64,000 nt of DNA from Synechococcus sp. PCC 6312 (GTDB taxonomy: Bacteria > Cyanobacteriota > Cyanobacteriia > Thermosynechococcales > Thermosynechococcaceae): NCBI RefSeq assembly GCF_000316685.1, contig NC_019680.1, forward strand, positions 745,501-809,500. The letters are read 5' to 3'. Position numbers and translations under genes: made by a program. Below the pieces are notes generated by a model. It worked only from the letters and a program-made list of their open reading frames with translations, made no database searches and had not been told where the DNA came from. Of the stretch, positions 1 to 64,000 are shown piece by piece; within the stretch, counting starts at the first letter, position 1, and each line of letters begins with the position of its first letter.

Positions 1-300
1 ACCTGGGGCCATTTCACAGGAACATAACCCTTCCCGAACATGTGTAGCATATGCTGTCAAAAGCAGACTCAGTTGTTCTTGATCAATAGGAGTTTTAAGA
101 ATCGACTGAAAAAAATAGTTGAATTTACGATAACGTGAAACTCCTCCATGATTGATGTGGTATGTTTTTAGAGCTTGAGCAGCTTTTTGTCCATAGGGTA
201 AAGCCGCATGATAAAAACCTTCAGTTTTTAATTTGTTTGAATTCAGTATTACACCGTCACAATCAAAAATAAAGGTCTTATATCTACCTAAGTCAAACAT
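1..300 (-). CDS. HAD-superfamily phosphatase, N-terminal part (runs off window start)
   Basis: Reading the minus strand from ATG at 300 gives 100 open codons that continue past the window edge, so only the N-terminus is seen. Residues 11-16 read IFDCDG, the HAD motif I (DxD) whose first Asp (D13) is the phosphoaspartate nucleophile in this family. The start overlaps the end of the cytidylyltransferase gene by 8 bases (293-300), which implies one transcript and coupled translation. Next to a CMP-sugar synthetase and an aldolase, the likely job is removing the phosphate from a phosphorylated sugar acid, as KdsC does for KDO-8-phosphate. That role is inference from context; the HAD call itself is firm although the C-terminal motifs lie outside the window. 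Confidence 0.75.
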   Translation of the reverse strand, partial: MFDLGRYKTFIFDCDGVILNSNKLKTEGFYHAALPYGQKAAQALKTYHINHGGVSRYRKFNYFFQSILKTPIDQEQLSLLLTAYATHVREGLCSCEMAPG

Positions 301-979
301 ACGCCACCTTTTTGTTCAGAAGAGATTCAGCAATAACAAAATCTTCGTCCCAGTCAATATCAAATCCCTTAATTTTATCTAAAGTATAAAGAAAAGGATT
401 TTCCCCGATCCTATCATTATAGTTTTTATAAATATGTGCATCACATAAGAAGGCACCACTGTTAACCTCATACAGTGGGTTAATTGTTTGTGTTCTAGGC
501 CATTTTTCAAAAAACCTATCATAGTTGACTGGGCCATTTTGATTCCATATAAAAGATCGCAGTTCAGTAGTCGTCATCAGTGAATCATAGCCTTCATGAA
601 GGCATTTGAAGTAGAGATCAATTATTTGTGTATAAGAATTAGAAGTCAAAAATGGAGATGTCACATGTGTCCAGAGAATATGTCCTTGAGTGATAATTTT
701 AGAAACATAGCGAATTAAGTCATCTGTTTTAGTTTGGCTAGTGCATAAGGAATCATCACGCTTATCGATCACAAGCTTTTCAAGGCTAAGAGTCTTAGCA
801 AACTCAATAATATTATTATCATTAGTTGATAATATTATTTTCTCAATTAAATTTACATTTGCAAGTTGATTAATTTTAATTTCGATGAGTCCGTGATTGA
901 AACCAGCAAATGGCTTTATATTTTTATTTTTTATTCGTTCGCTCCCTTGCCGACAGGGTAAAAAGCATGTCACAGTCAT
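293..979 (-). CDS. acylneuraminate/KDO-type cytidylyltransferase
   Basis: This 228-residue protein belongs to the CMP-sugar synthetase family (NeuA/KdsB fold). The N-terminal signature spans residues 7-21, with LPCRQGSERIKNKN matching the family pattern PARxGSKxxxxKN that binds the CTP phosphates. The family transfers CMP from CTP to the anomeric hydroxyl of a 2-keto sugar acid in the cytoplasm. It begins 4 bases after the aldolase-fusion gene stops and overlaps the HAD gene, so the three form an operon. The family does not reveal the exact sugar. No NeuB- or KdsA-type synthase is in the window, so the upstream aldolase is the best candidate for making the substrate. The sequence is AT-rich and lacks the dispersed GGCCTGG motif, consistent with acquired DNA. 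Confidence 0.8.
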   Translation of the reverse strand: MTVTCFLPCRQGSERIKNKNIKPFAGFNHGLIEIKINQLANVNLIEKIILSTNDNNIIEFAKTLSLEKLVIDKRDDSLCTSQTKTDDLIRYVSKIITQGHILWTHVTSPFLTSNSYTQIIDLYFKCLHEGYDSLMTTTELRSFIWNQNGPVNYDRFFEKWPRTQTINPLYEVNSGAFLCDAHIYKNYNDRIGENPFLYTLDKIKGFDIDWDEDFVIAESLLNKKVAYV

Positions 980-983
980 TTTC

Positions 984-2591
984 TTAACCTACTTCGTAAA
1001 CACTAGCTCTCTTAATTCTATATTTAGTCGGGGTAATAGCAACGAGAGGTAATGCTCCTAAAGTTGAGTTGTAAAGATTCAACAGGTAATCCATTTCATG
1101 ATTTCGCAAATCATCCGACCCATAACCATCAAAGCCCGCCAATAAGATTCTTTTAGCCCTTCCACTAGTAGCAATTGCCAAGGAGTAGGCAATAACCATC
1201 GAAGTAGGTAATATACAATAGTTGTCTTCAAACTTAAAGGTTTCAGATTGTACTACCAAGCCAAAGTCTAAAAGCTTTTTGCCTTCTAGTTCGTTCCTAA
1301 TATCTTTAGATAACATTGAATATGGAATCACTAGAGGCTGAGGTAAATTTAAGTGTTCTTGACAATCAGCTAATAAGCGAACCGGATGACATGCTGCCCT
1401 TAAATCAATTAAATCTGAGGCAATATGAGTCTGCGTATTTAGAGCAATCACAATGGGATGCTGAGAACTGATATAGTTCTCTAAAGCATGCTGATGAGCT
1501 TCTACTCCGGGACCGGTTCCTAGAATTAGAACATCTCTACCAGTAATCAATGATTTTGGAGACCAAGTTCCGATAGGTTCTCCGGTATAGAAATGTCGTG
1601 CTGAATTAAGAGCATTAAGACTAAACTTCTTCCCACCTGATGATTTTAGATGATCAATTACACCCAGAATATCCTCATCCAGATAGCGATTATCTGCTAG
1701 CATTTCTTGAATATAAGTCGGGTGAATACCATACTTCCCAGCCAAGTAGTAGTATGTGTTTGTTCCCCAACCATACTCATGTTGCAGTGGGCTGAAGTAA
1801 TCTGCAACCAGTCCCATCAAAGGTATGATGTTGCATGGCACGTCAGGGCGAATTTCAGCTAGTTCAATAACAAGATATTCAGTTTTAGCATTGCCGGCTC
1901 CACGTCCCATACCTGTTACAGTTGCATCAATCCAGGTGACACCGTCATTAACTGCTTGCACACAGTTAGATAGTGCTCGCCCCATATTATCGTGGGTATG
2001 AATCCCTAGCTCTCCTGACCAGCCTTCGCGCAGAGCTTGGATAATCTCCGATGTTTGTTTAGGATTCATGCTACCCATGCTATCGGCAAAGTAGAGCACA
2101 TCTAAATGATAACGGCTAGCAATTTGGGCCAACTGTTGAACTTCAGCTAATGAACGATCTGCAACTTGCATTAAGTTAATGCCTACCTGATAGCCTTGAT
2201 CTTTCAACCATTCACATCCCAATAAAGTTTGTTCAAATTCATAGTAGTGACAAGGAATACGGACTAATGAAACTGGAGAGTCACTAGCTGGCTTAAACAA
2301 CAAATTAAGGGCAGGTATTATTCCATCTGGATACTTAAGCAACTCACTCGCATTGACCATTACCCCAATCTTTAAGTTCTCTGGTATTGCCAAGCTATGG
2401 ATAAATGTATCGGTAGTATATGCACACCCACCCAAAAAATCATCCTGAGGAAATCCACGGAAGCCCAGCTCAACGTAATCTACAGAAATGGCAGCCATCG
2501 ACTGGAGATATTTATGAATTAAATTTTGTGAGAAATTCCAAGAGTTGTAGTATCCACCATCTCTTAAGGTACAGTCCAATAGCTTGATCAT
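984..2591 (-). CDS. HMGL-like aldolase fused to a C-terminal Rossmann-like domain
   Basis: This is a 535-residue two-part protein. Residues 1 to about 320 form a DRE-TIM metallolyase (HMGL-like) barrel: DCTLRDGG at 6-13 carries the metal-binding Asp and catalytic Arg, HTHDN at 198-202 is a variant of the usual HxHND metal site, and TGMGRGAGNAKTE near 226-238 follows. Such enzymes make or break C-C bonds next to a keto acid. From about residue 350 a separate domain begins with LILGTGPG and later has LLAGFDGYG. This resembles nucleotide-binding Rossmann-like domains found in surface-glycan proteins (DUF115 or sialyltransferase-like); I cannot assign it more closely. The gene is first in an operon with a CMP-sugar synthetase and a HAD phosphatase. 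I infer an aldol step making a keto-sugar acid. Confidence 0.7.
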   Translation of the reverse strand: MIKLLDCTLRDGGYYNSWNFSQNLIHKYLQSMAAISVDYVELGFRGFPQDDFLGGCAYTTDTFIHSLAIPENLKIGVMVNASELLKYPDGIIPALNLLFKPASDSPVSLVRIPCHYYEFEQTLLGCEWLKDQGYQVGINLMQVADRSLAEVQQLAQIASRYHLDVLYFADSMGSMNPKQTSEIIQALREGWSGELGIHTHDNMGRALSNCVQAVNDGVTWIDATVTGMGRGAGNAKTEYLVIELAEIRPDVPCNIIPLMGLVADYFSPLQHEYGWGTNTYYYLAGKYGIHPTYIQEMLADNRYLDEDILGVIDHLKSSGGKKFSLNALNSARHFYTGEPIGTWSPKSLITGRDVLILGTGPGVEAHQHALENYISSQHPIVIALNTQTHIASDLIDLRAACHPVRLLADCQEHLNLPQPLVIPYSMLSKDIRNELEGKKLLDFGLVVQSETFKFEDNYCILPTSMVIAYSLAIATSGRAKRILLAGFDGYGSDDLRNHEMDYLLNLYNSTLGALPLVAITPTKYRIKRASVYEVG

Positions 2592-2928
2592 AATTACTGA
2601 ATTGGGGGTACTAAATTTTGTTTTAGCTCATACAATGATACCATACACGACACATTTTTTCACTTTCTATGACAATAAACAAAGCTTAGGTTTAGACCGT
2701 CTTTATTGTTTGAAAAAACCACAACACTAACATTTCGGTTTTACGATTTTAATCAATTTCAATTAATTCCAAGTAGGGGGCAAAAATAATTTATATGTAG
2801 TATTTAGAAGCCACAAAGAAAAGCATGAAGAAAAGCCAACAAACAAAGCTTTCAGTATTTAAATTTGTTCAGAATAATTTATATAATGCTATAGTTTATT
2901 CAACACAAGAATAATAGAATACGCATTT
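2592..2928. other. AT-rich divergent intergenic region
   Basis: These 337 bases separate two divergent polysaccharide genes. They are very AT-rich and have no convincing reading frame or strong hairpin. They presumably hold the promoters for both directions; only the plus-strand candidate listed separately is readable. Confidence 0.5.
2858..2887 (+). promoter_or_regulatory. candidate promoter for the hexapeptide acyltransferase
   Basis: A perfect TATAAT -10 box lies at 2882-2887, with a weak -35 (TTTAAA, 2858-2863, four of six matches) 18 bases upstream. It sits about 40 bases before the acyltransferase ATG at 2929. In such AT-rich sequence a chance match is possible. Confidence 0.3.
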
Positions 2929-3420
2929 ATGTCACAATCATTATTAAATTTTGTATTTAGAATATTCGACAGATTCATGCGAGATTATGAAAAGTTTAAA
3001 ATTAAACGGATGAAAAGCTGTTTTAAGTCCTGTGGTAATAATGTTGAAATTAATAATGTAACAATTACTCCTTGGCCAAAAGTTGAAATTGGGAGTAACG
3101 TTATCATAAATTCATATACAAATATTTTTGCTGGTGGGGGAGTAATAATTGGTTCGGGGACACTTATTTCCAGTAATTGTGTTATTGTCAGCGTGACCCA
3201 CCCGACTGACACCACTGATCGATTTAATGCAGAGTGTATTCGCAAGCCTGTTACTATTGGTCAAAATGTTTGGATTGGGGCTGGGGTGATTGTCTTACCA
3301 GGGGTGCATATTGGCGATAATTCTGTTGTTGGGGCTGGAGCCATTGTTACAAAAGATATTTCGTCAAATACAATTGTCGTTGGCAATCCGGCACGAACTT
3401 TAAGAACCATGGAGTTCTAA
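2929..3420 (+). CDS. hexapeptide-repeat (left-handed beta-helix) O-acyltransferase
   Basis: This 163-residue protein is built mostly of [LIV]-G-x4 hexapeptide repeats from about residue 35 to the end, such as IGQNVWIGAGVIVLPGV and the closing GNPAR motif. It belongs to the WbbJ/Maa/CysE-like acyltransferase group. A His in the SVTHPTD segment (about residue 88) is in the usual place for the catalytic base. The family acetylates sugars or other small acceptors with acetyl-CoA, typically as a trimer. It is the only plus-strand gene of the polysaccharide island and stands alone, so it may decorate the glycan made by the genes on either side. The acceptor cannot be read from sequence. Confidence 0.8.
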   Translation: MSQSLLNFVFRIFDRFMRDYEKFKIKRMKSCFKSCGNNVEINNVTITPWPKVEIGSNVIINSYTNIFAGGGVIIGSGTLISSNCVIVSVTHPTDTTDRFNAECIRKPVTIGQNVWIGAGVIVLPGVHIGDNSVVGAGAIVTKDISSNTIVVGNPARTLRTMEF

Positions 3421-3495
3421 ATTTTGCCATACAAAAATATAATTTTCTGGCAGATATTTTTTAACGTCCTCAGAATATCTTAAATATTCACGGTT

Positions 3496-4425
3496 TTATC
3501 TTAAAGCTCTTTGAAGCAAGCTATAGGAAGATGCGTATATGTAATAGACCACTAGCGTTGCCTTTAAGCTTATGGGGAGTTTATTACTATGCAAAATATT
3601 ATTTAAACTTCTAAGTGACTTTTTAATACTTCCAATTCTAAGTCTCCATTTTTGTTTATCCGTAAATACGACACAAGAAATAATTCTCTTGATTATATTA
3701 TTTTCATACAGTAATAAATAATTTAAGTAATTATCAATTAGTAGCCCTGATTCATCGAAGTTCCAATGCCTGTGATTAAAGTGAGAAACAAGTACCTTAT
3801 ATTTTTCGGCATAGATGGAGCTTTTATTATCTATATTGAACGCTATAAAGTAAATAAACAATTGAATATTTCTATATTTACTAGCTGTGTATTTTTCAAT
3901 CATTGTCTCATCTTTTAAGAATGTGAGACCACTGAGTTGATGGCCAAAATAGGAGATTTTTAGAACGGACTTAAACCCTGGTTTTAGGTAAGTTAGCTTG
4001 CCTTCATCTCCATGAATAATTCTTATTGTTCCATCGGAGTATAGACGAGAAGACCCAGGAACAATACAGCCTAAGTCACGCCTTGTTGAAATTTGCTCAA
4101 TAATAAATTTCAAATATTCGTCAGGCAGATAATCATCATCTCCCAAAAACATCACCCATGGAGCAGTTGCAGCAGATAAAGCATTAACAGCATTTACTTC
4201 TAAGCCCCTATTGTAATCCTGCTGTAGCAAATGAATTTTCAGTGATGAATTCGCAATATATTCTTGGACTGCTTTGACTGTATTATCACTTGAGCAATTG
4301 TCAGAAATAATAATTGCAACTTGAGTAGGGTTGGGCAGCTTGGAAATTTGAGAGTTTAATAAATCAAGATTTTTAATTAAAAACTCTTCTCGATTAAATG
4401 TTGGGATAAGAATTTCTAGGAGCAT
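3496..4425 (-). CDS. family 2 glycosyltransferase
   Basis: A GT-A fold glycosyltransferase of 309 residues. The N-terminus has LIPTFNRE (residues 7-13), the nucleotide-binding SDNCSSDNT near 41-49 and the metal-binding DDD at 96-98 in FLGDDDYLPDEY, all typical of GT2 enzymes. The C-terminal half is poorly conserved, aromatic and basic, with no clear transmembrane segment. It is the last gene of the minus-strand run and starts 9 bases after the rfbE-like gene, so it is probably the transferase that adds the CDP-dideoxyhexose made by its neighbours, or another sugar of the same repeat unit. Donor and acceptor are inferred from context only. Confidence 0.85.
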   Translation of the reverse strand: MLLEILIPTFNREEFLIKNLDLLNSQISKLPNPTQVAIIISDNCSSDNTVKAVQEYIANSSLKIHLLQQDYNRGLEVNAVNALSAATAPWVMFLGDDDYLPDEYLKFIIEQISTRRDLGCIVPGSSRLYSDGTIRIIHGDEGKLTYLKPGFKSVLKISYFGHQLSGLTFLKDETMIEKYTASKYRNIQLFIYFIAFNIDNKSSIYAEKYKVLVSHFNHRHWNFDESGLLIDNYLNYLLLYENNIIKRIISCVVFTDKQKWRLRIGSIKKSLRSLNNILHSNKLPISLKATLVVYYIYASSYSLLQRALR

Positions 4426-4434
4426 ATAAAACCT

Positions 4435-5487
4435 TTATACTTGATGTTGGTTTTTAACCCAAACAAGTTGTTTTACTATACCATCAATTTTACTTAGTTG
4501 AGGTGACCATTGGATTAGAGTCCTTGCCTTACCTGTATCTGCGACAAAAACCTTTTGATCAGAGTGCCGCCAGTCTAATGATTTGTACAATAACTTGATC
4601 CCCAATATCTCTTCCAAGTGATGAAATAGCTCGAGCAAGGATAAGCTATTATCCATCCCACCACCGATATTAAATATTTCACCTTGAATTCGATCTCCAA
4701 TTTCAAATGCTTGATGATATAGTCTAACCAAATCATCTGCATGAAGAACATCTCGCACCTGCTTGCCATTTCCTGCGATAGTAAATGAATCAACGGATAA
4801 GCCCTCTTTCATCCGCTTTTCCTGTTCGAGAGCTTGGGCAATAAACCATCCCACCCACCCTTGATCAAATGTAGAAAACTGACGGCCACCAAAAATCGAA
4901 GAGTGACGAAACACAATTGTTTTTAGACCAAAATTTCGATGCCAATCTCGCACATATTGATCTGCTGCTCCCTTAGAACAACCGTAGGGACTTGAGAAAT
5001 CAAGGGGGTAATTCTCATCTAAGCCATGGGGATAATCAGGAGCTATAAATCGAGTTTCTCCCTCAATAAAAGCTAAATTTTTTAACTCTCCGTAAACCTT
5101 ATTGGTACTTGAGTAAATGAGAGTTGCATCTGGAGCAAAGTGTCGAGTTGCCTGAAGGATATTAAATGTGCCAACAACATTAGTTAAAAAATCTCTGTAA
5201 GGATCTGTCATTGAAGTTGTCATCGCAACTTGACCAGCCAAATGAGCAATTCGATCAAATCTGCCATGAGTCTTAAAAAAGTGCTCAACATCAGTTTTAT
5301 TAGCAACATCAAATTCCTCAATAGTTAACTGATTCTTAGCTGCTTTTTGATTGAGCCATTCCTTATTTTTCTCAGAGCCGAGACGAAAAAGAGCGTCAAT
5401 AATCAATACTTCGGCACCCTGATCTAAGTAAAACGAGGCAAGATTACTACCCAAAAAACCGCAGCCACCCGTAACCAGAACTTTCAT
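4435..5487 (-). CDS. rfbE: CDP-paratose 2-epimerase-like SDR (RfbE/Tyv type)
   Basis: This 350-residue extended short-chain dehydrogenase has the NAD-binding GGCGFLGS at 7-14 and the catalytic Tyr-Lys pair Y168/K172 in YGCSK. The YSSTNKVYGEL stretch (125-135) and overall layout match the CDP-tyvelose epimerase group, which inverts C2 of CDP-paratose through an oxidised intermediate. It overlaps the upstream rfbJ-like gene by 4 bases (ATGA, 5484-5487), so translation is probably coupled. All upstream enzymes of a CDP-3,6-dideoxyhexose route are in the same run, which supports the assignment. UDP-sugar epimerases share the fold, so the substrate is inferred from context plus sequence resemblance. 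Confidence 0.75.
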   Translation of the reverse strand: MKVLVTGGCGFLGSNLASFYLDQGAEVLIIDALFRLGSEKNKEWLNQKAAKNQLTIEEFDVANKTDVEHFFKTHGRFDRIAHLAGQVAMTTSMTDPYRDFLTNVVGTFNILQATRHFAPDATLIYSSTNKVYGELKNLAFIEGETRFIAPDYPHGLDENYPLDFSSPYGCSKGAADQYVRDWHRNFGLKTIVFRHSSIFGGRQFSTFDQGWVGWFIAQALEQEKRMKEGLSVDSFTIAGNGKQVRDVLHADDLVRLYHQAFEIGDRIQGEIFNIGGGMDNSLSLLELFHHLEEILGIKLLYKSLDWRHSDQKVFVADTGKARTLIQWSPQLSKIDGIVKQLVWVKNQHQV

Positions 5488-6386
5488 GGTCTTACCTCGT
5501 TCGTATAGCTATTTACTAATTCCGCTTCATGCATTAACTGCAGGGCAGTATCTAAGGAGTGCTTAGGATACCATCCAAGAGAGTTTAGTACTTGAGTTTT
5601 GGCCTGCGAAATCATTATTTCATTCTCTCGATAGGGTATTACACCAAAATTAAGATGTGAGCTGGAGAGTGTAATTCGATGAATCATTTCAACTAATTCA
5701 CGAATCGAAATTACATTACCTGTCCCTACTTCAACTTGAAGAAAATCACTATAAATTTTTTCTAAGTTATTAAACAGAAACAAGTAAGCGGAAATGACAT
5801 CATCGATATAAATAAAGTCTCTTTTTTGCTCTCCAGGAGTAAGGTCAATAGACCTAAGGTTTTGGAGACACTTTTTCATGATACTGGTTACAAATTTTGA
5901 GTCATCATCACCAGGACCATAAATATGTTGTAGTTTAATATTAAGAAATTGTATCTTTTTGTTTTTTAATAATTGCCTTGCCCAGTCAAGAAAATGTTTC
6001 TTGCTCAATGCATAGTAATTTAAATGCGAGTCAAGAATAGTATCAGTATTAAAAAAGGTAGTGGTATTAAAATAAATTGCGGTTTCAAGTAAGTCAAGAG
6101 GAAATTCTATATTAGACTTTAGGATTGTTGCTGCTGACTCAGCATTCCTTCCATAGCAGGTAGCCGTGTGAACCACTATATCAATCTGCTTCAGATCTTG
6201 AAACGGTTGGTGCAACTCACATTGATCGATATCATAAATAATACACTCAGATAGTATATTTTTAATACGAGTTGCGTTTGAGAAACTTCGCTTTAAGATG
6301 ACAACCTGATGGCCCTGGTCAAGAAAGGCACTAACTAAATGACTGCCAAGAAAACCTGTTGCGCCAGTAACTAAAACCGTAGTCAT
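5484..6386 (-). CDS. rfbJ: CDP-4-keto-3,6-dideoxyhexose reductase (abequose/paratose synthase-like)
   Basis: A 300-residue SDR with GATGFLGSH at 8-16 and the catalytic YALSK (Y125, K129). The segment HIYGPGDDDSKF followed by GEQKRDFIYIDDV closely resembles, as I remember it, the Salmonella abequose synthase RfbJ, which reduces the C4 keto group of CDP-4-keto-3,6-dideoxyglucose. RfbJ gives abequose and its relative RfbS gives paratose; sequence alone does not settle the C4 outcome. An RfbE-type 2-epimerase follows immediately, and that enzyme acts on CDP-paratose, so paratose synthase activity would make the most coherent pathway. The start overlaps the end of the DUF29 gene by 4 bases (6383-6386). 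Confidence 0.75.
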   Translation of the reverse strand: MTTVLVTGATGFLGSHLVSAFLDQGHQVVILKRSFSNATRIKNILSECIIYDIDQCELHQPFQDLKQIDIVVHTATCYGRNAESAATILKSNIEFPLDLLETAIYFNTTTFFNTDTILDSHLNYYALSKKHFLDWARQLLKNKKIQFLNIKLQHIYGPGDDDSKFVTSIMKKCLQNLRSIDLTPGEQKRDFIYIDDVISAYLFLFNNLEKIYSDFLQVEVGTGNVISIRELVEMIHRITLSSSHLNFGVIPYRENEIMISQAKTQVLNSLGWYPKHSLDTALQLMHEAELVNSYTNEVRP

Positions 6387-6781
6387 AGATTATTGCCTTT
6401 ACCTATTATCGATTCAAAACCCAATGTTGAATTACAGAGGAAATCGGAATCTAAAACCTTCTCAATCATATAAGGGAAATCATACTGACGTAAACTTTCA
6501 TTCTCTTTTAACACATATTGAAGATCATCTCGCTGGTAAGCAAGAGCAGTGAGGGAGCCAACTGAGCGATGACCTGATGGAGACTGCCATTTCAACAAAT
6601 GAGCTAATAAAGTGACTAACCAACTCTTAATTTCATTTTTTTGACTAATCTCCACCGAGACTAGCCTTTGAGCCGGATATTTCCAGTTCGAACACTCGAT
6701 CCCATGACTAGCTAAAGCATGGGCTTGTTTGCTAACCCAAGTGTAAAAGTTTTGTTTATACTCTGATGAATTGGACATCAT
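6383..6781 (-). CDS. DUF29 family protein inserted in the rfb operon
   Basis: This 132-residue protein shows the DUF29 pattern: an N-terminal YKQNFYTWVSKQAHAL followed by an alpha-helical body with LLAHLLKWQ. It aligns over its first half with the DUF29 protein at 17592-18029 (DFYTWAHQQAQAL). The middle and C-terminus are more diverged than in that copy and it may be decaying, although the frame is intact. Its stop overlaps the rfbJ-like start by 4 bases, so it is now translationally tied to the sugar operon. Upstream lies a fossil of a Uma2 gene, the same order as at 17.6-18.6 kb. DUF29 has no established function that I know of. Confidence 0.7.
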   Translation of the reverse strand: MMSNSSEYKQNFYTWVSKQAHALASHGIECSNWKYPAQRLVSVEISQKNEIKSWLVTLLAHLLKWQSPSGHRSVGSLTALAYQRDDLQYVLKENESLRQYDFPYMIEKVLDSDFLCNSTLGFESIIGKGNNL

Positions 6782-6893
6782 TAATTTAGCTTAAAATTTA
6801 ACTTGTTGACATAGCCGTTTGCATTGTTATCTGAAAATTAATAGAACTTAAAGTTAGCTGCTTTTTAATTCTTAGAATGGGATGAAATAATCG

Positions 6894-7007
6894 CTATTCA
6901 TCTTCCTGCTTACTAAATCTCTCCACATAATAAGCAGGTTGCAAAATGAAGATATTGATCAGATAGTCTTGAGAAGTATAGCTCCTAGTGTGTAGTTGCA
7001 CAATCAT
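6894..7007 (-). pseudogene. Uma2-family nuclease remnant (C-terminal fragment)
   Basis: From ATG at 7007 a 37-codon frame ends in TAG at 6894. Residues 14-37 (DYLINIFILQPAYYVERFSK then QEDE) align with the C-terminal region of the Uma2 gene at 18039-18611 (EYILISQSAYYVEQFSKRDD). The match continues past the stop, where RLFHP answers WLFQP. Nucleotide similarity around TTACTAAAT and CTCCACATAATA is also plain. This is therefore a truncated, stop-containing relic. A copy of the rfbH start region lies in front of it, so the fragment might still be translated. Confidence 0.7.
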
Positions 7008-7020
7008 AATTTTTGTCCTA
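7004..7020. repeat. 17-bp direct repeat downstream of rfbH, copy 1
   Basis: This matches 8361-8377 at 16 of 17 bases. On the minus strand it reads as the stop codon of the preceding gene (TAG), a GGA Shine-Dalgarno core and the ATG of the next gene. The two copies bracket rfbH exactly. Confidence 0.6.
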
Positions 7021-8364
7021 ATATCTCCAACAAAAGTCTTTGATAACACTCACAACATAATCTAACATTTCCGTAGTTAGTCCTGGATACAGTCCAATCC
7101 AGAAACTCCGCTCCATCACATCATCCGTATGTTTCAGATTCCCCACCGTCCGATAATCTAAGCTCTTATAAGCTGGTTGTCGAACAAGATTCCCCCCAAA
7201 CAATAACCGAGTCCCAATTCGCTGCTCTTCCAAGTATTGGACTAGCTCATTACGAGAGAACAGTGCATCTTCTCTGACATAGAGTAAAAAACCAAACCAG
7301 CTTGGGGTCGAATTAGGTGCAGGTTCTGGCAAGATTAAATAGTTCGTTAGGTCTTGCAATTTCTCATACAAAAATTGATAGTTGGCCTGGCGTTGGGCAA
7401 TAAATTGAGGTAACTTTTCTAGCTGGGCTACACCAACAGCAGCCTGCATATCAGTCATTTTCAAGTTATAACCCACATGGCTATAGGTATATTTGTGATC
7501 ATACCCAAAAGGTAAAGTGCCTAATTGCCAGCCATACCGCTTGTTACAGGTATTATCTACACCTGGTGGACACCAACAATCCCGCCCCCAATCTCGGAAA
7601 GATTCAGCAATTTTTTTTAGGCGAGTGTCATTAGTCAAGACAGCCCCCCCTTCGCCCATGGTCATGTGATGCGCTGGATAAAAACTGACGGTGGCTAAAT
7701 GTCCAAAGCTGCCGGTTTTCTGTCCGTTATATTCGCTACCAACCGCATCACAATTATCTTCAATTACCCAGAGATCATATTTTTCGGCAAATGCCATAAC
7801 TGCATCTAGATTGAACGGATTCCCTAATGTGTGAGCAACCATAATAGCCTTGGTTTGGGAAGAATAAGCCGCTTCTAGTTGAGAAACATCAATATCATAA
7901 GTTCCCAATTGAATGTCTAAAAAAACTGCCTTTAGTTGATTTTGAAAAATAGGATTAACTGTAGTGGGAAAACCTGCGGCCACGGTAATAACTTCATCAC
8001 CAGGCCGGAGCCGTTTATCACCTAATCTCTCTGAGGTCAGAGTAGAAAGGGCTACTAAATTAGCGGAAGAACCTGAATTGACCAGAAGACAATGCTTGAC
8101 ACCCATCCATTCAGCAAAACGGGCTTCAAATTCTGCGGCATACCGGCCTGTGGTCAACCAAAAATCTAAGGAGGAATCTACAAGGTTAACTAACTCATGC
8201 TCATCAAAAACCTTACCAGAAACCGGAACATAGGTTTGGCCTGGATGAAACTCTCGTTTGGCAAATTTATATTGATAGAACTCTTTAACAGTATCAAAAA
8301 CTTTTTCCCGCAAGGACTCTTCTTGATCAGGTATTCCAGAGGGTTTAATTGGGGTCTGGGTCAT
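7018..8364 (-). CDS. rfbH: CDP-4-dehydro-6-deoxyglucose 3-dehydrase (E1)
   Basis: From ATG at 8364 the protein has 447 residues and fits RfbH/AscC, the PMP- and [2Fe-2S]-dependent dehydrase that removes the C3 hydroxyl of CDP-4-keto-6-deoxyglucose. The PLP lysine of ordinary aminotransferases is replaced by His (H232 in [13 protein letters not shown]), the hallmark of this enzyme. The iron-sulfur cysteines C205, C263, C265 and C273 follow the known C-X57-C-X1-C-X7-C spacing exactly. An upstream TTG at 8454 would add 30 residues reaching into rfbG; ATG 8364 is preferred because AGGA lies 8 bases before it. The reductase partner E3 (RfbI/AscD) is not in this window. Confidence 0.92.
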
Positions 8365-8377
8365 GATTTTTGTCCTA
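8361..8377. repeat. 17-bp direct repeat at rfbG/rfbH junction, copy 2
   Basis: Partner of 7004-7020, with one mismatch. It contains the rfbG stop, the Shine-Dalgarno core and the rfbH start codon, so it is probably the original junction. Confidence 0.6.
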
Positions 8378-9514
8378 TAACGTAACTGAGCGATCTGAAG
8401 ATTCTTTGTGCTGCGGCCTAACTTGGTCTCGGGAATAGTCCTGAATCTGATCAAGAGTTAGCTTTCGAAGATCACTATATTGCTGGCTTGAATCAAGTTG
8501 ACTGGCCTGGCGATACCAATGAACTGTTTTTTCAATAGTTTGCTCAAAGCCCCAAACGGGCTGCCACCCCAATGTATGAAACGCCTTGTCTGTTGTCAAG
8601 TTTAAGAGTTTGGCTTCATGGAGGGCAGTTGGGCTTGAGCAATCTTGCCAGTGGCCTGGCCAATAGTTGAGGATAGTGGTCACAAGTTCTTTTACAGGGC
8701 GGTTTGAACTCAGGTTTGGGCCAAAATTGAATGCAGTGTCAAAAAGATTTACTGAGGCTTTCGGCTCAAGAATTTGGTAGTAGAGCTTCTTAGCTAAGAG
8801 TAAATATCCTCCTAAAGGTTCTAAAACATGCTGCCAAGGACGAGTAGCTTGCGGGTTTCTGACCGGAATAGGCTGTTGAGCATGCAAGGAACGCATCGCA
8901 TCAGGAACAATTCGGTCTTCAGCCCAATCTCCCCCACCAATAACGTTTCCAGCCCGTGCGGAAGCAATCTTGATGTTGATATGAGAAGAATTAAAGAAAC
9001 TACGTCTCCAACTAGCAATGGCAATCTCGGCCCCAGCCTTGCTACTACTATAAGGGTCGTAGCCACCTAAGGCATCCTCTTCTCGGTAGCTGTAAACCCA
9101 CTCTCGGTTTTCGTAGCATTTATCTGTCGTGATAAAGACCGCAGCACAGGGATGAGCCAATTTCTTGAGAGCTTCTAAAACATGGATTGTACCGAGAACA
9201 TTAACGTCCCAAGTTTGTAACGGCTCTATATAACTCCGGCGGACAAGAGGCTGAGCTGCTAAGTGGAGGACGATGTCAGGCTGAAACGAAATAATTTTCT
9301 GAACAAGGGTTTCAGCATCTCGGATATCTCCTAGGTGATAGTCAATCTCCTTCTCAAGTGAAAGTTGCACAAAAAGAGAGGGGTTAGTTTCAGGTTCTAG
9401 GCTATAACCATAAACCACGGCCCCCAATGACATTAGCCAAAGTGTTAACCAACTTCCCTTGAAGCCAGTATGGCCGGTTAGAAAAACTCGCTTTCCTTGC
9501 CAGAATTCGGTCAT
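8375..9514 (-). CDS. rfbG: CDP-glucose 4,6-dehydratase
   Basis: From ATG at 9514 this is a 379-residue SDR. The N-terminus [20 protein letters not shown] with the following SWL is characteristic of CDP-glucose 4,6-dehydratases, and a catalytic YSSSK lies in [14 protein letters not shown]. The enzyme converts CDP-glucose to CDP-4-keto-6-deoxyglucose with bound NAD, supplying RfbH. An upstream GTG-type start (9550) would overlap rfbF by about 40 bases; ATG 9514 overlaps the rfbF stop by only 4 bases (ATGA), the same coupling used elsewhere in this operon. rfbH follows after a 10-base gap. Confidence 0.92.
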
Positions 9515-10284
9515 GACCATACCTTCCAGGGAGCCTTCCAGGCCTGCCACAGTTCTTCTAAATGATTTTTATCTCGCAACGTGTCCATGGGTTGCCAAAA
9601 TCCCTGATGCTTGTAGGCTGCCAACTGTCCTTTTTCTGCCAAAGTGTTGAGGGGTTGTTGCTCCCAAACCGTAGCATCTCCTTCAATCAGGTCAAAGACT
9701 TGAGGCTCCAGAACAAAAAACCCCCCGTTAATCCAACCACCATCTCCCTGAGGTTTCTCTTTGAACCCAGTAATGCCGTCCTGTTCACCTAATTGAAGAG
9801 CACCATATCGACCTGGAGGTTGAACAGCAGTCAATGTGGCCCATCTACCATGCTGATGATGAAAGTTTACTAACTCCCGAATATCAATATTGGCAAGACC
9901 ATCACCATAAGTAAAGCAGAATGTTTCATGCCCAACATAAGATTGAACTCGCTTAAGCCGCCCACCAGTCATTGAAGAATCTCCAGTATCAACTAAAGTA
10001 ACCTTCCATTTCTCAGCTTTTTTTCGATGAACCTCCATGTAGTTCAAGTCCATATGAAACGTGACATCCGACATATGAAGAAAATAGTTTGCAAAATATT
10101 CCTTAATTACATAACCTTTATAACCACAGCAAATAATAAAATCATTAATTCCAAAATTGCTGTAAATCTTGAGAATGTGCCATAGTATTGGCCGACCTCC
10201 TATCTCTACCATTGGTTTAGGTTTAAGATGTGTTTCTTCACTGATCCTTGTCCCCAATCCACCAGCCAATATCACTGCCTTCAT
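9511..10284 (-). CDS. rfbF: glucose-1-phosphate cytidylyltransferase
   Basis: A 257-residue sugar nucleotidyltransferase with the N-terminal [16 protein letters not shown] (residues 3-18) and [16 protein letters not shown], the pattern specific to the RfbF branch that makes CDP-glucose from CTP and glucose-1-phosphate. Length equals that of the Salmonella enzyme. It is the first committed step of the CDP-3,6-dideoxyhexose route, and rfbG and rfbH follow directly, with its stop overlapping the rfbG start. A 148-base AT-rich gap separates it from the ABC transporter gene upstream and could hold an internal promoter, although none is clear. Confidence 0.93.
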
Positions 10285-10432
10285 AAAATAATAGCCTTAA
10301 ATTATTTAACTGTTTAATAATGAGAAGTGAACCTTGTGAATGTCTCAAGATAAAATTGAATGTCTTAGTCTAGTACATAAGCAAGAAGTTTTAAATATTT
10401 GATTGCCAGATTTAATTTAAAAAATATAAATA

Positions 10433-12256
10433 TTAAGAGACATCTTTGCTCATCTGAGCTAATTTAATAAAGTTCGGTGAAGTCTGCAAAAGTTCTTCGT
10501 AAGTACCCTGGGCGATTAAACATCCCTGGCTCAGCAAAAAGATTTGGTCGCAGTTTCTTACCGTCGAGAGGCGATGAGCAATCATAATAATGGTTCTTGC
10601 TTGAGATGCTTGAGTTATGGCATCCATAACCCTGGCTTCAGTTTCATTATCCAAGGCACTTGTCGCTTCGTCAAATACTAAAACTGATGCTTGCTTATAT
10701 AGTGCCCGGGCAATTCCTAACCGTTGACGCTGTCCCCCAGATAGTTTTACCCCCCGTTCACCGATCAATTGCTCATACCCCTCTGGTTGTGACTCAATTA
10801 ATTCAGCAACCTGAGCCTGGGTTGCGGCCCATCGAACTCGCTCTTGATCTATCAAATTTAAAGGAACACCAAACGCAATATTTTCTGTAAAGCTCGCATC
10901 TCGTAAATAGATAAACTGAGGTACATGAGCTAGCTGTGACTGCCAGGCCTGGAGTATGAAGTCATCTTGTAAATCAGAATCTCCAATCAGAATTTTACCT
11001 TGACTAGGTTTAAGCAAGCCTAGAATTAAATCAATGGTTGTACTCTTACCACTACCAGTAGTGCCCACAAATGCAACTCGGTTGCCTTCAGGAATCATCA
11101 AGCTCACATCCTGCAAAGTCCAAGTTTGCTCAGATTGATAGCGAAAAAAAACATTTACTAAGCGAACCGACTTATCAGGTAATGGGTCTAAAAAACCCAA
11201 TAGAGACTTTTCTTTAGCCTTGAGACTTTTGTTAGCAAATGGTGCAACCTTATGAATTGAAGCTTGGGAACTTTTAATGCCAGCAATACTGGCAAAGCAA
11301 GTTTGCAGAGGTTGTAGTATGCGATAAGCACCAAGGGCAATAGACCCAAGAATAGGCAACTGTGACTCAATACCCTCACCCTGAAAGAACAAAAACAGTG
11401 AAATACATACAATCGAAATCATCGATAATGACTCAATAACATAGCGTGGATATTGTGCCTTAAAATTCAGGGATACACCATTCATCCTAAATGAGCGATA
11501 TAAGTTGTTAAAGCTTTTGGAGAAGATTTCTTGGGTGTCATCAATGATGATGTCACGAATTCCTCCAAACCCTTCTTGAGCAATTTGCATACTCTTACGA
11601 AAGTTTTGAGTTCTTGCGAGGCCATCTAGATAGAGTGTTGCTCGTGTTTTTTGATATATTGCCCAATATGCCACAAACATGATGAGGATTAAACTCAGCA
11701 TAATAGAAGGTGATATTCTAATTAGGGAAATACCTAAAGCGATAACGATCAAAATATTTGAAAAAAGGCCTAATAAACCTGAAATAAAAGCTGATACGGT
11801 TTCAACATCCTGGAATATTAATCCCAGAATATAGCTACTATTCTGCTCTAAATGCCAAGCGTAGGGACGATATAAAACATTTCGAAATACCAAGGATGAT
11901 AAATCACTAGAGATCAGAGCCGCTAATCTCAGCTGTCCGGCAATTACAGCAATTCTTAGAACCGCACTCAATACTGCTGCAACAGTAAAAGTACTACCTA
12001 GAAGTAGCATTAACACAGATGTATTTAGGTCTGAAACGAAGGGCAAGTAGATTGCTAATTTTTCTGCACCTTTACTAGGGTCAGCTAATACATTCAGAAA
12101 AAATACTAGCGTAGCCAGATTACTGACTTCTGCAATTGACGATCCTAGAGACAGGAGCTGCAGTAACAAGAGCTGCTTTTTACGCTTCTTTGATAATAGA
12201 GAGAATACAATCAGAATTTTATTTGAGTACTGCTTGACAATATTTTCTTTTTTCAA
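10433..12256 (-). CDS. ABC transporter, fused membrane and ATPase domains (glycan flippase type)
   Basis: This 607-residue half-transporter has about six transmembrane helices in its first 320 residues and an ATP-binding domain from about 365. Walker A is GTTGSGKST, the signature is LSGGQRQRLGIARAL, Walker B is VLVFDEATSALD and the switch His lies in IAHRLS. Exporters of this layout include MsbA and the lipid-linked oligosaccharide flippase PglK. Sitting between the Wzc-like kinase and the CDP-sugar genes, it most likely flips a lipid-linked repeat unit across the inner membrane. The substrate is inferred from position. No Wzx or Wzy gene is seen in the window. Confidence 0.88.
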   Translation of the reverse strand: MKKENIVKQYSNKILIVFSLLSKKRKKQLLLLQLLSLGSSIAEVSNLATLVFFLNVLADPSKGAEKLAIYLPFVSDLNTSVLMLLLGSTFTVAAVLSAVLRIAVIAGQLRLAALISSDLSSLVFRNVLYRPYAWHLEQNSSYILGLIFQDVETVSAFISGLLGLFSNILIVIALGISLIRISPSIMLSLILIMFVAYWAIYQKTRATLYLDGLARTQNFRKSMQIAQEGFGGIRDIIIDDTQEIFSKSFNNLYRSFRMNGVSLNFKAQYPRYVIESLSMISIVCISLFLFFQGEGIESQLPILGSIALGAYRILQPLQTCFASIAGIKSSQASIHKVAPFANKSLKAKEKSLLGFLDPLPDKSVRLVNVFFRYQSEQTWTLQDVSLMIPEGNRVAFVGTTGSGKSTTIDLILGLLKPSQGKILIGDSDLQDDFILQAWQSQLAHVPQFIYLRDASFTENIAFGVPLNLIDQERVRWAATQAQVAELIESQPEGYEQLIGERGVKLSGGQRQRLGIARALYKQASVLVFDEATSALDNETEARVMDAITQASQARTIIMIAHRLSTVRNCDQIFLLSQGCLIAQGTYEELLQTSPNFIKLAQMSKDVS

Positions 12257-12407
12257 AATTTAAATTCTCCCTGACCTAAGCTTTTACGGTTGTTGGAATT
12301 ACTCAAATAGAACACTTATTTCTCAAGTCTTTATAATTTGTAATCTAATGGAATATTGAAACTATTTGGAGGTTGATTTATATACTTAAATCATTATTCT
12401 TGGAGTG

Positions 12408-13118
12408 TTACTTTCTCATGAGGTTTAATACTTTGTCAATAAAACTATTTTCATAAGTTTTTTTATCTGAATCAGAGTGATAATATTTATCTGAATCAGA
12501 GTGATAATAGTAGTAATAATGAGCCTGAGATTGTCTAACACCATTAACAACCAAACCTATAATATTCTGTCCAGACTGAATTAGCATATCTTTTGCTCTT
12601 TGAGCCGATGGTCGAATTAGTATATCTGGTCTTGCTACCAATAAAATACAATCTGATATTTTCCCTAAAAATAAAGCATCGGCGGCAGCATTTAAAGGAG
12701 GGCTATCGATTAAAACATAATCATAAATTACCCTTAATTTATTTAAGAAAGATAAGAAGCTAGATGAGTTAATAATTGTTATTGGATTTGGTGGAGTCAA
12801 TCCAGATGTAATAATGTCTAGATTACTATTTTCATGATGCATAAATTTTTGATATGGTAAATCTTCAACTAGAATATTGCTCAATCCAATCTGATTTGGA
12901 ATTTGCCAGCAGTGATGTTGAGCAGGTCTGCGTAAATCACAATCGATAATAGCAACTCGATAACCAATCTCAGTCATAGCCAAACCCAGATTTGCGGTTA
13001 CTGTGCTCTTTCCTTCACCTTGCGTAGAACTCGTGATCGTAATAACCTTCAACTTTCCGTCAGAGTTAGAGAATTTAATATTAGCCAGTAACATTCGAAA
13101 AGACTCACTTGCTGGCAA
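12408..13118 (-). CDS. BY-kinase (tyrosine autokinase) domain, separated from Wzz-like part by one stop codon
   Basis: This 236-residue P-loop kinase has Walker A at 34-39 (GEGKST), Walker A' at 57-63 (IIDCDLR), Walker B in YVLIDSPP (135-142) and a C-terminal tyrosine cluster (Y201-205, Y212, Y213, Y222). These are the hallmarks of bacterial tyrosine kinases that control polysaccharide chain assembly. The best start is TTG at 13118. The same frame is open 15 codons further upstream, coding EFENSGKLVVRDDPR (a normal kinase linker), until it meets the TAG that ends the Wzz-like gene. The two therefore look like one Wzc-type protein cut by a nonsense codon. Reinitiation, readthrough or a sequence error are all possible. 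The first helix of the kinase domain may be shortened if TTG is used. Confidence 0.85.
   Translation of the reverse strand: MPASESFRMLLANIKFSNSDGKLKVITITSSTQGEGKSTVTANLGLAMTEIGYRVAIIDCDLRRPAQHHCWQIPNQIGLSNILVEDLPYQKFMHHENSNLDIITSGLTPPNPITIINSSSFLSFLNKLRVIYDYVLIDSPPLNAAADALFLGKISDCILLVARPDILIRPSAQRAKDMLIQSGQNIIGLVVNGVRQSQAHYYYYYHSDSDKYYHSDSDKKTYENSFIDKVLNLMRK
12462..12509 (-). repeat. perfect 24-bp tandem duplication in the kinase tyrosine tail
   Basis: Two identical 24-base units (12462-12485 and 12486-12509) each encode YYHSDSDK within the C-terminal tyrosine cluster. The duplication keeps the frame and doubles the phosphorylatable tyrosine pairs. Confidence 0.9.
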
Positions 13119-13163
13119 GCGGGGATCATCCCGAACAACGAGCTTCCCGCTATTCTCAAATTC

Positions 13164-14687
13164 CTAACCTGATGATGGACTTACTTTCTTCTCTGATTCA
13201 TATAAAACTGGAATTGTTGCTAAAGTTGGCATAGATGCAAAGATTTCTTGAATCTCATTTTCCGAGTGCACGAAATTATCAAGTTGTTCCAACAAAAAAG
13301 CAATTCCAAATCCAATCAGCAATCCAAAAACTCCTCCCAGAAAAATTATTCGTTCGGGGTCTACTGACACAGGAATGGGGCTAATTTTAGCTTGTTGAAC
13401 AATAACTGCATTACCAACATCTTGATTTTCAGATAGTTGAGCATCTTGGAGTGACTTTAGTAGAGCGGAGTACCTAGCACTAGAGACATCATATTCAAGT
13501 TGTAGCTGTAACAATCGCCTTTGAAGGCTGGGTAACTGTTCAACAACTTTGTTTTTCTCATCAATTTTGGATTTTAATAAATCAACCTGTTTTATCAAAC
13601 TCTTAATTTGAAATTCATTAGTCACGACCTGAGTTAGCAGTGAAATGGTAGAGCTTCCTAGTTGAATTTGGGCTGGACTTTGATTAACTGAATTTTCTTG
13701 ATTACCCAAAAGTTCAGATATCTGGTTTTGAAGAGCATTACTTTGAGCATCTCTTTGCCGCTTCAGTAACAGCACCTCAGGGTGGTTCTGTCTGTAGCGA
13801 CTACTTAAAGCCGTTAGTTCTGCCTCTGTCTTTTGCAACTCAACAACTGAAGCTTGGATACCCGCTGACTCTGCAAGTAGCTTTAATTGATTGGCTTTGA
13901 CAGCAGAAACTCCAAGTAATGCTTCCAGTCCTACCTGTGTATTTTGTAATCCTACTAGCTGTACTTGAGTAGTTTGAATGCTTTGTTGTAAATTGGCTAA
14001 CTCCTGAATCAGTGAGCCAGTCTGAGCATCTAAAGAGACAATATTGAAATCTTGTTTGAAACTAGTAAGTTTATTGAGATTTGCAATGAGATTCTTTTCC
14101 GCATTAGGTAACTGAGACTCAATAAATTCCCGAGCGGCTGTTTTCTGGATTTGACTTAAGCGAATACTATTGGCAATAAAGCTACTCATTAAGTTATCAA
14201 CAGCTTTGACTGCTACTGCTTGATCTGGACTACGAAATGAGACATTTAACAAGTCTGTTCGGGGAACTTGGCTTACAGACATGCCACTACCTAACTTAGA
14301 AGCACTAGTAGAAGGGCTGATGCCAGTTGAGTCTATGTTAAATAACTTGGCAGCCTTCTCAAGCACATTATCCGTTCGAAAGATCGCAATCTGCGTATTC
14401 AAGGGATTACCAGCGACACTACTCAAGTCACCGCCTGGCACTCCCTGAATACCGATGAGGGCTGATGCTTGGTTTTGCTTCTGTATCCAAATTAGACCAT
14501 TGGCTTCATAAACTGGTATCCGGGTAACTGCATATAGACCTGAAAGCACTAAGACGCTGCTAAATGTCAGTGTAAACCCCAGCCAATGCCGCCTAACTAA
14601 ACCTAAATAAGACTGGATATCGACATCACCCTCTTTAGGTTTGTTGACCAAAAAATTTTCTGAGATTAAGGATTTTTCTTGAGTCAT
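13164..14687 (-). CDS. Wzz/GNVR chain-length determinant (N-terminal half of a Wzc-like protein)
   Basis: A 507-residue inner-membrane protein. One transmembrane helix lies near residues 33-55 and a second near 447-468 (FLGGVFGLLIGFGIAFLLEQ), enclosing a long periplasmic coiled-coil domain. The layout matches Wzz/GumC/Wzc proteins, which set polysaccharide chain length and gate the Wza channel. It ends at TAG 13164-13166, and the downstream kinase lies in the same frame with no other stop between them. In most Gram-negative and cyanobacterial relatives the kinase is fused here. Wza-like gene 22 bases upstream; same operon. If the stop is real, the kinase must act as a separate subunit, as CapA/CapB do in Firmicutes. 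Confidence 0.87.
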   Translation of the reverse strand: MTQEKSLISENFLVNKPKEGDVDIQSYLGLVRRHWLGFTLTFSSVLVLSGLYAVTRIPVYEANGLIWIQKQNQASALIGIQGVPGGDLSSVAGNPLNTQIAIFRTDNVLEKAAKLFNIDSTGISPSTSASKLGSGMSVSQVPRTDLLNVSFRSPDQAVAVKAVDNLMSSFIANSIRLSQIQKTAAREFIESQLPNAEKNLIANLNKLTSFKQDFNIVSLDAQTGSLIQELANLQQSIQTTQVQLVGLQNTQVGLEALLGVSAVKANQLKLLAESAGIQASVVELQKTEAELTALSSRYRQNHPEVLLLKRQRDAQSNALQNQISELLGNQENSVNQSPAQIQLGSSTISLLTQVVTNEFQIKSLIKQVDLLKSKIDEKNKVVEQLPSLQRRLLQLQLEYDVSSARYSALLKSLQDAQLSENQDVGNAVIVQQAKISPIPVSVDPERIIFLGGVFGLLIGFGIAFLLEQLDNFVHSENEIQEIFASMPTLATIPVLYESEKKVSPSSG

Positions 14688-14709
14688 AAATATAAATGAT
14701 AATTAAGAA

Positions 14710-15816
14710 CTACTGAAAAATGCGAATAAAGGCAGCTGCTGCGCCAAGAGGGCCAAGAACTGTTCCAATTGCATCGAGGAAACGGTAGCCATCACCTTTA
14801 GGAATCATGATGACATCGCCATCTTCAACCTGGGTTGGCTCAGTTAATTTCTCGATATTGAGAGTTTTCTCATTAACCGTACCATTAGCTTGTAAGCGAT
14901 AAAAACGAACCCTAGTTAAATTAGCCTTATCTGTTGGGCCACCCGCTACTGCGATAGCACTACTTAGGGTACTGTCCGGAGACACTTCAATCTCACCAGG
15001 CCGCTTAACTTCACCCACAACACGGACTTTAACAGTGGGAGAGCCAAATGCAGATCGGGCTAATAGTTTTTGATCACCTTGGCTCAATGCGGTTGCTTTA
15101 GGAATAAAAATTGAGTCACCATCCCGCAAAGAAATATCTTGATTACTGCTACTAGCTTGAATAGAATTCCATAAATTTACGGTCATTGTTTGAGAAATAC
15201 CATTAACACCAATTCGATTAATGATAATGTCACGAACATCGGCTTCCTTGGTTACACCCCCAGCAGCAGCAATGGCCTGGGCGAGAGTAGGAATGATTCT
15301 GGAGCGGGCTGTTTCATCTCCTCCCGAGCCTGATTCTCCAAGAGGAATAGGCTGGAGTTGTAAAGGGCCGGGCCGGCGGACTTCTCCCGCAACCGTTACA
15401 GTAAGTGGACGTAAGCTTGTTAGTTGAACTTCCACAGTTGGGTCAACTAGATATTCACTTAAACGACGAGTCAGTTCTTGTTTAACTTGAGTGACCGTTT
15501 TACCAGAGACAACAAAGCGTTCAACTAGTGGAATAGAGATAGTACCATCTGGAAGAATGATCTGAGGAGGAAGACCTTTATATTCATCAAATCCTAGGAC
15601 TGAAACTTGTATTGAGTCTCCAGGCCCCAGTAAGTAAACATTCATGCTGTCTGTTGCCGGAGCCAGGCCAGGGTTGGGACGATAGTTTGGGGCTGGACTG
15701 GAGGCTTGTGCCAATACCCTAAATTCTGCTGCCAAGACTGATAAGCCAACAGTTGCTAAAACAAAAAATTGGGTCAGAGTGGCTGTCAAGGGTGGTTTGA
15801 GATGGCTGTAAGACAT
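14710..15816 (-). CDS. polysaccharide export protein, Wza-like with SLBB domains
   Basis: From ATG at 15816 the protein has 368 residues with an N-terminal hydrophobic signal segment ending near LAAEFRVLAQA. A Poly_export domain follows (LLGPGDSIQVSVLGFDEYKG, then PDGTISIPLV), then two SLBB-type repeats (TVAGEVRRPGP and VRVVGEVKRPGE). This is the outer-membrane exit channel for capsular or exopolysaccharide. No lipobox Cys follows the signal, so attachment may differ from E. coli Wza. A TTG at 15837 is an alternative start; neither has a clear Shine-Dalgarno sequence. It heads the operon leading into the chain-length protein. Confidence 0.85.
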   Translation of the reverse strand: MSYSHLKPPLTATLTQFFVLATVGLSVLAAEFRVLAQASSPAPNYRPNPGLAPATDSMNVYLLGPGDSIQVSVLGFDEYKGLPPQIILPDGTISIPLVERFVVSGKTVTQVKQELTRRLSEYLVDPTVEVQLTSLRPLTVTVAGEVRRPGPLQLQPIPLGESGSGGDETARSRIIPTLAQAIAAAGGVTKEADVRDIIINRIGVNGISQTMTVNLWNSIQASSSNQDISLRDGDSIFIPKATALSQGDQKLLARSAFGSPTVKVRVVGEVKRPGEIEVSPDSTLSSAIAVAGGPTDKANLTRVRFYRLQANGTVNEKTLNIEKLTEPTQVEDGDVIMIPKGDGYRFLDAIGTVLGPLGAAAAFIRIFQ

Positions 15817-15837
15817 AGGCAAAGCTAGAAAAATCAA

Positions 15838-16285
15838 AACTACTCAGAGGATTCAGGGTTAGGCTGAATATCAGTCAGTTATAGCAGATGGATAGGCAGA
15901 AGTTGTGATCTTGATTACTAATTAGTGAGAAAAATTTTATATTTCCTCGAGGTTTGACAGGAAAACCTTAACACATCGGCTCAGTCGATCAAGGAAGAAG
16001 TTAAGGGTGATGATAAGTTTTTCTCAAGGATTTTAGTAATTGCCCAGGCCTGGCCAACTTTAATTAGCGACAAATAATAAATACTGGCCTCCCCAATTGG
16101 GCATCTAGAGGTGACAGATCCGGCCAATTTTGACTGGATTCCTTAGATCTTAAAGATTTAAGAGTTTTTGATCCCTTGAACACCTGATCGGCCGCTTAAA
16201 AAGTATGCTAAGTCTAGGGTATTGGGTTTAGCCTATTTAACTAAATTTTGGGCCAAAGTATTTACCTTAAGGGAGAGTAGTCGTC
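15838..16285. other. divergent intergenic region between export and Spy-like genes
   Basis: About 450 bases without a supportable gene. It carries one CCAGGCCTGG palindrome (16044-16053). A TTGACA-like hexamer at 15954-15959 has no -10 box at proper spacing. It must contain the leader of the polysaccharide operon and of the plus-strand Spy-like gene; a GGGAGA ribosome site precedes the latter. Confidence 0.5.
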
Positions 16286-16789
16286 ATGTTAGGTTCTATG
16301 GGGCAGTTGAGGGTCGTTCAACCTGGGCTGACTAGTAGTGCTCTAGGGGCAATGGCTTTATTAGGATTGATGACAGTCAACGGGGCAGTTGCAAAGGCGG
16401 CCACTCCTCCCCCCACTGCGGTGACTCCAGCCCCAATTCCAGCTTGGATCACGGCCTTAAAACTATCCCCCGATCAAATTCAAAAAGTCCAGGCCATTGA
16501 AGTAAAGTTCAAACCCCAGGCCAGGAGCCAACAAATCCAACTGAATCAGGCTGAATCCCTCTTGGAATCTCTTTTGGTGAAAGGAGCGAGCAATGAGGAT
16601 ATCCGCGCCCAGCACCAAGTGATTCAAAATTATCGGCGGCAGTTAGAGGTGACACGTTTGGAAGCAGCCCTCGAAATTAAAGACGTTTTAACTCCAGCCC
16701 AGCGGCAACAATTGGCGGAACTGAATCAGCAGCGGTTGACCCGACTCCGAGATTTAGTCTTGGGCAGTAGCGGGACAACACCTCGGTAA
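16286..16789 (+). CDS. Spy/CpxP-like periplasmic protein
   Basis: This 167-residue protein has a signal-like hydrophobic N-terminus (about residues 14-38, ending near AVAKAAT) and a proline-rich linker. An all-helical domain follows with the two LTxxQ-type motifs of the Spy/CpxP family: LSPDQIQK near 61-68 and LTPAQRQQ near 134-141. Members are small periplasmic chaperones or stress sensors. It stands alone after a GGGAGA ribosome site. The family is diverse, so chaperone function is inferred. Confidence 0.65.
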   Translation: MLGSMGQLRVVQPGLTSSALGAMALLGLMTVNGAVAKAATPPPTAVTPAPIPAWITALKLSPDQIQKVQAIEVKFKPQARSQQIQLNQAESLLESLLVKGASNEDIRAQHQVIQNYRRQLEVTRLEAALEIKDVLTPAQRQQLAELNQQRLTRLRDLVLGSSGTTPR

Positions 16790-16874
16790 ACAGGGCTATA
16801 TCTCTCAATTAGCAGGAGATTAAGCGTCTACCGAACCACAACCCCGTACCAAGACACACTGAGGATAGAGAGAA

Positions 16875-17087
16875 ATGCCACTGGAGTTAGTCATCACGGT
16901 GGGGGCCCTATTAATTTCTTGGTTTGTCTTTACTGGCCTGGTGCGATTGCTTAAGGTGACGGTAGGAACGGCCTTGAAAATTGCCCTTATTCTCTTTGCC
17001 CTACAGGTTTTCTTTGGGATTGGCCCTGAGGCCCTAGGAGAGCGGATACTTCAGCTTTGGGAGCAACTCTTAGGAAAAGGGAAGTAG
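16875..17087 (+). CDS. small membrane protein, unknown function
   Basis: A 70-residue protein with two hydrophobic stretches (about 3-24 and 33-51) and a short charged C-terminus (LWEQLLGKGK). It starts after a GAGAGAAATG context 85 bases past the Spy-like gene and ends 5 bases before the convergent GNAT stop. I do not recognise a named family. The clean transmembrane pattern and the fit between neighbours support it being real. Confidence 0.55.
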   Translation: MPLELVITVGALLISWFVFTGLVRLLKVTVGTALKIALILFALQVFFGIGPEALGERILQLWEQLLGKGK

Positions 17088-17092
17088 GCGAG

Positions 17093-17572
17093 TCACGATG
17101 GAGACAGTTGTAAGCGATTAGCCCACAGGCCTGGGAAGGAGTCAGGAATCGGTATTGCGCCCACCACCCGTTGATAAAATTCCGCCGGCCCGACCCAACC
17201 AATCACCGCATAGGCATAACCTTGGGTTTTCATCATCTCAAGGGTTAGCTGGGTTAAAATTGTGCCAATTCCCAGGCCCCGCGAATCCGCATCCACCCCC
17301 ATCGGCCCAAATAACCCTAATGCCGCCGTATCGTAACAGGCAAATCCCAAAAGTTTTCCATTCTGGACGGCAATTAAACAGCGGGATGGTCGCTGGTACA
17401 GGGCAATCTCGGCTTCACTAACCCAACCTAGACTAAATCTTGCTTTGACCCAATCTAAAATTAAATGAGTTTCAGAACCGAGGGGCTGCCGATAAATTAT
17501 GCCTTGCTGCTTATGGTTTAAAAGAAGGGCGGAATTAACCTCTAATTGATACAGTTTGACCAGCATATCCAT
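17093..17572 (-). CDS. GNAT-family N-acetyltransferase
   Basis: The acetyl-CoA binding loop GVDADSRGLGIGT (GNAT motif A, R-x-x-G-x-G/A pattern) is followed by a helix and by FYQRVVGA, typical of motif B. The first ATG fitting the fold is at 17572, giving 159 residues; an upstream TTG at 17632 would overlap the DUF29 gene by about 40 bases and adds a basic tail. The gene is 19 bases downstream of the DUF29 gene on the same strand. Acceptor unknown. Confidence 0.75.
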   Translation of the reverse strand: MDMLVKLYQLEVNSALLLNHKQQGIIYRQPLGSETHLILDWVKARFSLGWVSEAEIALYQRPSRCLIAVQNGKLLGFACYDTAALGLFGPMGVDADSRGLGIGTILTQLTLEMMKTQGYAYAVIGWVGPAEFYQRVVGAIPIPDSFPGLWANRLQLSPS

Positions 17573-17591
17573 AAGAACACAAAGCTTAAAA

Positions 17592-18029
17592 TTAAGGCCA
17601 AAAATTTTCATCTCGAATCTGTTGAGAATCAAAGCAAGGACTTTCTGGAAAGATAGATTCTGTTAATCCAGTCTCCCGAATGGCTAAATCACGCCCATCC
17701 AACCAGGCCTCGGCTAAGGCTTCCTCCCAACGAGATTGAAGACCAGGATTTCGGTACAGTAGGCGACTGATTTTACGACGTTGTTCGCGAATGGTTGCCC
17801 GCCAGGAATTTCCTTGGTGTTCAGGTTGATATTTCCCCTTCAAAAGATGGCCAATTAAAACTGCCAGACGGGAACTGAGTTGATCATAATGACGATTCCC
17901 CAAGTCTGATAATTCCTCAGCCAAATGTTCCCAGTCTAATCGCTCAATTTGACGCTGACTCAAGGCCTGGGCCTGTTGATGTGCCCAAGTATAAAAGTCC
18001 TGCTCGTATAATGATTGCTTAAGTGTCAT
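17592..18029 (-). CDS. DUF29 family protein
   Basis: This 145-residue protein is a full-length DUF29 member: YEQDFYTWAHQQAQAL at the N-terminus, then WEHLAEELSDLG, LIGHLLKGKYQ and SWRATIREQRRKI. It is highly charged, helical and soluble. It lies 9 bases downstream of a broken Uma2 gene on the same strand, repeating the Uma2-DUF29 order found at 6.4-7.0 kb. The biochemical role of DUF29 is not established; a partner role to Uma2 is only a hypothesis. The frame is intact while its Uma2 neighbour is not. Confidence 0.8.
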   Translation of the reverse strand: MTLKQSLYEQDFYTWAHQQAQALSQRQIERLDWEHLAEELSDLGNRHYDQLSSRLAVLIGHLLKGKYQPEHQGNSWRATIREQRRKISRLLYRNPGLQSRWEEALAEAWLDGRDLAIRETGLTESIFPESPCFDSQQIRDENFWP

Positions 18030-18038
18030 GGGACTGCC

Positions 18039-18611
18039 CTAAAATACGACCCGTTGATACAAAGACTGTATCGAAATCTGGAAATTAATTGACATTAAAG
18101 CCAACACACTCTCTTGACCTTCAAGCGGCTGGAATAACCATTGCCCATCATCCCGTTTACTAAATTGCTCCACATAATAGGCGGATTGGGAAATCAAAAT
18201 ATATTCTTGCAAGCTGGGCAAGAGGCGGTAAAACCCAAATTTCCGAGTTCGGTTATAATTTGCTATAGAGTCCGATAACACTTCAATAATCACCTTGGGA
18301 TTCGTCACCACCACCGGATTGTTACCTTGATAAATGGGTTGACCCTTAACAATCAAAACATCGGGGTAAGTATAGACTCGACAGGGTTCAATTCAGGCTT
18401 TAACGTCATTGATATAGGTGTAATAGTCTTGACCATCAATGGTTAGGGGAAAAAGCCGACAAAAATTGAGCGCAATTTGGTTGTGATAGGTCGTCCCGCC
18501 GGTCATGGGGATAATTTCTCCGTCAATATATTCATTTCTAAACTCGGCAATTTCCTCCAAAGCTAAATATTCTTCGGGACTGTAGTACTTAACATCTGGT
18601 TGGGCAATCAT
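18039..18611 (-). pseudogene. Uma2-family nuclease interrupted by an in-frame TGA
   Basis: From ATG at 18611 the frame reads MIAQPDVKYYSPEEYLALEE and continues to TGA at 18393-18395. The same frame then resumes (IEPCRVYTYPDVLIVKG) and runs to a normal stop at 18039, giving about 190 codons, the usual Uma2 length. The PD, the E of IIEVLS and a Lys of the PD-(D/E)XK-like core all lie after the stop, so a truncated product would lack the active site. One nonsense mutation explains everything. It precedes DUF29 by 9 bases. TTG at 18356 could start a short C-terminal piece, but that would lack the N-terminal strands. Confidence 0.85.
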
Positions 18612-18703
18612 TGTTCTTCTCCCTAACAGCCCTGACAAAAATTCTTGATCACGATTACCCCACACCTTAGCATTTTCATCCCCAGGCCTGGCTCCGATTA
18701 AAT

Positions 18704-19639
18704 TTAGCTTTTGCCGTTACGTTGGACATAGTGATTGTTGTAGTGAATCCTTGCTCCGGCCCAGTGCAGTTTTTCCCGCAGAGTTTGATAAAAAGAGTAA
18801 TGATCTTTCAAAACAATAAATCGGGCTTCACAGTTAGCCATGGAGACATCTACCCGCTGGCCTGGCCAGATTGAGGTGGCCAAGACTCCATCCATCCAAA
18901 GTTTGGTTGTTAAATTTCGATCTTCGAGGGGCCAAATGCTAACAATCGAGCGGGCCGGTAAAACAATCGGGCGACTGGATAAACTCAAAGGACAAATCGG
19001 GGCCACCGCAATCGCCTCCATCCCCGGATGAATAATCGGCCCATTGGCTGCAACCGTATAGCAGGTGGATCCGGTTGGAGTCGCGACAATCATCCCATCG
19101 CCTTGATATTGATCCACCACATCCCCATCTATTTCCATTTCTAAGATGGCTGTGAGCATCCGGTCGGCCGAAGCGGGTTTGATGCACATTTCGTTGAGGG
19201 CTAGGTATTTTTCCCCTACGGGTTCAGATTGGGGTCGCGGCCCTTCATAGGCCTGGGCCTGAAGCATCATCCGTTGTTGCATGGCATATTGGTCACGGCG
19301 AAGTCGCTGTAACAGGGTAGTCGTATCTTGAAAGAGTTCAAAGGGTTCTGTCAAAAAACCCAAATGCCCCCCCACATTCACCGCCAACATCGGGATCCCT
19401 TCTGGAGCCAAATGCCGTGCTGCCGCTAGGGCCGTCCCATCTCCCCCCAGAACAAAAGCTACATCAATCGGGCGATTCACCGAAGCCATAAACACGGGAT
19501 AGGGATTGTCCTGGGGGCCGCTGGGGCCAACGAGGATGCGACATCCTTCCTGTTCGAGGATATGGCCCAGGGTTTCTGCCCAACGTTGGCTAAAGGCATC
19601 TCCAGCTTTGTAAACAATTAGGGCCTGGGCTAATTCCAC
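18704..19639 (-). CDS. nadK: NAD kinase
   Basis: A 311-residue protein with the family signature FVLGGDGTALAAAR (about residues 62-75) holding the catalytic Asp, then NVGGHLGFL, LNEMCIKPA and GDGMIVATPTGSTCY. It phosphorylates NAD to NADP in the cytoplasm, supplying photosynthetic NADP. Cyanobacteria usually carry two nadK genes; this one is monocistronic here and its start is set by the conserved ALIVYKAGD strand. The last ten residues are basic and Asn-rich. Confidence 0.93.
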   Translation of the reverse strand: MELAQALIVYKAGDAFSQRWAETLGHILEQEGCRILVGPSGPQDNPYPVFMASVNRPIDVAFVLGGDGTALAAARHLAPEGIPMLAVNVGGHLGFLTEPFELFQDTTTLLQRLRRDQYAMQQRMMLQAQAYEGPRPQSEPVGEKYLALNEMCIKPASADRMLTAILEMEIDGDVVDQYQGDGMIVATPTGSTCYTVAANGPIIHPGMEAIAVAPICPLSLSSRPIVLPARSIVSIWPLEDRNLTTKLWMDGVLATSIWPGQRVDVSMANCEARFIVLKDHYSFYQTLREKLHWAGARIHYNNHYVQRNGKS

Positions 19640-19718
19640 AGCAAAATCTCCTGAGGGTGACTCAGTTTTTAGGGCGGGGGCTAAGTACAGTTATAGTTTC
19701 CCAAAGTACAGGTAAATA

Positions 19719-21743
19719 TTACTGTTCCAAACTAAATAGAAGCGATGCCAACATTTCCTGATTGATTGTTTCTGCCACCGTGGTGAGGATGGGTATCAAC
19801 TTGGCCTGGAGGGCGCACAGGAGGGCCTGGTGTAGATCAGAAGGGGAGTTAATCTCTGGGTTTAGGCTCACCATCCGTTCACTCGGCTGCACTGGATCAA
19901 TCCCGAAATGTAAAACCCCCGCTGAACGAAATACAAACAAGGCCCGCCTCACCTCGCTTTCGATGATTTGATGATCCAATACAAGCATTATTTTCTTAAC
20001 TAGATCATTCATTGCCACATTCAGGGGGCGTAACTGGATTAACTCCAGGCCAACTTTTTCTAGAACAGAGGGGCTGGGCAAGCTCTCCTTAAATTGGTAA
20101 CCATTGGGGTTGACAAGTTCGCCAAAGTCCGCAGCTAGAATCTGACGATAGGTTTCCGGATCATGGAGGGGTTTGGGGAGGACATCCGGCTCAAGGGTAA
20201 AAGGCTCCGGAATATCGGCACGGAGAAACAATTTGAGGCAGTTGCCGGCCCGCGCAAGACAAAACTCTGAATCCCGACAGGACAATCGCAGGTATTCGTT
20301 AAATCTGACGATACCCAAGGGGAGAAAGATTTGCTTCAGGTTGGGAATGATGACGTAAATGTTAGGTTCAACGAGGCTGGGGAATATTCCTTCCGTTTGA
20401 AAAGCTGCCGATTTGGGTGAGGCATAAAAATACGCGTTCAGGATTTCTTGAATCTTCTTGGCGGCCTCAATGGGATCAACGGAGGTTAGGGGTGAAATTT
20501 TACTGGCCAGGCCATCGGCAAACTCCAGCATCGCTTTTCTAGGACTCATGACCGTATTAGAGTTTTGAGGCTGAGGGAGTTCTGAGGTGGGGCGTTTCCG
20601 TCTTCTTCTGCGTCTGTTGGCGGGATCGCTATCTGTCGGGTTCAATGGGGGGGGTGGCGTTGACTCTTCCTCAGCTACATCAGCGGCAGTAACCGAAACC
20701 TCTGGCATAGCAGGAGTGGGAGAGTCAGGGAGAACTTGGCTGCGGAGGATGGGGCGGGGAGTGGCGGATGGTTGAGTCTCCCCAAGCGTACCAGAGAGGG
20801 CCTGCTTACGGTTGTCAACGGGATAGGGAATCTGAATAAAGTGATGACACATGGCCTGGAGTTTCTTACTGGCAGAATTGTCATAGGCACACCCAACCAG
20901 CAGTTTTCCATACCAACGGAGTTTCTCAGCAAGGGAAGCAAAACCACCATCCCCAGAGACAATCACCACACAGCTAACAATGGGGTTTTGTTGAACTAAG
21001 TGAATCGCATCTACAGACAATTGAATATCCGTAGCATTTTTCTTGATGTCATGTTCAAAGTTAATAAATTGCTCGGGCTTAATCCCTAACTGACTAATTT
21101 CTTGACGAATGGGTTTGAGGGCACTATTACTCCAATCCGCATAAGCATATTGCCCGACAATTTCCCCGACAATTTCAACAGATTTGATTTGCTCTAAGAT
21201 GTCCTTGATCGAAACGCGAGAAATATGCCCATTGCGATTTTTGTATCCTTCCGTCAGGTTTTCAATATCAAATAAAATAACGGTCTTGAGCTTCCCAGAG
21301 TTGGTAGAGAGGGAAATTGTGTCTCGATTAAGGGACGGTAATGCCACCAGGCGTGGACTGGAAACCACTGGCAGCATGGCCTGGATCTCATCCATTCGGG
21401 CGGCCAAGGTGGAGTGGATTTTGCTGAGTTCCTGCTGCTGGGTCTTTAATAACTGGGTCTGAGTCTGTTGGTAGGTGTGGCCGAGGGCCTGGAGTTGGGA
21501 TTGTAATACTGCTAAGTCAACCCTAAGTGTGTCTTTCTCCTGGGCCGGGTCAGCTTTTGTCGTTGAGTCTTGCTGCTTCCGTGACTGTGTTACCGCACTG
21601 CCCCCCAATGCCCCCAGGCCACTGCTTAAAATAATTGCCACTGGGTCTTTCAACGTCAAGGCCAGGGTTGAAATGGTGCCAGCAGCGAGGGTACTGAGGG
21701 TAATAATTAACCAAGATTGAGTTGGGGAGCGAAACAGATTCAT
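19719..21743 (-). CDS. membrane-anchored NYN (PIN-like) domain protein
   Basis: This 674-residue protein has several parts. Hydrophobic segments at about 11-50 look like a membrane anchor, and a coiled coil spans about 75-125. An NYN/LabA domain runs from 152 (TVILFDIENL with the first acidic residue) through KNATDIQLSVDA and VIVSGDGGFASL to about 310. A Pro-rich, basic linker (RRRRRKRP) follows, then a C-terminal region with two helical modules that may be OST-HTH/LOTUS-like. NYN domains are PIN-type nucleases, and the acidic residues here (D158, the D of ATDIQ, D of SGDGG) are present, so RNase activity is plausible. The substrate is unknown. It is alone between nadK and a small conserved gene. 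Confidence 0.75.
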   Translation of the reverse strand: MNLFRSPTQSWLIITLSTLAAGTISTLALTLKDPVAIILSSGLGALGGSAVTQSRKQQDSTTKADPAQEKDTLRVDLAVLQSQLQALGHTYQQTQTQLLKTQQQELSKIHSTLAARMDEIQAMLPVVSSPRLVALPSLNRDTISLSTNSGKLKTVILFDIENLTEGYKNRNGHISRVSIKDILEQIKSVEIVGEIVGQYAYADWSNSALKPIRQEISQLGIKPEQFINFEHDIKKNATDIQLSVDAIHLVQQNPIVSCVVIVSGDGGFASLAEKLRWYGKLLVGCAYDNSASKKLQAMCHHFIQIPYPVDNRKQALSGTLGETQPSATPRPILRSQVLPDSPTPAMPEVSVTAADVAEEESTPPPPLNPTDSDPANRRRRRRKRPTSELPQPQNSNTVMSPRKAMLEFADGLASKISPLTSVDPIEAAKKIQEILNAYFYASPKSAAFQTEGIFPSLVEPNIYVIIPNLKQIFLPLGIVRFNEYLRLSCRDSEFCLARAGNCLKLFLRADIPEPFTLEPDVLPKPLHDPETYRQILAADFGELVNPNGYQFKESLPSPSVLEKVGLELIQLRPLNVAMNDLVKKIMLVLDHQIIESEVRRALFVFRSAGVLHFGIDPVQPSERMVSLNPEINSPSDLHQALLCALQAKLIPILTTVAETINQEMLASLLFSLEQ

Positions 21744-21752
21744 AAAACGAGT

Positions 21753-22121
21753 CTAAGACTTGCGTAAGTCCTTAGCCATATTGCGGAATATATCCAAATT
21801 GTTATCCCGTTGCCGCCGTTCCGATACTTCTGGGGCGGGTTGGTTCACATCTTCTAGGGTAGGTTCAATAGCAGCCCGATTTTTAGCCTCAATATCAACT
21901 TTTTCTAAAGATGAAACCACTTCAATCACTTCGGCCCCCTCTTTGGCTCCCCCTGTGGCTGGAAAGGTCTTCCGTACTGCCTTAGCCGTCCGCATATAGT
22001 CAATATTGCCAAAGGTTTTTGCTTCATCCGGATCTAGAAAAAACTCTTGGTTTGGCTTTTCTGGTTTAGGAGCGGCCGCCTTGGCTGCTTTTTTACCCCC
22101 CAACAACCCATCAAATAACCC
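21753..22121 (-). CDS. small conserved protein of unknown function
   Basis: From ATG at 22121 it has 122 residues beginning MGLFDGLLGGKKAAKAAAPK. That start is like proteins that open with a short amphipathic helix, and a charged low-complexity body with FFLDPDEAKTFGNIDYMRT follows. An upstream start at 22175 would add 18 residues without support. It ends 9 bases before the NYN gene starts, so the two may be co-transcribed. I do not recognise a family with a known job. Confidence 0.5.
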   Translation of the reverse strand, partial: GLFDGLLGGKKAAKAAAPKPEKPNQEFFLDPDEAKTFGNIDYMRTAKAVRKTFPATGGAKEGAEVIEVVSSLEKVDIEAKNRAAIEPTLEDVNQPAPEVSERRQRDNNLDIFRNMAKDLRKS

Positions 22122-22292
22122 CATACCGCCACCTACCGTTAAGAAAAGAATCAACTCCCCATAGTTTAATGTCAAATCCTAGGTTTTACAAAGGTTTACA
22201 CTAAGTCCGTAGGGGGATTATTACAGAAATTCTCTCTATTCTGAAAAAGCAGAAAACTCAGTTCGTTAGAATGGGCAGTAATCCACTGCGAG

Positions 22293-23138
22293 ATGAGTTC
22301 CATGGCCGCACCAGTCTCCTTAGTTGGCTTAAAAGCAGATCAATTTCGCCACCCCCTTGATCAGCAGGCAACCCAGGCCCTGAAGCAACTCCCTGGCATG
22401 GATATCTTGGTGCGAAACCTCCTGGCCCCAGTGGCTGAACCCGTTTTTTATTTGGAAAATATTAGCTCTAGCCTCTTAGTCAGCCCGAAGCAACTCCCAG
22501 AACTCCACCAGCTCCTGCTCCAGGCCTGTCAAATTTTAGATGTGGAAGTGCCGCAACTCTATGTCCGCCAAAATCCAGTTCCCAATGCCTATACCCTGGC
22601 CATGCGCGGCAAGCAACCCTTTATCGTCATACACACGTCGCTGTTAGATTTACTCACTCCAGCCGAAATCCAGGCCGTGATTGCCCATGAACTTGGCCAC
22701 CTCAAATGTGAGCATGGGGTTTACCTCACCTTGGCTAACTTAATTCTCCTAGCCGCCGGACAATTGAGTCCCTGGGGAACCATTTTGGCCCAGGGGATGC
22801 AAACCCAACTCATGCAGTGGTTACGCTGTGCGGAATTAACCTGTGACCGGGCAGCACTTTTGGTGGCTCAGGATGCGCGAGTTGTAGCTTCGGTGTTGAT
22901 GAAACTCTGTGGGGGAAGTCGCACCTATCAGAACCAACTGAACTTGGATGCCTTTCTCGCCCAGGCCAAAGCCTACAGTCAATATCGAGATCAATGGGGT
23001 GATCTTTATAAAGATGTCCAAACAGCCCAGCTCACCCATCCTTTACCCGTGCTGCGGGCCTGGGAACTCCTAAATTGGTTTGATAGCCCTGCCTATGGGC
23101 AACTGTTGCGCACCTACACCCGTAAATCACTGATCTAG
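22293..23138 (+). CDS. M48-family zinc metallopeptidase
   Basis: A 281-residue protein with the zinc site HELGH at 132-136 and a downstream CAELTCDRAALL where the third ligand Glu sits, the M48 (Ste24/HtpX-like) pattern. Unlike HtpX it lacks a strong N-terminal pair of membrane helices; one moderate hydrophobic stretch (about 144-160) follows the active site. M48 proteases degrade damaged membrane or secreted proteins. Monocistronic, with mscL 28 bases downstream. Substrates unknown. Confidence 0.85.
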   Translation: MSSMAAPVSLVGLKADQFRHPLDQQATQALKQLPGMDILVRNLLAPVAEPVFYLENISSSLLVSPKQLPELHQLLLQACQILDVEVPQLYVRQNPVPNAYTLAMRGKQPFIVIHTSLLDLLTPAEIQAVIAHELGHLKCEHGVYLTLANLILLAAGQLSPWGTILAQGMQTQLMQWLRCAELTCDRAALLVAQDARVVASVLMKLCGGSRTYQNQLNLDAFLAQAKAYSQYRDQWGDLYKDVQTAQLTHPLPVLRAWELLNWFDSPAYGQLLRTYTRKSLI

Positions 23139-23166
23139 TAGGATAGGGTCAGCCTTCTTAGAAATT

Positions 23167-23613
23167 ATGGAGAACAGAGGCGTAATGGTTTCGCGACGGG
23201 TCAAACGCGGGGGGCGGCAATTTTGGCAGGAGTTTCGGGATTTTGCAGTCAAGGGTAATGTGATTGATTTATCCGTAGCCGTCATTGTGGGGGGTGCCTT
23301 TGGGAAAATTGTTTCCTCCTTTGTGGCCGATATTTTAATGCCCCTAATTAACCCCTTGATTCCGGGTGGCAATTGGCGCGAGATTGTCATTGGGCCGGGG
23401 CTAAAGATTGGCAGTTTCGCGGGCAATGTCTTGGATTTTGTTGTGATTGCCCTGGCTATGTTTTTGATCATTCGCGTCGTGATTCGCCAAAACCCACCCC
23501 CACCAACCCCAGTTTCTGAACGGGAATGTCCCTACTGTTTGGAACTTGTCCCCATTGCTGCGATCAAATGCCGGGCCTGTGCTTCAGAACTTCCCTCGAA
23601 AAGTCAGTCCTAA
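23167..23613 (+). CDS. mscL: large-conductance mechanosensitive channel with C-terminal zinc ribbon
   Basis: Residues 17-107 are MscL: the amphipathic FWQEFRDFAVKGNVIDLSVAV, the pore helix VGGAFGKIVSSFVADILMP and a second helix near 86-105. The channel opens under membrane tension during osmotic downshock. After the second helix a proline linker leads to a four-cysteine treble or ribbon module (C121, C124, C135, C138; CPYC and CRAC), where most MscL proteins have only a short helical bundle. GTG or ATG starts within the first seven codons are possible. It follows the M48 protease on the same strand. Confidence 0.9.
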   Translation: MENRGVMVSRRVKRGGRQFWQEFRDFAVKGNVIDLSVAVIVGGAFGKIVSSFVADILMPLINPLIPGGNWREIVIGPGLKIGSFAGNVLDFVVIALAMFLIIRVVIRQNPPPPTPVSERECPYCLELVPIAAIKCRACASELPSKSQS

Positions 23614-23678
23614 GGTGGGCGGCAGGACAACTTTATTCCTCAAAAAAATAGTCTGATGAATGAATTTCTTGATTGGAT

Positions 23679-24167
23679 TTAGTTTGGGGCCTGGGTTAGC
23701 CATGTGGTCAAGTCCATAGGGGTTTGAAAATCTAAAAGGGCTTCTGCCAAGTTCTCCAGTTCCGAAACAGGAAGATCGCGAATCTGCTGACTGAGATCAT
23801 CCGACAGAGGGCCAAATTTATGCTGGAGTAGCCGCAAGGTTAACAAAGCCTCACCTTCTTGTCGCCCCCGCTGAATCCCTTGTTGAAGTCCCCGTTGTTC
23901 GCTAGTTTCTACTAGATCCCGATAGGTGACAGATTCACGCATAATCTCCTCCCGCAGTAGTTGCTGTAATACCTCTTTCCTAAACTTTAGCCCACCCAAA
24001 AGATAGGTGTAAGTGGTTAAACTCAGTCGTTCTTCTCGGTTTTCTAATTCCTCTAATCGCTGGGCTACCTCAGTTAACAGGGTTTCGGCATTTGCGGTTT
24101 TGGCCAGAATTGCCAGGGGACAGAGGGGTGTAAAGGCTAAGAGTTCTGATGCTTCAACTTCCCACAT
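23679..24167 (-). pseudogene. Rpn/PD-(D/E)XK transposase-like protein, C-terminal part only
   Basis: The 162-residue frame matches the C-terminal half of Rpn-family (recombination-promoting nuclease/putative transposase) proteins. It has a helical region (TYTYLLGGLKFRKEVL), a Gln/Gly/Arg-rich hinge (EQRGLQQGIQRGRQEGEA) and a DUF4351 tail (LRLLQHKFGPLSDDLSQQIR). The N-terminal nuclease core is missing. Similarity stops at about 24168, where IS630 transposase sequence begins on the opposite strand, so the gene was truncated by that element. Confidence 0.7.
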
Positions 24168-24512
24168 TATTTGGAGACCAACAGGGGAAACGACGGAAAC
24201 GAGAGAGTCTAGTTGCTGCTCGGCGAACTCACATGAAGGATTTTATTGCACGGATGATTTTTAATGGCTTTTTGGATGCAGTGGGATTTGCCGGGTGGTT
24301 GAGCCGTTATTGCTTGCCCGAGTTAGACCAACCCTCACTCCTGATTCTGGATAATGCCTCAATACACCGAAAGGCAGTGATGCTGCGCACGACCGTTGGT
24401 CTATAACTATAACAAGATAGAGCATGATTTCAATGCCCTAAAGCGAGCCAGAATGTGCGCAAAACCCGGAATTTCTATTGATGAAATTATCCGTAACTAT
24501 TGTGCTGCCTAA
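24168..24512 (+). mobile_element. IS630-family transposase remnant
   Basis: Two pieces of a DDE transposase can be read. The first, to about 24390, encodes GKRRKRESLVAARR and then LLILDNASIHRK, the LDNASxH motif with the second catalytic Asp. The second, about 24411-24512, encodes NKIEHDFNALKRARM with the catalytic Glu, ends SIDEIIRNYCAA and stops at TAA 24510. The intervening segment with the PPYSPELN block is deleted and the frame is broken. No 5' part and no terminal inverted repeats were found, so the element is dead. Confidence 0.75.
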
Positions 24513-24559
24513 TGTCTCATTCTTAACCGGAATAACTAGAATGGAGCATAATCAAGGGT

Positions 24560-24734
24560 ATGTACACGACAGAGCAAGTGCTTAAACGTCTTCAACTCTG
24601 CTGTGATCTGACTAGTAGATATTGCTCTATCGATCTAGTGGCCTTTGATAAAAGAACTGGAAACATAATTATCTTAGAAAAAGAAGAAATGAATATTGAA
24701 AGTTAGACCTAATGGAAAATGGAGGTTTGTATGA
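24560..24734 (+). pseudogene. DUF6888-like small protein gene with a one-base frameshift
   Basis: From ATG 24560 the frame encodes 48 residues (YTTEQVLKRLQLC, then IDLVAFDKRTGNIIILEKEE) and hits TAG at 24706. Dropping one A in the GAAAG at about 24700 restores IEVRPNGKWRFV and a TGA at 24732-24734, which overlaps the start of the next gene as ATGA. The ending NGKWRF is, from memory, typical of the DUF6888 family paired with DUF6887 in cyanobacteria. It is either a true frameshift mutation or a base-call error in an A run. Confidence 0.6.
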
Positions 24735-24940
24735 ACTTAAAGCCAGACTTGACAACGCTAACAAAATCCGAATTACGTAATTACGTCTTGTCCCATCGGA
24801 ATGACGAGGAATCTTTACAAACGTACTGGAATAGATGGAATGCTGAAAATAAAAATGCCCCAGTCTATCAACCCGAAGAGGATGTTTCGGAGGCAATTAC
24901 AGCATACTTAAGTGTAAAAGCCGCTCAAAAAATTTCCTAA
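24731..24940 (+). CDS. DUF6887-like small protein
   Basis: A 69-residue soluble protein starting at ATG 24731, with TKSELRNYVLSHRNDEESLQTYWNRW and an acidic C-terminal half. The helical L-x-x-Y-x-L-x-H-R segment is, as far as I recall, the mark of the DUF6887 family. The start overlaps the repaired stop of the DUF6888-like frame by 4 bases, so the two were translationally coupled. A toxin-antitoxin-like role has been suspected for such pairs by arrangement only; no function is established. An ATG at 24719 gives four extra residues. Confidence 0.6.
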   Translation: MNLKPDLTTLTKSELRNYVLSHRNDEESLQTYWNRWNAENKNAPVYQPEEDVSEAITAYLSVKAAQKIS

Positions 24941-24990
24941 AGAGCCAGATTTAATAGTCTCAATTATTGATAAGTTACTAAAAATCTGAA

Positions 24991-25512
24991 CTAGTAGGCT
25001 TCCTGAAGCTCGTAGAAATCGGGAGTAATATAGTCTTTCCGCAGTGGATAGCCAACCCAATCTTCCGGCATCAGCAACCGTTTTAAGTGGGGATGGCCTT
25101 CATAGATAATGCCGTACATATCATAGGTTTCCCGTTCTTGCCAATCGGCGGTTTTCCAAATCCAATAGACAGAGGGCATCCGGGCATCATCGCGGGGCAA
25201 AAAGACCTTCAGGCGTAGTTCTTCCGGTTGGACAGCATCATCGGTTAATTTGACTAAATGATAGAAACTGACGAGTTCTTGACCCGGCCCTAAGTCATAA
25301 CCGCCTTGGCATTGAAGATAGTTAAATCCGGCCGCCACAAGGGCCTGGGAAACAGCAATTAAATTTTCCCGCTCAACTTTGATCATTTGTACCCCAGAGC
25401 TGTCCAGGCCCAGGTATTCGTGAGGCAGGCCCGCTTGGGTTAATAATCGCGAGGTGGGACTTGCTTCAATAATGGCCGTTTCAGGGGTAGATGCTGCGGT
25501 TGGTTCGGTCAT
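24991..25512 (-). CDS. ndhJ: NAD(P)H-quinone oxidoreductase subunit J (NDH-1)
   Basis: A 173-residue homologue of the 30-kDa complex I subunit (NuoC). Recognisable blocks are DRE-like [17 protein letters not shown] (about 122-138), then [22 protein letters not shown] in the family form, ending DFYELQEAY. It belongs to the peripheral arm of the thylakoid NDH-1 complex used in cyclic electron flow and respiration. ndhC lies 73 bases upstream on the same strand. In the usual cyanobacterial ndhC-ndhK-ndhJ operon, ndhK would stand between them and is absent here. Confidence 0.93.
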
Positions 25513-25585
25513 TTCACAATTACCCAGGTAAAAGTTACAGGTTTAAGTTAAGGAATGGGTTAGTCTTAGGCAACCTAGAGGTAGT

Positions 25586-25972
25586 TTAAGACCACTCTAA
25601 AGCACCCTTACGCCAGGCATAGACCAGGCCGATGACAAGGATGGCGATAAAAATCAAGGCCTCAATAAACGCTAAAACACCAAGTTGATTAAAGGCCACC
25701 GCCCAAGGGTAAAGAAATACGGTTTCTACATCAAAAATGACAAAGACTAGGGCAAACATATAGTAGCGAATATTGAACTGGATCCAGGCCCCGCCAATGG
25801 GTTCCATCCCCGATTCATAGGTGGTAATCCGGGCCAGGGTTTGGGATTTTGGCCGGAGCAGTTTAGAAGCCACCAGGGCAATAACAGGGACGAGGCCACA
25901 GATCAGCAAAAAGCCGAGAAAATATTCATAACCACTGAGGACAAACACAAGCCGACCTTGGGGTAACGTCAC
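25586..25972 (-). CDS. ndhC: NAD(P)H-quinone oxidoreductase subunit 3 (NDH-1)
   Basis: A 128-residue membrane subunit with three helices. The first is [20 protein letters not shown], and the conserved loop [21 protein letters not shown] and helix [15 protein letters not shown] are diagnostic of subunit 3. It sits at the junction of the membrane and peripheral arms near the quinone channel. The annotated start adds about eight residues (TLPQGRLV) over typical NdhC; a GTG at codon 9 would give the more usual length. Divergent from menB across 121 bases. Confidence 0.94.
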
Positions 25973-26093
25973 TTGCTGATTATAGGGGGATTTCAGTGGC
26001 TCGGCCTATGATTCAGCCGCCCTGTTTGATTAGGATTTTCTAAGGATCGTCATTAGCTATGATCATGGCAGTTGGATCCCCCTTGAGGTAAAC

Positions 26094-26927
26094 ATGGCCC
26101 TGGCCTGGCAAGCAGTCAATTCCTACGAAGATATTCTTTATCACAAAGCCAATGGCATTGCCAAAATCACCATTAACCGTCCCCACAAGCGCAACGCCTT
26201 TCGTCCCCATACTGTTTCGGAATTAATCGCAGCGTTTACGGATGCTCGGGAGGACACCGCAATTGGTGTTGTGCTTCTCACAGGTGCTGGGCCCCATACG
26301 GATGGGAAATATGCTTTTTGCGCTGGGGGCGATCAAAGTATTCGGAGCCTGGCGGGTTATGTGGATGGGGCCGGGATACCGCGCTTGAATGTCTTAGATT
26401 TACAAAGATTGATTCGGACAATGCCCAAGGTGGTGATTGCCTTAGTTGCTGGTTATGCCATTGGCGGCGGTCATGTGCTGCATTTGGTTTGTGATTTAAC
26501 CCTTGCGGCAGATAATGCCATATTTGGACAGACAGGCCCCCAGGTGGGCAGTTTTGATGGCGGGTTTGGAGCCAGTTACTTAGCTCGGGTGGTTGGGCAA
26601 AAGAAAGCGCGGGAAATTTGGTTTCTCTGTCGGCAATATGATGCTCAAGCTGCGTTAGATATGGGCCTGGTGAATTGTGTTGTGCCTGTGGAGCAGTTGG
26701 AAATGGAGGGCATTCGTTGGGCAGAAGAAATTCTCAGTAAAAGCCCCCTGGCGATCCGCTGCTTAAAATCTGCCTTTAATGCCGACTGTGATGGCCAGGC
26801 CGGGTTACAGGAACTTGCGGGGAATGCCACCTTGCTTTACTACTTGACCGAAGAAGCCCAAGAGGGCAAACAAGCCTTTCTAGAAAAACGCCCAGCCAAT
26901 TTCCAAGACTATCCCTGGCTACCCTAG
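26094..26927 (+). CDS. menB: 1,4-dihydroxy-2-naphthoyl-CoA synthase
   Basis: A 277-residue crotonase-fold enzyme. It has [17 protein letters not shown], the oxyanion-hole block [29 protein letters not shown] and the MenB-specific [18 protein letters not shown] carrying the catalytic Asp, and it ends [12 protein letters not shown], a typical MenB tail. It closes the naphthoate ring of phylloquinone, the photosystem I A1 cofactor. TTGAGG lies before the ATG. Its stop overlaps the convergent phzF-like stop by 4 bases (26924-26927). Confidence 0.96.
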
Positions 26928-27727
26928 ACTAATAATTCTCCCTGCCAAATCAATACGGCCTGCCCCCCTAAGTAGACCCGATTTCCTTCTCCCCGAACTG
27001 TGACCCACCCACCCCGCCCCGAGGCCTGGAATCCTGTTAGTTGTTGCTTACCTAGTTTTTCTGACCAGTAGGGATATAAGCTGCAATGGGCCGAACCCGT
27101 CACCGGATCTTCATCAATGCCAGCGGCCGGCGCAAAAAATCGGGAAATAAAGTCTGCCTCGGATACATCAGATTTGGCTGTGACAATCACACCGAGACAA
27201 GGAACCTGAGCCAAGATTGGGAAATTAGGTTGCAAGCCGCGTAAGGTATTGGCATCTAATTCAATAAAATAATTTTTGGGTGTCTTGCCAGCAAAGTTGA
27301 GATGGGCAACGGTGATTCCCAGGCCCCGTAACACCAACTCTGGGCATTCGCTGGGGGTAATGAGTTGGATCGGGAAATCTAACTCTAAGCCATTATCTGT
27401 TTGCCGAGCCATTAAGGGGCCACTGCGAGTCTGGAACGTAATCGGCTGATCTGGCGGGACAAGCTGTTGACTCAAGAGAACATAGGCGGAGGCCAGGGTG
27501 GCATGGCCGCATAAATCCACTTCCACAGTCGGGGTAAACCAGCGCAATTGATAGTCTTGACCTTGAGGCAGCAAAAACGCCGTTTCCGACAAATTCATCT
27601 CGGCCGCTACCCCTTGCAACCAGGCCTGGTCTCGCTCTTCCGGTAACAAGCAAACCGCGGCGGGATTCCCGGAAAAGGGCCGATTTGTAAAGGCATTGAC
27701 TTGGAATAAGGGTATTTTTGTCGACAT
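26924..27727 (-). CDS. PhzF-family isomerase/epimerase-like protein
   Basis: A 267-residue protein of the PhzF/diaminopimelate-epimerase fold. It has [16 protein letters not shown] near the N-terminus, NLSETAFL with the acid/base Glu (about E48), [12 protein letters not shown] and a second-half [17 protein letters not shown]. Many genomes carry such genes with no phenazine pathway; the physiological reaction is unknown and none of the neighbours points to one. It starts 12 bases downstream of chlI on the same strand and may be transcribed with it. Confidence 0.88.
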
Positions 27728-27739
27728 CGCTACCAGTTC

Positions 27740-28834
27740 CTAAGCCGCTAGTTCAACCCCAAACACTTCCCCAAACACTTGGGCCACCCGATCCCCAGAA
27801 TCAATCGAAGCGAGGGGATCTTTGCGTAAACGATGCCGTAAACACAGGACAATTACTCGGCGAATATCATCTACAGTGACATCCTGATGGCCTTCCAATG
27901 CGGCAATGGCCTTGGCGGCCCGATTGGTGACAATATCTCCCCGCAAGCCATCCACATCCAAGTAGGAGCATACCTGGGAAATCTGGACGCGCAGTTCATG
28001 GTCGAGGGTGACATGGGGCAGACGGGCCTGGGCGACAATAATCTGGGCCTGGAGGTTTTCTTGCTCGGCCCGATGTTGATTTAAGAAGCCTTCCGGATCT
28101 TGATCAAACTGGGTACGTTGTTCGACAATTTCTACCCGCAAACTGGGATCCTTAACGGTGCGAATTTCCGCGTGCATCCCGAACCGATCCAACAACTGTG
28201 GCCGGAGTTCTCCCTCTTCTGGATTTCCCGATCCCACCAAGACAAATCGGGCCGGATGCCGAATCGAAATGCCTTCCCGCTCCACCGTATTCCAACCAGA
28301 GGCCGCCGAATCTAGCAACACATCAACCAGGTGATCATCCAGCAAGTTCACTTCATCCACATAGAGAATTCCCCGATTCGCTTTGGCCAGTAGGCCCGGT
28401 TCAAAGGCCTTAACCCCTTCACCGAGGGCTTTCTCAATATCAATCGTGCCGCAAACCCGATCTTCCGTGGCCCCCAAAGGTAAATCCACCATCGTCACCT
28501 TTTGGCTAATAATGGGTAGCTCTTGACCGGCGGCAATGGCTAACTTCACCTCATCGCTCATCAAATCCGCATCGGTGGGGCTGCTATTAAAGGGATCATT
28601 GGCGACTACTTCAATGGCCGGGAGAAGGTCTGCTAGGGCGCGAATGGTTGTGGATTTGCCCGTGCCCCGATCGCCCATGATCATCACCCCGCCAATTTTT
28701 GGGTCAATGACATTCAAAAGGAGGGAGAGTTTCATTTCCTCTTGCCCAACAATAGCTGTAAAGGGAAAAACCGGACGGCGGGTCAAGGCAGTGGCAGTCA
28801 CAGGCGTTGCTTCAACAAAATGGGGCTTTTCCAT
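27740..28834 (-). CDS. chlI: magnesium chelatase ATPase subunit I
   Basis: A 364-residue AAA+ protein. Walker A is GDRGTGKSTT (about residues 54-63), Walker B ILYVDEVNLLDDHLVD, sensor GSGNPEEGELRPQLLDRFG. The N-terminal FPFTAIVGQEEMKLSLLLNVIDP is typical of ChlI/BchI. With ChlD and ChlH it drives insertion of Mg into protoporphyrin IX, the first committed chlorophyll step. Monocistronic start, divergent from plsY across about 90 bases. ChlD and ChlH are not in the window. Confidence 0.96.
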   Translation of the reverse strand: MEKPHFVEATPVTATALTRRPVFPFTAIVGQEEMKLSLLLNVIDPKIGGVMIMGDRGTGKSTTIRALADLLPAIEVVANDPFNSSPTDADLMSDEVKLAIAAGQELPIISQKVTMVDLPLGATEDRVCGTIDIEKALGEGVKAFEPGLLAKANRGILYVDEVNLLDDHLVDVLLDSAASGWNTVEREGISIRHPARFVLVGSGNPEEGELRPQLLDRFGMHAEIRTVKDPSLRVEIVEQRTQFDQDPEGFLNQHRAEQENLQAQIIVAQARLPHVTLDHELRVQISQVCSYLDVDGLRGDIVTNRAAKAIAALEGHQDVTVDDIRRVIVLCLRHRLRKDPLASIDSGDRVAQVFGEVFGVELAA

Positions 28835-28926
28835 TGTGCCATAGTCCTCTCCAGGCCCCAGACAGTTTTTAATGGGGGAGAGTTCGATTTTCCTAAGAAT
28901 TTAAGCCAAGCTTTGAGGTGCCGTCT

Positions 28927-29601
28927 ATGAATAGTAGCCCAATCGCCTGGATTGTTGGCCTGGGTCTGGTCAGCTATCTTCTCGGATCCATTCCCACCGG
29001 ATACTTACTGGGAAAATGGCTCAAAGGGATTGATATTCGCGACTGTGGGTCGGGTTCGACTGGGGCCACCAATGTATTACGGAATTTGGGCTGGCCAGCG
29101 GGGTTAACGGTGCTGATTGTGGATATTGGCAAGGGAGCGGTCGCAATTGGGGTGGGTCGTTGGTTCCAAACTGGCTGGGGAAGTGACTTGGATGGGTTAG
29201 CCCAGGCCGGGGTGTTTATCCTTTTGGGGTTACTGGCGGTGATCGGCCATAGTCAGCCGGTTTGGTTGCGATTCAACGGCGGCAAATCCGTAGCCACGAG
29301 TTTAGGGGTCTTACTGGCGCTCAATTGGCCGACGGGGTTAACCACTTTGGCCGTCTTTTTGGTGGTTTTGGGTCTGAGTCGGATTGTCTCCCTGGGATCG
29401 ATGATTGCCGCCCTTTCCCTCCCGATTTGGTTTTGGGTCTTTGGTCAGCCTGCTCCTTACATTGGCCTGGGGGTCGGCATGGGCCTGTTTGTCATTTGGC
29501 GGCATCAGAGCAATATTCAGCGTCTCTGGCAGGGAACGGAGCCAAAACTGGGACAATCGGTTCCATCCCCGCAAACAGATTTGGAGCAAGTCCCGCATTA
29601 G
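28927..29601 (+). CDS. plsY: acyl-phosphate glycerol-3-phosphate acyltransferase
   Basis: From ATG at 28927 (GAGG eight bases before it; a GTG at 28918 is the alternative) the protein has 224 residues with about five transmembrane helices. The PlsY motifs are present: SYLLGSIPTGYLLGKW, GSGSTGATNVLRNLGW and FNGGKSVATSLGVLL. It moves the acyl group from acyl-phosphate to glycerol-3-phosphate at the membrane, starting phospholipid and glycolipid synthesis. The C-terminal tail (EPKLGQSVPSPQTDLEQVPH) is a poorly conserved cytoplasmic extension. Confidence 0.93.
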   Translation: MNSSPIAWIVGLGLVSYLLGSIPTGYLLGKWLKGIDIRDCGSGSTGATNVLRNLGWPAGLTVLIVDIGKGAVAIGVGRWFQTGWGSDLDGLAQAGVFILLGLLAVIGHSQPVWLRFNGGKSVATSLGVLLALNWPTGLTTLAVFLVVLGLSRIVSLGSMIAALSLPIWFWVFGQPAPYIGLGVGMGLFVIWRHQSNIQRLWQGTEPKLGQSVPSPQTDLEQVPH

Positions 29602-29782
29602 ATAGGCAACGGCCTGGGCAAGAGAGATGAGGGCTAAACTCGACTCCATTGAGCATAAAGTTCGCCTTGACTCAGATAGTTAAGCAGGACGGATTCAAGG
29701 CCCCCCAGCGAGGTTGGGAGAAGGGGCTAGGATAGAAACTAAGCCCTCATTTATCCCAGTGATTTATTCTCGGAAAGTAGCC

Positions 29783-31321
29783 ATGGCCGACACCAACTCC
29801 GATGCCAATATTGGGCAGATATTAATGAACCGATATCGCCTGACAGAACTCATTGGCAAGGGGTCAATGGGGCGGGTGTATTTGGCCGCCGATACCTTGT
29901 TGGGGGGAGTTCCTGTTGCCGTTAAGTTCCTTTCCCAATCCTTAATGAATGAGCGGATGAAGGTGAGGTTTGCTCAAGAGGCACGGGCGGGAGCGTTGCT
30001 CGGCCAAAAAACAATTCACGTGGTTCGGGTGATTGACTACGGGGTTAATGCAGATGAAGTCCCTTTTTATGTCATGGAATATCTGAAAGGGGAAAATCTG
30101 AGTGACATGATCATGATCGAACCTCTGCCGATCCCCAGATTCATCCGGTTGATGCGACATATCTGCTTGGGCTTACAGGTGGCCCATGAGGGGGTGATGC
30201 TGGAGGGAAAAAACTGTCCCATTATTCATCGGGATATTAAACCCAGTAATGCTTTAGTTGTGCCTGATGCCAGCATGGGAGAACTCGCCAAGGTTTTAGA
30301 TTTTGGTATTGCTAAGTTTCTCAGTGATAATCTCGGCAGCAGTCAAACCCAATCCTTTATGGGGACATTGGCCTATTGTTCGCCAGAGCAAATTGAAGGG
30401 CGGGAGCTGGATGGTCGCTCGGACATTTACAGTTTGGGCATCACCATGTACGAAATGCTCACGGGCAAAATGCCCCTCCAGGCCGAGAGTCACTCCATTG
30501 GCAGTTGGTTTAAGGCCCATCACTTTCAACAACCTATTCCCCTAGGGATGGCCGCCCCGGACTTAGTAATCCCTAAAGAACTGAATGAACTGATTATGGC
30601 CTGTATGGCTAAGTCTCGGGAAGAACGCCCGCAGCGGGTGGCAGATATGATCGCTGTTTTGGAGTTTCTAGAGGAACGCTATGGCTTCAATCGCACGTCC
30701 AACCCGGAAAATCTCTCTGTTCCCACTCCCCTACCCACTGCCCCATCCATGCCCCAAGCCGCCCTCCAGTCAGTGGAAGAAACGGCCTGGCAGGCCCAAT
30801 GGCCGACTGATAAACCCCGGGCCGAAATTGTTTTTGCCAGTACTATCCATGCCCAACGGGAATCGGCCGCAACGGTATGGGTCATGCTACCCCGAAATGA
30901 AATTGACCGCCGGATGTTAAATACCCGCTACAACCAGTTTTTGTTCACCATGTCCCCCCATCCGATGATGCTCTGGATTACGGCCCTCTATGACCCGGAA
31001 CAAGGGGCCCGCTGGCTACCCTGCTACCTAGACCTGAAGATTCCCCGCAATCAAGAAGTGGCGCTGTTGTTGGCCTCTAATGGCTATTATCCCCTCCTGT
31101 TTTTTGCCCTCGAAGACCCAGAGCATTGCACCAACGTCATTACCCTCACCATTGCCACCTTTCAACGTCAACTCTTGCGCGACTGGGTTCAAACCAGTAA
31201 ATCCCTCCCCTCTGCTGCGCCCCCCAGTGTCAGCCGCAACCTACTGAAAACGGAATTAGAAAAGTGCAAGCCACAAATCCTGGAAAAGCTCCAACAGACC
31301 CGCCGGAATGTCTTTGGCTAA
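29783..31321 (+). CDS. Ser/Thr protein kinase (Hanks type) with a unique C-terminal domain
   Basis: From ATG at 29783 the protein has 512 residues. The kinase domain covers about 17-285: glycine loop GKGSMGRVY, K48, E66, HRDIKPSN (149-156), DFGIAKF (173-179) and GTLAYCSPEQ. All catalytic residues are present. After a Pro/Thr-rich linker (about 310-345) comes a domain of roughly 165 residues (FASTIHAQRESAATVWVMLP onward) that I do not recognise; there is no transmembrane helix, PASTA or pentapeptide region, so it is probably cytoplasmic. An upstream start at 29714 adds residues lacking family support. Target unknown. Confidence 0.88.
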   Translation: MADTNSDANIGQILMNRYRLTELIGKGSMGRVYLAADTLLGGVPVAVKFLSQSLMNERMKVRFAQEARAGALLGQKTIHVVRVIDYGVNADEVPFYVMEYLKGENLSDMIMIEPLPIPRFIRLMRHICLGLQVAHEGVMLEGKNCPIIHRDIKPSNALVVPDASMGELAKVLDFGIAKFLSDNLGSSQTQSFMGTLAYCSPEQIEGRELDGRSDIYSLGITMYEMLTGKMPLQAESHSIGSWFKAHHFQQPIPLGMAAPDLVIPKELNELIMACMAKSREERPQRVADMIAVLEFLEERYGFNRTSNPENLSVPTPLPTAPSMPQAALQSVEETAWQAQWPTDKPRAEIVFASTIHAQRESAATVWVMLPRNEIDRRMLNTRYNQFLFTMSPHPMMLWITALYDPEQGARWLPCYLDLKIPRNQEVALLLASNGYYPLLFFALEDPEHCTNVITLTIATFQRQLLRDWVQTSKSLPSAAPPSVSRNLLKTELEKCKPQILEKLQQTRRNVFG

Positions 31322-31472
31322 GTCGTCAAAATAGGTTGATCTCCAGGCCTGTCCGGTCAAAGTCAGCCAAAATTCCTGGGTCTGTAGAGCTTGCTCGTTT
31401 GAAAAAATCGTCCTGCCAGGCACGCAAGCTATGGGGTGGGGGAGTATGTCAACAGTAATTCCAGCCGGCCAG

Positions 31473-31847
31473 CTAAAGGGTATTCAAATAACTCAGCAGA
31501 TCTGCCATTTCCTGGGGCGTGGCCTGAAATTTGGGCATGGGCGGGGTGCGACCACTGGTAATTTGATGAATAATCCCGGCCTGGGAACGGCGACTGGCCA
31601 CATTTACCAAACTTGGCCCCACCTGCCCAATCCCCGCCACCCCATGACAACTGGCACAATTGAGCAGGAATATTTGTTCTCCCTGGTCAATATTTCCCGA
31701 CAAAACCATGACCGAGCGGACATAGGGTTCAGCCATCGGTAATTGCCACAGTGTCAGACTAATACCCAGAGCCAAGAGTAAGGTCAGCCCTCCCCAAAAC
31801 AGCCATGGCTGCCAAATTGGTTTAACCAGTAGAGAAAAATGACTCAA
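31473..31847 (-). CDS. cytM: membrane-anchored c-type cytochrome, CytM-like
   Basis: A 124-residue protein with one N-terminal transmembrane anchor (about 14-36) and a class I cytochrome c domain. The heme site is CASCH (C64, C67, H68), and the probable axial Met is M104 in TPPMPKF. The ending QEMADLLSYL and the stretch VGPSLVNVASRRS resemble cyanobacterial cytochrome cM, a low-abundance cytochrome thought to tune respiratory and photosynthetic electron flow. Convergent with the kinase gene. The cytM name rests on resemblance remembered, not on a search. Confidence 0.75.
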   Translation of the reverse strand: MSHFSLLVKPIWQPWLFWGGLTLLLALGISLTLWQLPMAEPYVRSVMVLSGNIDQGEQIFLLNCASCHGVAGIGQVGPSLVNVASRRSQAGIIHQITSGRTPPMPKFQATPQEMADLLSYLNTL

Positions 31848-31958
31848 AGGGAAACTGCCTAATATTTTTTAAAAAGCGAGCAGCATTAACTTATTACTTC
31901 ATAACATATCTTCAAAATCCTGTTACCACTTTTCCGGCTGTTGATCGTCGGCCCAGCC

Positions 31959-32465
31959 TCACCAACCCCAAGTTCCTGGCTCACCCTTAAAGGGCCCAAG
32001 AATCTGTTTCGTAATCCAGCCGCCATAGAACTGTCCGGGTTGTGGGGTGACTAATTCTCCATTGACATAGCAGCCATCCATCGGGCCCGCATAAAAGGCG
32101 AGATAGTTTTGAATAGGGGCAAACGCAGGCGTGGTCTGGGCATAGAACCAACAGGCCTGGGGGGCAGATTTCTCACCAACAACAACGTCACAGTAGCTCC
32201 CCCAGCTTTTCCACTCACAATAGGTCTGCTTATGCACAGGCCGGAGATAAACCTCTTTAACATCTTGAGGTGGAAAATAATAGACAGGCGGGTGACTGGT
32301 TTCTAAGACGCGATAGCCGGCCTGGGTTTCCGCAATTGTTGCCCCATTAAATATCACGAGCAAGCAGTGATGAGCCGCTTCCAGTCTCGGCGGACGGGGA
32401 TAATCCCAAACCGACTCTTGACCAGGCCCTGGGGGGATTCGATGCAACTGTGGCAACTCAGACAT
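31959..32465 (-). CDS. DUF427 domain protein
   Basis: A 168-residue soluble protein with the DUF427 pattern: VIFNGATIAET, then the tight YYFPPQDV, KQTYCEWKSWGSYCDV and AFYAGPMDGCYVNGE. The family is a small beta-rich fold found widely in bacteria and fungi; its biochemical role is unsettled. It has three or four cysteines but no metal motif. It stands alone between the cytM-like and DRTGG genes, with short intergenic gaps and no sign of transfer. Confidence 0.85.
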   Translation of the reverse strand: MSELPQLHRIPPGPGQESVWDYPRPPRLEAAHHCLLVIFNGATIAETQAGYRVLETSHPPVYYFPPQDVKEVYLRPVHKQTYCEWKSWGSYCDVVVGEKSAPQACWFYAQTTPAFAPIQNYLAFYAGPMDGCYVNGELVTPQPGQFYGGWITKQILGPFKGEPGTWGW

Positions 32466-32529
32466 AACAGGTCATCCCACGTTAGTAGATAGTCAACGCC
32501 ATGGATTGACTTGAGAAATTAGTCTCTGC

Positions 32530-33594
32530 TCAGGCCGGCAACGGTAATTGCAGCGCACTCAAGAGTCGCTCAGTTTGGAAATGTTTCGCCATCAGTTGAT
32601 AGACACAATCCACTTTGACCGCTTCATGGAGTCGTACTTGCCCAAAGGCCCGATCCACAATTTCAACGGCGGTCAAGGTATCCAAATCAACTGAGAGGAT
32701 TGGAATTTCCAGTTCTTCAGCCCGGGCCATTAAGGCAGGTGTGGGGGGCAAGTGACCCGTCAAAATCAAACAGTGGGTCGAGGTTTCCAAGGCCGCCCAT
32801 TGAATATCTGTCCGGTCGCCTCCCGTAATCACTGCCATGTTGTTGCCCTTGCGAAAATATTTAAGTGCCGCGCTGACATTCATGGCCCCAATGCTTAATT
32901 CTTCCACTAGTAAATCTAATCGATCTCCCCGACACAAAACCTCAGCCCCAAGTTGTCGCACCAATTCTTGCACACTGACACTGCGGAGGAGTTGATTGCG
33001 CGGCAGTAACCCTAAAACTGGCATTCCCTGGGCTTCAAGAAATTCCTTGGCAAGGGTGGCAGATTCCCAATAATTCGGGGCAATGTCGTTGATCAAGATA
33101 CCCAGCAAATGCTCGCCTAATTCCGACTGGGCTAGGAGCAGGGATTCAACAACTTGGGGGGAAAGATAGCGGGCAATCAGGAGAATTTTAGCTGGAAGAG
33201 CCATGGCCATCTCGCGCAGAGATAAGCCAAAAAGCCGGCCTTCTTCGAGGGTGCTGGGGCCTTCTAAAAGGACTAATTCATCGAGGTTCCCCAGTTCTTG
33301 ATAGGCAGAGAGCTTATCGGCATAGTTATGAATATCCAGGCCCCGCAACCGTTGAGTGATTAAATCGGGGGTTAAGGTTAAAATGCTGGGGCGAATCTGC
33401 TGGTTACTCAGGCCAAGGGTGGTTTGAATAAAGGCAACATCAGCATCTAAGCCACTCTCCCCCAACTCTGTCCCGATGGGCTTTCCAAAGGCAATCGGAA
33501 GTTTACGTTTTTGAAGTTGCTGGGCCAGGCCGAGGACTGTCGCCGATTTGCCGCTATAGGGAGTGATGGAACCAATAATTAAATGATGGGGCAC
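32530..33594 (-). CDS. DRTGG/BioD-like P-loop protein (phosphotransacetylase-family N-terminal type)
   Basis: From GTG at 33594 the protein has 354 residues. An N-terminal dethiobiotin-synthetase-like ATPase half carries the P-loop GSITPYSGKSAT, and a C-terminal DRTGG domain (ITGGDRTDIQWAAL) follows near 250-270. The same pair of domains forms the N-terminus of some phosphotransacetylases, but the catalytic Pta domain is absent. The open frame reaches 33675, but that extension translates a CCCCACCCTAACCC-like repeat (CPHPNPPPG) and is not credible. The gene follows the EbsA-like gene closely on the same strand. Function unknown, possibly regulatory nucleotide sensing. Confidence 0.75.
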   Translation of the reverse strand: MPHHLIIGSITPYSGKSATVLGLAQQLQKRKLPIAFGKPIGTELGESGLDADVAFIQTTLGLSNQQIRPSILTLTPDLITQRLRGLDIHNYADKLSAYQELGNLDELVLLEGPSTLEEGRLFGLSLREMAMALPAKILLIARYLSPQVVESLLLAQSELGEHLLGILINDIAPNYWESATLAKEFLEAQGMPVLGLLPRNQLLRSVSVQELVRQLGAEVLCRGDRLDLLVEELSIGAMNVSAALKYFRKGNNMAVITGGDRTDIQWAALETSTHCLILTGHLPPTPALMARAEELEIPILSVDLDTLTAVEIVDRAFGQVRLHEAVKVDCVYQLMAKHFQTERLLSALQLPLPA

Positions 33595-33690
33595 AGCTAA
33601 AATACTCCTGGCGAAACTATAGCGATCTCTCCGATGGCCTGGAGGAGGGTTAGGGTGGGGGCAAACAAAGCCCAAGGCCGAAGGTTCTCG

Positions 33691-34068
33691 CTACTCTAAT
33701 CGTAATAGTTTCCGATAAAACGTTTTGGAAAAATCCGCCACTCGGGCCCGCCGATAACTAATTAGGACATCAATCAAGTGATCCACCAACTCAAAAGTTG
33801 TCATGGTAATTTCGTAGGTTAATTCTGGATTACCATCAAAAACCACATTACAGCGGGCCAAATCTGCCGGTAGGTTTGAAATGTTCCAACTCGCGACAAA
33901 ATCTATATTGTCTCCCCCCTCAATTCCCCGTTGTCCTTCCAAGGTTCCCCGCTGATAGAGAGCAATCCCCAAGGGTAAAAAGGCCCGCTTCCCACTGGGA
34001 ATATAGGGTGTAAAAATGTTGACATCTTTGGGCGGGGCAGGTTTGAGTAGATCCAGATTCACAGCCAT
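33691..34068 (-). CDS. ebsA: EbsA-like protein (type IV pilus/biofilm factor)
   Basis: A 125-residue soluble protein with FLPLGIALYQRGTLEGQRGIEG, WNISNLPADLARC and the ending FSKTFYRKLLRLE. These match, from memory, the EbsA family, which in Synechococcus elongatus is needed for type IV pilus assembly and restrains biofilm formation. The adjacent DRTGG gene is about 96 bases downstream on the same strand. No signal peptide or membrane segment is visible. The family call depends on recollection of its characteristic tail, so the symbol is tentative. Confidence 0.6.
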   Translation of the reverse strand: MAVNLDLLKPAPPKDVNIFTPYIPSGKRAFLPLGIALYQRGTLEGQRGIEGGDNIDFVASWNISNLPADLARCNVVFDGNPELTYEITMTTFELVDHLIDVLISYRRARVADFSKTFYRKLLRLE

Positions 34069-34327
34069 GAATAATTCCTCAGGCGGGCGAACAACATAAT
34101 GGGTAATGTCTCAAACAGGTCAAGCGAATCTTCGGAACTTATTTTTGCAGATAAAGAACTATCCTCAGTTATTTTAGCTGTATTCTTTCCCTAGATTTGG
34201 CTTAAACTATTGAGCAAGCATCGCCCTGCAAAGGCTATTCCTTGACTATTTTCTATCTTGATGCCGGGCTGAAGCCTATATTTATTGACTTGCCCAATTT
34301 GCCATTTACCCCGTCAGGACTATCATT

Positions 34328-35302
34328 ATGGCCCCATTGGTTGCCAACTACTATCTCACCTATCGTTGTAATGCCCGTTGCCATTTTTGTGATATTTGGG
34401 CCTTGGAACCGGGTCAGGAGGCGGATTTTGCAGCCATTCAGAAAAACCTCCAGGATCTGCGGCGACTGGGAGTGAAGTATGTGGACTTTACGGGCGGTGA
34501 ACCCCTGTTGCGGGCCGATGCCCCGGACATTTACCGCACGGCCAAGGGTCTGGGCTTTGTCACCAGCATGACCACCAATACGATCCTCTATCCCAAGCGG
34601 GCAAAAGAGATCCATGGCCTGGTGGATTTTCTCAACTTTTCCTTGGATGGGGCTGATGCCGAAACCCACGATCACTCGCGGGGCGTGAAAATCTTTGAGA
34701 CATTGGTGGACTCGGTCAAAATTGCCAAAGACCTCGGCGAATATCCGGTACTCAACCACACTGTTACTGCCCAAAACTATGATCGCATCGGGGAAGTGGC
34801 GGAACTGGGGCAACGCTTAGGAGTGCGAGTCTGGTTGAATCCCGCTTTTACGGCCCATGACCATTACAACAGCAAGAAGAACCCAACGCCTGCGATCGCC
34901 GACAGCATTGAACAGAATGCCAGGAAGTATAGTAACGTTGGTTACAATAAAGCAGCCCTAGCCTTAATTCGCGCCGGAGGAAATGATACCCAAAATCCCC
35001 GCTGTAAAGCGGTTGATGCGGTAATTGCAATTTCTCCCAATGACGAGTTATTGCTGCCCTGCTACCACTTTGCCCAAAAAGGAGTCCCCATTGAGGGGAA
35101 ACTCTATGATCTGTATAAGCAGTCGGACGTGGTGGAAGACTATCGGCAATCCCAAGGGCGGTTATCGGTTTGTGAAGGCTGTACGGTGTGGTGCTACCTC
35201 ATTCCCAGCTTTTTCAAAGGTGTTGACAAGTACTGGTTCTTAAATCAAATGTCTTATGCCGGAGAATTCCTGGCCCGAAAGCGATTCCTACAACGAGCTT
35301 GA
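34328..35302 (+). CDS. radical SAM protein with extra cysteine cluster
   Basis: A 324-residue radical SAM enzyme. The SAM-binding 4Fe-4S site is C14, C18, C21 in CNARCHFC, and FTGGEPLLRAD (about 58-68) contacts the SAM amino group. Further cysteines near the C-terminus (the Cys of PRCKA, of LPCYH and the CEGCTVWC group) suggest a SPASM-like or twitch auxiliary cluster. Its last 47 bases overlap the start of the downstream glycosyltransferase, so the two are almost certainly co-translated. The reaction is unknown; being tied to a lipid glycosyltransferase hints at lipid or sugar modification. It holds the only HIP1 octamer seen (34892-34899). Confidence 0.85.
   Translation: MAPLVANYYLTYRCNARCHFCDIWALEPGQEADFAAIQKNLQDLRRLGVKYVDFTGGEPLLRADAPDIYRTAKGLGFVTSMTTNTILYPKRAKEIHGLVDFLNFSLDGADAETHDHSRGVKIFETLVDSVKIAKDLGEYPVLNHTVTAQNYDRIGEVAELGQRLGVRVWLNPAFTAHDHYNSKKNPTPAIADSIEQNARKYSNVGYNKAALALIRAGGNDTQNPRCKAVDAVIAISPNDELLLPCYHFAQKGVPIEGKLYDLYKQSDVVEDYRQSQGRLSVCEGCTVWCYLIPSFFKGVDKYWFLNQMSYAGEFLARKRFLQRA
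34892..34899. repeat. single HIP1 octamer
   Basis: The palindrome GCGATCGC, usually highly repeated in cyanobacterial genomes, was noticed only here in 64 kb. Confidence 0.8.
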
Positions 35303-36674
35303 TCCGCTTGATGCCCTGTTGACCGATTGGGTGGATGAAACCGATCAGGCCGCGCTCACGCCCCAACCCATTTTAGATGGGCGGCGGATTAAGGCGGCGA
35401 TGGTTTTGTCTGCGGTCTGGGCGGTGGTGATTAGTTTGCATCTCATGGCCCATGGGATTTGGTTGATCTGGGCCTTAACCACGGTGATGACGGTGCATGG
35501 TGTTCGGTTAGTAACAACTCGCCCAAAATCTGGGCTTGAATTACCGCTTGAAGCGGATCCGGAATTAGCTGAGGCAATTCAACTCCCGTCTGTTTCCTTG
35601 GTTGTTGCGGCCAAAAATGAGGCGGCAGTGATTGCCCGTTTGGTGAAGTCACTCTGTGGGGTAAATTATCCGGCAGACTTACTGGATGTTTGGATTGTGG
35701 ATGACAACAGCAGCGATGAAACTGGAGCCATTCTTAAAGAACTCAAAACCGAATACCAACATCTCAATGTTTTACGGCGGGGGCCGGGGGCGACTGGGGG
35801 CAAATCGGGGGCATTGAATCAAGTATTACCGTTGACCAAAGGCGAGATTATTGGCGTGTTTGATGCCGATGCGGTGATTGACCCAGGCCTGGTTAAAACC
35901 GTAATCACCCGTTTTCAAGCTCCAAGAGTTGGGGCCGTTCAAGTCCGTAAAGCCATTAGCAACAGTGATATTAATTTCTGGACTGAGGGGCAAACCGCGG
36001 AGATGGCCTTAGATGCCTATTTTCAACAACAACGAATTGCGGTCGGGGGTCTGGGCGAGTTACGGGGGAATGGGCAGTTTGTCCGGCGGGCGGCCTTGGC
36101 GGATTGTGGCGGTTGGAATGAATCCACAATTACCGATGATTTGGACTTAAGTTTACAGCTCCACCTCCAGGCCTGGGATATTGATCTGCTCATGGATCCG
36201 GCAGTTTCTGAAGAAGGAGTGACGACTGCAAAAGCCCTTTGGCATCAACGGAATCGCTGGGCCGAAGGAGGCTATCAAAGTTACCTCGATTATTGGTCAG
36301 AGCTAGTCCGCAATCGCCTCGGAACCCGCAAAAGCCTAGATATGTTGTTTTGGCTGATGATTAAATATGGGATTCCTACGGCCACGATTCCCGACCTGCT
36401 GATGGCAGCCTTACGGGCCAAATCTCCCCTGTTAATCCCCCTGACTAGCCTGAGTTTGACCCTCTCTGTGATTGGGATGTTACGGGCCATTCCCCGCACC
36501 CAAGCCATGCCGATGCATCTGTTTCATTTAGTATTTTCAGCGATTCGGGCCACGGTTTATATGCTCCATTGGTTGCCGGTGGTGGCCGGGGTGACGTTAC
36601 GGATGTCGGTGCGGGCCAAGCGGTTGAAGTGGGTCAAAACTGTGCATGGAGAGTCGGCCGCTTCGGGGGCTTAA
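35256..36674 (+). CDS. mgdA: CESA-like family 2 glycosyltransferase, probable beta-monoglucosyldiacylglycerol synthase
   Basis: This 472-residue membrane enzyme has two N-terminal helices (about 48-84), a GT2 catalytic domain and three or so C-terminal helices. The processive-type motifs are DDNSSDET, DADAVID, TITDDLDL and QRNRW (D, D, D, QxxRW). The blocks GGKSGALNQVLPLTKGE, RGNGQFVRR and the tail KRLKWVKTVHG fit the cyanobacterial Sll1377/MgdA group, which makes glucosyldiacylglycerol, the precursor of galactolipids. It starts inside the radical SAM gene. Assignment to MgdA rather than another CESA-like transferase is from remembered similarity. Confidence 0.7.
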   Translation: MPENSWPESDSYNELDPLDALLTDWVDETDQAALTPQPILDGRRIKAAMVLSAVWAVVISLHLMAHGIWLIWALTTVMTVHGVRLVTTRPKSGLELPLEADPELAEAIQLPSVSLVVAAKNEAAVIARLVKSLCGVNYPADLLDVWIVDDNSSDETGAILKELKTEYQHLNVLRRGPGATGGKSGALNQVLPLTKGEIIGVFDADAVIDPGLVKTVITRFQAPRVGAVQVRKAISNSDINFWTEGQTAEMALDAYFQQQRIAVGGLGELRGNGQFVRRAALADCGGWNESTITDDLDLSLQLHLQAWDIDLLMDPAVSEEGVTTAKALWHQRNRWAEGGYQSYLDYWSELVRNRLGTRKSLDMLFWLMIKYGIPTATIPDLLMAALRAKSPLLIPLTSLSLTLSVIGMLRAIPRTQAMPMHLFHLVFSAIRATVYMLHWLPVVAGVTLRMSVRAKRLKWVKTVHGESAASGA

Positions 36675-36994
36675 GTCTTTGCGATAATTTCCCTAATGTC
36701 AAAATTGAAACAACTATTACTGAAGATTTTTCGAGGGACTTTTGACAAGAATATTTCCTTTGAACATTTATGTTGACTATTAACAAACTGGCTCTTTTGG
36801 ATTTGCGATTAAAACTGTATATGACGATACATTTTATTGAAGTGATAATGGCTGAAAGCCTTTGATGTCGGGGGTTATAAGCTGAACCTATCACCCTCTT
36901 CCCAAGAGAGCCGTTTATATTGAATCGCCAGGCCTGGTTTTGGTGGCGCAAAAATAGCTAAATCAAGGGCACAACTCTGCTGGGTTGCTCAATC
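36675..36994. other. intergenic region, no gene seen
   Basis: These 320 AT-rich bases lie between the convergent ends of the glycosyltransferase and MFS genes. A minus-strand frame here has no family features and runs into the glycosyltransferase. One CCAGGCCTGG site lies at 36928-36937. A TTGACA at 36742-36747 lacks a good -10 box. Confidence 0.5.
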
Positions 36995-38242
36995 TCAAAT
37001 GCTCTCTTCGACAATCTGTTGCCCTTTTTGCCAAGCCCAGATGCCCGCTACCGCCACGACAATCCCTAAACCCACTAACACTGCTTGCAAACCCACTAAA
37101 TCCGCAAGAATGCCAGCCAAAGCCAAGGGGACACTCAGGGCAATGTTGACAATATTATTTTGAAAACCAAAGACTTTCCCGCGCATTTCGGGGGGAGTTT
37201 TAATTTGGATCAGGGTTTGCATCGGTACACCAATAAACGAGGCTCCAATTCCCAAAAACACACTTAAACCCAGGCCCAGCCAGAGGCGATCCACAAAGGC
37301 AAAAACTAGTAGGACAAACGCCATACTTAGAAAGCCATAGAGGGGTAAGGGCCGATCTGACCAACGTTCTCCCCACTGCCCTAAGATTCCAGCCCCCAAG
37401 ATTAACCCCACTCCAGAACCCGCCAAAAGAAAGCCAAACTGATTTGGTTTCAGGCCAATTTCCTGGGCCAGACCAACGGCTAAGACAGTTAAGGCTGCAA
37501 AGACGCAATACAAAACCGTGAGTTGGAGCATGGCCTGGCCGAGTACCTTATTTTTCCGTAAGTAGCCAAAGCCATCTTTGAGATCCCCAATGAACTGCCA
37601 TTTTTGGTCATGGGTGGTTACAGATTCCTGAACACGAATCCAACTCAAGACCAGGCCAGCCGAAATATACAGCCCCCCGACAAAAAACTCCCGGCCAAGC
37701 TTGCCCCAACTCTGGGCCCAACTCAACACCGGCTCCCCAATGGCAAACCCAATCACCAAGGATCCCATCATGGTGGTAATAAACAGGGCATTGGCGGAGA
37801 GGAGATTTTTTTCATCCACGAGCAAGGGAATCGCCGCTTGTTCCGCCGGGGCAAAAAACTGGGTCAAAATGGACTCTAAAAAAGCCACTAGCAACAGTAG
37901 CGCAAACTCATTAGGTAAAAAGGGAATCGCTAAAACTAGCAGCCCCCGCAAAATATTAGTGACACTGAGAATGGTGCGTTTTGGATAGCGATCGACAAAA
38001 ATTCCGGCCGCCGACCCAAAAAAAACTGCGGGTAACGTATTCGCCACCATCACCGCCGAAGCCATCGAGGTCGCTAAGTAGGCCGGGGCCTGGTAATTGA
38101 CCACAAGGGTAATTAAAAGCACTAAGAAAATTTTGTCGCCTAATTGGGAGATGATCTGCCCGCTCCAGAGTTTGAGGAAGTTGCGGTTGTGGAGCAGGGA
38201 AAGAAATCCCCCCGAAGTGGGTTGTGGGCCTGGACTGAGCAT
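36995..38242 (-). CDS. major facilitator superfamily transporter
   Basis: A 415-residue protein with about twelve hydrophobic helices. The N-terminal half starts FLKLWSGQIISQLGDKIFLV, and the loop after helix 2 has GIFVDRYPKRT, the MFS loop 2-3 motif (GxxxDRxxRR form). It resembles the enterobactin-exporter/MefA-like subgroup (FFAPAEQAAIPLLV). The substrate cannot be read. It is monocistronic, divergent from dedA across about 214 bases, and contains the usual density of GGCCTGG sites, so it is native. Confidence 0.87.
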   Translation of the reverse strand: MLSPGPQPTSGGFLSLLHNRNFLKLWSGQIISQLGDKIFLVLLITLVVNYQAPAYLATSMASAVMVANTLPAVFFGSAAGIFVDRYPKRTILSVTNILRGLLVLAIPFLPNEFALLLLVAFLESILTQFFAPAEQAAIPLLVDEKNLLSANALFITTMMGSLVIGFAIGEPVLSWAQSWGKLGREFFVGGLYISAGLVLSWIRVQESVTTHDQKWQFIGDLKDGFGYLRKNKVLGQAMLQLTVLYCVFAALTVLAVGLAQEIGLKPNQFGFLLAGSGVGLILGAGILGQWGERWSDRPLPLYGFLSMAFVLLVFAFVDRLWLGLGLSVFLGIGASFIGVPMQTLIQIKTPPEMRGKVFGFQNNIVNIALSVPLALAGILADLVGLQAVLVGLGIVVAVAGIWAWQKGQQIVEESI

Positions 38243-38456
38243 TTAGGCAGAACAATGAAGGAAAAGAAAATTTGAAGTCGGGAATAAAAATTAACCTGCC
38301 TTAATTCTAAGGAACTTGGCCTGGACCTGAGCAATTCCCGATCACATTTCCGAGGATTAAAAAATCTCACGAAAATATTCTTCATACTCAGAAACCCGCT
38401 ACAGTAAAAAATAGCTCTAGCCCGCAACTCTTTCCCCTTTTTCACCCCTAACTCCT

Positions 38457-39107
38457 ATGCTCTTGCCGGAAATTTCCCTCGATGTAGTTCAAGATTTTGC
38501 CCGTGAGTATGGTTATTGGACAATCCTCGGTGGGATCATGCTGGAAAATATGGGGATTCCCTTGCCTGGAGAAACGATTGTGCTTGTGGGGGGATTTTTG
38601 GCGGGGAGTGGGGAAATGCGCTTTCCTGTGGTTTTGGGCTGTGCGATTCTTGGGGCGACCTTGGGGGATAACTTTGGCTATTGGTTGGGGCGACTGGGGG
38701 GCTGGCCGTTACTGGTCAAGATTGGGGAATTTTTCAAACTAGATGTGGCTCAGTTGGAAGATTTGCGCAATCGGTTTAGTTTTAATGCCCCCCGCGCAGT
38801 CTTCTTGGGCCGGTTTGTCGCCTTGTTACGGATTTTTGCCGGACCCTTGGCGGGAATTTCCCAGATGCCCTATGGTCAATTTTTGCTCTGTAATGTGGCG
38901 GGGGCGGCGTTGTGGGCGAGTGTGATGGTCTCCTTGGCCTATTTTGCTGGGCGATTAGTCTCCTTAGAAACCTTAGTCACTTGGGTGGCCCAGTTTAGTT
39001 TGTTGGCATTGGCAGGCCTGGGGGCTTGGGTCGCTTTCTCGGCCTGGCGGCATCGCAGGGGGTTACAGCAAGCAGTGGTTCCGTCCTCCGATAGCTCTAG
39101 CATTTAG
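38457..39107 (+). CDS. DedA-family membrane protein
   Basis: A 216-residue integral membrane protein with the DedA (SNARE-associated/VTT) blocks ENMGIPLPGETIVLVGGFLAG, GATLGDNFGYWLGR and GRFVALLRIFAGPLAGIS, the last with the conserved GRFxPxxR-like arginines. The family includes polyprenyl-phosphate and phospholipid flippases needed for envelope homeostasis and pH/proton balance. sodB follows 141 bases later on the same strand but looks separately expressed. Individual substrate unknown. Confidence 0.9.
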   Translation: MLLPEISLDVVQDFAREYGYWTILGGIMLENMGIPLPGETIVLVGGFLAGSGEMRFPVVLGCAILGATLGDNFGYWLGRLGGWPLLVKIGEFFKLDVAQLEDLRNRFSFNAPRAVFLGRFVALLRIFAGPLAGISQMPYGQFLLCNVAGAALWASVMVSLAYFAGRLVSLETLVTWVAQFSLLALAGLGAWVAFSAWRHRRGLQQAVVPSSDSSSI

Positions 39108-39248
39108 TCCCGTTGCGGGTGAGTGTTAGAATCATTGAGAATTGTTAAAGCTGGCTTGATGGTTTTGCAAAAATTGGCTTGAGCCGTCACATCAGTTTCT
39201 GTCCAGTCATTTTTCACCTTAGATTCTGACAAGAGGTCTTGAACACGT

Positions 39249-39851
39249 ATGGCATTTCAGCAACCACCTCTACCCTTTGATTTTGGTGCCTTAGAACCCT
39301 ATGGGATGTCGGCCCGGACATTTGAATTTCACTATGGCAAGCACCATAAAGCCTATGTGGATAATCTCAACAAACTCACCCAAGATACGGAATTAGCCGA
39401 TAAGTCTTTAGAAGATGTGATTCGGATTAGTTTCAGTGATCCCAGTAAAGCCGGAATTTTTAACAATGCGGCTCAAGTCTGGAATCATACCTTTTTCTGG
39501 AATTCCCTCAAGCCTGCGGGTGGGGGCGTGCCAACGGGAGAGTTAGCGGCTCGGATAGAGAGTGCCTTTGGCAGCTTTGATGAGTTTAAGACGCAATTTT
39601 CCACCGCAGCGGCAACCCAATTTGGGAGTGGCTGGGCCTGGTTGGTTTCCGAAGGTGGCACCCTCAAAGTGACCAAAACCCCTAATGCCGAAAACCCTCT
39701 CGTGCATGGGCAAGTGCCTTTGCTGACTTTGGATGTTTGGGAGCACGCCTACTACTTAGATTTCCAAAATGCCCGGCCTGGGTTTATTGAGAACTTCTTG
39801 AGCAAGTTGGTGAACTGGGATTTTGTTGCTCAAAATTTAGCCACCGTCTAA
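39249..39851 (+). CDS. sodB: iron superoxide dismutase
   Basis: This 200-residue enzyme has all four metal ligands in their family contexts: His in FHYGKHH (about H28), His in [11 protein letters not shown], Asp and His in [27 protein letters not shown] and the GGG that follows are typical of the iron form, and there is no signal peptide, so it is cytoplasmic. It removes superoxide produced mainly by photosystem I. It sits among other electron-safety genes of this region (flv1, flv3). Confidence 0.95.
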
Positions 39852-39933
39852 GTTTCTCAACATTTTAAACTCATTGATCTACGCTAGCCCTCACGCTCCT
39901 GGCCTGGGGGTTTTTGACTGGGGCTTTACATCT

Positions 39934-40488
39934 TTAGCAGACAATCGCTTCCAGGCCTCGTAAGGCAATCTCTAAATCTTCGTTAATGATTTGATAGTCA
40001 AACTCATGGGCAGCCTCTAGTTCAATTTTGGCCCGTTCGAGGCGGCGGCTGATAGCTGGTTCTGAATCTTGGCCCCGCAGACGAATCCGGCGTTCGAGTT
40101 CAGCCAGAGATGGGGGGGCAATGAAGATTTGGCAGGCCTGGGGATAGGTGGTGCGGACTTGTCTAGCTCCGGCCAATTCAATTTCTAAGATGACTAACCG
40201 GCTAGCGGCAACCTGCGTCACGACTGGCTCTCGGGGGGTGCCATAAAAATTTCCAGCAAACTCGGCCCATTCCAAAAGTTCGTTGGCTTGGATCATGGCC
40301 TGGAATTTATCAGTTGAGACAAAATAGTAATCTTGGCCATCTATTTCTCCAGGCCGGGGGGCGCGAGTGGTAGCTGAGACAGAGAAATAGGTGTCTGGAT
40401 ATTTTGCCAAGAACTTGCGTAACAATGTCCCTTTACCAACCCCACTCGGGCCGGTGATCACCACTAATTTGCCAGATGTTGTGCTCAT
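39934..40488 (-). CDS. gmk: guanylate kinase
   Basis: From ATG at 40488 (AGGAG five bases upstream) this is a 184-residue guanylate kinase with P-loop GPSGVGKGT (13-21), [20 protein letters not shown] binding GMP, and RLRGQDSE in the lid. It phosphorylates GMP to GDP. The longer open frame to 40563 adds 25 residues with no family match. The C-terminus is slightly short (GLEAIVC), ending soon after the core fold. It is downstream of no clear partner; the remA-like gene often found before gmk in bacteria is not seen. Confidence 0.93.
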
Positions 40489-40748
40489 AACACTCCTGCT
40501 TGACCCCCACCGCTCCAGGACTTTACACCATACCTTTGTATTGTCCGGTGAGTTTTGACCCACTGCTGTTATCCACTGACGATTTTTAAAGGAGCAGAGA
40601 GCGTCAAGGTTCCGATAAAACAGCTAAGATAACTAAATTTTTTAGCCTGAAATGAGGGGCTAACACCCTAATGATCGTCCTGTTTTCAGCCTCAGCAAAA
40701 CCCATCGTTCTCATGGGAACCAACGTTAGAGGTTGTTTGGCTGCTCTC

Positions 40749-42497
40749 TTAATATTGTTGCCCGGATTTGCGATGTTGAATTGCCGTTAAGCCATTATCT
40801 TCAAGTAAATGCCCAGCCTGGACAACGGCATAAATTAACCAATGATCGCCACATTCTAAGCGGGATTCTACCTGACATTCAAGATAGGCTAAGGCATCGA
40901 TAATCACTGGACAACCGTTACTGGCTGCTTTTAAGGCCAACTCGGCTAAGGGAGTTTCACAGGGTTTGAGGGGTTGTTGAAAACTACGGCGGATATTTAA
41001 GCCTTCTTTGAGAATATTTAGGACAAAAACATCCCCAATTTGGCAGGTATTTTCCGCCCAATCCCGCTTGAGAGCCACGGTCAACCCCGGCGGATTAAAC
41101 GAGGCCTGCGAAATCCATGACACTAAAATAGATTCGGCCTGGGTTAAATCATGGGCAGCGGGGCTAGGCGTTGTCAACACACATAACGAGCCAACCACCC
41201 GCCCGACGGCCTGCTCTGTCCGATCCGCTTGCACATCCAATAACACCGGTTGCCGGACAGTGCGACTTTTGCGGGCTTTTTTCAGGGCCTGGGCAAATTC
41301 AGTTCCGGCAGCTTCACAGGCCAATAAATCTTGCTCAGTCGGCGTAAATTTCACCCGCAAGGTTTCAAATCCCAAGGCATACCCGGCATCTTGGAGCTTA
41401 CTTTCAATTTCATCCACGGCCTCGCCACTCCAGCCATAGGAGCCAAAGACTCCGGCCAGCTTAGTTTTGGCCGCATGGGAGAGCACCAGGCCCAGAGCGG
41501 TTTGGACTTGGGTGGGCATATGGCCGCCGAGAGTGGGAGAGCCAATCAAAAAGCCATCGGCTTCACTGACAATGGTTTGAATTTCGCTGGGCGGTGTAGC
41601 TTCACAGTTAATGGATTCGACTTTAATCCCAGCATCAGATAAGCCTTTCGCCAAGGCCTGGGCCATAATCGCCGTGTTGCCATAGGCCGAAGCATAGAGG
41701 AGCGCCACCGTTGTATCTTGTTCCTTTTGCTCTTGGGACCATTGCCGATAATCATGATTTAAGCGACTGAGGCTGAAGCGAACAAGGGGGCCGTGGGCCG
41801 GGGCATACATTTTTGGGGTGAGGGTGGCGATTTTATCGAGGGCTGTTTCTACTTGGCGAGATTGGGCCGCATGGAGACAGTCAAAGTAATACCGCCGATC
41901 TTGATCCAGCTTTTTCCAGGCCTCGTCATAGACCGCATCCCCACAGACATGAGTCCCAAAAAATTTATCCGTATATAAGATTCGCGTCACCGGATCATAG
42001 GTTAATAAGCCATCAGGCCAGCGGGGAGTCGGGGCAAAAATGAATTGCAGTTGATGATCCTGGCCCAAATCTAAAACAGCATCATTACGCGGTACCCAAA
42101 CCTGGAGTGGCTCAACTTCATCGGCAAAGGCGGCTTTGAGGGTGACAGCACCGGGTTTAGAACAAACAAAAATGGCCTGGGGGGCGAGTTGGTGCAGGGT
42201 TTTCAGCGTGGCGAGGCGGTTGGAGTTGAGATGCCCGAGGATAATGTAGTTTAGTTTTTGCAGATAGATATGTTGCGATAGTTCGGCCAAATAGAGTTCC
42301 GTAAATGATTCACCCGGCGGATCGATTAAGGCACTATACTCGGCCTGGATCAGATAGGAATTAGATGTCGTCCCCTGTTGTCGTCCATACTCAACTTCAA
42401 ACTTGAGTCGATCCCAGGTGCGAGATCTAAGAACGATGGTGTTGGGGCCAATTTCGGTAACTTGGACATCACGGGGGCGGGTTTGCGTCAGAGTCAT
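40749..42497 (-). CDS. flv1: flavodiiron protein Flv1 type
   Basis: From ATG at 42497 (AAGGACG ribosome site) the protein has 582 residues with three parts: a metallo-beta-lactamase-like domain, a flavodoxin domain (LLYASAYGNTAIMAQAL near 270) and a C-terminal flavin-reductase domain typical of cyanobacteria. In the iron-binding loop the usual HxExDH is HLNSNR (H89, N91, N93, R94), the ligand loss that marks the Flv1/Flv2 branch. With Flv3 it forms the photosystem I electron sink that reduces oxygen to water. It is separated from flv3 by about 2.9 kb of toxin-antitoxin and Uma2 genes on the same strand. Confidence 0.92.
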   Translation of the reverse strand: MTLTQTRPRDVQVTEIGPNTIVLRSRTWDRLKFEVEYGRQQGTTSNSYLIQAEYSALIDPPGESFTELYLAELSQHIYLQKLNYIILGHLNSNRLATLKTLHQLAPQAIFVCSKPGAVTLKAAFADEVEPLQVWVPRNDAVLDLGQDHQLQFIFAPTPRWPDGLLTYDPVTRILYTDKFFGTHVCGDAVYDEAWKKLDQDRRYYFDCLHAAQSRQVETALDKIATLTPKMYAPAHGPLVRFSLSRLNHDYRQWSQEQKEQDTTVALLYASAYGNTAIMAQALAKGLSDAGIKVESINCEATPPSEIQTIVSEADGFLIGSPTLGGHMPTQVQTALGLVLSHAAKTKLAGVFGSYGWSGEAVDEIESKLQDAGYALGFETLRVKFTPTEQDLLACEAAGTEFAQALKKARKSRTVRQPVLLDVQADRTEQAVGRVVGSLCVLTTPSPAAHDLTQAESILVSWISQASFNPPGLTVALKRDWAENTCQIGDVFVLNILKEGLNIRRSFQQPLKPCETPLAELALKAASNGCPVIIDALAYLECQVESRLECGDHWLIYAVVQAGHLLEDNGLTAIQHRKSGQQY

Positions 42498-42540
42498 AGA
42501 AAACGTCCTTGGGATAAAGGGCACAAGTTACAAAAATTAC

Positions 42541-42759
42541 CTAAGCAACAGTTTGACTAAATGGCTTGTACATTGGTTCAGGAACAGGTTTACCAGATGA
42601 TTTTGCCGTCTCTAACCAGGCCTGCTTGGCTAAGAGGACTTCATCGAGGGCTTCTTCTGGACTATCACCCGCTGCAGAACAGTACTTTAAGTCTGGAATA
42701 TCCGCAATATAGGCTTTGTCTTCATCGCTGTAGAAAATGTTAATGTGATAATCCTTCAT
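42541..42759 (-). CDS. HicB-like antitoxin
   Basis: A 72-residue protein of the short HicB/UPF0150 type: YHINIFYSDEDKAYIADIPDL followed by CSAAGDSPEEALDEVLLAKQAWLETA. The partial RNase H-like fold binds and blocks HicA. No extra DNA-binding domain is present, as in many cyanobacterial HicB proteins. Its start overlaps the stop of the HicA-like gene by one base, so the pair is co-translated. Its own end lies 43 bases from the flv1 start. Confidence 0.8.
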   Translation of the reverse strand: MKDYHINIFYSDEDKAYIADIPDLKYCSAAGDSPEEALDEVLLAKQAWLETAKSSGKPVPEPMYKPFSQTVA

Positions 42760-43019
42760 TAATCCTCCTCAAATTTAAGTTTGTATTCTTCAATTAGGTC
42801 TAGAAATTGGCGAACGTGATAGGGCTGAACAAATCCTTTACGGTTTTGAATGTTAATGATCTCTGGTATAAATGAATGCTTAAATATATGATGACTTCCG
42901 TTAATTCTATCAAGCCTGAAGCCAAAAGCCTCTAATAATGTGACCATATCGCTAAAGGAAATGTTCTTGGGATTTCGTATCGCCTTATCGAGTAGTTTTT
43001 TCTTCTTCACTAGATTCAA
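42759..43019 (-). CDS. HicA-like mRNA interferase toxin
   Basis: An 86-residue basic protein with the double-stranded RNA-binding-like HicA core: SDMVTLLEAFGFRLDRINGSHHIFKH, where the His of GSHHIF (H43/H44) is the catalytic residue of the family, then VQPYHVRQFLDLIEEY. HicA toxins cleave mRNA when free of HicB. Order toxin then antitoxin is standard. This longer form with an N-terminal lysine-rich segment is common in cyanobacteria. It lies between the Uma2 array and flv1. Confidence 0.8.
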   Translation of the reverse strand: MNLVKKKKLLDKAIRNPKNISFSDMVTLLEAFGFRLDRINGSHHIFKHSFIPEIINIQNRKGFVQPYHVRQFLDLIEEYKLKFEED

Positions 43020-43068
43020 CCATCAAAAATAGATTTTGAATTTAAATGCTCTAGAAATCATCTTGAGT

Positions 43069-43635
43069 TTAAGCATTAAGTATTTGGCTAGCATTCATTT
43101 GTAATTCTGAAAACGTAGATGAGATCAGTTGCTGTTCATTGCGGAAAACCTGTGGATCATAAGCTTCATTCTTAAGCGTGTAAATTGTAATTCTCGGATC
43201 CTCATTGATGGCATATATGACCCAATACTCAGGAATTCCCGTGGCCTGGTATTCGTCTCGTTTAGTAATATAGTCATCTTGAATTGAACTAGAACTGACT
43301 GCTTCAACCACCAGTAAGGGTGAGGTTTCAAAAACTCCAGATAAATCTTTGATCGCCTCGGTTTGCGCAATAGTGGTCACACATAAATCAGGACAACGAG
43401 AGGTTCTCAGTCCAGTTCTCACACCAACATTATGGAGAGTTACCCAGGGGAGATTTTTGCGTTTAATTTCTGCTTCAAATAGCAACTCTAAAAATCTCAC
43501 GATCAGTTGATGTCGAATCTTAGGGGGAGTCATGGAAATTAGATGACCCTCTACTAATTCATAACGCGTATCAGCACCATCATCATAGGTTAGGTACTCT
43601 TCAAAGGTCAGGTTTGGGGTGGTGGTGATCAGCAT
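43069..43635 (-). CDS. Uma2-family putative nuclease, array copy 1
   Basis: From ATG at 43635 the protein has 188 residues of the Uma2 (DUF820) PD-(D/E)XK-like fold. The core motifs are intact: PD in TSRCPDLCV, E in LVVEAVSSSS and K in YITKRDEY, followed by IPEYWVIYAI. It is the last of four tandem copies and the most diverged at its C-terminus. Its first 30 residues are nearly identical to copies 2 and 3. A GTG four codons upstream is an alternative start. Uma2 proteins are widespread in cyanobacteria with no settled cellular role. Confidence 0.82.
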   Translation of the reverse strand: MLITTTPNLTFEEYLTYDDGADTRYELVEGHLISMTPPKIRHQLIVRFLELLFEAEIKRKNLPWVTLHNVGVRTGLRTSRCPDLCVTTIAQTEAIKDLSGVFETSPLLVVEAVSSSSIQDDYITKRDEYQATGIPEYWVIYAINEDPRITIYTLKNEAYDPQVFRNEQQLISSTFSELQMNASQILNA

Positions 43636-43648
43636 TTTATGACTCACA

Positions 43649-44215
43649 TTAGGCGTTGAGAATCTGTTCGGCAGTAATTTTTAATTCAGGAAATGTCGGA
43701 GAAATCAATAATTCAGCATTGGAAAATATGTTTAGATGATAAACATTATCGGTCAGGGTATGAATTGTAATCCTGGGATTTTCACTGATGGCATCGACCA
43801 CCCAATATTCAGGAATTCTTATGGCCTGGTATTCGTCTCGTTTGGTTATGTAATCATCCTCAATAGAACTAGGACTAACGACTTCAACAGCAAGCAATAC
43901 TGGAAATTCCGAGATCGCTGGACGAGATTTCAAGTTTACTAGTTGTTGCTTAGGAATTACCGCAAGATCAGGAATTCTGGATGTACTCATCCCCGTTCGC
44001 TGGCCTGGTTCTAAAAAAGTCATCCAAGGTACGTTTAATCGCCTAATTTCTTGTAACAGGGTTTCAAAGATAAAATGAGTGATGAAATAATGCTGCCAGA
44101 TTGCCGGAGTCATGGGAACTAAACGACCCTCAACCAATTCATAGCGCGTGTCAGTGCCATCATCATAGGTTAGGTACTCTTCAAAGGTCAGGTTTGGGGT
44201 GGTGGTGATCAGCAT
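43649..44215 (-). CDS. Uma2-family putative nuclease, array copy 2
   Basis: This 188-residue copy starts at ATG 44215; the open frame extends to 44269 but only by reading into copy 3. Motifs PD (SRIPDLAVI), E ([11 protein letters not shown]) and K (YITKRDEY) are present. The last 75 or so residues are almost identical to copy 4 and very close to copy 3, while the middle (residues 35-105) is distinct. It is spaced 13 bases from each neighbour, so the array was made by duplication of one unit with its junction. Confidence 0.85.
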
Positions 44216-44228
44216 TTTGTAACTCACG

Positions 44229-44795
44229 TTAGGCGTTGAGAATTTGTTCGGCAGTAACTTGTAATTCAAGAAATGTCGGAGAAATCAATAATTCAGCATT
44301 GGAAAATATGTTTGGATGATAAACATCATCGGTCAGAGTATGAATTGTAATCCTGGGATTTTCACTGATGGCATCGACCACCCAATATTCAGGAATTCCT
44401 ATGGCCTGGTATTCATCGCGTTTGCTTATGTAATCATCTTCAACCGAGCTAGGACTAACCACTTCAACAGCCAGTAAAGCAGCAGATTCAAAGATGGCAG
44501 GCTGAAATCGCAATTCTTCTATTACTGTTATTGGGATCACCAGAAGATCAGGAAGTCTTGAGTTTCTTATACCTGTTCGCTGACCAGCCTCTAATAAAGT
44601 TAGATAGGGTAAGTTAGCACGTTTTATTGCTGATTCAAACATGAGCATTAAAAAACGAGCAATTAAATAATGTTGTAAAATTGGTGGAGTCATCGGAATT
44701 AACTGACCCTCTACTAATTCATAGCGCGTGTCAGTGTCATCATCATAGGTTAGGTACTCTTCAAAGGTCAGGTTTTGGGTGGTGGTGATCAGCAT
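44229..44795 (-). CDS. Uma2-family putative nuclease, array copy 3
   Basis: From ATG 44795 the protein has 188 residues with D83 (SRLPDLLVI), E111 ([11 protein letters not shown]) and K125 (YISKRDEY), so the nuclease-like core looks complete. Its central region ([20 protein letters not shown]) resembles copy 1 more than copies 2 and 4, while its C-terminus resembles 2 and 4: a recombinant appearance. A GTG at 44807 is an alternative start. Same 13-base spacing as the rest of the array. Confidence 0.85.
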
Positions 44796-44808
44796 TTTAT
44801 AACTCACG

Positions 44809-45372
44809 TTAGGCGTTGAGAATTTGTTCGGCAGTAATTTTTAATTCAGGAAATGTCGGAGAAATCAATAATTCAGCATTGGAAAATATGTTTAGATGAT
44901 AAACATTATCGGTCAGGGTATGAATTGCAATCCTGGGATTTTCACTGATGGCATCGACCACCCAATATTCAGGAATTCCTATGGCCTGGTACTCGTCTCG
45001 TTCGGTAATATAGTCATCTTGAATTGAACTAGGACTGACTACTTCAACTGCCAATAACGCTGGAACCTCTAAAACTAAGGACTGATAACGCATCGCTTCC
45101 ATATTTGTTTTGGGTATGACTAATAGAGCCGATAAGCGTGAGGTTTTGGGGCCAGTTTGTTGACCGGGTTCAAACACAACCATCCAAGGTAATTTTAAGC
45201 GTCTAATTTCTTGCAAAAAAGTTTCAAATATAAAATGAGTAATAAAGTAATGTTGCCCAATTGCTGGAGTCATGAGAACTAACTTTCCGTGATCCAGTTC
45301 ATAGCGGGAATCAGTGCCATCATCATAGGTGAGATACTCTTCAAAAGTGAATATTGACTGGGTAGTAAGCAT
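44809..45372 (-). CDS. Uma2-family protein, array copy 4, active-site residues altered
   Basis: The first gene of the array (187 residues, ATG 45372) begins [14 protein letters not shown]. At the PD position it has S81-A82 (SRLSALLVI) and at the Lys position E124 (YITERDEY), while E110 is kept. If the PD and Lys are catalytic, as in the PD-(D/E)XK model, this copy should be inactive. Otherwise it is intact and nearly identical to copy 2 at its C-terminus. It lies 56 bases after flv3 on the same strand. Confidence 0.83.
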
Positions 45373-45428
45373 CTCATACCTCGCATTAAGGATGATAAGA
45401 ACTGAGTAATAATCAGGATGGATTTAAC

Positions 45429-47138
45429 TTAGTAATGATTCCCCACTTTGCGGTGATGGACGGCAGTTAAGGCATCTGGTTTTGAGACCCGGCCGGTTTC
45501 GATGGTGCTATAGACTAACCAATGATCATGACAGTCCAAGCGATTGATCACCGTACATTCCACATAGGCTAAAGCATCGGCCAAAATTGGGCTGCCATTG
45601 TTTGCGGGATAGGTTTTGATCGTGGCAAAGCGATCGGCTCCCGGGGGGAAGCGTTTGAGGAAGTGGCGCATTAGGGGTTGATAGTTCCCTTCTTCCAAGA
45701 CATTCAGGACAAAGGTATCGCCCACGTGCATAAAGGATTCAATGGCCCGGTCTTTAGCCACCGCAATCGTCACGCCAAGGGGTTCAACACTGGCCTGGGC
45801 CACCCAAGAAGCCAACATGGCACTGTTAATGTCCCCTTTTTGGGCAGTGATGATATAAAGTCCGCCACTGAGTCGGCCTAATGCCTTATCTAGATCCGTA
45901 TCCAAGGATTTCATTTGCTTAACGGTGCGATCTCGAAGTAACCATTGCCCCATATCGGTTCCGGCTTCCTCGGCCTGTTGGAGCAGGGCTTCATTGGGAG
46001 CTTCGGCAACGCGGATCACCGGAAAAGATGGGGTTAGGCCCAAGTCTCGAAATTGATTGAAGAGAGGATACGCGGCTTCACTGCCGACAACACCGGTTTC
46101 AAAGACCCCAATGGCTTGCTTGTTATGGGCAGTGGCGAGGATGGTGCTGAGGCTGGTTTGGGCGGTACTATCGGGCATGCCAATAATAATTCCGGCGGCA
46201 ATATCGACAATTTCCCGGACTTCTTGCTGATCTGTGGTAGTCAGGTCAACAGGTTCAACAACTACTCCAGTTTTGCTGGCACCTCGGTTAATCGCCTCTG
46301 CTAAGACATCACTGTAGCCATAGCCGGGTTGGTAGAACAGAGCAATGGTTGCCGCTGCTTTGGCCTGGGCCTGGCTCCATGTCCGGTAATTTTCCACCCA
46401 ATCTGTCAAATGCTCTTTCAATAGGGGGCCGTGGCCAGTGGCAATTAATTTAATCTCTGGTAAATCTCCCATGCGTTTGAGGGCAGATAACACCGAGCGC
46501 GCATTAGGGCCCATGAGGCAGTCGTAGTAGAACTTAAAGTCGGGGGCAATCAGTTCTGAGTCGCTGTCGTAGGTGTCATCGTTGCAATAGTGCATCCCGA
46601 AAACATCACAGGTAAAAAGGGTTTGCGTCCCGTGGTCATAGGAGAGGATCGTGTCGGGCCAGTGGAGGTTGGGGGCCATGACAAATTCGATGATGTGGCC
46701 GTTGCCTAAGTCAATTTGCTCGCCGTTTTTAATAACCTGTTGTTGAAATGGTTGATGGACAAACCCACTCAGGAATTGCAGGGCAACTTTAGAACCAACG
46801 ACGGTGATGTGCGGGGCTTTGGCCAAAACATCTTTCACCAGGCCACTGTGATCCGGTTCCGTATGACTGATGATCAAGTAATCCAATTCAGCGGGGTCAA
46901 TGAGTTCCCAGAGTTTTTCCAGGTAAATATCCCGGAATTTGGCATGGGATGTATCGACGAGGCCCAGTTTTTCACCACGGATAATAAAGGAATTGTAGGT
47001 AGTGCCATTTTCCAGGCCAAACTCAATATCAAACCGTTCTCGATCCCAATCTAAACATCTCAAGGCCGTCGTATCAGGGGCAATGGCCTGGGTTTCCAGG
47101 GTCAACCGGGCGGGGCGAGTGGCAGATGCAACGACCAT
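45429..47138 (-). CDS. flv3: flavodiiron protein Flv3 type
   Basis: A 569-residue flavodiiron protein with the full iron-binding set HTEPDH (H92, E94, D96, H97), a flavodoxin domain (LFYQPGYGYSDVLAEAI) and a C-terminal flavin-reductase domain. The canonical ligands mark the Flv3/Flv4 branch; the presence of a Flv1-type neighbour makes Flv3 the better name. A strong AGGAGG site lies seven bases before the ATG. The pair protects photosystem I in fluctuating light by an oxygen-reduction reaction that makes no superoxide. Confidence 0.92.
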   Translation of the reverse strand: MVVASATRPARLTLETQAIAPDTTALRCLDWDRERFDIEFGLENGTTYNSFIIRGEKLGLVDTSHAKFRDIYLEKLWELIDPAELDYLIISHTEPDHSGLVKDVLAKAPHITVVGSKVALQFLSGFVHQPFQQQVIKNGEQIDLGNGHIIEFVMAPNLHWPDTILSYDHGTQTLFTCDVFGMHYCNDDTYDSDSELIAPDFKFYYDCLMGPNARSVLSALKRMGDLPEIKLIATGHGPLLKEHLTDWVENYRTWSQAQAKAAATIALFYQPGYGYSDVLAEAINRGASKTGVVVEPVDLTTTDQQEVREIVDIAAGIIIGMPDSTAQTSLSTILATAHNKQAIGVFETGVVGSEAAYPLFNQFRDLGLTPSFPVIRVAEAPNEALLQQAEEAGTDMGQWLLRDRTVKQMKSLDTDLDKALGRLSGGLYIITAQKGDINSAMLASWVAQASVEPLGVTIAVAKDRAIESFMHVGDTFVLNVLEEGNYQPLMRHFLKRFPPGADRFATIKTYPANNGSPILADALAYVECTVINRLDCHDHWLVYSTIETGRVSKPDALTAVHHRKVGNHY

Positions 47139-47609
47139 AGATAACCTCCTGCGCTGAAATGAAAGATATTCTGTCTTGTTCAGTCATCTTTCTTTACATG
47201 GTGACACAAGGCCTGGGGGATAGGGTATCGCAATTGGTTATTGAAGACTTAAGAGAACTAGATTATTTGCTATGGCCTGACCGATTTAGGGTTGGGTGGA
47301 TGGCCGTCAAAACTGTTTCCCTGGGCAGATCGGTCAGACTTTCAGAGGGCATTCGGGCAATCAATGTGCATTGAGTTCTGTGCCAGTCTTTGCCTATTTT
47401 CAAGATCGCTTCTTCCCTTAAACTTTGGAAAACGCTCAAAACTGAGTTTCCCTGAGATTCATCCTCAATTTAGGTAATTCCCTAACTATGTGGCGAAGAA
47501 TATTGTGGCTTGTTAATCTCTCTTGAAAATCTCAATGCAGATTTAATCGCTAATCCGATACCAACCTCTTTGAAACTACTGATAGAACCAGTAACAAAAG
47601 ATCGGCAAA
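47139..47609. other. intergenic region upstream of flv3
   Basis: About 470 bases between the flv3 start and the fabF stop, both on the minus strand. It must hold the flv3 promoter. Two short plus-strand frames have no family features and I do not accept them. No clear hairpin terminator for flv3's upstream side or repeat was seen, apart from one GGCCTGG. Confidence 0.5.
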
Positions 47610-48863
47610 CTAACTCTTGAACTTACGGAATCCCAAGGTCACGTTATGGCCACCAAAGCCAAAAGAATTAGAGAGGGCAATTTCCACCGGGGCCTGGCGA
47701 CTACTGTGGGGCACATAATCTAAATCACAGGCCGGGTCTGGGGTTTCTAAATTAATTGTCGGGGGAATGATGTCATTATAGACTGCCATAATGGCCGCAA
47801 TCGCCTCAATCCCTCCCGATCCACCCAGTAGATGCCCCGTCATGGACTTTGTTGAACTGATGGCAATGTTGTAGGCATTATCGCCCAAGGCTCGCTTGAT
47901 GGCGGCGGTTTCCGTGCTGTCGTTGGCGGGAGTACTGGTGCCGTGGGCATTGACATAACTCACCTGATCCGGCGTAATGGCCGCATCTTTCAGGCAAAAT
48001 TCAATGGCGCGGGCTGCTCCTTCTCCACCAGGGGAGGGGGCCGTCATGTGGTAGGCATCACAGGTGAGACCGTAGCCAACAATCTCAGCATAAATTCTTG
48101 CTCCCCGGGCCTGGGCCGCAGTTAATTCTTCTAAAATGACGATTCCGGCTCCTTCGCCCAAGACAAAGCCATCGCGATTGATATCAAATGGGCGACTGGC
48201 ATGGGCCGGGTCATCATTGCGGGTTGATAAGGCACGGGCCGAGGCAAATCCAGCTACGGAAAGAGGAGTAATGGCCGCTTCAGCCCCACCACAGATCATG
48301 GCCTGGGCATAGCCATGTTGAATCAGGCGAAAGGCATCCCCAATGGCATTGGAACCTGCGGCACAGGCCGTCACCGAGCAAGAATTCGGCCCTTTTGCAC
48401 CCGTATGAATGGCCGTTAACCCCGCCGCCATATTGGCAATCATCATCGGAATCATGAACGGGCTACAGCGATCGGGGCCGCGGGTGAGATAGACCTCTTG
48501 TTGATCTTCCATCACCTTCAGGCCACCAACACCCGTACCAATAATGATGCCAACTTGGGTCGCGTTCCGGTCATCAATAATCAACCCAGCATCGGCCAGG
48601 GCTTGTTTACTGGCAGCCACCCCAAACTGGGCAAACCGATCCATCCGCTTGGCATCTTTGCGATCCATGAAGACTTCCGGATCAAACCCCTTGACTTCCC
48701 CGGCAATTCGACAGGCATGACGTGATGGCTCAAATAGGGTAATCGGGCCAATCCCGTTTTTTCCAGCAATTAATCCTTGCCAGTAGTCTTGGAGGGTATT
48801 GCCAATGGGCGTAATTGCCCCCAGGCCAGTCACCACTACCCGTCTCACGTCACCCTGTGTCAT
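47610..48863 (-). CDS. fabF: beta-ketoacyl-ACP synthase II
   Basis: A 417-residue condensing enzyme with the catalytic Cys in SVTACAAGSNAIGD (about C166) and the two His in VNAHGTSTPAND and KSMTGHLLGG. It starts VVVTGLGAITPIGN, the FabF form. It elongates acyl-ACP with malonyl-ACP in type II fatty acid synthesis. acpP is 12 bases upstream on the same strand, the normal cyanobacterial acpP-fabF operon. Confidence 0.96.
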   Translation of the reverse strand: MTQGDVRRVVVTGLGAITPIGNTLQDYWQGLIAGKNGIGPITLFEPSRHACRIAGEVKGFDPEVFMDRKDAKRMDRFAQFGVAASKQALADAGLIIDDRNATQVGIIIGTGVGGLKVMEDQQEVYLTRGPDRCSPFMIPMMIANMAAGLTAIHTGAKGPNSCSVTACAAGSNAIGDAFRLIQHGYAQAMICGGAEAAITPLSVAGFASARALSTRNDDPAHASRPFDINRDGFVLGEGAGIVILEELTAAQARGARIYAEIVGYGLTCDAYHMTAPSPGGEGAARAIEFCLKDAAITPDQVSYVNAHGTSTPANDSTETAAIKRALGDNAYNIAISSTKSMTGHLLGGSGGIEAIAAIMAVYNDIIPPTINLETPDPACDLDYVPHSSRQAPVEIALSNSFGFGGHNVTLGFRKFKS

Positions 48864-48875
48864 AGTCCGAAGGCC

Positions 48876-49121
48876 TTAGGCTGCTACTTTACCGCTAATG
48901 AAGTCAACTGCATCTTGGACGGTCTTAATTTTCTCGGCAGATTCGTCTGGGATTTCTACACTAAACTCTTCTTCCAAGGCCATGACTAACTCAACCACAT
49001 CTAGGGAGTCGGCACTGAGATCATTGGCAAAATCAGCTTCGGGAGTCACCTTCTCGGTATCGACACTCAGTTGATCCGCAACGATCTTCTTCACTTGCTC
49101 GAAAATTTCTGCCTCTGTCAT
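48876..49121 (-). CDS. acpP: acyl carrier protein
   Basis: An 81-residue acidic four-helix protein with the phosphopantetheine site [16 protein letters not shown] (Ser39). It carries acyl chains for fatty acid synthesis and is co-transcribed with fabF. TAAGGT precedes the ATG. Normal length and sequence for cyanobacteria. Confidence 0.97.
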
Positions 49122-49477
49122 ACCTTACTACCATTACCGACTGTGGAACTGAACCAGGCCTATCAAAAGCCATTCCTCAAATCTAGGGCTTTTCGTGCAC
49201 AGAAGCAACGCAACTGCCTTTATGATGATGGTGATTGAGTTTGTGCCAGTTAAGTTGACGAGCCATTGTGGGACTTGATGGAGTGGCAATCAGTTGGGGT
49301 TAATCCTGGCGATCCGGTATCTTCCCAAGTTGTCCCAGACCCCGGAACGAGAATCCCTGAATGTCTTGGCCTGAGTCGCCAACCCCACAACCGGAATTGA
49401 TGAGTGGTTCAATTTACCCTGGCCGGGTTCGATCCCCTGACAATCAATGACCTACCCTTTCTTTGACGAGACGACGC
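49122..49477. other. divergent intergenic region acpP / RNB gene
   Basis: About 355 bases with no gene. It should contain the acpP-fabF promoter and that of the RNB gene. A GGGTTCGATCCCC stretch near 49425-49438 looks like a tRNA T-loop, but no full cloverleaf can be built (see rejected items). Confidence 0.5.
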
Positions 49478-51751
49478 ATGGAGCTTTCAATTGCCAGTCT
49501 GTTGGCCAACTTCAGTGATGATAAATTAGTCGCCCCTAAAGCCCTTGAAAAAAAACTCGGTTGCGAAGATGAGTACTCTCTCCAACGGTTGCAAATTGCC
49601 TTGGATGCCCTGGAAAAGATTGGCATCTTGGTCAAGGAGCGGGGTAAATATCGGCGGGTTGTCGAAACTGGGGTGATTGAAGGCCGATTACGCTGCTCCA
49701 GTAAAGGATTTTGTTTTGCGATTCAAGAAGATGGGGCGGGGGAAGATATTTTTGTCCGGGAACATCAACTCAGCACGGCCTGGAATGGGGATCGGGTGCT
49801 GGTCAAGGTGACACGGGAAGGACGGCGGAAAAAATCACCCGAGGGAGAAGTTAAACTCATCCTGGAGCGAAATAATCCTTCGGTCATGGCTCGGATTCGG
49901 CAAACGGAAGCTGGCCTGCGGGGGGTTCCCTTAGATGATCGGTTGCTCTTTGAAATCGAACTCATTCCCAGCGAGATTGCCCCGGACTTAAACGCCTTAG
50001 TGGATCAACTGGTTCATGTGGAAATTATTCGCTATCCCTTGGGGGGCTATTTACCCTTGGGGCAAGTTGTCCGGCTCCTCGGATCCGATGCTCAATCTGC
50101 AAATGTGGTGGACCTAGTCTGCTGTAAACATGATTTAAATCGCCCCTTTCCCCCTGCCCTCCAGGCCCCTTCGGAACTCCTCCTCGCCAGCCCTGATCCG
50201 GAACTAACCCGCCAAGATTTACGAGACTTAGAAACCGTTGTGATCGCTGCCCCTGGCCAAGAACCGGAAGTAGCCTTTTCCTTGGTTCCTATCGGTAGTC
50301 AGACTTGGCAGCTAGGGGTGCATTTTGCCGATATTGCCAGTCAAGTTCCCTTAAATTCCCCTTTAGATCGGGAGGCGCAACGGCGGGGTCTGGCGGTCAG
50401 TGCAGTCGGGTTAACCATTCCTCTTTATCCGCCCCAGCTTGAGGTGTTACGGCTAATTCCAGGCGTAGATCGGCTGGCATTTTCTGTGATTTTGACCCTT
50501 GATGCCAGTGGCGATGTCCAGGCCTATGAGGTTCAACCTACCCTGATCCAGGTTAAACACCAGATTACTCCTGAGGAAGCCCAGACCCTGAGCGAGAAAA
50601 AAGCCAGCAAAGGACTCAGCCCCATTCTGGCAAATTTGACCCAGCTAACCCAAGCTCTACGGATAAAACGGCGGGCACGGGGCAGTGTAGATTTGACCTT
50701 AAGTCGGCAAGTTCCCCATTTATATCCTGATGAAGGCGTGTTAGGGGCGATGGTGACGGGGTCTGGCCTGGCCATCTCGGAGATTACGGTTTTGGTCAAC
50801 CAACTCCTGGGAACTCATCTACAAGGGTTGGGGCTACCGGCCATTTATCGGGTGCAACTCTCCCCAGAACTCTATGCTATCCAAGATTTTCTCAAGTTGA
50901 CCCGTAACCTTGGCTTGCCCCTGGAACTGACAATTCCCGATGGGGTCAATGCTAGTGATTATCAACGGTTTGGAACTCAGCTTTTAAGTGCAGACCTGGC
51001 CCCGGTATTGGTGGAATCTCTTCTGGATACCTTGAAATCTCCCACCAATCAGCTTGTACCTGGCCCCCACTTTAGCTTGGGTCTTCTCAATGGCTATGCC
51101 CAATTTAGTGCCCCCCTGCAACGGTACGGCGATGGGTTTAATCAGCGGGTCTGGTATGCTCTCTTTAGCCAAGGTCGAGATCGCCGTTCTGCCCGAACCA
51201 AAGAAACTGTCAATTTGCGCCATAGTTCTTGTCTAGGGCAGGTGAACTGGAACGTTTTACCCGCAGAAAGTCAACGGGATTTAGAAACCCATGCCAGTGA
51301 GATCATGTCCCAACTCCAAGAGCGAGAGAAAACCACCTTCCAGGCCCTAAAAGACTTACAAGGCTTAGAGCGGGTGCGGCAAGTCCAGGCCTGTATTGGG
51401 GAAGTCCGGCCCGGGATCATTACGGGGGTTCAATCCTATGGCTTTTTCGTGGAGTTAATTGAGTTCTCAGTCGAGGGCCTTGTCCATGTCAGTTCCCTCA
51501 AAGACGACTGGTATGAGTATCGCTCCCAGGCCCAAACCTTAACTGGGCGGCGGAATCGCCTGCGCTATCGTTTAGGAGATCGCGTCGAAGTCCAGATTAA
51601 GAGTGTGGATTCCTATCGCCAGCAGGTGGACTTAGTGGTGATTAGTGGTGGGGATCAGGCCACGGAAGCCGAGTTACAAACCCCCGGTGAACCCCCAGAA
51701 CCTCTGGAAGAAAACTTAGAACCCGATGAGTTTGGGGAGGACGATTTCTAG
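49478..51751 (+). CDS. RNase II/R (RNB) family protein with degenerate catalytic site
   Basis: From ATG at 49478 (a TTG five codons earlier is possible) the protein has 757 residues. An N-terminal helical region comes first, then cold-shock-like domains (VIEGRLRCSSKGFCF), an RNB-like core (about 240-560) and a C-terminal S1 domain (GIITGVQSYGFFVELI). In active RNases the RNB core opens with a D-x5-D-x-D-D motif; here the same place reads VVIAAPGQEPEVAFSL with no aspartate. The later SPIRRYxD block is APLQRYGDGFNQR, losing one arginine. The family match is clear, but catalysis is doubtful. The Zam protein of Synechocystis is a related cyanobacterial RNB protein. Rieske gene follows 3 bases later. 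Confidence 0.8.
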   Translation: MELSIASLLANFSDDKLVAPKALEKKLGCEDEYSLQRLQIALDALEKIGILVKERGKYRRVVETGVIEGRLRCSSKGFCFAIQEDGAGEDIFVREHQLSTAWNGDRVLVKVTREGRRKKSPEGEVKLILERNNPSVMARIRQTEAGLRGVPLDDRLLFEIELIPSEIAPDLNALVDQLVHVEIIRYPLGGYLPLGQVVRLLGSDAQSANVVDLVCCKHDLNRPFPPALQAPSELLLASPDPELTRQDLRDLETVVIAAPGQEPEVAFSLVPIGSQTWQLGVHFADIASQVPLNSPLDREAQRRGLAVSAVGLTIPLYPPQLEVLRLIPGVDRLAFSVILTLDASGDVQAYEVQPTLIQVKHQITPEEAQTLSEKKASKGLSPILANLTQLTQALRIKRRARGSVDLTLSRQVPHLYPDEGVLGAMVTGSGLAISEITVLVNQLLGTHLQGLGLPAIYRVQLSPELYAIQDFLKLTRNLGLPLELTIPDGVNASDYQRFGTQLLSADLAPVLVESLLDTLKSPTNQLVPGPHFSLGLLNGYAQFSAPLQRYGDGFNQRVWYALFSQGRDRRSARTKETVNLRHSSCLGQVNWNVLPAESQRDLETHASEIMSQLQEREKTTFQALKDLQGLERVRQVQACIGEVRPGIITGVQSYGFFVELIEFSVEGLVHVSSLKDDWYEYRSQAQTLTGRRNRLRYRLGDRVEVQIKSVDSYRQQVDLVVISGGDQATEAELQTPGEPPEPLEENLEPDEFGEDDF

Positions 51752-51754
51752 GTT

Positions 51755-52810
51755 ATGAGTGGGGAGCGTGATTTATACTTTCTCCGCAACCTTTGGTACT
51801 ACGCTCTACCGGGGCAGCAGCTTCAACCCGGCCAACTCCTGGGTAAAACCCTGTTGGAAGACCCCATCTTGTTTGGCCGTACCGAAGCGGGGCAGGTTTT
51901 TGCGATTCGAGATCTCTGTCCCCACCGAGGTGTGCCTTTACGCTATGGGCGGTTAGTTGGGACGGAGGTGGAATGTCCCTATCACGGCTGGCGATTTAAT
52001 CCGAGAGGAGAATGTACCCTGATTCCTGGCCTGGTGGCAGAACAGCAGTTTAATACCGAAAAAATTTGTGTTCAATCCTATCCAGTGCGGGAAGTCCAAG
52101 GGAATATTTGGATTTTTATGCCTGCCAAACCCGGAGACCAGCCCCCCCCAGATTTAGAAATTCCCATGGTTCCCGAATTTGCCCCAGATTGTGTTGCCCA
52201 GGCCTGGCAGCAGTTTCAGTTTCCTTGCCATGTGGATTATGCCATCAGTGGCTTGGTGGATCCGCAACACGTTCCCTTTGTCCATCGGGCCTGGTGGTGG
52301 CGTACCAATGCTCCCCTCTTTGAAAAAGCTAAGGCCTTTGATCCCGCTCCCTTAGGCTTTACGATGCGCCGCCATCGTCTTTTGAAAACCACCTTTTTTT
52401 ATCGGCTCTTGGGGGGCACACCGGAAGTTGAAATCAGTTTTCAATTACCTGGGGTGCGGATCGAAGCCACCTTTACAGGCCCCAATACCCTGTGTAACTT
52501 AACAACCATGACTCCAATCACGGCCACCCAAACCGAAGTTACCACCCTCTTTTACTGGACAACTCCCTGGATTACTTGGCTCAAGCCGTTTTTGTTGCCC
52601 TTTGTGAATACCTTTGTCCATCAAGACTTAGCTATGGTCGCCAAGCAACAGGAGGGACTTAGGTATGACCCCAATTTAATGCTAGTTGGGGATGGAGACG
52701 CGCAAGTCCGTTGGTATTACCAAGTTAAAAAAGAGTTTTCCCAGGCTCAGGCCGAGGGGCGAGCATTTACCAACCCAGTTAAGTCCCAAATTCTACGCTG
52801 GCGGAGTTAG
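51755..52810 (+). CDS. Rieske non-heme iron oxygenase (PaO/CAO-like group)
   Basis: A 351-residue protein with an N-terminal Rieske domain: CPHRG and CPYHGW (C-x-H...C-x2-H, about residues 54-76) bind the 2Fe-2S cluster. The mononuclear iron site appears as HVDYAISGLVDPQHVPFVH with the two His and a nearby acidic residue. The arrangement resembles pheophorbide a oxygenase-related and other cyanobacterial Rieske oxygenases acting on pigments or ring compounds; the substrate is unknown. The C-terminal 60 residues are hydrophobic (WTTPWITWLKPFLLPFVN), suggesting membrane contact. It begins 3 bases after the RNB stop, so both share a transcript. Confidence 0.85.
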   Translation: MSGERDLYFLRNLWYYALPGQQLQPGQLLGKTLLEDPILFGRTEAGQVFAIRDLCPHRGVPLRYGRLVGTEVECPYHGWRFNPRGECTLIPGLVAEQQFNTEKICVQSYPVREVQGNIWIFMPAKPGDQPPPDLEIPMVPEFAPDCVAQAWQQFQFPCHVDYAISGLVDPQHVPFVHRAWWWRTNAPLFEKAKAFDPAPLGFTMRRHRLLKTTFFYRLLGGTPEVEISFQLPGVRIEATFTGPNTLCNLTTMTPITATQTEVTTLFYWTTPWITWLKPFLLPFVNTFVHQDLAMVAKQQEGLRYDPNLMLVGDGDAQVRWYYQVKKEFSQAQAEGRAFTNPVKSQILRWRS

Positions 52811-52837
52811 ACTTCACCACAGGGCATTTCCCAGACT

Positions 52838-53746
52838 CTAGCGGGGGGGTCTTTCCTGGGTATTAAGAATCCCTTTGAAAAACTGGATATTGATTTGTTC
52901 GGGATAGGGAACAAAACCCGTCGGCCCAAACCAGCGGTTATAGAGTTGGGTCGGTGCGGGTTGCTGGCTGACCAGGCCCTCCATGAAGCTCAATAAGGTG
53001 ATATCAACCAGATTCCGCCACCCCGACTGATTAGGGGGAACCATACAGGCATAGGCCTCTGACTGAATGGGTACAGGCGGGATGATCCGAAAATTTTCCG
53101 CTGTATTATTGACCTTGAGATTTCCCTCCAGGAGTACCCCATCACTGGCAAAGGCGGCAATTTTTCCTGAAGCTACGGCTGTTACTCCCGCGTCCCGATC
53201 TGGGACATAAACCACATCCACCGCGGGTCGGAGATTCAGCACTGCCCCTTCATTGGTGGTGCCTTTAATAACTCCAACTTTTTGGCCCGCCAGTGCCGCA
53301 GGCCCTTGGGCCGGGTTGCCAGCTTTCACGAGCAGTTGTGTGCCAGCTAAAAAGAAGGGTACAGAAAAATCAACAAACTTAGCCCGATTCCAGGTGCGTG
53401 AGGTAGCCCCACATTCGATATCAATTGTGCGCGCTTGCACAAGGGAAATGCGATTGCTGGGCGTGACGGGAACCAGTTCGAGGCGAATGGGTTTTTGCAG
53501 ATCTCGTTCGGCCCGGGCCCGAATTAACCCCAATAAGTCCACGGCATAGCCCACCACTTGGCCATTCTGCCTGAAGCCAAAGGGAACCGCATCTTCCCGT
53601 GTCCCGGCGGTGATCACCCCTGTGCGCTGAATCTTTTCCAAGACCGTCTCGGCTTTTACTTCTCCAACTAGGCATACTGTCCAGGCCGCGAGCAAGGCCG
53701 TTAGGGTAATTTTTCGCCAAGGCTGTAGTAATAAAGAAGCAGACAT
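52838..53746 (-). CDS. periplasmic amino-acid-binding protein (family 3) of an ABC transporter
   Basis: From ATG 53746 the protein has 302 residues: a signal peptide (ITLTALLAAWTVCLVGEVKA) and then a family 3 solute-binding domain with FGFRQNGQVVGYAVDLLGLI and GATSRTWNRAKFVDFSVPFF. These are typical of glutamate/aspartate or polar amino acid binding proteins (GltI-like). It stands alone; no permease or ATPase gene is adjacent, so it must work with subunits encoded elsewhere. An upstream ATG at 53764 adds six residues. Confidence 0.85.
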   Translation of the reverse strand: MSASLLLQPWRKITLTALLAAWTVCLVGEVKAETVLEKIQRTGVITAGTREDAVPFGFRQNGQVVGYAVDLLGLIRARAERDLQKPIRLELVPVTPSNRISLVQARTIDIECGATSRTWNRAKFVDFSVPFFLAGTQLLVKAGNPAQGPAALAGQKVGVIKGTTNEGAVLNLRPAVDVVYVPDRDAGVTAVASGKIAAFASDGVLLEGNLKVNNTAENFRIIPPVPIQSEAYACMVPPNQSGWRNLVDITLLSFMEGLVSQQPAPTQLYNRWFGPTGFVPYPEQINIQFFKGILNTQERPPR

Positions 53747-53840
53747 CGGTATTGGTTCCGCCATAAATCAAACCCATGACGATATTAACTGGAGAATTGG
53801 GACTAAATCACCTAGTCCAGAAGAAGATAGCCTTGGATCA

Positions 53841-54269
53841 TCAGACAACCAGGCTATGGCGATCAATCTCAGGCAGGTCATGCCCAACTTGGCTGATGGC
53901 TAAGGTAATGGCGCGCTGGCTAGCTGTTCGATAAATTTGCTTGGGGATAATTAACTGGGCTGACTTAGCTCCCAAGAGGGCCGCCGCTTCGGCCACACTC
54001 CCGGCCTGGACTTGAGTAAAGACTTTCTCAGATGGGTGGGGTGTCCAGAGAGAATTAAGTTGTTCCTTGCTGAAGAACTGTAACTCTAACTGCCAGGCCT
54101 GGGCCAAGTCCTGCAAAGCTTGAGAGTTTTGTTTGCGATCTAAACTGGCAATCCCAATCAAGGCCTGAAAAGAAAGTGCATGGGCCTGGAAGACGTTCCG
54201 GAGAGCAGTCTCTAGATCAGTGCCAGTCACGCCCGCCTGAAACCCAATCCCGGCCCAGAGATTTTTCAC
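53841..54269 (-). CDS. stand-alone CbiG C-terminal / CobE-like domain
   Basis: A 142-residue protein that matches the C-terminal domain of CbiG (also CobE): WAGIGFQAGVTGTDLETAL, LIGIASLDRK and LTIPKQIYR-like LIIPKQIYRTAS. In the anaerobic cobalamin route CbiG opens the delta-lactone of cobalt-precorrin-5A; the small C-terminal domain alone is known as CobE in aerobic pathways, with unclear function. Here the N-terminal and middle CbiG domains are missing. It follows sat by 11 bases on the same strand, an unrelated partner. Start at the conserved MKNLWAGIG. Confidence 0.78.
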   Translation of the reverse strand: MKNLWAGIGFQAGVTGTDLETALRNVFQAHALSFQALIGIASLDRKQNSQALQDLAQAWQLELQFFSKEQLNSLWTPHPSEKVFTQVQAGSVAEAAALLGAKSAQLIIPKQIYRTASQRAITLAISQVGHDLPEIDRHSLVV

Positions 54270-54280
54270 GAGAGATAACG

Positions 54281-55471
54281 TCAGACAGGAACCTGCATGG
54301 CCTGGGCCAATTCCGCAGCCACTTCTGGGCGGGAAAACTCTGGCGGAGGCAATTCACCGCGACGTAACATTTCCCGCACCTTAGTTCCTGATAAATGAAT
54401 ACGCTCCTCGGGTTTGCTGGGGCTAGTTTTGGTAGTGGCCATGGATTGGGTGCGGGTACAGTAAAAGGCGTGTTCAAACATCATCGGGGTAATTCCCAAC
54501 TCATCCCGATCAAATTCGGCAAAAATGTATTGGGCATCATAGGTTCCGTAGTAGTCCCCCACCCCAGCATGATCCCGCCCAACAATAAAATGGGTACACC
54601 CATAGTTTTTCCGCACGAGGGCATGGAAAATCGCTTCTCGAGGCCCGGCATAACGCATCGCCGCAGGATTAATGGCTAAAATAACCCGATCTTGAGGGAA
54701 ATAATGCTCCATCATGATTTCATAACAGCGCATCCGCACATCGGCTGGAATATCATCTTCTTTGGTTGCGCCCACCAGCGGATGTAAAAATAACCCATCT
54801 ACGGTTTCTAAGGCACATTTTTGAATATATTCATGGGCCCGGTGGATGGGATTTCGGGTTTGAAACCCAACAATAGTCCGCCAGCCCCGTTGCCGAAATG
54901 CGGCCCGACTATCCTGAGGATCAATGCAATAACTGGGAAACAGTGGATGGGGGTGACGCTGGAGCAGCCAAATTGGCCCAGCTAAATTGACACTGCCCTG
55001 CTGATAGACTACTTTCACACCCGGATGCTTTGCATCTTCGGTTCGATAGACGAGGCGGGCTTCTTTCTGGGGATCATAGGTATATTTTTCGGCGAGTTGC
55101 ATAACCCCCATAAATTCCCCAGCGGCATCATCTAAACGAATCCACTGGCCAATCTTGAGCGGGTCTGCTACATCTGGGGTGACGGAGAGAGTGACCGGAA
55201 TTGACCAAGGCAGGCCATTAGCCAAGTGCATGGTTTCAACGACTGCATCATAATCGGCCTGAGACATAAATCCGGTTAAGGGGCTAAACCCGCCAATGGC
55301 AATCAACTCCAAATCAGACACTGCCCGGGCATCCAGGGACAAACGCGGTAAGTGCTCCGCTTTGTTTAGCCATTCTTGCGTTTCTGCTGGGGCAACAATC
55401 CGGTTAATGAGTTCACCGCCGTGGGGCAAAATGGCATCTTGAAGGGGGGGAGACTCTAAGGCAATCGTCAA
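54281..55471 (-). CDS. sat: sulfate adenylyltransferase
   Basis: A 396-residue homomeric ATP sulfurylase with the active-site block [18 protein letters not shown] and the second nucleotide block [18 protein letters not shown], followed by [17 protein letters not shown]. It makes adenylyl sulfate from ATP and sulfate, opening sulfate assimilation. No fused APS kinase domain. The CbiG-like gene is directly downstream. Confidence 0.96.
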
Positions 55472-55605
55472 AACCGGCTCCTGAAAACGTTACAAAACTG
55501 AAGAAATTCTTAAGATGAGTGCATATTACCGTAATTTGGGGTGTGATCCAGGCCCCTGGGATTGCAAGCATTTGGCTGAGTGGATTCCGAAAATTTTGAT
55601 CAGGT

Positions 55606-56373
55606 CTATCCCTGCGGTTGGGGAATCACGATAAAGCCAGTATCTAAGTAATCCTGACTCTGAGTTGGCTGGGGCCGAAATTCTTGACCACCGAGAACCC
55701 AGTTTTTTTCTAGGCCCCAGGCCCACCAATAGGCTCCCATATAGGCGCAAATGAGGGCATCCAGTTGATCTTCAATGGCTTTGAGTTGTTTAAGTGACAC
55801 TTGCGCCGGAATCTCGGGTAGTTCAGCAATCTCCAGAGGTGGATGCAACTGAGGAAATTTTTCGAGGATGAGGTTTCGCAATTGGTTTAACCCGGCCTGG
55901 CGTGCTGCAATCCGGCCCTTTTTGTACTTGATGATTTGATTGAGGTTAAATAACTGCACTGTACCTGCATGGGGAAAGACTTCAATCTGGTAGCGTCCGG
56001 GTTCTCTGGCCTGGATGATTGGGGCATGATTGAACCCCCGCTCTCGGAGCAATTCAGAAAACCCGACCGTTCGGGCTGCGAAGGATAATCCTTGATTGGC
56101 CGGATAACAGCCAGCATTGTACCGCCCTAGACGTTGATGGGCCTGGCGATCACAGGTACGCATTCCCGTGGCATTCGGAATCAGGGTCGGGGCATCAACT
56201 GCAACCAGGCCTGGGGCATTATCCGGCAACCAACTCTCAACCCAGGCCAAGACGGCCTCTAGATCAATCTCACAGCGGAGATCCATCAGTCGCAACTGAG
56301 AGGAATCCCAGGCCAAGGAACATAATCCTGACGCACCCGATACCCAACCGAGATCAACTCCCAAAAAGTACAT
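55606..56373 (-). CDS. DUF429 domain protein
   Basis: A 255-residue protein of the DUF429 family, an RNase H-like/actin-like fold: MYFLGVDLGWVSGASGLC with the first acidic residue, LVAVDAPTLIPN with the second, CDRQAHQRLGRYNAGCYPAN and YQIEVFPHAG, then DQLDALICAYMGAYW near the C-terminus with another pair of Asp. The Asp set suggests nuclease or phosphotransfer chemistry, but no function has been shown that I know of. It ends after a variable tail (TGFIVIPQPQG) and lies 27 bases downstream of the ctp gene. Confidence 0.85.
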   Translation of the reverse strand: MYFLGVDLGWVSGASGLCSLAWDSSQLRLMDLRCEIDLEAVLAWVESWLPDNAPGLVAVDAPTLIPNATGMRTCDRQAHQRLGRYNAGCYPANQGLSFAARTVGFSELLRERGFNHAPIIQAREPGRYQIEVFPHAGTVQLFNLNQIIKYKKGRIAARQAGLNQLRNLILEKFPQLHPPLEIAELPEIPAQVSLKQLKAIEDQLDALICAYMGAYWWAWGLEKNWVLGGQEFRPQPTQSQDYLDTGFIVIPQPQG

Positions 56374-56400
56374 CCATAGCCTACAGAAGTGGGAAATAGA

Positions 56401-57699
56401 CTAGGGTGTAGAACTGGCAGGGGCAGGTTTTTGAGCCTGTTTTTGTTGGGCTAAAACTTCCTGATTCAGGATAGACAGGGCTTTGGCATATTGGGGATCT
56501 TTAGGGGTAGCAATGTCATCTCGGGTGAGACTTTCCCGTTGGGCCTCGGTAATCTTCACCTCCACATCCGGCTCAATCCCTTTTTTATTGATGTCTCGGC
56601 CGCTGGGGGTATAGTATTTGGCAATGGTGACGGCCATCCCAGACCCCTCGCCCACTGGCTGCACCGACTGTACCAAGCCCTTCCCAAAGGATTTTGTTCC
56701 CACCAAGACCGCCCGTTTGTTGTCCTGCAATGCACCGGCCAAAATTTCACTGGCACTGGCAGAACCTCCATCAATCAGCACCACCAAAGGTTTATCCGTT
56801 AAAAAGCCCCGCCCCGCCCGCAAGCGATCGGCTTCTCCCTGGCGATTTATCGTCGAAACAATCGTACCTTGGGGTAAAAACATCCGGGCAATTTCTGCAC
56901 TGGAGAACAAGAGTCCGCCTGGATTCGAGCGCAGGTCAAGAATAAAGCCCGTTACCCCCTGTTTTTCCTGTTCCCGAATGGCATTCCGCATTTCCCCAGC
57001 CGCATTTGAACTGAACTGAACAAGGCGAATATAGCCAATGGGGCCATTGGGGGTTTGGCGGATACTGGCTTTGACGGGGTGAATTTCAATCCGGGCCCGA
57101 GTCAAGACCCTATCAAAGGTTTCGTTACCCCGTTTGATGGTGAGGGTCACTTTGGTGTTTACTTGCCCCCGGATCATGCCCACCGCTTCGTTCAAATCCA
57201 TGCCTTTAGTGGGTTTATTATCAATCTTGAGAATAATATCTTTGGCAAGGATTCCGGCTTCGGCGGCGGGACTGCCTTCAACGGGAGAAACCACCGTAAT
57301 ATCCTTAGTTTTCTCATCTTGGGTAATGGTGATCCCGACCCCGGTTAATTCCCCTGAGGTTTCAATCTGCATTGAGCGAAACTGCTCTGGATCCATAAAG
57401 CGGGTGTAGGGATCATTGAGTTTCTCCAGCATTTCCCGAGCGGCTGTGTAGGCCTGATCGGGAGTGGTATAGGTTTTGGAGAGAAACTCCCGGCGAACGG
57501 CGCGCCAATCTTGCCCATTAAAGGTGGCATCTACATACTCACGATCAATCACCTGCCAGACTTCATCCACCAGTTCTTTGGGACTTTGGCGGAACCCGGC
57601 CCAACTTTTAGACGGGTGTAACTCTGCCCCAGCTAAGGCAACAGCTACGGTTAACAAGGCGGTGGCTCCAACAACAAGTCCTTGCTTTTTTAGACCCAT
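56401..57699 (-). CDS. carboxyl-terminal processing protease (S41 family)
   Basis: A 432-residue protease with an N-terminal signal/anchor (about 6-26), a PDZ domain (about 105-190) and the S41 core. The Ser-Lys dyad is S315 in GGSASASEI and K340 in TKSFGKG, with the normal 25-residue spacing. Cyanobacteria have CtpA (needed to mature photosystem II D1), CtpB and CtpC; which of these it is cannot be decided here, though the lack of extra domains favours A or B. It acts in the lumen or periplasm. The last 25 residues are Gln/Ala/Pro-rich. Confidence 0.93.
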   Translation of the reverse strand: MGLKKQGLVVGATALLTVAVALAGAELHPSKSWAGFRQSPKELVDEVWQVIDREYVDATFNGQDWRAVRREFLSKTYTTPDQAYTAAREMLEKLNDPYTRFMDPEQFRSMQIETSGELTGVGITITQDEKTKDITVVSPVEGSPAAEAGILAKDIILKIDNKPTKGMDLNEAVGMIRGQVNTKVTLTIKRGNETFDRVLTRARIEIHPVKASIRQTPNGPIGYIRLVQFSSNAAGEMRNAIREQEKQGVTGFILDLRSNPGGLLFSSAEIARMFLPQGTIVSTINRQGEADRLRAGRGFLTDKPLVVLIDGGSASASEILAGALQDNKRAVLVGTKSFGKGLVQSVQPVGEGSGMAVTIAKYYTPSGRDINKKGIEPDVEVKITEAQRESLTRDDIATPKDPQYAKALSILNQEVLAQQKQAQKPAPASSTP

Positions 57700-57772
57700 G
57701 ATATTTTCCTAGCACTGGTTGGGATCCAATCTAGCATAGGGAATTTGGGACGGCCAGGTCGGCCGGAGAAGA

Positions 57773-58990
57773 CTAGGGATCAACCCAGCGATCATCGGAT
57801 TTAATCAGATCAATTAAGGCGGCGACCCCCTGATCTTCGGGAACTTTTGTCACCTCATCTCGTCCGCGATAGAGCGAAATATAACCCGGTTGTTTGCCCA
57901 CATAGCCATAATCCGCATCGGCCATTTCCCCCGGCCCGTTGACGATGCACCCCATGACGGCAATATTCAGGCCGGTTAAGTGATTGGTGGCATTCCGAAC
58001 TTTTTGGAGGACTTCCTCAAGGTTAAAGAGGGTGCGGCCACAGGAGGGACAGGCCACGTATTCCACCATAGTCCGGCGTAACCCCAAGGCCTGGAGAATC
58101 CCATAGCAAACCGGGATTTCTTTTTCAGGCGCTTCTGTTAAGGAGACCCGAATCGTATCCCCAATCCCCTCTGCTAAAAGGGTGCCAATGCCGGCCGTAG
58201 ATTTAATCCGGCCATATTCCCCATCGCCAGCTTCGGTGACACCCAAATGTAAGGGATAATCCATGCCCAATTCATCCATCCGTTTGACCATGAGGCGATT
58301 GGCCGCAATCATCACGGGGACACGAGAGGCTTTCAGGGAAATTTCCAGGTTATAGAAATTCATGTCCTCACAGAGGCGGATAAACTCGAGGGCCGATTCC
58401 ACCATGCCTGCGGGAGTGTCCCCATAGGTAAAGAGCATCCGTTCCGCCAAGGAGCCATGATTTACCCCAATCCGCATGGACTTATTTTGATCCCGCAGAG
58501 AAATCACTAATGGTTCGAGGGTTTCCCGGATTTTTTCGCCAATTTCATCAAACTCGGCCTGGGTGTATTCGGTGCGGTCGGCTTTTGGTTTTTCAAAGAC
58601 ATACAGGCCGGGGTTAATTCGCACATTATCCACATATTTAGAAACTTCTAGGGCAATTTTCATCCCATTGTGGTGAACATCTGCGACTAGGGGCACGGGT
58701 TGATAGGTTTTTTCTAGGGTTGCCCGAATCTCGGCCATGGCTTTGGCGTGGGCCATACTGGGAACGGTCACCCGGACAATTTCACAGCCAATTTCATGGA
58801 GCCGCCGAATTCCGGCCACTGCTCCCGGAATATCCAAGGTATCTTCGTTAATCATGGACTGAACCGCCACGGGATAGCCGCCACCAATGGTAATTGACCC
58901 GACCGGCACTGGGCGAGTTTTGCGCCGAACAATACCAACTTCAGTGGTTTCCGGGGGAGTTGTGGAGACAGGGGGAGAGAGAGTTTGCAT
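57773..58990 (-). CDS. ispG: 4-hydroxy-3-methylbut-2-enyl-diphosphate synthase
   Basis: A 405-residue enzyme of the MEP isoprenoid pathway. The substrate barrel has [16 protein letters not shown] and [12 protein letters not shown]. The 4Fe-4S ligands lie in [10 protein letters not shown] and [19 protein letters not shown], with the Glu that completes the cluster. It converts MEcPP to HMBPP using ferredoxin in cyanobacteria. The N-terminal 20 residues are a variable tail. It sits upstream of ctp on the same strand across 73 bases. Confidence 0.96.
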
Positions 58991-59190
58991 AGATTCTCAG
59001 GCCAGCCAGATATGCGACACATAAGTACATCCTAAGGGGGATGTTCCTCAGCGCAAATATTTTTCGTTACTTTGAAATTTCGAGATAATAAATTTAGAGA
59101 AATAATTTTATTGAGGTCAATGTCAAGGGGTATGTGATGCGCTCTGAAGCTTTTAATCTGAGGAGGCTCAAGGTCTCTTTTACTCTTTTC

Positions 59191-59640
59191 CTATGATCTG
59201 TGTGTCCCTAAGTCTTCTAGCCGAGCTTGCATATTCCTCAACTCCGTTTGATTGTTGGCGGGGCTATGAGGAGAGGGGAGGTCTAGATTTGGCCAATTCT
59301 CCAGGCCAGCACAGGGGCAACTCGCGGGCGGTAAACCATTTTGGGGTAGGGCAATGGGCATAGAACAGCGGGCGCAAGGGGTAATGTCCCACTGCTGTTG
59401 CTGAAGTTGGGCGATGGTTTCCTGAGTGCCTTCTAAGTAGCAATCCCCGGCCTGGCCAGAGTTAACATAGGCCCAACAGGCTTCAAATTCCTGACTATAA
59501 CCTCCAGGCACCAGAATCAGACTGGGACAGAGTTGGGCTTGTCCAGATTTGATATACAGTTTTTTTCCCAATTGGAACCAGTGGGCGAGATAGGCTTTGA
59601 TCGGGTCTGGGGTTGTCAGTTGAGCATCATCCCGTTGCAT
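59191..59640 (-). CDS. cyanobacterial hypothetical protein with a four-cysteine cluster
   Basis: From ATG 59640 (GAGAG just before it) the protein has 149 residues. Residues 10-80 are a compact domain (DPIKAYLAHWFQLGKKLYI and LILVPGGYSQEFEACWAYV). They are followed by CARCSMPI and CPCAGL, four cysteines in two pairs that could bind zinc, and by a polar tail. The longer frame to 59709 has no support. I do not recognise a named family. It is alone, convergent to nothing and divergent from the cation diffusion facilitator gene. Confidence 0.55.
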   Translation of the reverse strand: MQRDDAQLTTPDPIKAYLAHWFQLGKKLYIKSGQAQLCPSLILVPGGYSQEFEACWAYVNSGQAGDCYLEGTQETIAQLQQQQWDITPCARCSMPIALPQNGLPPASCPCAGLENWPNLDLPSPHSPANNQTELRNMQARLEDLGTHRS

Positions 59641-59842
59641 CTCTCGCTCTCTTGATCCATAGTTTCTTTTTCTAGGGTAGTGCGCCCATCCCCCGACCAA
59701 GGTATTCAACGGATTTATTTAACACTTAATGTCTTGAAATTGGTGGGACAACTGCGGGGCCTGGTTGCGCTTTACCCTTTAAGATCCCTCCATAGTCCAT
59801 CACGCTCAACCGACTCCCTAATCCCTTGCAATCTCCTCCCCT

Positions 59843-60766
59843 ATGAGCCATTCCCATCATCACCATCACGGACATTCCCATACTCCCAAGCAGTTTACCC
59901 AGGCCTTTCAGATTGGCTTGATCTTAAATATAAGTCTGGTGGTTCTAGAAGTTGTGGCTGGCTTGTGGTCTAATTCCTTGGCCCTGCTGAGTGATGCGGG
60001 TCATAACCTGAGTGATGTTTTGGGCTTGGTGCTGGCCTGGGGAGCAAGTTATTTGGCCCGGCGGAAAACCTCGGCGCAAAAAACCTACGGTTGGCGGAAG
60101 GCTTCGATTTTGGCTGCCTTGTTTAATGCCATTTTTTTGATGGTGGTGACAGGAGGCCTGGCCTGGGAGGCTCTCAAACGGTTAATGAACCCTGGCCCAG
60201 TGGAAGAGATTACGGTGATCTGGGTGGCCAGTTTAGCCTTGGTCATTAATGGCGGCACGGCCTGGCTGTTTGCGGCAGGGCGAAAGGGAGATTTGAATAT
60301 TCGGGGGGCGTTTCTGCACATGATGTCCGATGCTTTGGTCTCCTTGGGGGTCATTGTCGCCGCAGTTTTGATTCTCCTGACAGGTTGGTTTTGGTTAGAC
60401 CCCCTGGTGACATTACTGATTGGCATCTTGATTATCTATACAACCTGGGATTTATTGCGGGATGCTTTGACCCTCAGTTTAGATGGTGTGCCGAAGTCCA
60501 TTGATACCCAGGCCGTGCGGGACTATCTCAATCACAGGCCTGGAGTCGGACAAATCCATGATCTCCATATTTGGGCAATGAGCACAACTGAAACGGCTTT
60601 GACGGCCCACCTCGTCATGGAGTCGGGGTATCCAGGGGATTGCTTTTTGCATGAGACTACGGCGGAACTCCAGGCTCATTTTGGGATTGACCATGCCACG
60701 TTACAAATTGAACTGGGTGATTCGCCCCAGGCCTGTACTTTAATCCATGACCCCCACGGTTATTGA
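59843..60766 (+). CDS. cation diffusion facilitator (zinc/cobalt efflux)
   Basis: A 307-residue CDF protein with an N-terminal histidine run (MSHSHHHHHGHSH) that can bind metal, six transmembrane helices and the transport-site pairs HNLSD (helix 2) and HMMSD (helix 5), i.e. two HxxxD sites, the pattern of zinc-transporting CzcD/ZitB. A C-terminal cytoplasmic domain (DLHIWAMSTTETALTAHL) follows. It exports Zn and perhaps Co or Cd against protons. No metal regulator is adjacent. Confidence 0.92.
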   Translation: MSHSHHHHHGHSHTPKQFTQAFQIGLILNISLVVLEVVAGLWSNSLALLSDAGHNLSDVLGLVLAWGASYLARRKTSAQKTYGWRKASILAALFNAIFLMVVTGGLAWEALKRLMNPGPVEEITVIWVASLALVINGGTAWLFAAGRKGDLNIRGAFLHMMSDALVSLGVIVAAVLILLTGWFWLDPLVTLLIGILIIYTTWDLLRDALTLSLDGVPKSIDTQAVRDYLNHRPGVGQIHDLHIWAMSTTETALTAHLVMESGYPGDCFLHETTAELQAHFGIDHATLQIELGDSPQACTLIHDPHGY

Positions 60767-60776
60767 TGGCCAAGGC

Positions 60777-61229
60777 TTAGGGAAACTCTTGCATTTGTTC
60801 ATAGGTTTTGTAGCCTTTTTCGGGACTAACCCACTCAACTAAGGTGACTTTGACCCGCCCGCCTTGGTTCACCATGAGTTGGGCCCGGCCTTCTTCCCCG
60901 GTGAGTAGATTTTGGGGTTGGAGCGCGGCTTTCCCAGCAAAGAGAAGTTTTTGACTGTTGGGGGCGTAAATTTCGTAATTGATAAAGACTTTATTAACGG
61001 TGCCACTGGTATTATTGACTGCATTTACCTTCAAGGTATAGAACCAGGCCCCGGCAATTTGTTCACTTTGAATTTGAGCCGCAGTAACTCGGACAATTTT
61101 GGCGTTTGATTCTTTCTCCGCCGCTAGCTTAATTTTCGGCCCAGGTCCTTGCACAGATAGAGACGGGAAAGCTTGAGGCTCCGGAGGCAACCCACTCAGC
61201 AACAGGAAGGCAGTCAAATAGGGCAACAT
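60777..61229 (-). CDS. secreted protein of unknown function
   Basis: A 150-residue protein with a short signal peptide (MLPYLTAFLLLSGLPPEPQA) and a beta-rich domain (WFYTLKVNAVNNTSGTVNKV, then INYEIYAPNSQKLLFAGKA). The layout resembles small immunoglobulin-like FxLYD-type domains, but I cannot assign a family with certainty. It ends 10 bases from the convergent CDF stop. Predicted location is periplasm or cell surface. Confidence 0.55.
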   Translation of the reverse strand: MLPYLTAFLLLSGLPPEPQAFPSLSVQGPGPKIKLAAEKESNAKIVRVTAAQIQSEQIAGAWFYTLKVNAVNNTSGTVNKVFINYEIYAPNSQKLLFAGKAALQPQNLLTGEEGRAQLMVNQGGRVKVTLVEWVSPEKGYKTYEQMQEFP

Positions 61230-61332
61230 TTAGGTTTAGTCCTCAACATGAACAACAGGAGCCGCCAAGGGAGTGATCCCCATTATGGTAAAGTTGATAG
61301 CGACAAAATAATCATACGGTTGCCTTAATTTT

Positions 61333-62733
61333 ATGCCTGATTCGCCGCTCCCTGTTGCGCATGTGATTGGCCTGGGCAAGTCGGGAATAGCAGCGGCCCA
61401 ACTCCTCCAGGGGCAAGGATGGCAAGTTATCCTGAGCGATCGGGGACAATCCGCAACCTTAGAAGCCCAGGCCAAGCAACTTCAGTCCCAAGGGATTCAA
61501 GTTTTGCTCAATTACAGTTTTACCTGGCCTCTTGCGCCTGAACCCAAGCTTATACCCCCTGAATTAGTGGTGATTAGTCCGGGAGTTCCTTGGCATAACC
61601 CAGGCCTGGTGGCGGCCCGTCAAGCAGGGATTCCAGTGATTGGGGAAGTGGAATTGGCCTGGCAAACCTTGCGGGATATTCCTTGGGTCGGGATTACAGG
61701 CACTAATGGCAAAACCACCACCACAGCCTTAACGGCGGCCATTTTCCAAGCAGCAGGTCTCCAAGCCCCAGCCTGTGGCAATATTGGCTATTCCATTTGT
61801 GATGTGGCTCGGTCGCAAAAATTTCAACACCAGACCCTGGATTGGGTGATTGCCGAAATTAGTAGTTATCAACTGGAATCGAAGCCAACCCTTGTCCCTA
61901 AAATTGCTATCTGGACAACCTTAACCCCAGATCATCTGGAACGACACGGCAGTTTAGATAATTACTGTGCTGCTAAATGCATATTACTTGACCAGGCCCA
62001 GTATCAAGTCCTCAATGGTGATGACCCCTATTTACGCCGAAATCTAGTTGAACGGTATCCCCAGGCCTGGTGGACCAGTACAAGGGGGGTAGGCGATTTA
62101 CCCAATGGGGGAGAGCGGGGGGTTTATATCCAAGGGGGATGGGTGATGACAGGGAGCGAAAAACTATTCCCGGCGACTGCCCTGAAAATGCCTGGAGTTC
62201 ACAATCAACAGAATTTATTATTAGCGGTTGCAGCGGCCCATTTGGCGGGTATTTCACCAGAAGCGATGTTGACGGGGATTAGTCATTTTCCTGGAGTCGC
62301 CCATCGATTAGAGCATATTGTGACGTGGCAAGGGATTGAGTTTATTAATGACAGTAAAGCTACCAATTATGACGCTGCGGAAATTGGCTTAACGGCGGTT
62401 TCTGGGCCAGTCATTTTGATTGCTGGAGGACAAAGTAAAAAAGGAGAAGCCCAGGCCTGGTTACAGTTAATTCAACAAAAAGTCGTCCAAGTGTTTTTGA
62501 TTGGGGACGCAGCCAGAGAATTTAGCGAACTCTTAACAGGGGTTGGTTACGGGGCCTGGGAAAATGTGCAAACCTTGGATCAAGCCATGATCAAAGCCAA
62601 GGAACTCGCTCCCCAAGTCAAGGCAAAAACGATTCTCTTTTCCCCGGCCTGTGCCAGCTTTGACCAATATCGAAACTTTGAAGAACGGGGCGACCATTTC
62701 CGTCAGCTTTGCCCACATGAACGAACCCCATAG
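61333..62733 (+). CDS. murD: UDP-N-acetylmuramoylalanine-D-glutamate ligase
   Basis: A 466-residue Mur ligase. An N-terminal Rossmann domain ([15 protein letters not shown]) is followed by the ATP P-loop [14 protein letters not shown], the central [23 protein letters not shown] and the C-terminal [17 protein letters not shown], which binds D-Glu. It adds D-glutamate to UDP-MurNAc-L-Ala in peptidoglycan synthesis. It stands alone rather than in a dcw cluster, as is usual in cyanobacteria. It contains three CCAGGCCTGG palindromes. Confidence 0.96.
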
Positions 62734-62759
62734 CTCGACTGTATTCTGATTAATTACAA

Positions 62760-63356
62760 CTAAACCTTAGCCAGCGTAACCCGACCGGATTGGTTTTGAT
62801 ATTTGCCTTGACGGTCAGCATAGGTGGTTTCGCAAGGGTCACCCTCAAAAAAGAGTAACTGGGCGACTCCCTCATTGGCATAGACCCGACAGTCGGCACT
62901 CGAGGCATTGGAAAACTCTAAGGTAATTCCCTCGCCGGCCCACCCTGCTTCTAGAGGTGTAATGTTGACGATCAGGCCAACCCGAGCATAGGTACTTTTC
63001 CCCAGGCAAATGGCTGTAACGTTTGGGGGCATCTGGATAGACTCTAAGCTAACTCCCAGGCCATAGGAATTGGCGGGAATAATGAAATAGCTGCCATACG
63101 GGTCTGTCTGTAATTCCACTGGCTCCAAATTGCCGGGATTAAAATTCTTCGGATTCACAACGGTTCCGGGAATATGCTTAAACACCAACATCTCTTGGGG
63201 CGATAGGCGAATATCATAGCCGTAACTGGAAACCCCATAGCTAATGACAGGGATTAAAGTCCCATCCTGATCAACTTTGCGAACTTGGGCCGCTTCAAAG
63301 GGTGTAATCATCCCCAAACGGGCCTGCTCAACAATCCAGCGGTCATTTTTAATCAT
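62760..63356 (-). CDS. dcd: dCTP deaminase
   Basis: A 198-residue trimeric dCTP deaminase with SSYGYDIRLSP, SYFIIPANSYGLGVSLE and the catalytic segment ITPLEAGWAGEGITLEFSNA, where the Glu of WAGEGITLE lies in the active site. It deaminates dCTP to dUTP for thymidylate synthesis; no fused dUTPase is seen. Convergent with murD. It lies 45 bases downstream of nothing on its strand except the hydrolase gene's other side. Confidence 0.93.
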   Translation of the reverse strand: MIKNDRWIVEQARLGMITPFEAAQVRKVDQDGTLIPVISYGVSSYGYDIRLSPQEMLVFKHIPGTVVNPKNFNPGNLEPVELQTDPYGSYFIIPANSYGLGVSLESIQMPPNVTAICLGKSTYARVGLIVNITPLEAGWAGEGITLEFSNASSADCRVYANEGVAQLLFFEGDPCETTYADRQGKYQNQSGRVTLAKV

Positions 63357-63401
63357 GGGAGAATCACAATTTCTAAGGGGTTTGGAGGTGCATTTCCTAC
63401 T

Positions 63402-64000
63402 CTAGTTCAAGAATGCAGTCACTTCCGCAGCAACTTGGTCGCGATCATAGTCAAGAGTAACAATGTGATCAGAATTTTCGCACCAGGCCAGTTTTTTGAT
63501 TGTTGCCCCCAGCGTTTCATAGAGGTAAACCGCTCCTTGAGGATTCACAACCGTATCATGGCGGGCCTGGATAATCAGTGTCGGTACAGTAATTTCTGGA
63601 ATCAAGGGCTTGACTGTCTCAATTAGCTCCATTGCACTGCGAACCGCAACCAAGTTAAATGTCTTATAAAACTTCACTCGATTAACCTGTGCTTTCAAAG
63701 TTGGGTCTCGGAAAGGTAAGTCGAGACGGGGAACTTGGGGTAGGAGATAGCCAACGGATTTGATCAGAGATTCCAAAGGAACTGGAGAATACGGAGGTTG
63801 TTTTAAGGACAGATATGGACACAGACAGACTAATTTCCGGATCCGATAATGACTCGCTAGATATAACCCCAAGGGGCAGCCTGTGGAAAAGCCAATCACA
63901 TCAATTTCCGAGTAGGTCTCTTTTAACCCTAAATAGGCCGTTTCTACCGCTTTGTACCACTGTTGCCAGGTGGAGTTGGGCATATTGGCTTGGGGCTGAT
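63402..64000 (-). CDS. alpha/beta hydrolase (carboxylesterase-like), C-terminal part
   Basis: The frame stays open through ATG 63983 to the window edge (QPKAN before MPNSTWQQW), so the true start lies outside. The visible part has the nucleophile elbow GFSTGCPLG (serine), then LVCLCPYLSL, the acid in IIQARHDTVVNP and the His in NSDHIVTLDYD, matching Est30-type monoglyceride or carboxyl esterases. The lid region carries RLDLPFRDPTLKAQ. Substrate unknown. It overlaps no neighbour and may be transcribed into dcd, 45 bases downstream. Confidence 0.83.
   Translation of the reverse strand, partial: QPQANMPNSTWQQWYKAVETAYLGLKETYSEIDVIGFSTGCPLGLYLASHYRIRKLVCLCPYLSLKQPPYSPVPLESLIKSVGYLLPQVPRLDLPFRDPTLKAQVNRVKFYKTFNLVAVRSAMELIETVKPLIPEITVPTLIIQARHDTVVNPQGAVYLYETLGATIKKLAWCENSDHIVTLDYDRDQVAAEVTAFLN

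Follow-up and report, generated by a model that had tools for sequence, protein, structure and literature searches.

Few protein families of cyanobacteria have expanded as much as Uma2, its role is unsettled, and some of its members are annotated as putative restriction or defence genes, by annotation only. In the sections of Makarova 2009 (PMC2701414) considered here, the family is described as occurring mostly in cassettes of paralogous genes and as a likely solo toxin. The corresponding sections of Feder and Bujnicki 2005 (PMC551604) present Uma2 genes as selfish nuclease genes, report four consecutive COG4636 genes in Crocosphaera watsonii, and lay out an active site of H, PD, E and a migrated K, with variants listed at the Lys and with the Asp and Glu called 'practically invariant'.

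Here, we describe four Uma2 genes in tandem in Synechococcus sp. PCC 6312 that resemble these cassettes. While Uma2 cassettes as such are known, the register of the homogenised DNA, which is restricted to the gene junctions, and a first copy that is predicted to be dead are new, and both are absent from the considered sections of the published descriptions. We regard it as likely that the array is a tandem cassette of long standing, made up of four Uma2 paralogs of the PD-(D/E)XK type under junction-restricted gene conversion. Within 188 codons it separates three components, namely DNA made alike by recombination, protein sequence maintained by selection, and a core that has diverged, and it offers a small test case for the evolution of mosaic families.

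The array, its predicted fold and its genomic setting

The four genes occupy positions 43069-45372 on the minus strand of the window (the whole stretch of 64,000 nucleotides that was analysed), as taken from the list of open reading frames. They are lettered in transcription order, from A through B and C to D, which in window order makes D copy 1, C copy 2, B copy 3 and A copy 4. Copy A (44809..45372), copy B (44229..44795), copy C (43649..44215) and copy D (43069..43635), all on the minus strand, follow each other with a period of exactly 580 nt and spacers of 13 nt. The fixed 13-base spacing of the original prediction was thereby confirmed, and its equal gene length applies to B, C and D with 188 amino acids each, but not to copy A with 187.

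All four proteins matched the Pfam profile of Uma2/DUF820/COG4636 (PF05685) with 77 to 109 bits, against a curated cut-off of 27 (E 1.3e-21 for copy A). Copy B, the one copy modelled, is predicted by AlphaFold2 (pLDDT 91.6) to adopt a PD-(D/E)XK-like fold, and the best matches of a structure search with this model were the DUF820/Uma2 entries 9y1l, 3ot2, 6okh and 1wdj (E 1e-11 to 9e-7). In the model, the head of the protein is an N-terminal helix with two strands, the core comprises a long helix (residues 40-59), a hairpin, the strand after the PD motif and a short helix, and a C-terminal hairpin forms the tail. The array resembles the Uma2 family in the profile match of all four copies, the predicted fold of copy B and the active-site layout of B, C and D; copy A departs from it in lacking the near-invariant Asp as well as the Lys. 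A literature search for a crystal-structure paper on DUF820 found nothing further.

The array is flanked upstream by flv1 (45429..47138, minus strand) and downstream by flv2 (40749..42524, minus strand), two diflavin flavoprotein genes recognised by Pfam and synteny. Between the array and flv2 lies a toxin-antitoxin pair (42541-43019), consisting of a HicA-like toxin gene (42759..43019, minus strand; Pfam HicA_toxin, E 2.5e-9) and a HicB-like antitoxin gene (42541..42759, minus strand; Pfam HicB_lk_antitox, E 6.5e-7). In a search of 39 genomes, one relative, G007, had an flv1 homologue followed directly by one Uma2 gene, which was the best match to copy B in that search and, with 45-48% amino acid identity to the array, is a distant ortholog. 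Other relatives lacked Uma2 at the site and had flv1 and flv2 side by side or close to one another, or had flv1 alone. Relatives, which here are other genera, thus carry none or one Uma2 gene at the site, and identical arrays in all of them, the outcome that would have spoken against the original prediction, were not found. A Uma2 gene at the flv1 site is likely ancestral and shared with G007, although separate insertions could have produced the same arrangement. The cassette would have entered, or been kept at, a site flanked by two flavodiiron genes.

A search of the array's own genome gave 46 Uma2 matches, compared with 104 and 117 in the 4-5 Mb genomes G007 and G009. The nearest Uma2 gene outside the array (genome positions 2982862-2983419) shares about 37-39% amino acid identity with it. 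A further Uma2 locus within the window (18039-18665, minus strand) is broken into two reading frames, with one TGA within the match. The array DNA had no match in a plasmid collection, and a plasmid element was rejected on this ground; a cyanophage record gave one weak, partial match covering 36% of the query.

Homogenised DNA at the gene junctions

The near-identical DNA of the array forms a single uninterrupted block, about 280 nt long, that joins the tail of one copy, the spacer and the head of the next, extending from about codon 131 over the stop codon and the spacer to about 30 codons of the following gene. Sliding identity and junction alignment place this block three times, once per junction, at 44706..44988 (tail A, 13-nt spacer, head B), 44126..44408 (tail B, spacer, head C) and 43546..43828 (tail C, spacer, head D), all on the minus strand and with approximate limits; three in-register 300-nt repeats (family D2) span the same junctions. 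The heads of B, C and D share 95-97% nucleotide identity, whereas that of A reaches only 50-80%, and the tails of A, B and C are 93-100% identical over the last ~58 codons, compared with 58-70% for that of D. Both outer ends of the array (head in A, tail in D) are therefore divergent and lie outside the homogenised block. The proposed near-identity of the first 30 codons consequently applies to B, C and D and fails for A, while that of the last 75 codons fails for D and, in A, B and C, was drawn too long. The junction register of the block explains both exceptions to the rule of conserved ends.

Synonymous sites separate recombination from selection in these segments. By Nei-Gojobori counts, the tails of A, B and C have a pS of 0.03-0.06 and the synonymously saturated cores one of 0.56-0.77. 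Among positions with the same residue, identical codons are used at 52/53 (AB), 56/57 (AC) and 51/53 (BC) positions of the tails and at 18/39, 19/48 and 20/41 positions of the cores, respectively (Fisher p 4e-9, 4e-12 and 8e-8); as segment borders were set after viewing the alignment, these p values are descriptive. A border-free permutation of run lengths gave p = 0.00015 for AB and, for AC, the lowest value that the test can yield (5e-5), with weaker results for other pairs. Divergence along the gene is thus non-uniform far beyond chance by both tests. Because the ends are near-identical even at synonymous sites while the cores are saturated, recombination, and not selection alone, homogenises the ends. 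As in concerted evolution, paralogs within one genome are unexpectedly alike at synonymous sites over contiguous tracts.

It is very improbable that plain purifying selection accounts for this pattern, with functionally constrained ends and a loosely constrained core. Codons ~113-128, covering the EVV motif and the K region, do behave in this way: their protein sequence is conserved and their synonymous sites often are not, with identical codons at only 3/12 (AB) and 4/12 (BD) same-residue positions, and the Uma2 family has a mild core dip generally. However, near-identity extends to synonymous sites in the tails and in the heads of B, C and D, and the outer head (A) and outer tail (D) are divergent although they code for these same parts of the protein. 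Since codons 113-128 are alike in protein and not consistently in codons, selection holds this stretch, while the remainder is held by recombination. The synonymous sites, unless they are themselves constrained, ruled out uniform constraint as an explanation for the conserved ends. In copies A and D, codons 113-130 (approximately 44980-45036 and 43246-43299) have a pS of 0.17 although the tails of the two copies differ, which may reflect a separate short conversion tract.

We infer gene conversion, rather than another route of recombination, as the process behind the homogenised junctions. Four cores that are old or separately derived would have been present first, and the homologous tail-spacer-head junctions would afterwards have been made alike by short conversion tracts of about 280 nt. 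These tracts would end on reaching cores that have diverged too far, and the outer head and outer tail would have escaped for want of a junction partner.

Divergent cores and other tandem Uma2 loci

The central segments differ strongly among the copies, as originally noted. The proposed similarity of the cores of copies 3 and 1 (B and D) stands for the helix, with 19/31 identical amino acids, and not for the second half of the core of B, which is nearer to C (24/44). The strongest core match, which the original prediction did not contain, is that of A and C at 26/31 amino acids in residues 36-66, where 11/24 synonymous codons differ despite the match in protein.

Divergence among the four cores is about the same as that from Uma2 proteins of other genera. 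Replacement of cores through recombination with foreign alleles would give the same picture as junction conversion. Such swapping, in which a Uma2 unit was recently amplified and its cores were replaced by recombination with divergent alleles from other cells, the conserved head and tail serving as homology arms, is possible but somewhat doubtful in our assessment. It would also fit the independent assortment of cores and tails between species at a site in Microcoleaceae. No donor was found, however, among 39 further Uma2 loci in the genome (nearest ~37% amino acid identity, on which an origin from these loci was rejected) or among the sampled relatives, and a single clade of the four cores was not rejected (AU p 0.53) in a core tree that is uninformative, neither supporting nor rejecting a single origin.

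The Microcoleaceae site lies between ddl-like and rimO-like genes and holds one, two or three full-length Uma2 genes depending on the species. Across these genes, heads share 91-100% and cores 44-98% amino acid identity, and core similarity is independent of tail similarity. Loci L128 and L129, for instance, have tails with 98% identical amino acids and 98% identical codons and cores with 81% and 71%, respectively, while the cores of L128 and of the first copy of L134 are 95% and 97% identical by the same two measures. With the same layout and one to three copies, the site provides a comparative system for the role of the core. Two or three Uma2 genes are found there in L134 (4495-6624) and L138 (3063-4538).

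Homogenised ends recur in some of these tandem loci. Identical codons were in excess in the head over the core in L138 (27/28 vs 36/51; Fisher p 0.007), in the end over the core between copies 1 and 2 of L134 (24/24 vs 28/46; p 0.00014), and in the tail over the core in L193 on contig 130 of G007 (33/45 vs 11/43; p 1.4e-5), three loci chosen out of about 20 tandem pairs, the majority of which were without homogenisation or too divergent to tell. Copies 2 and 3 of L134 had no such excess (p 0.24). In a control set of 446 pairs drawn from other Uma2 genes, for the most part of Nostocales, identity fell only mildly in the core and the synonymous fraction did not clearly dip, so the mosaic belongs to some tandem loci and not to the Uma2 family as such. 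Synonymous near-identity at the junctions, saturation of the cores and recurrence in independent tandem loci together lend good support to the repeated gene conversion that was originally suggested.

The other suggestion, selection for diverse cores, did not fare as well. Core dN/dS was 0.27-0.42 where dS was finite, with dS saturated in two pairs, and in the helix shared by A and C the protein is conserved while codons differ; the cores bear no sign of positive selection, within the little power that dS saturation leaves. We therefore consider it unlikely that diversifying selection of the kind acting in specificity or immunity families keeps the cores different while conversion homogenises the ends, even though species differ strongly in their core types at the ddl-rimO site, with nearly constant heads, and the subfamily is listed as a defence candidate (see below).

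Copy A and the possible function of the array

The predicted active-site residues of copy B (E26, H42, D83, E111 and K125) are intact in B, C and D, and the catalytic Asp of the PD motif, the Glu and the migrated Lys are thus present in these three copies, which are putatively active nucleases. Copy A carries the substitutions P82S, D83A and K125E (copy B numbering), leaving A83 and E125 at the Asp and Lys sites. In a residue census of 206 other Uma2 frames, a set that includes some loci fetched twice and hence somewhat fewer distinct genes, Asp occupied the site in 197, nine were unaligned there, and none lacked both Asp and Lys. The predicted-dead first copy poses a direct question for the bench.

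These three substitutions could mean that copy A is a decaying pseudogene in an array without coordinated function, a possibility that we take seriously but do not favour. The reading frame of copy A is intact, and its residues 36-66 match copy C in protein despite the codon differences described above. Relative-rate counts gave no acceleration of copy A at low power, with 12 changes in A vs 9 in C against copy B and 8 vs 7 against copy D, i.e., at few sites. Given this balance, a weak test, and the match to C, copy A is probably maintained. It is tempting to speculate that the core helix and adjoining strands form a module for partner or target specificity on a conversion-homogenised scaffold, with a dead copy A retained as a built-in inhibitor or regulator, helix-matched to the active copy C; we think this improbable at present.

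A role of the array in phage defence or as a toxin is plausible, and its cellular function may be that of a solo toxin or a phage-defence nuclease. Any analogy with specificity or immunity families is hypothetical, with a candidate listing as the one link to defence. A literature search found no paper naming this candidate, PDC-S03, a label that comes from the PADLOC model library, where the Uma2 subfamily of the array is listed as a candidate for phage defence. All four copies match the corresponding PADLOC model PDLC04833 with E values of 1.5e-58 to 1.7e-65.
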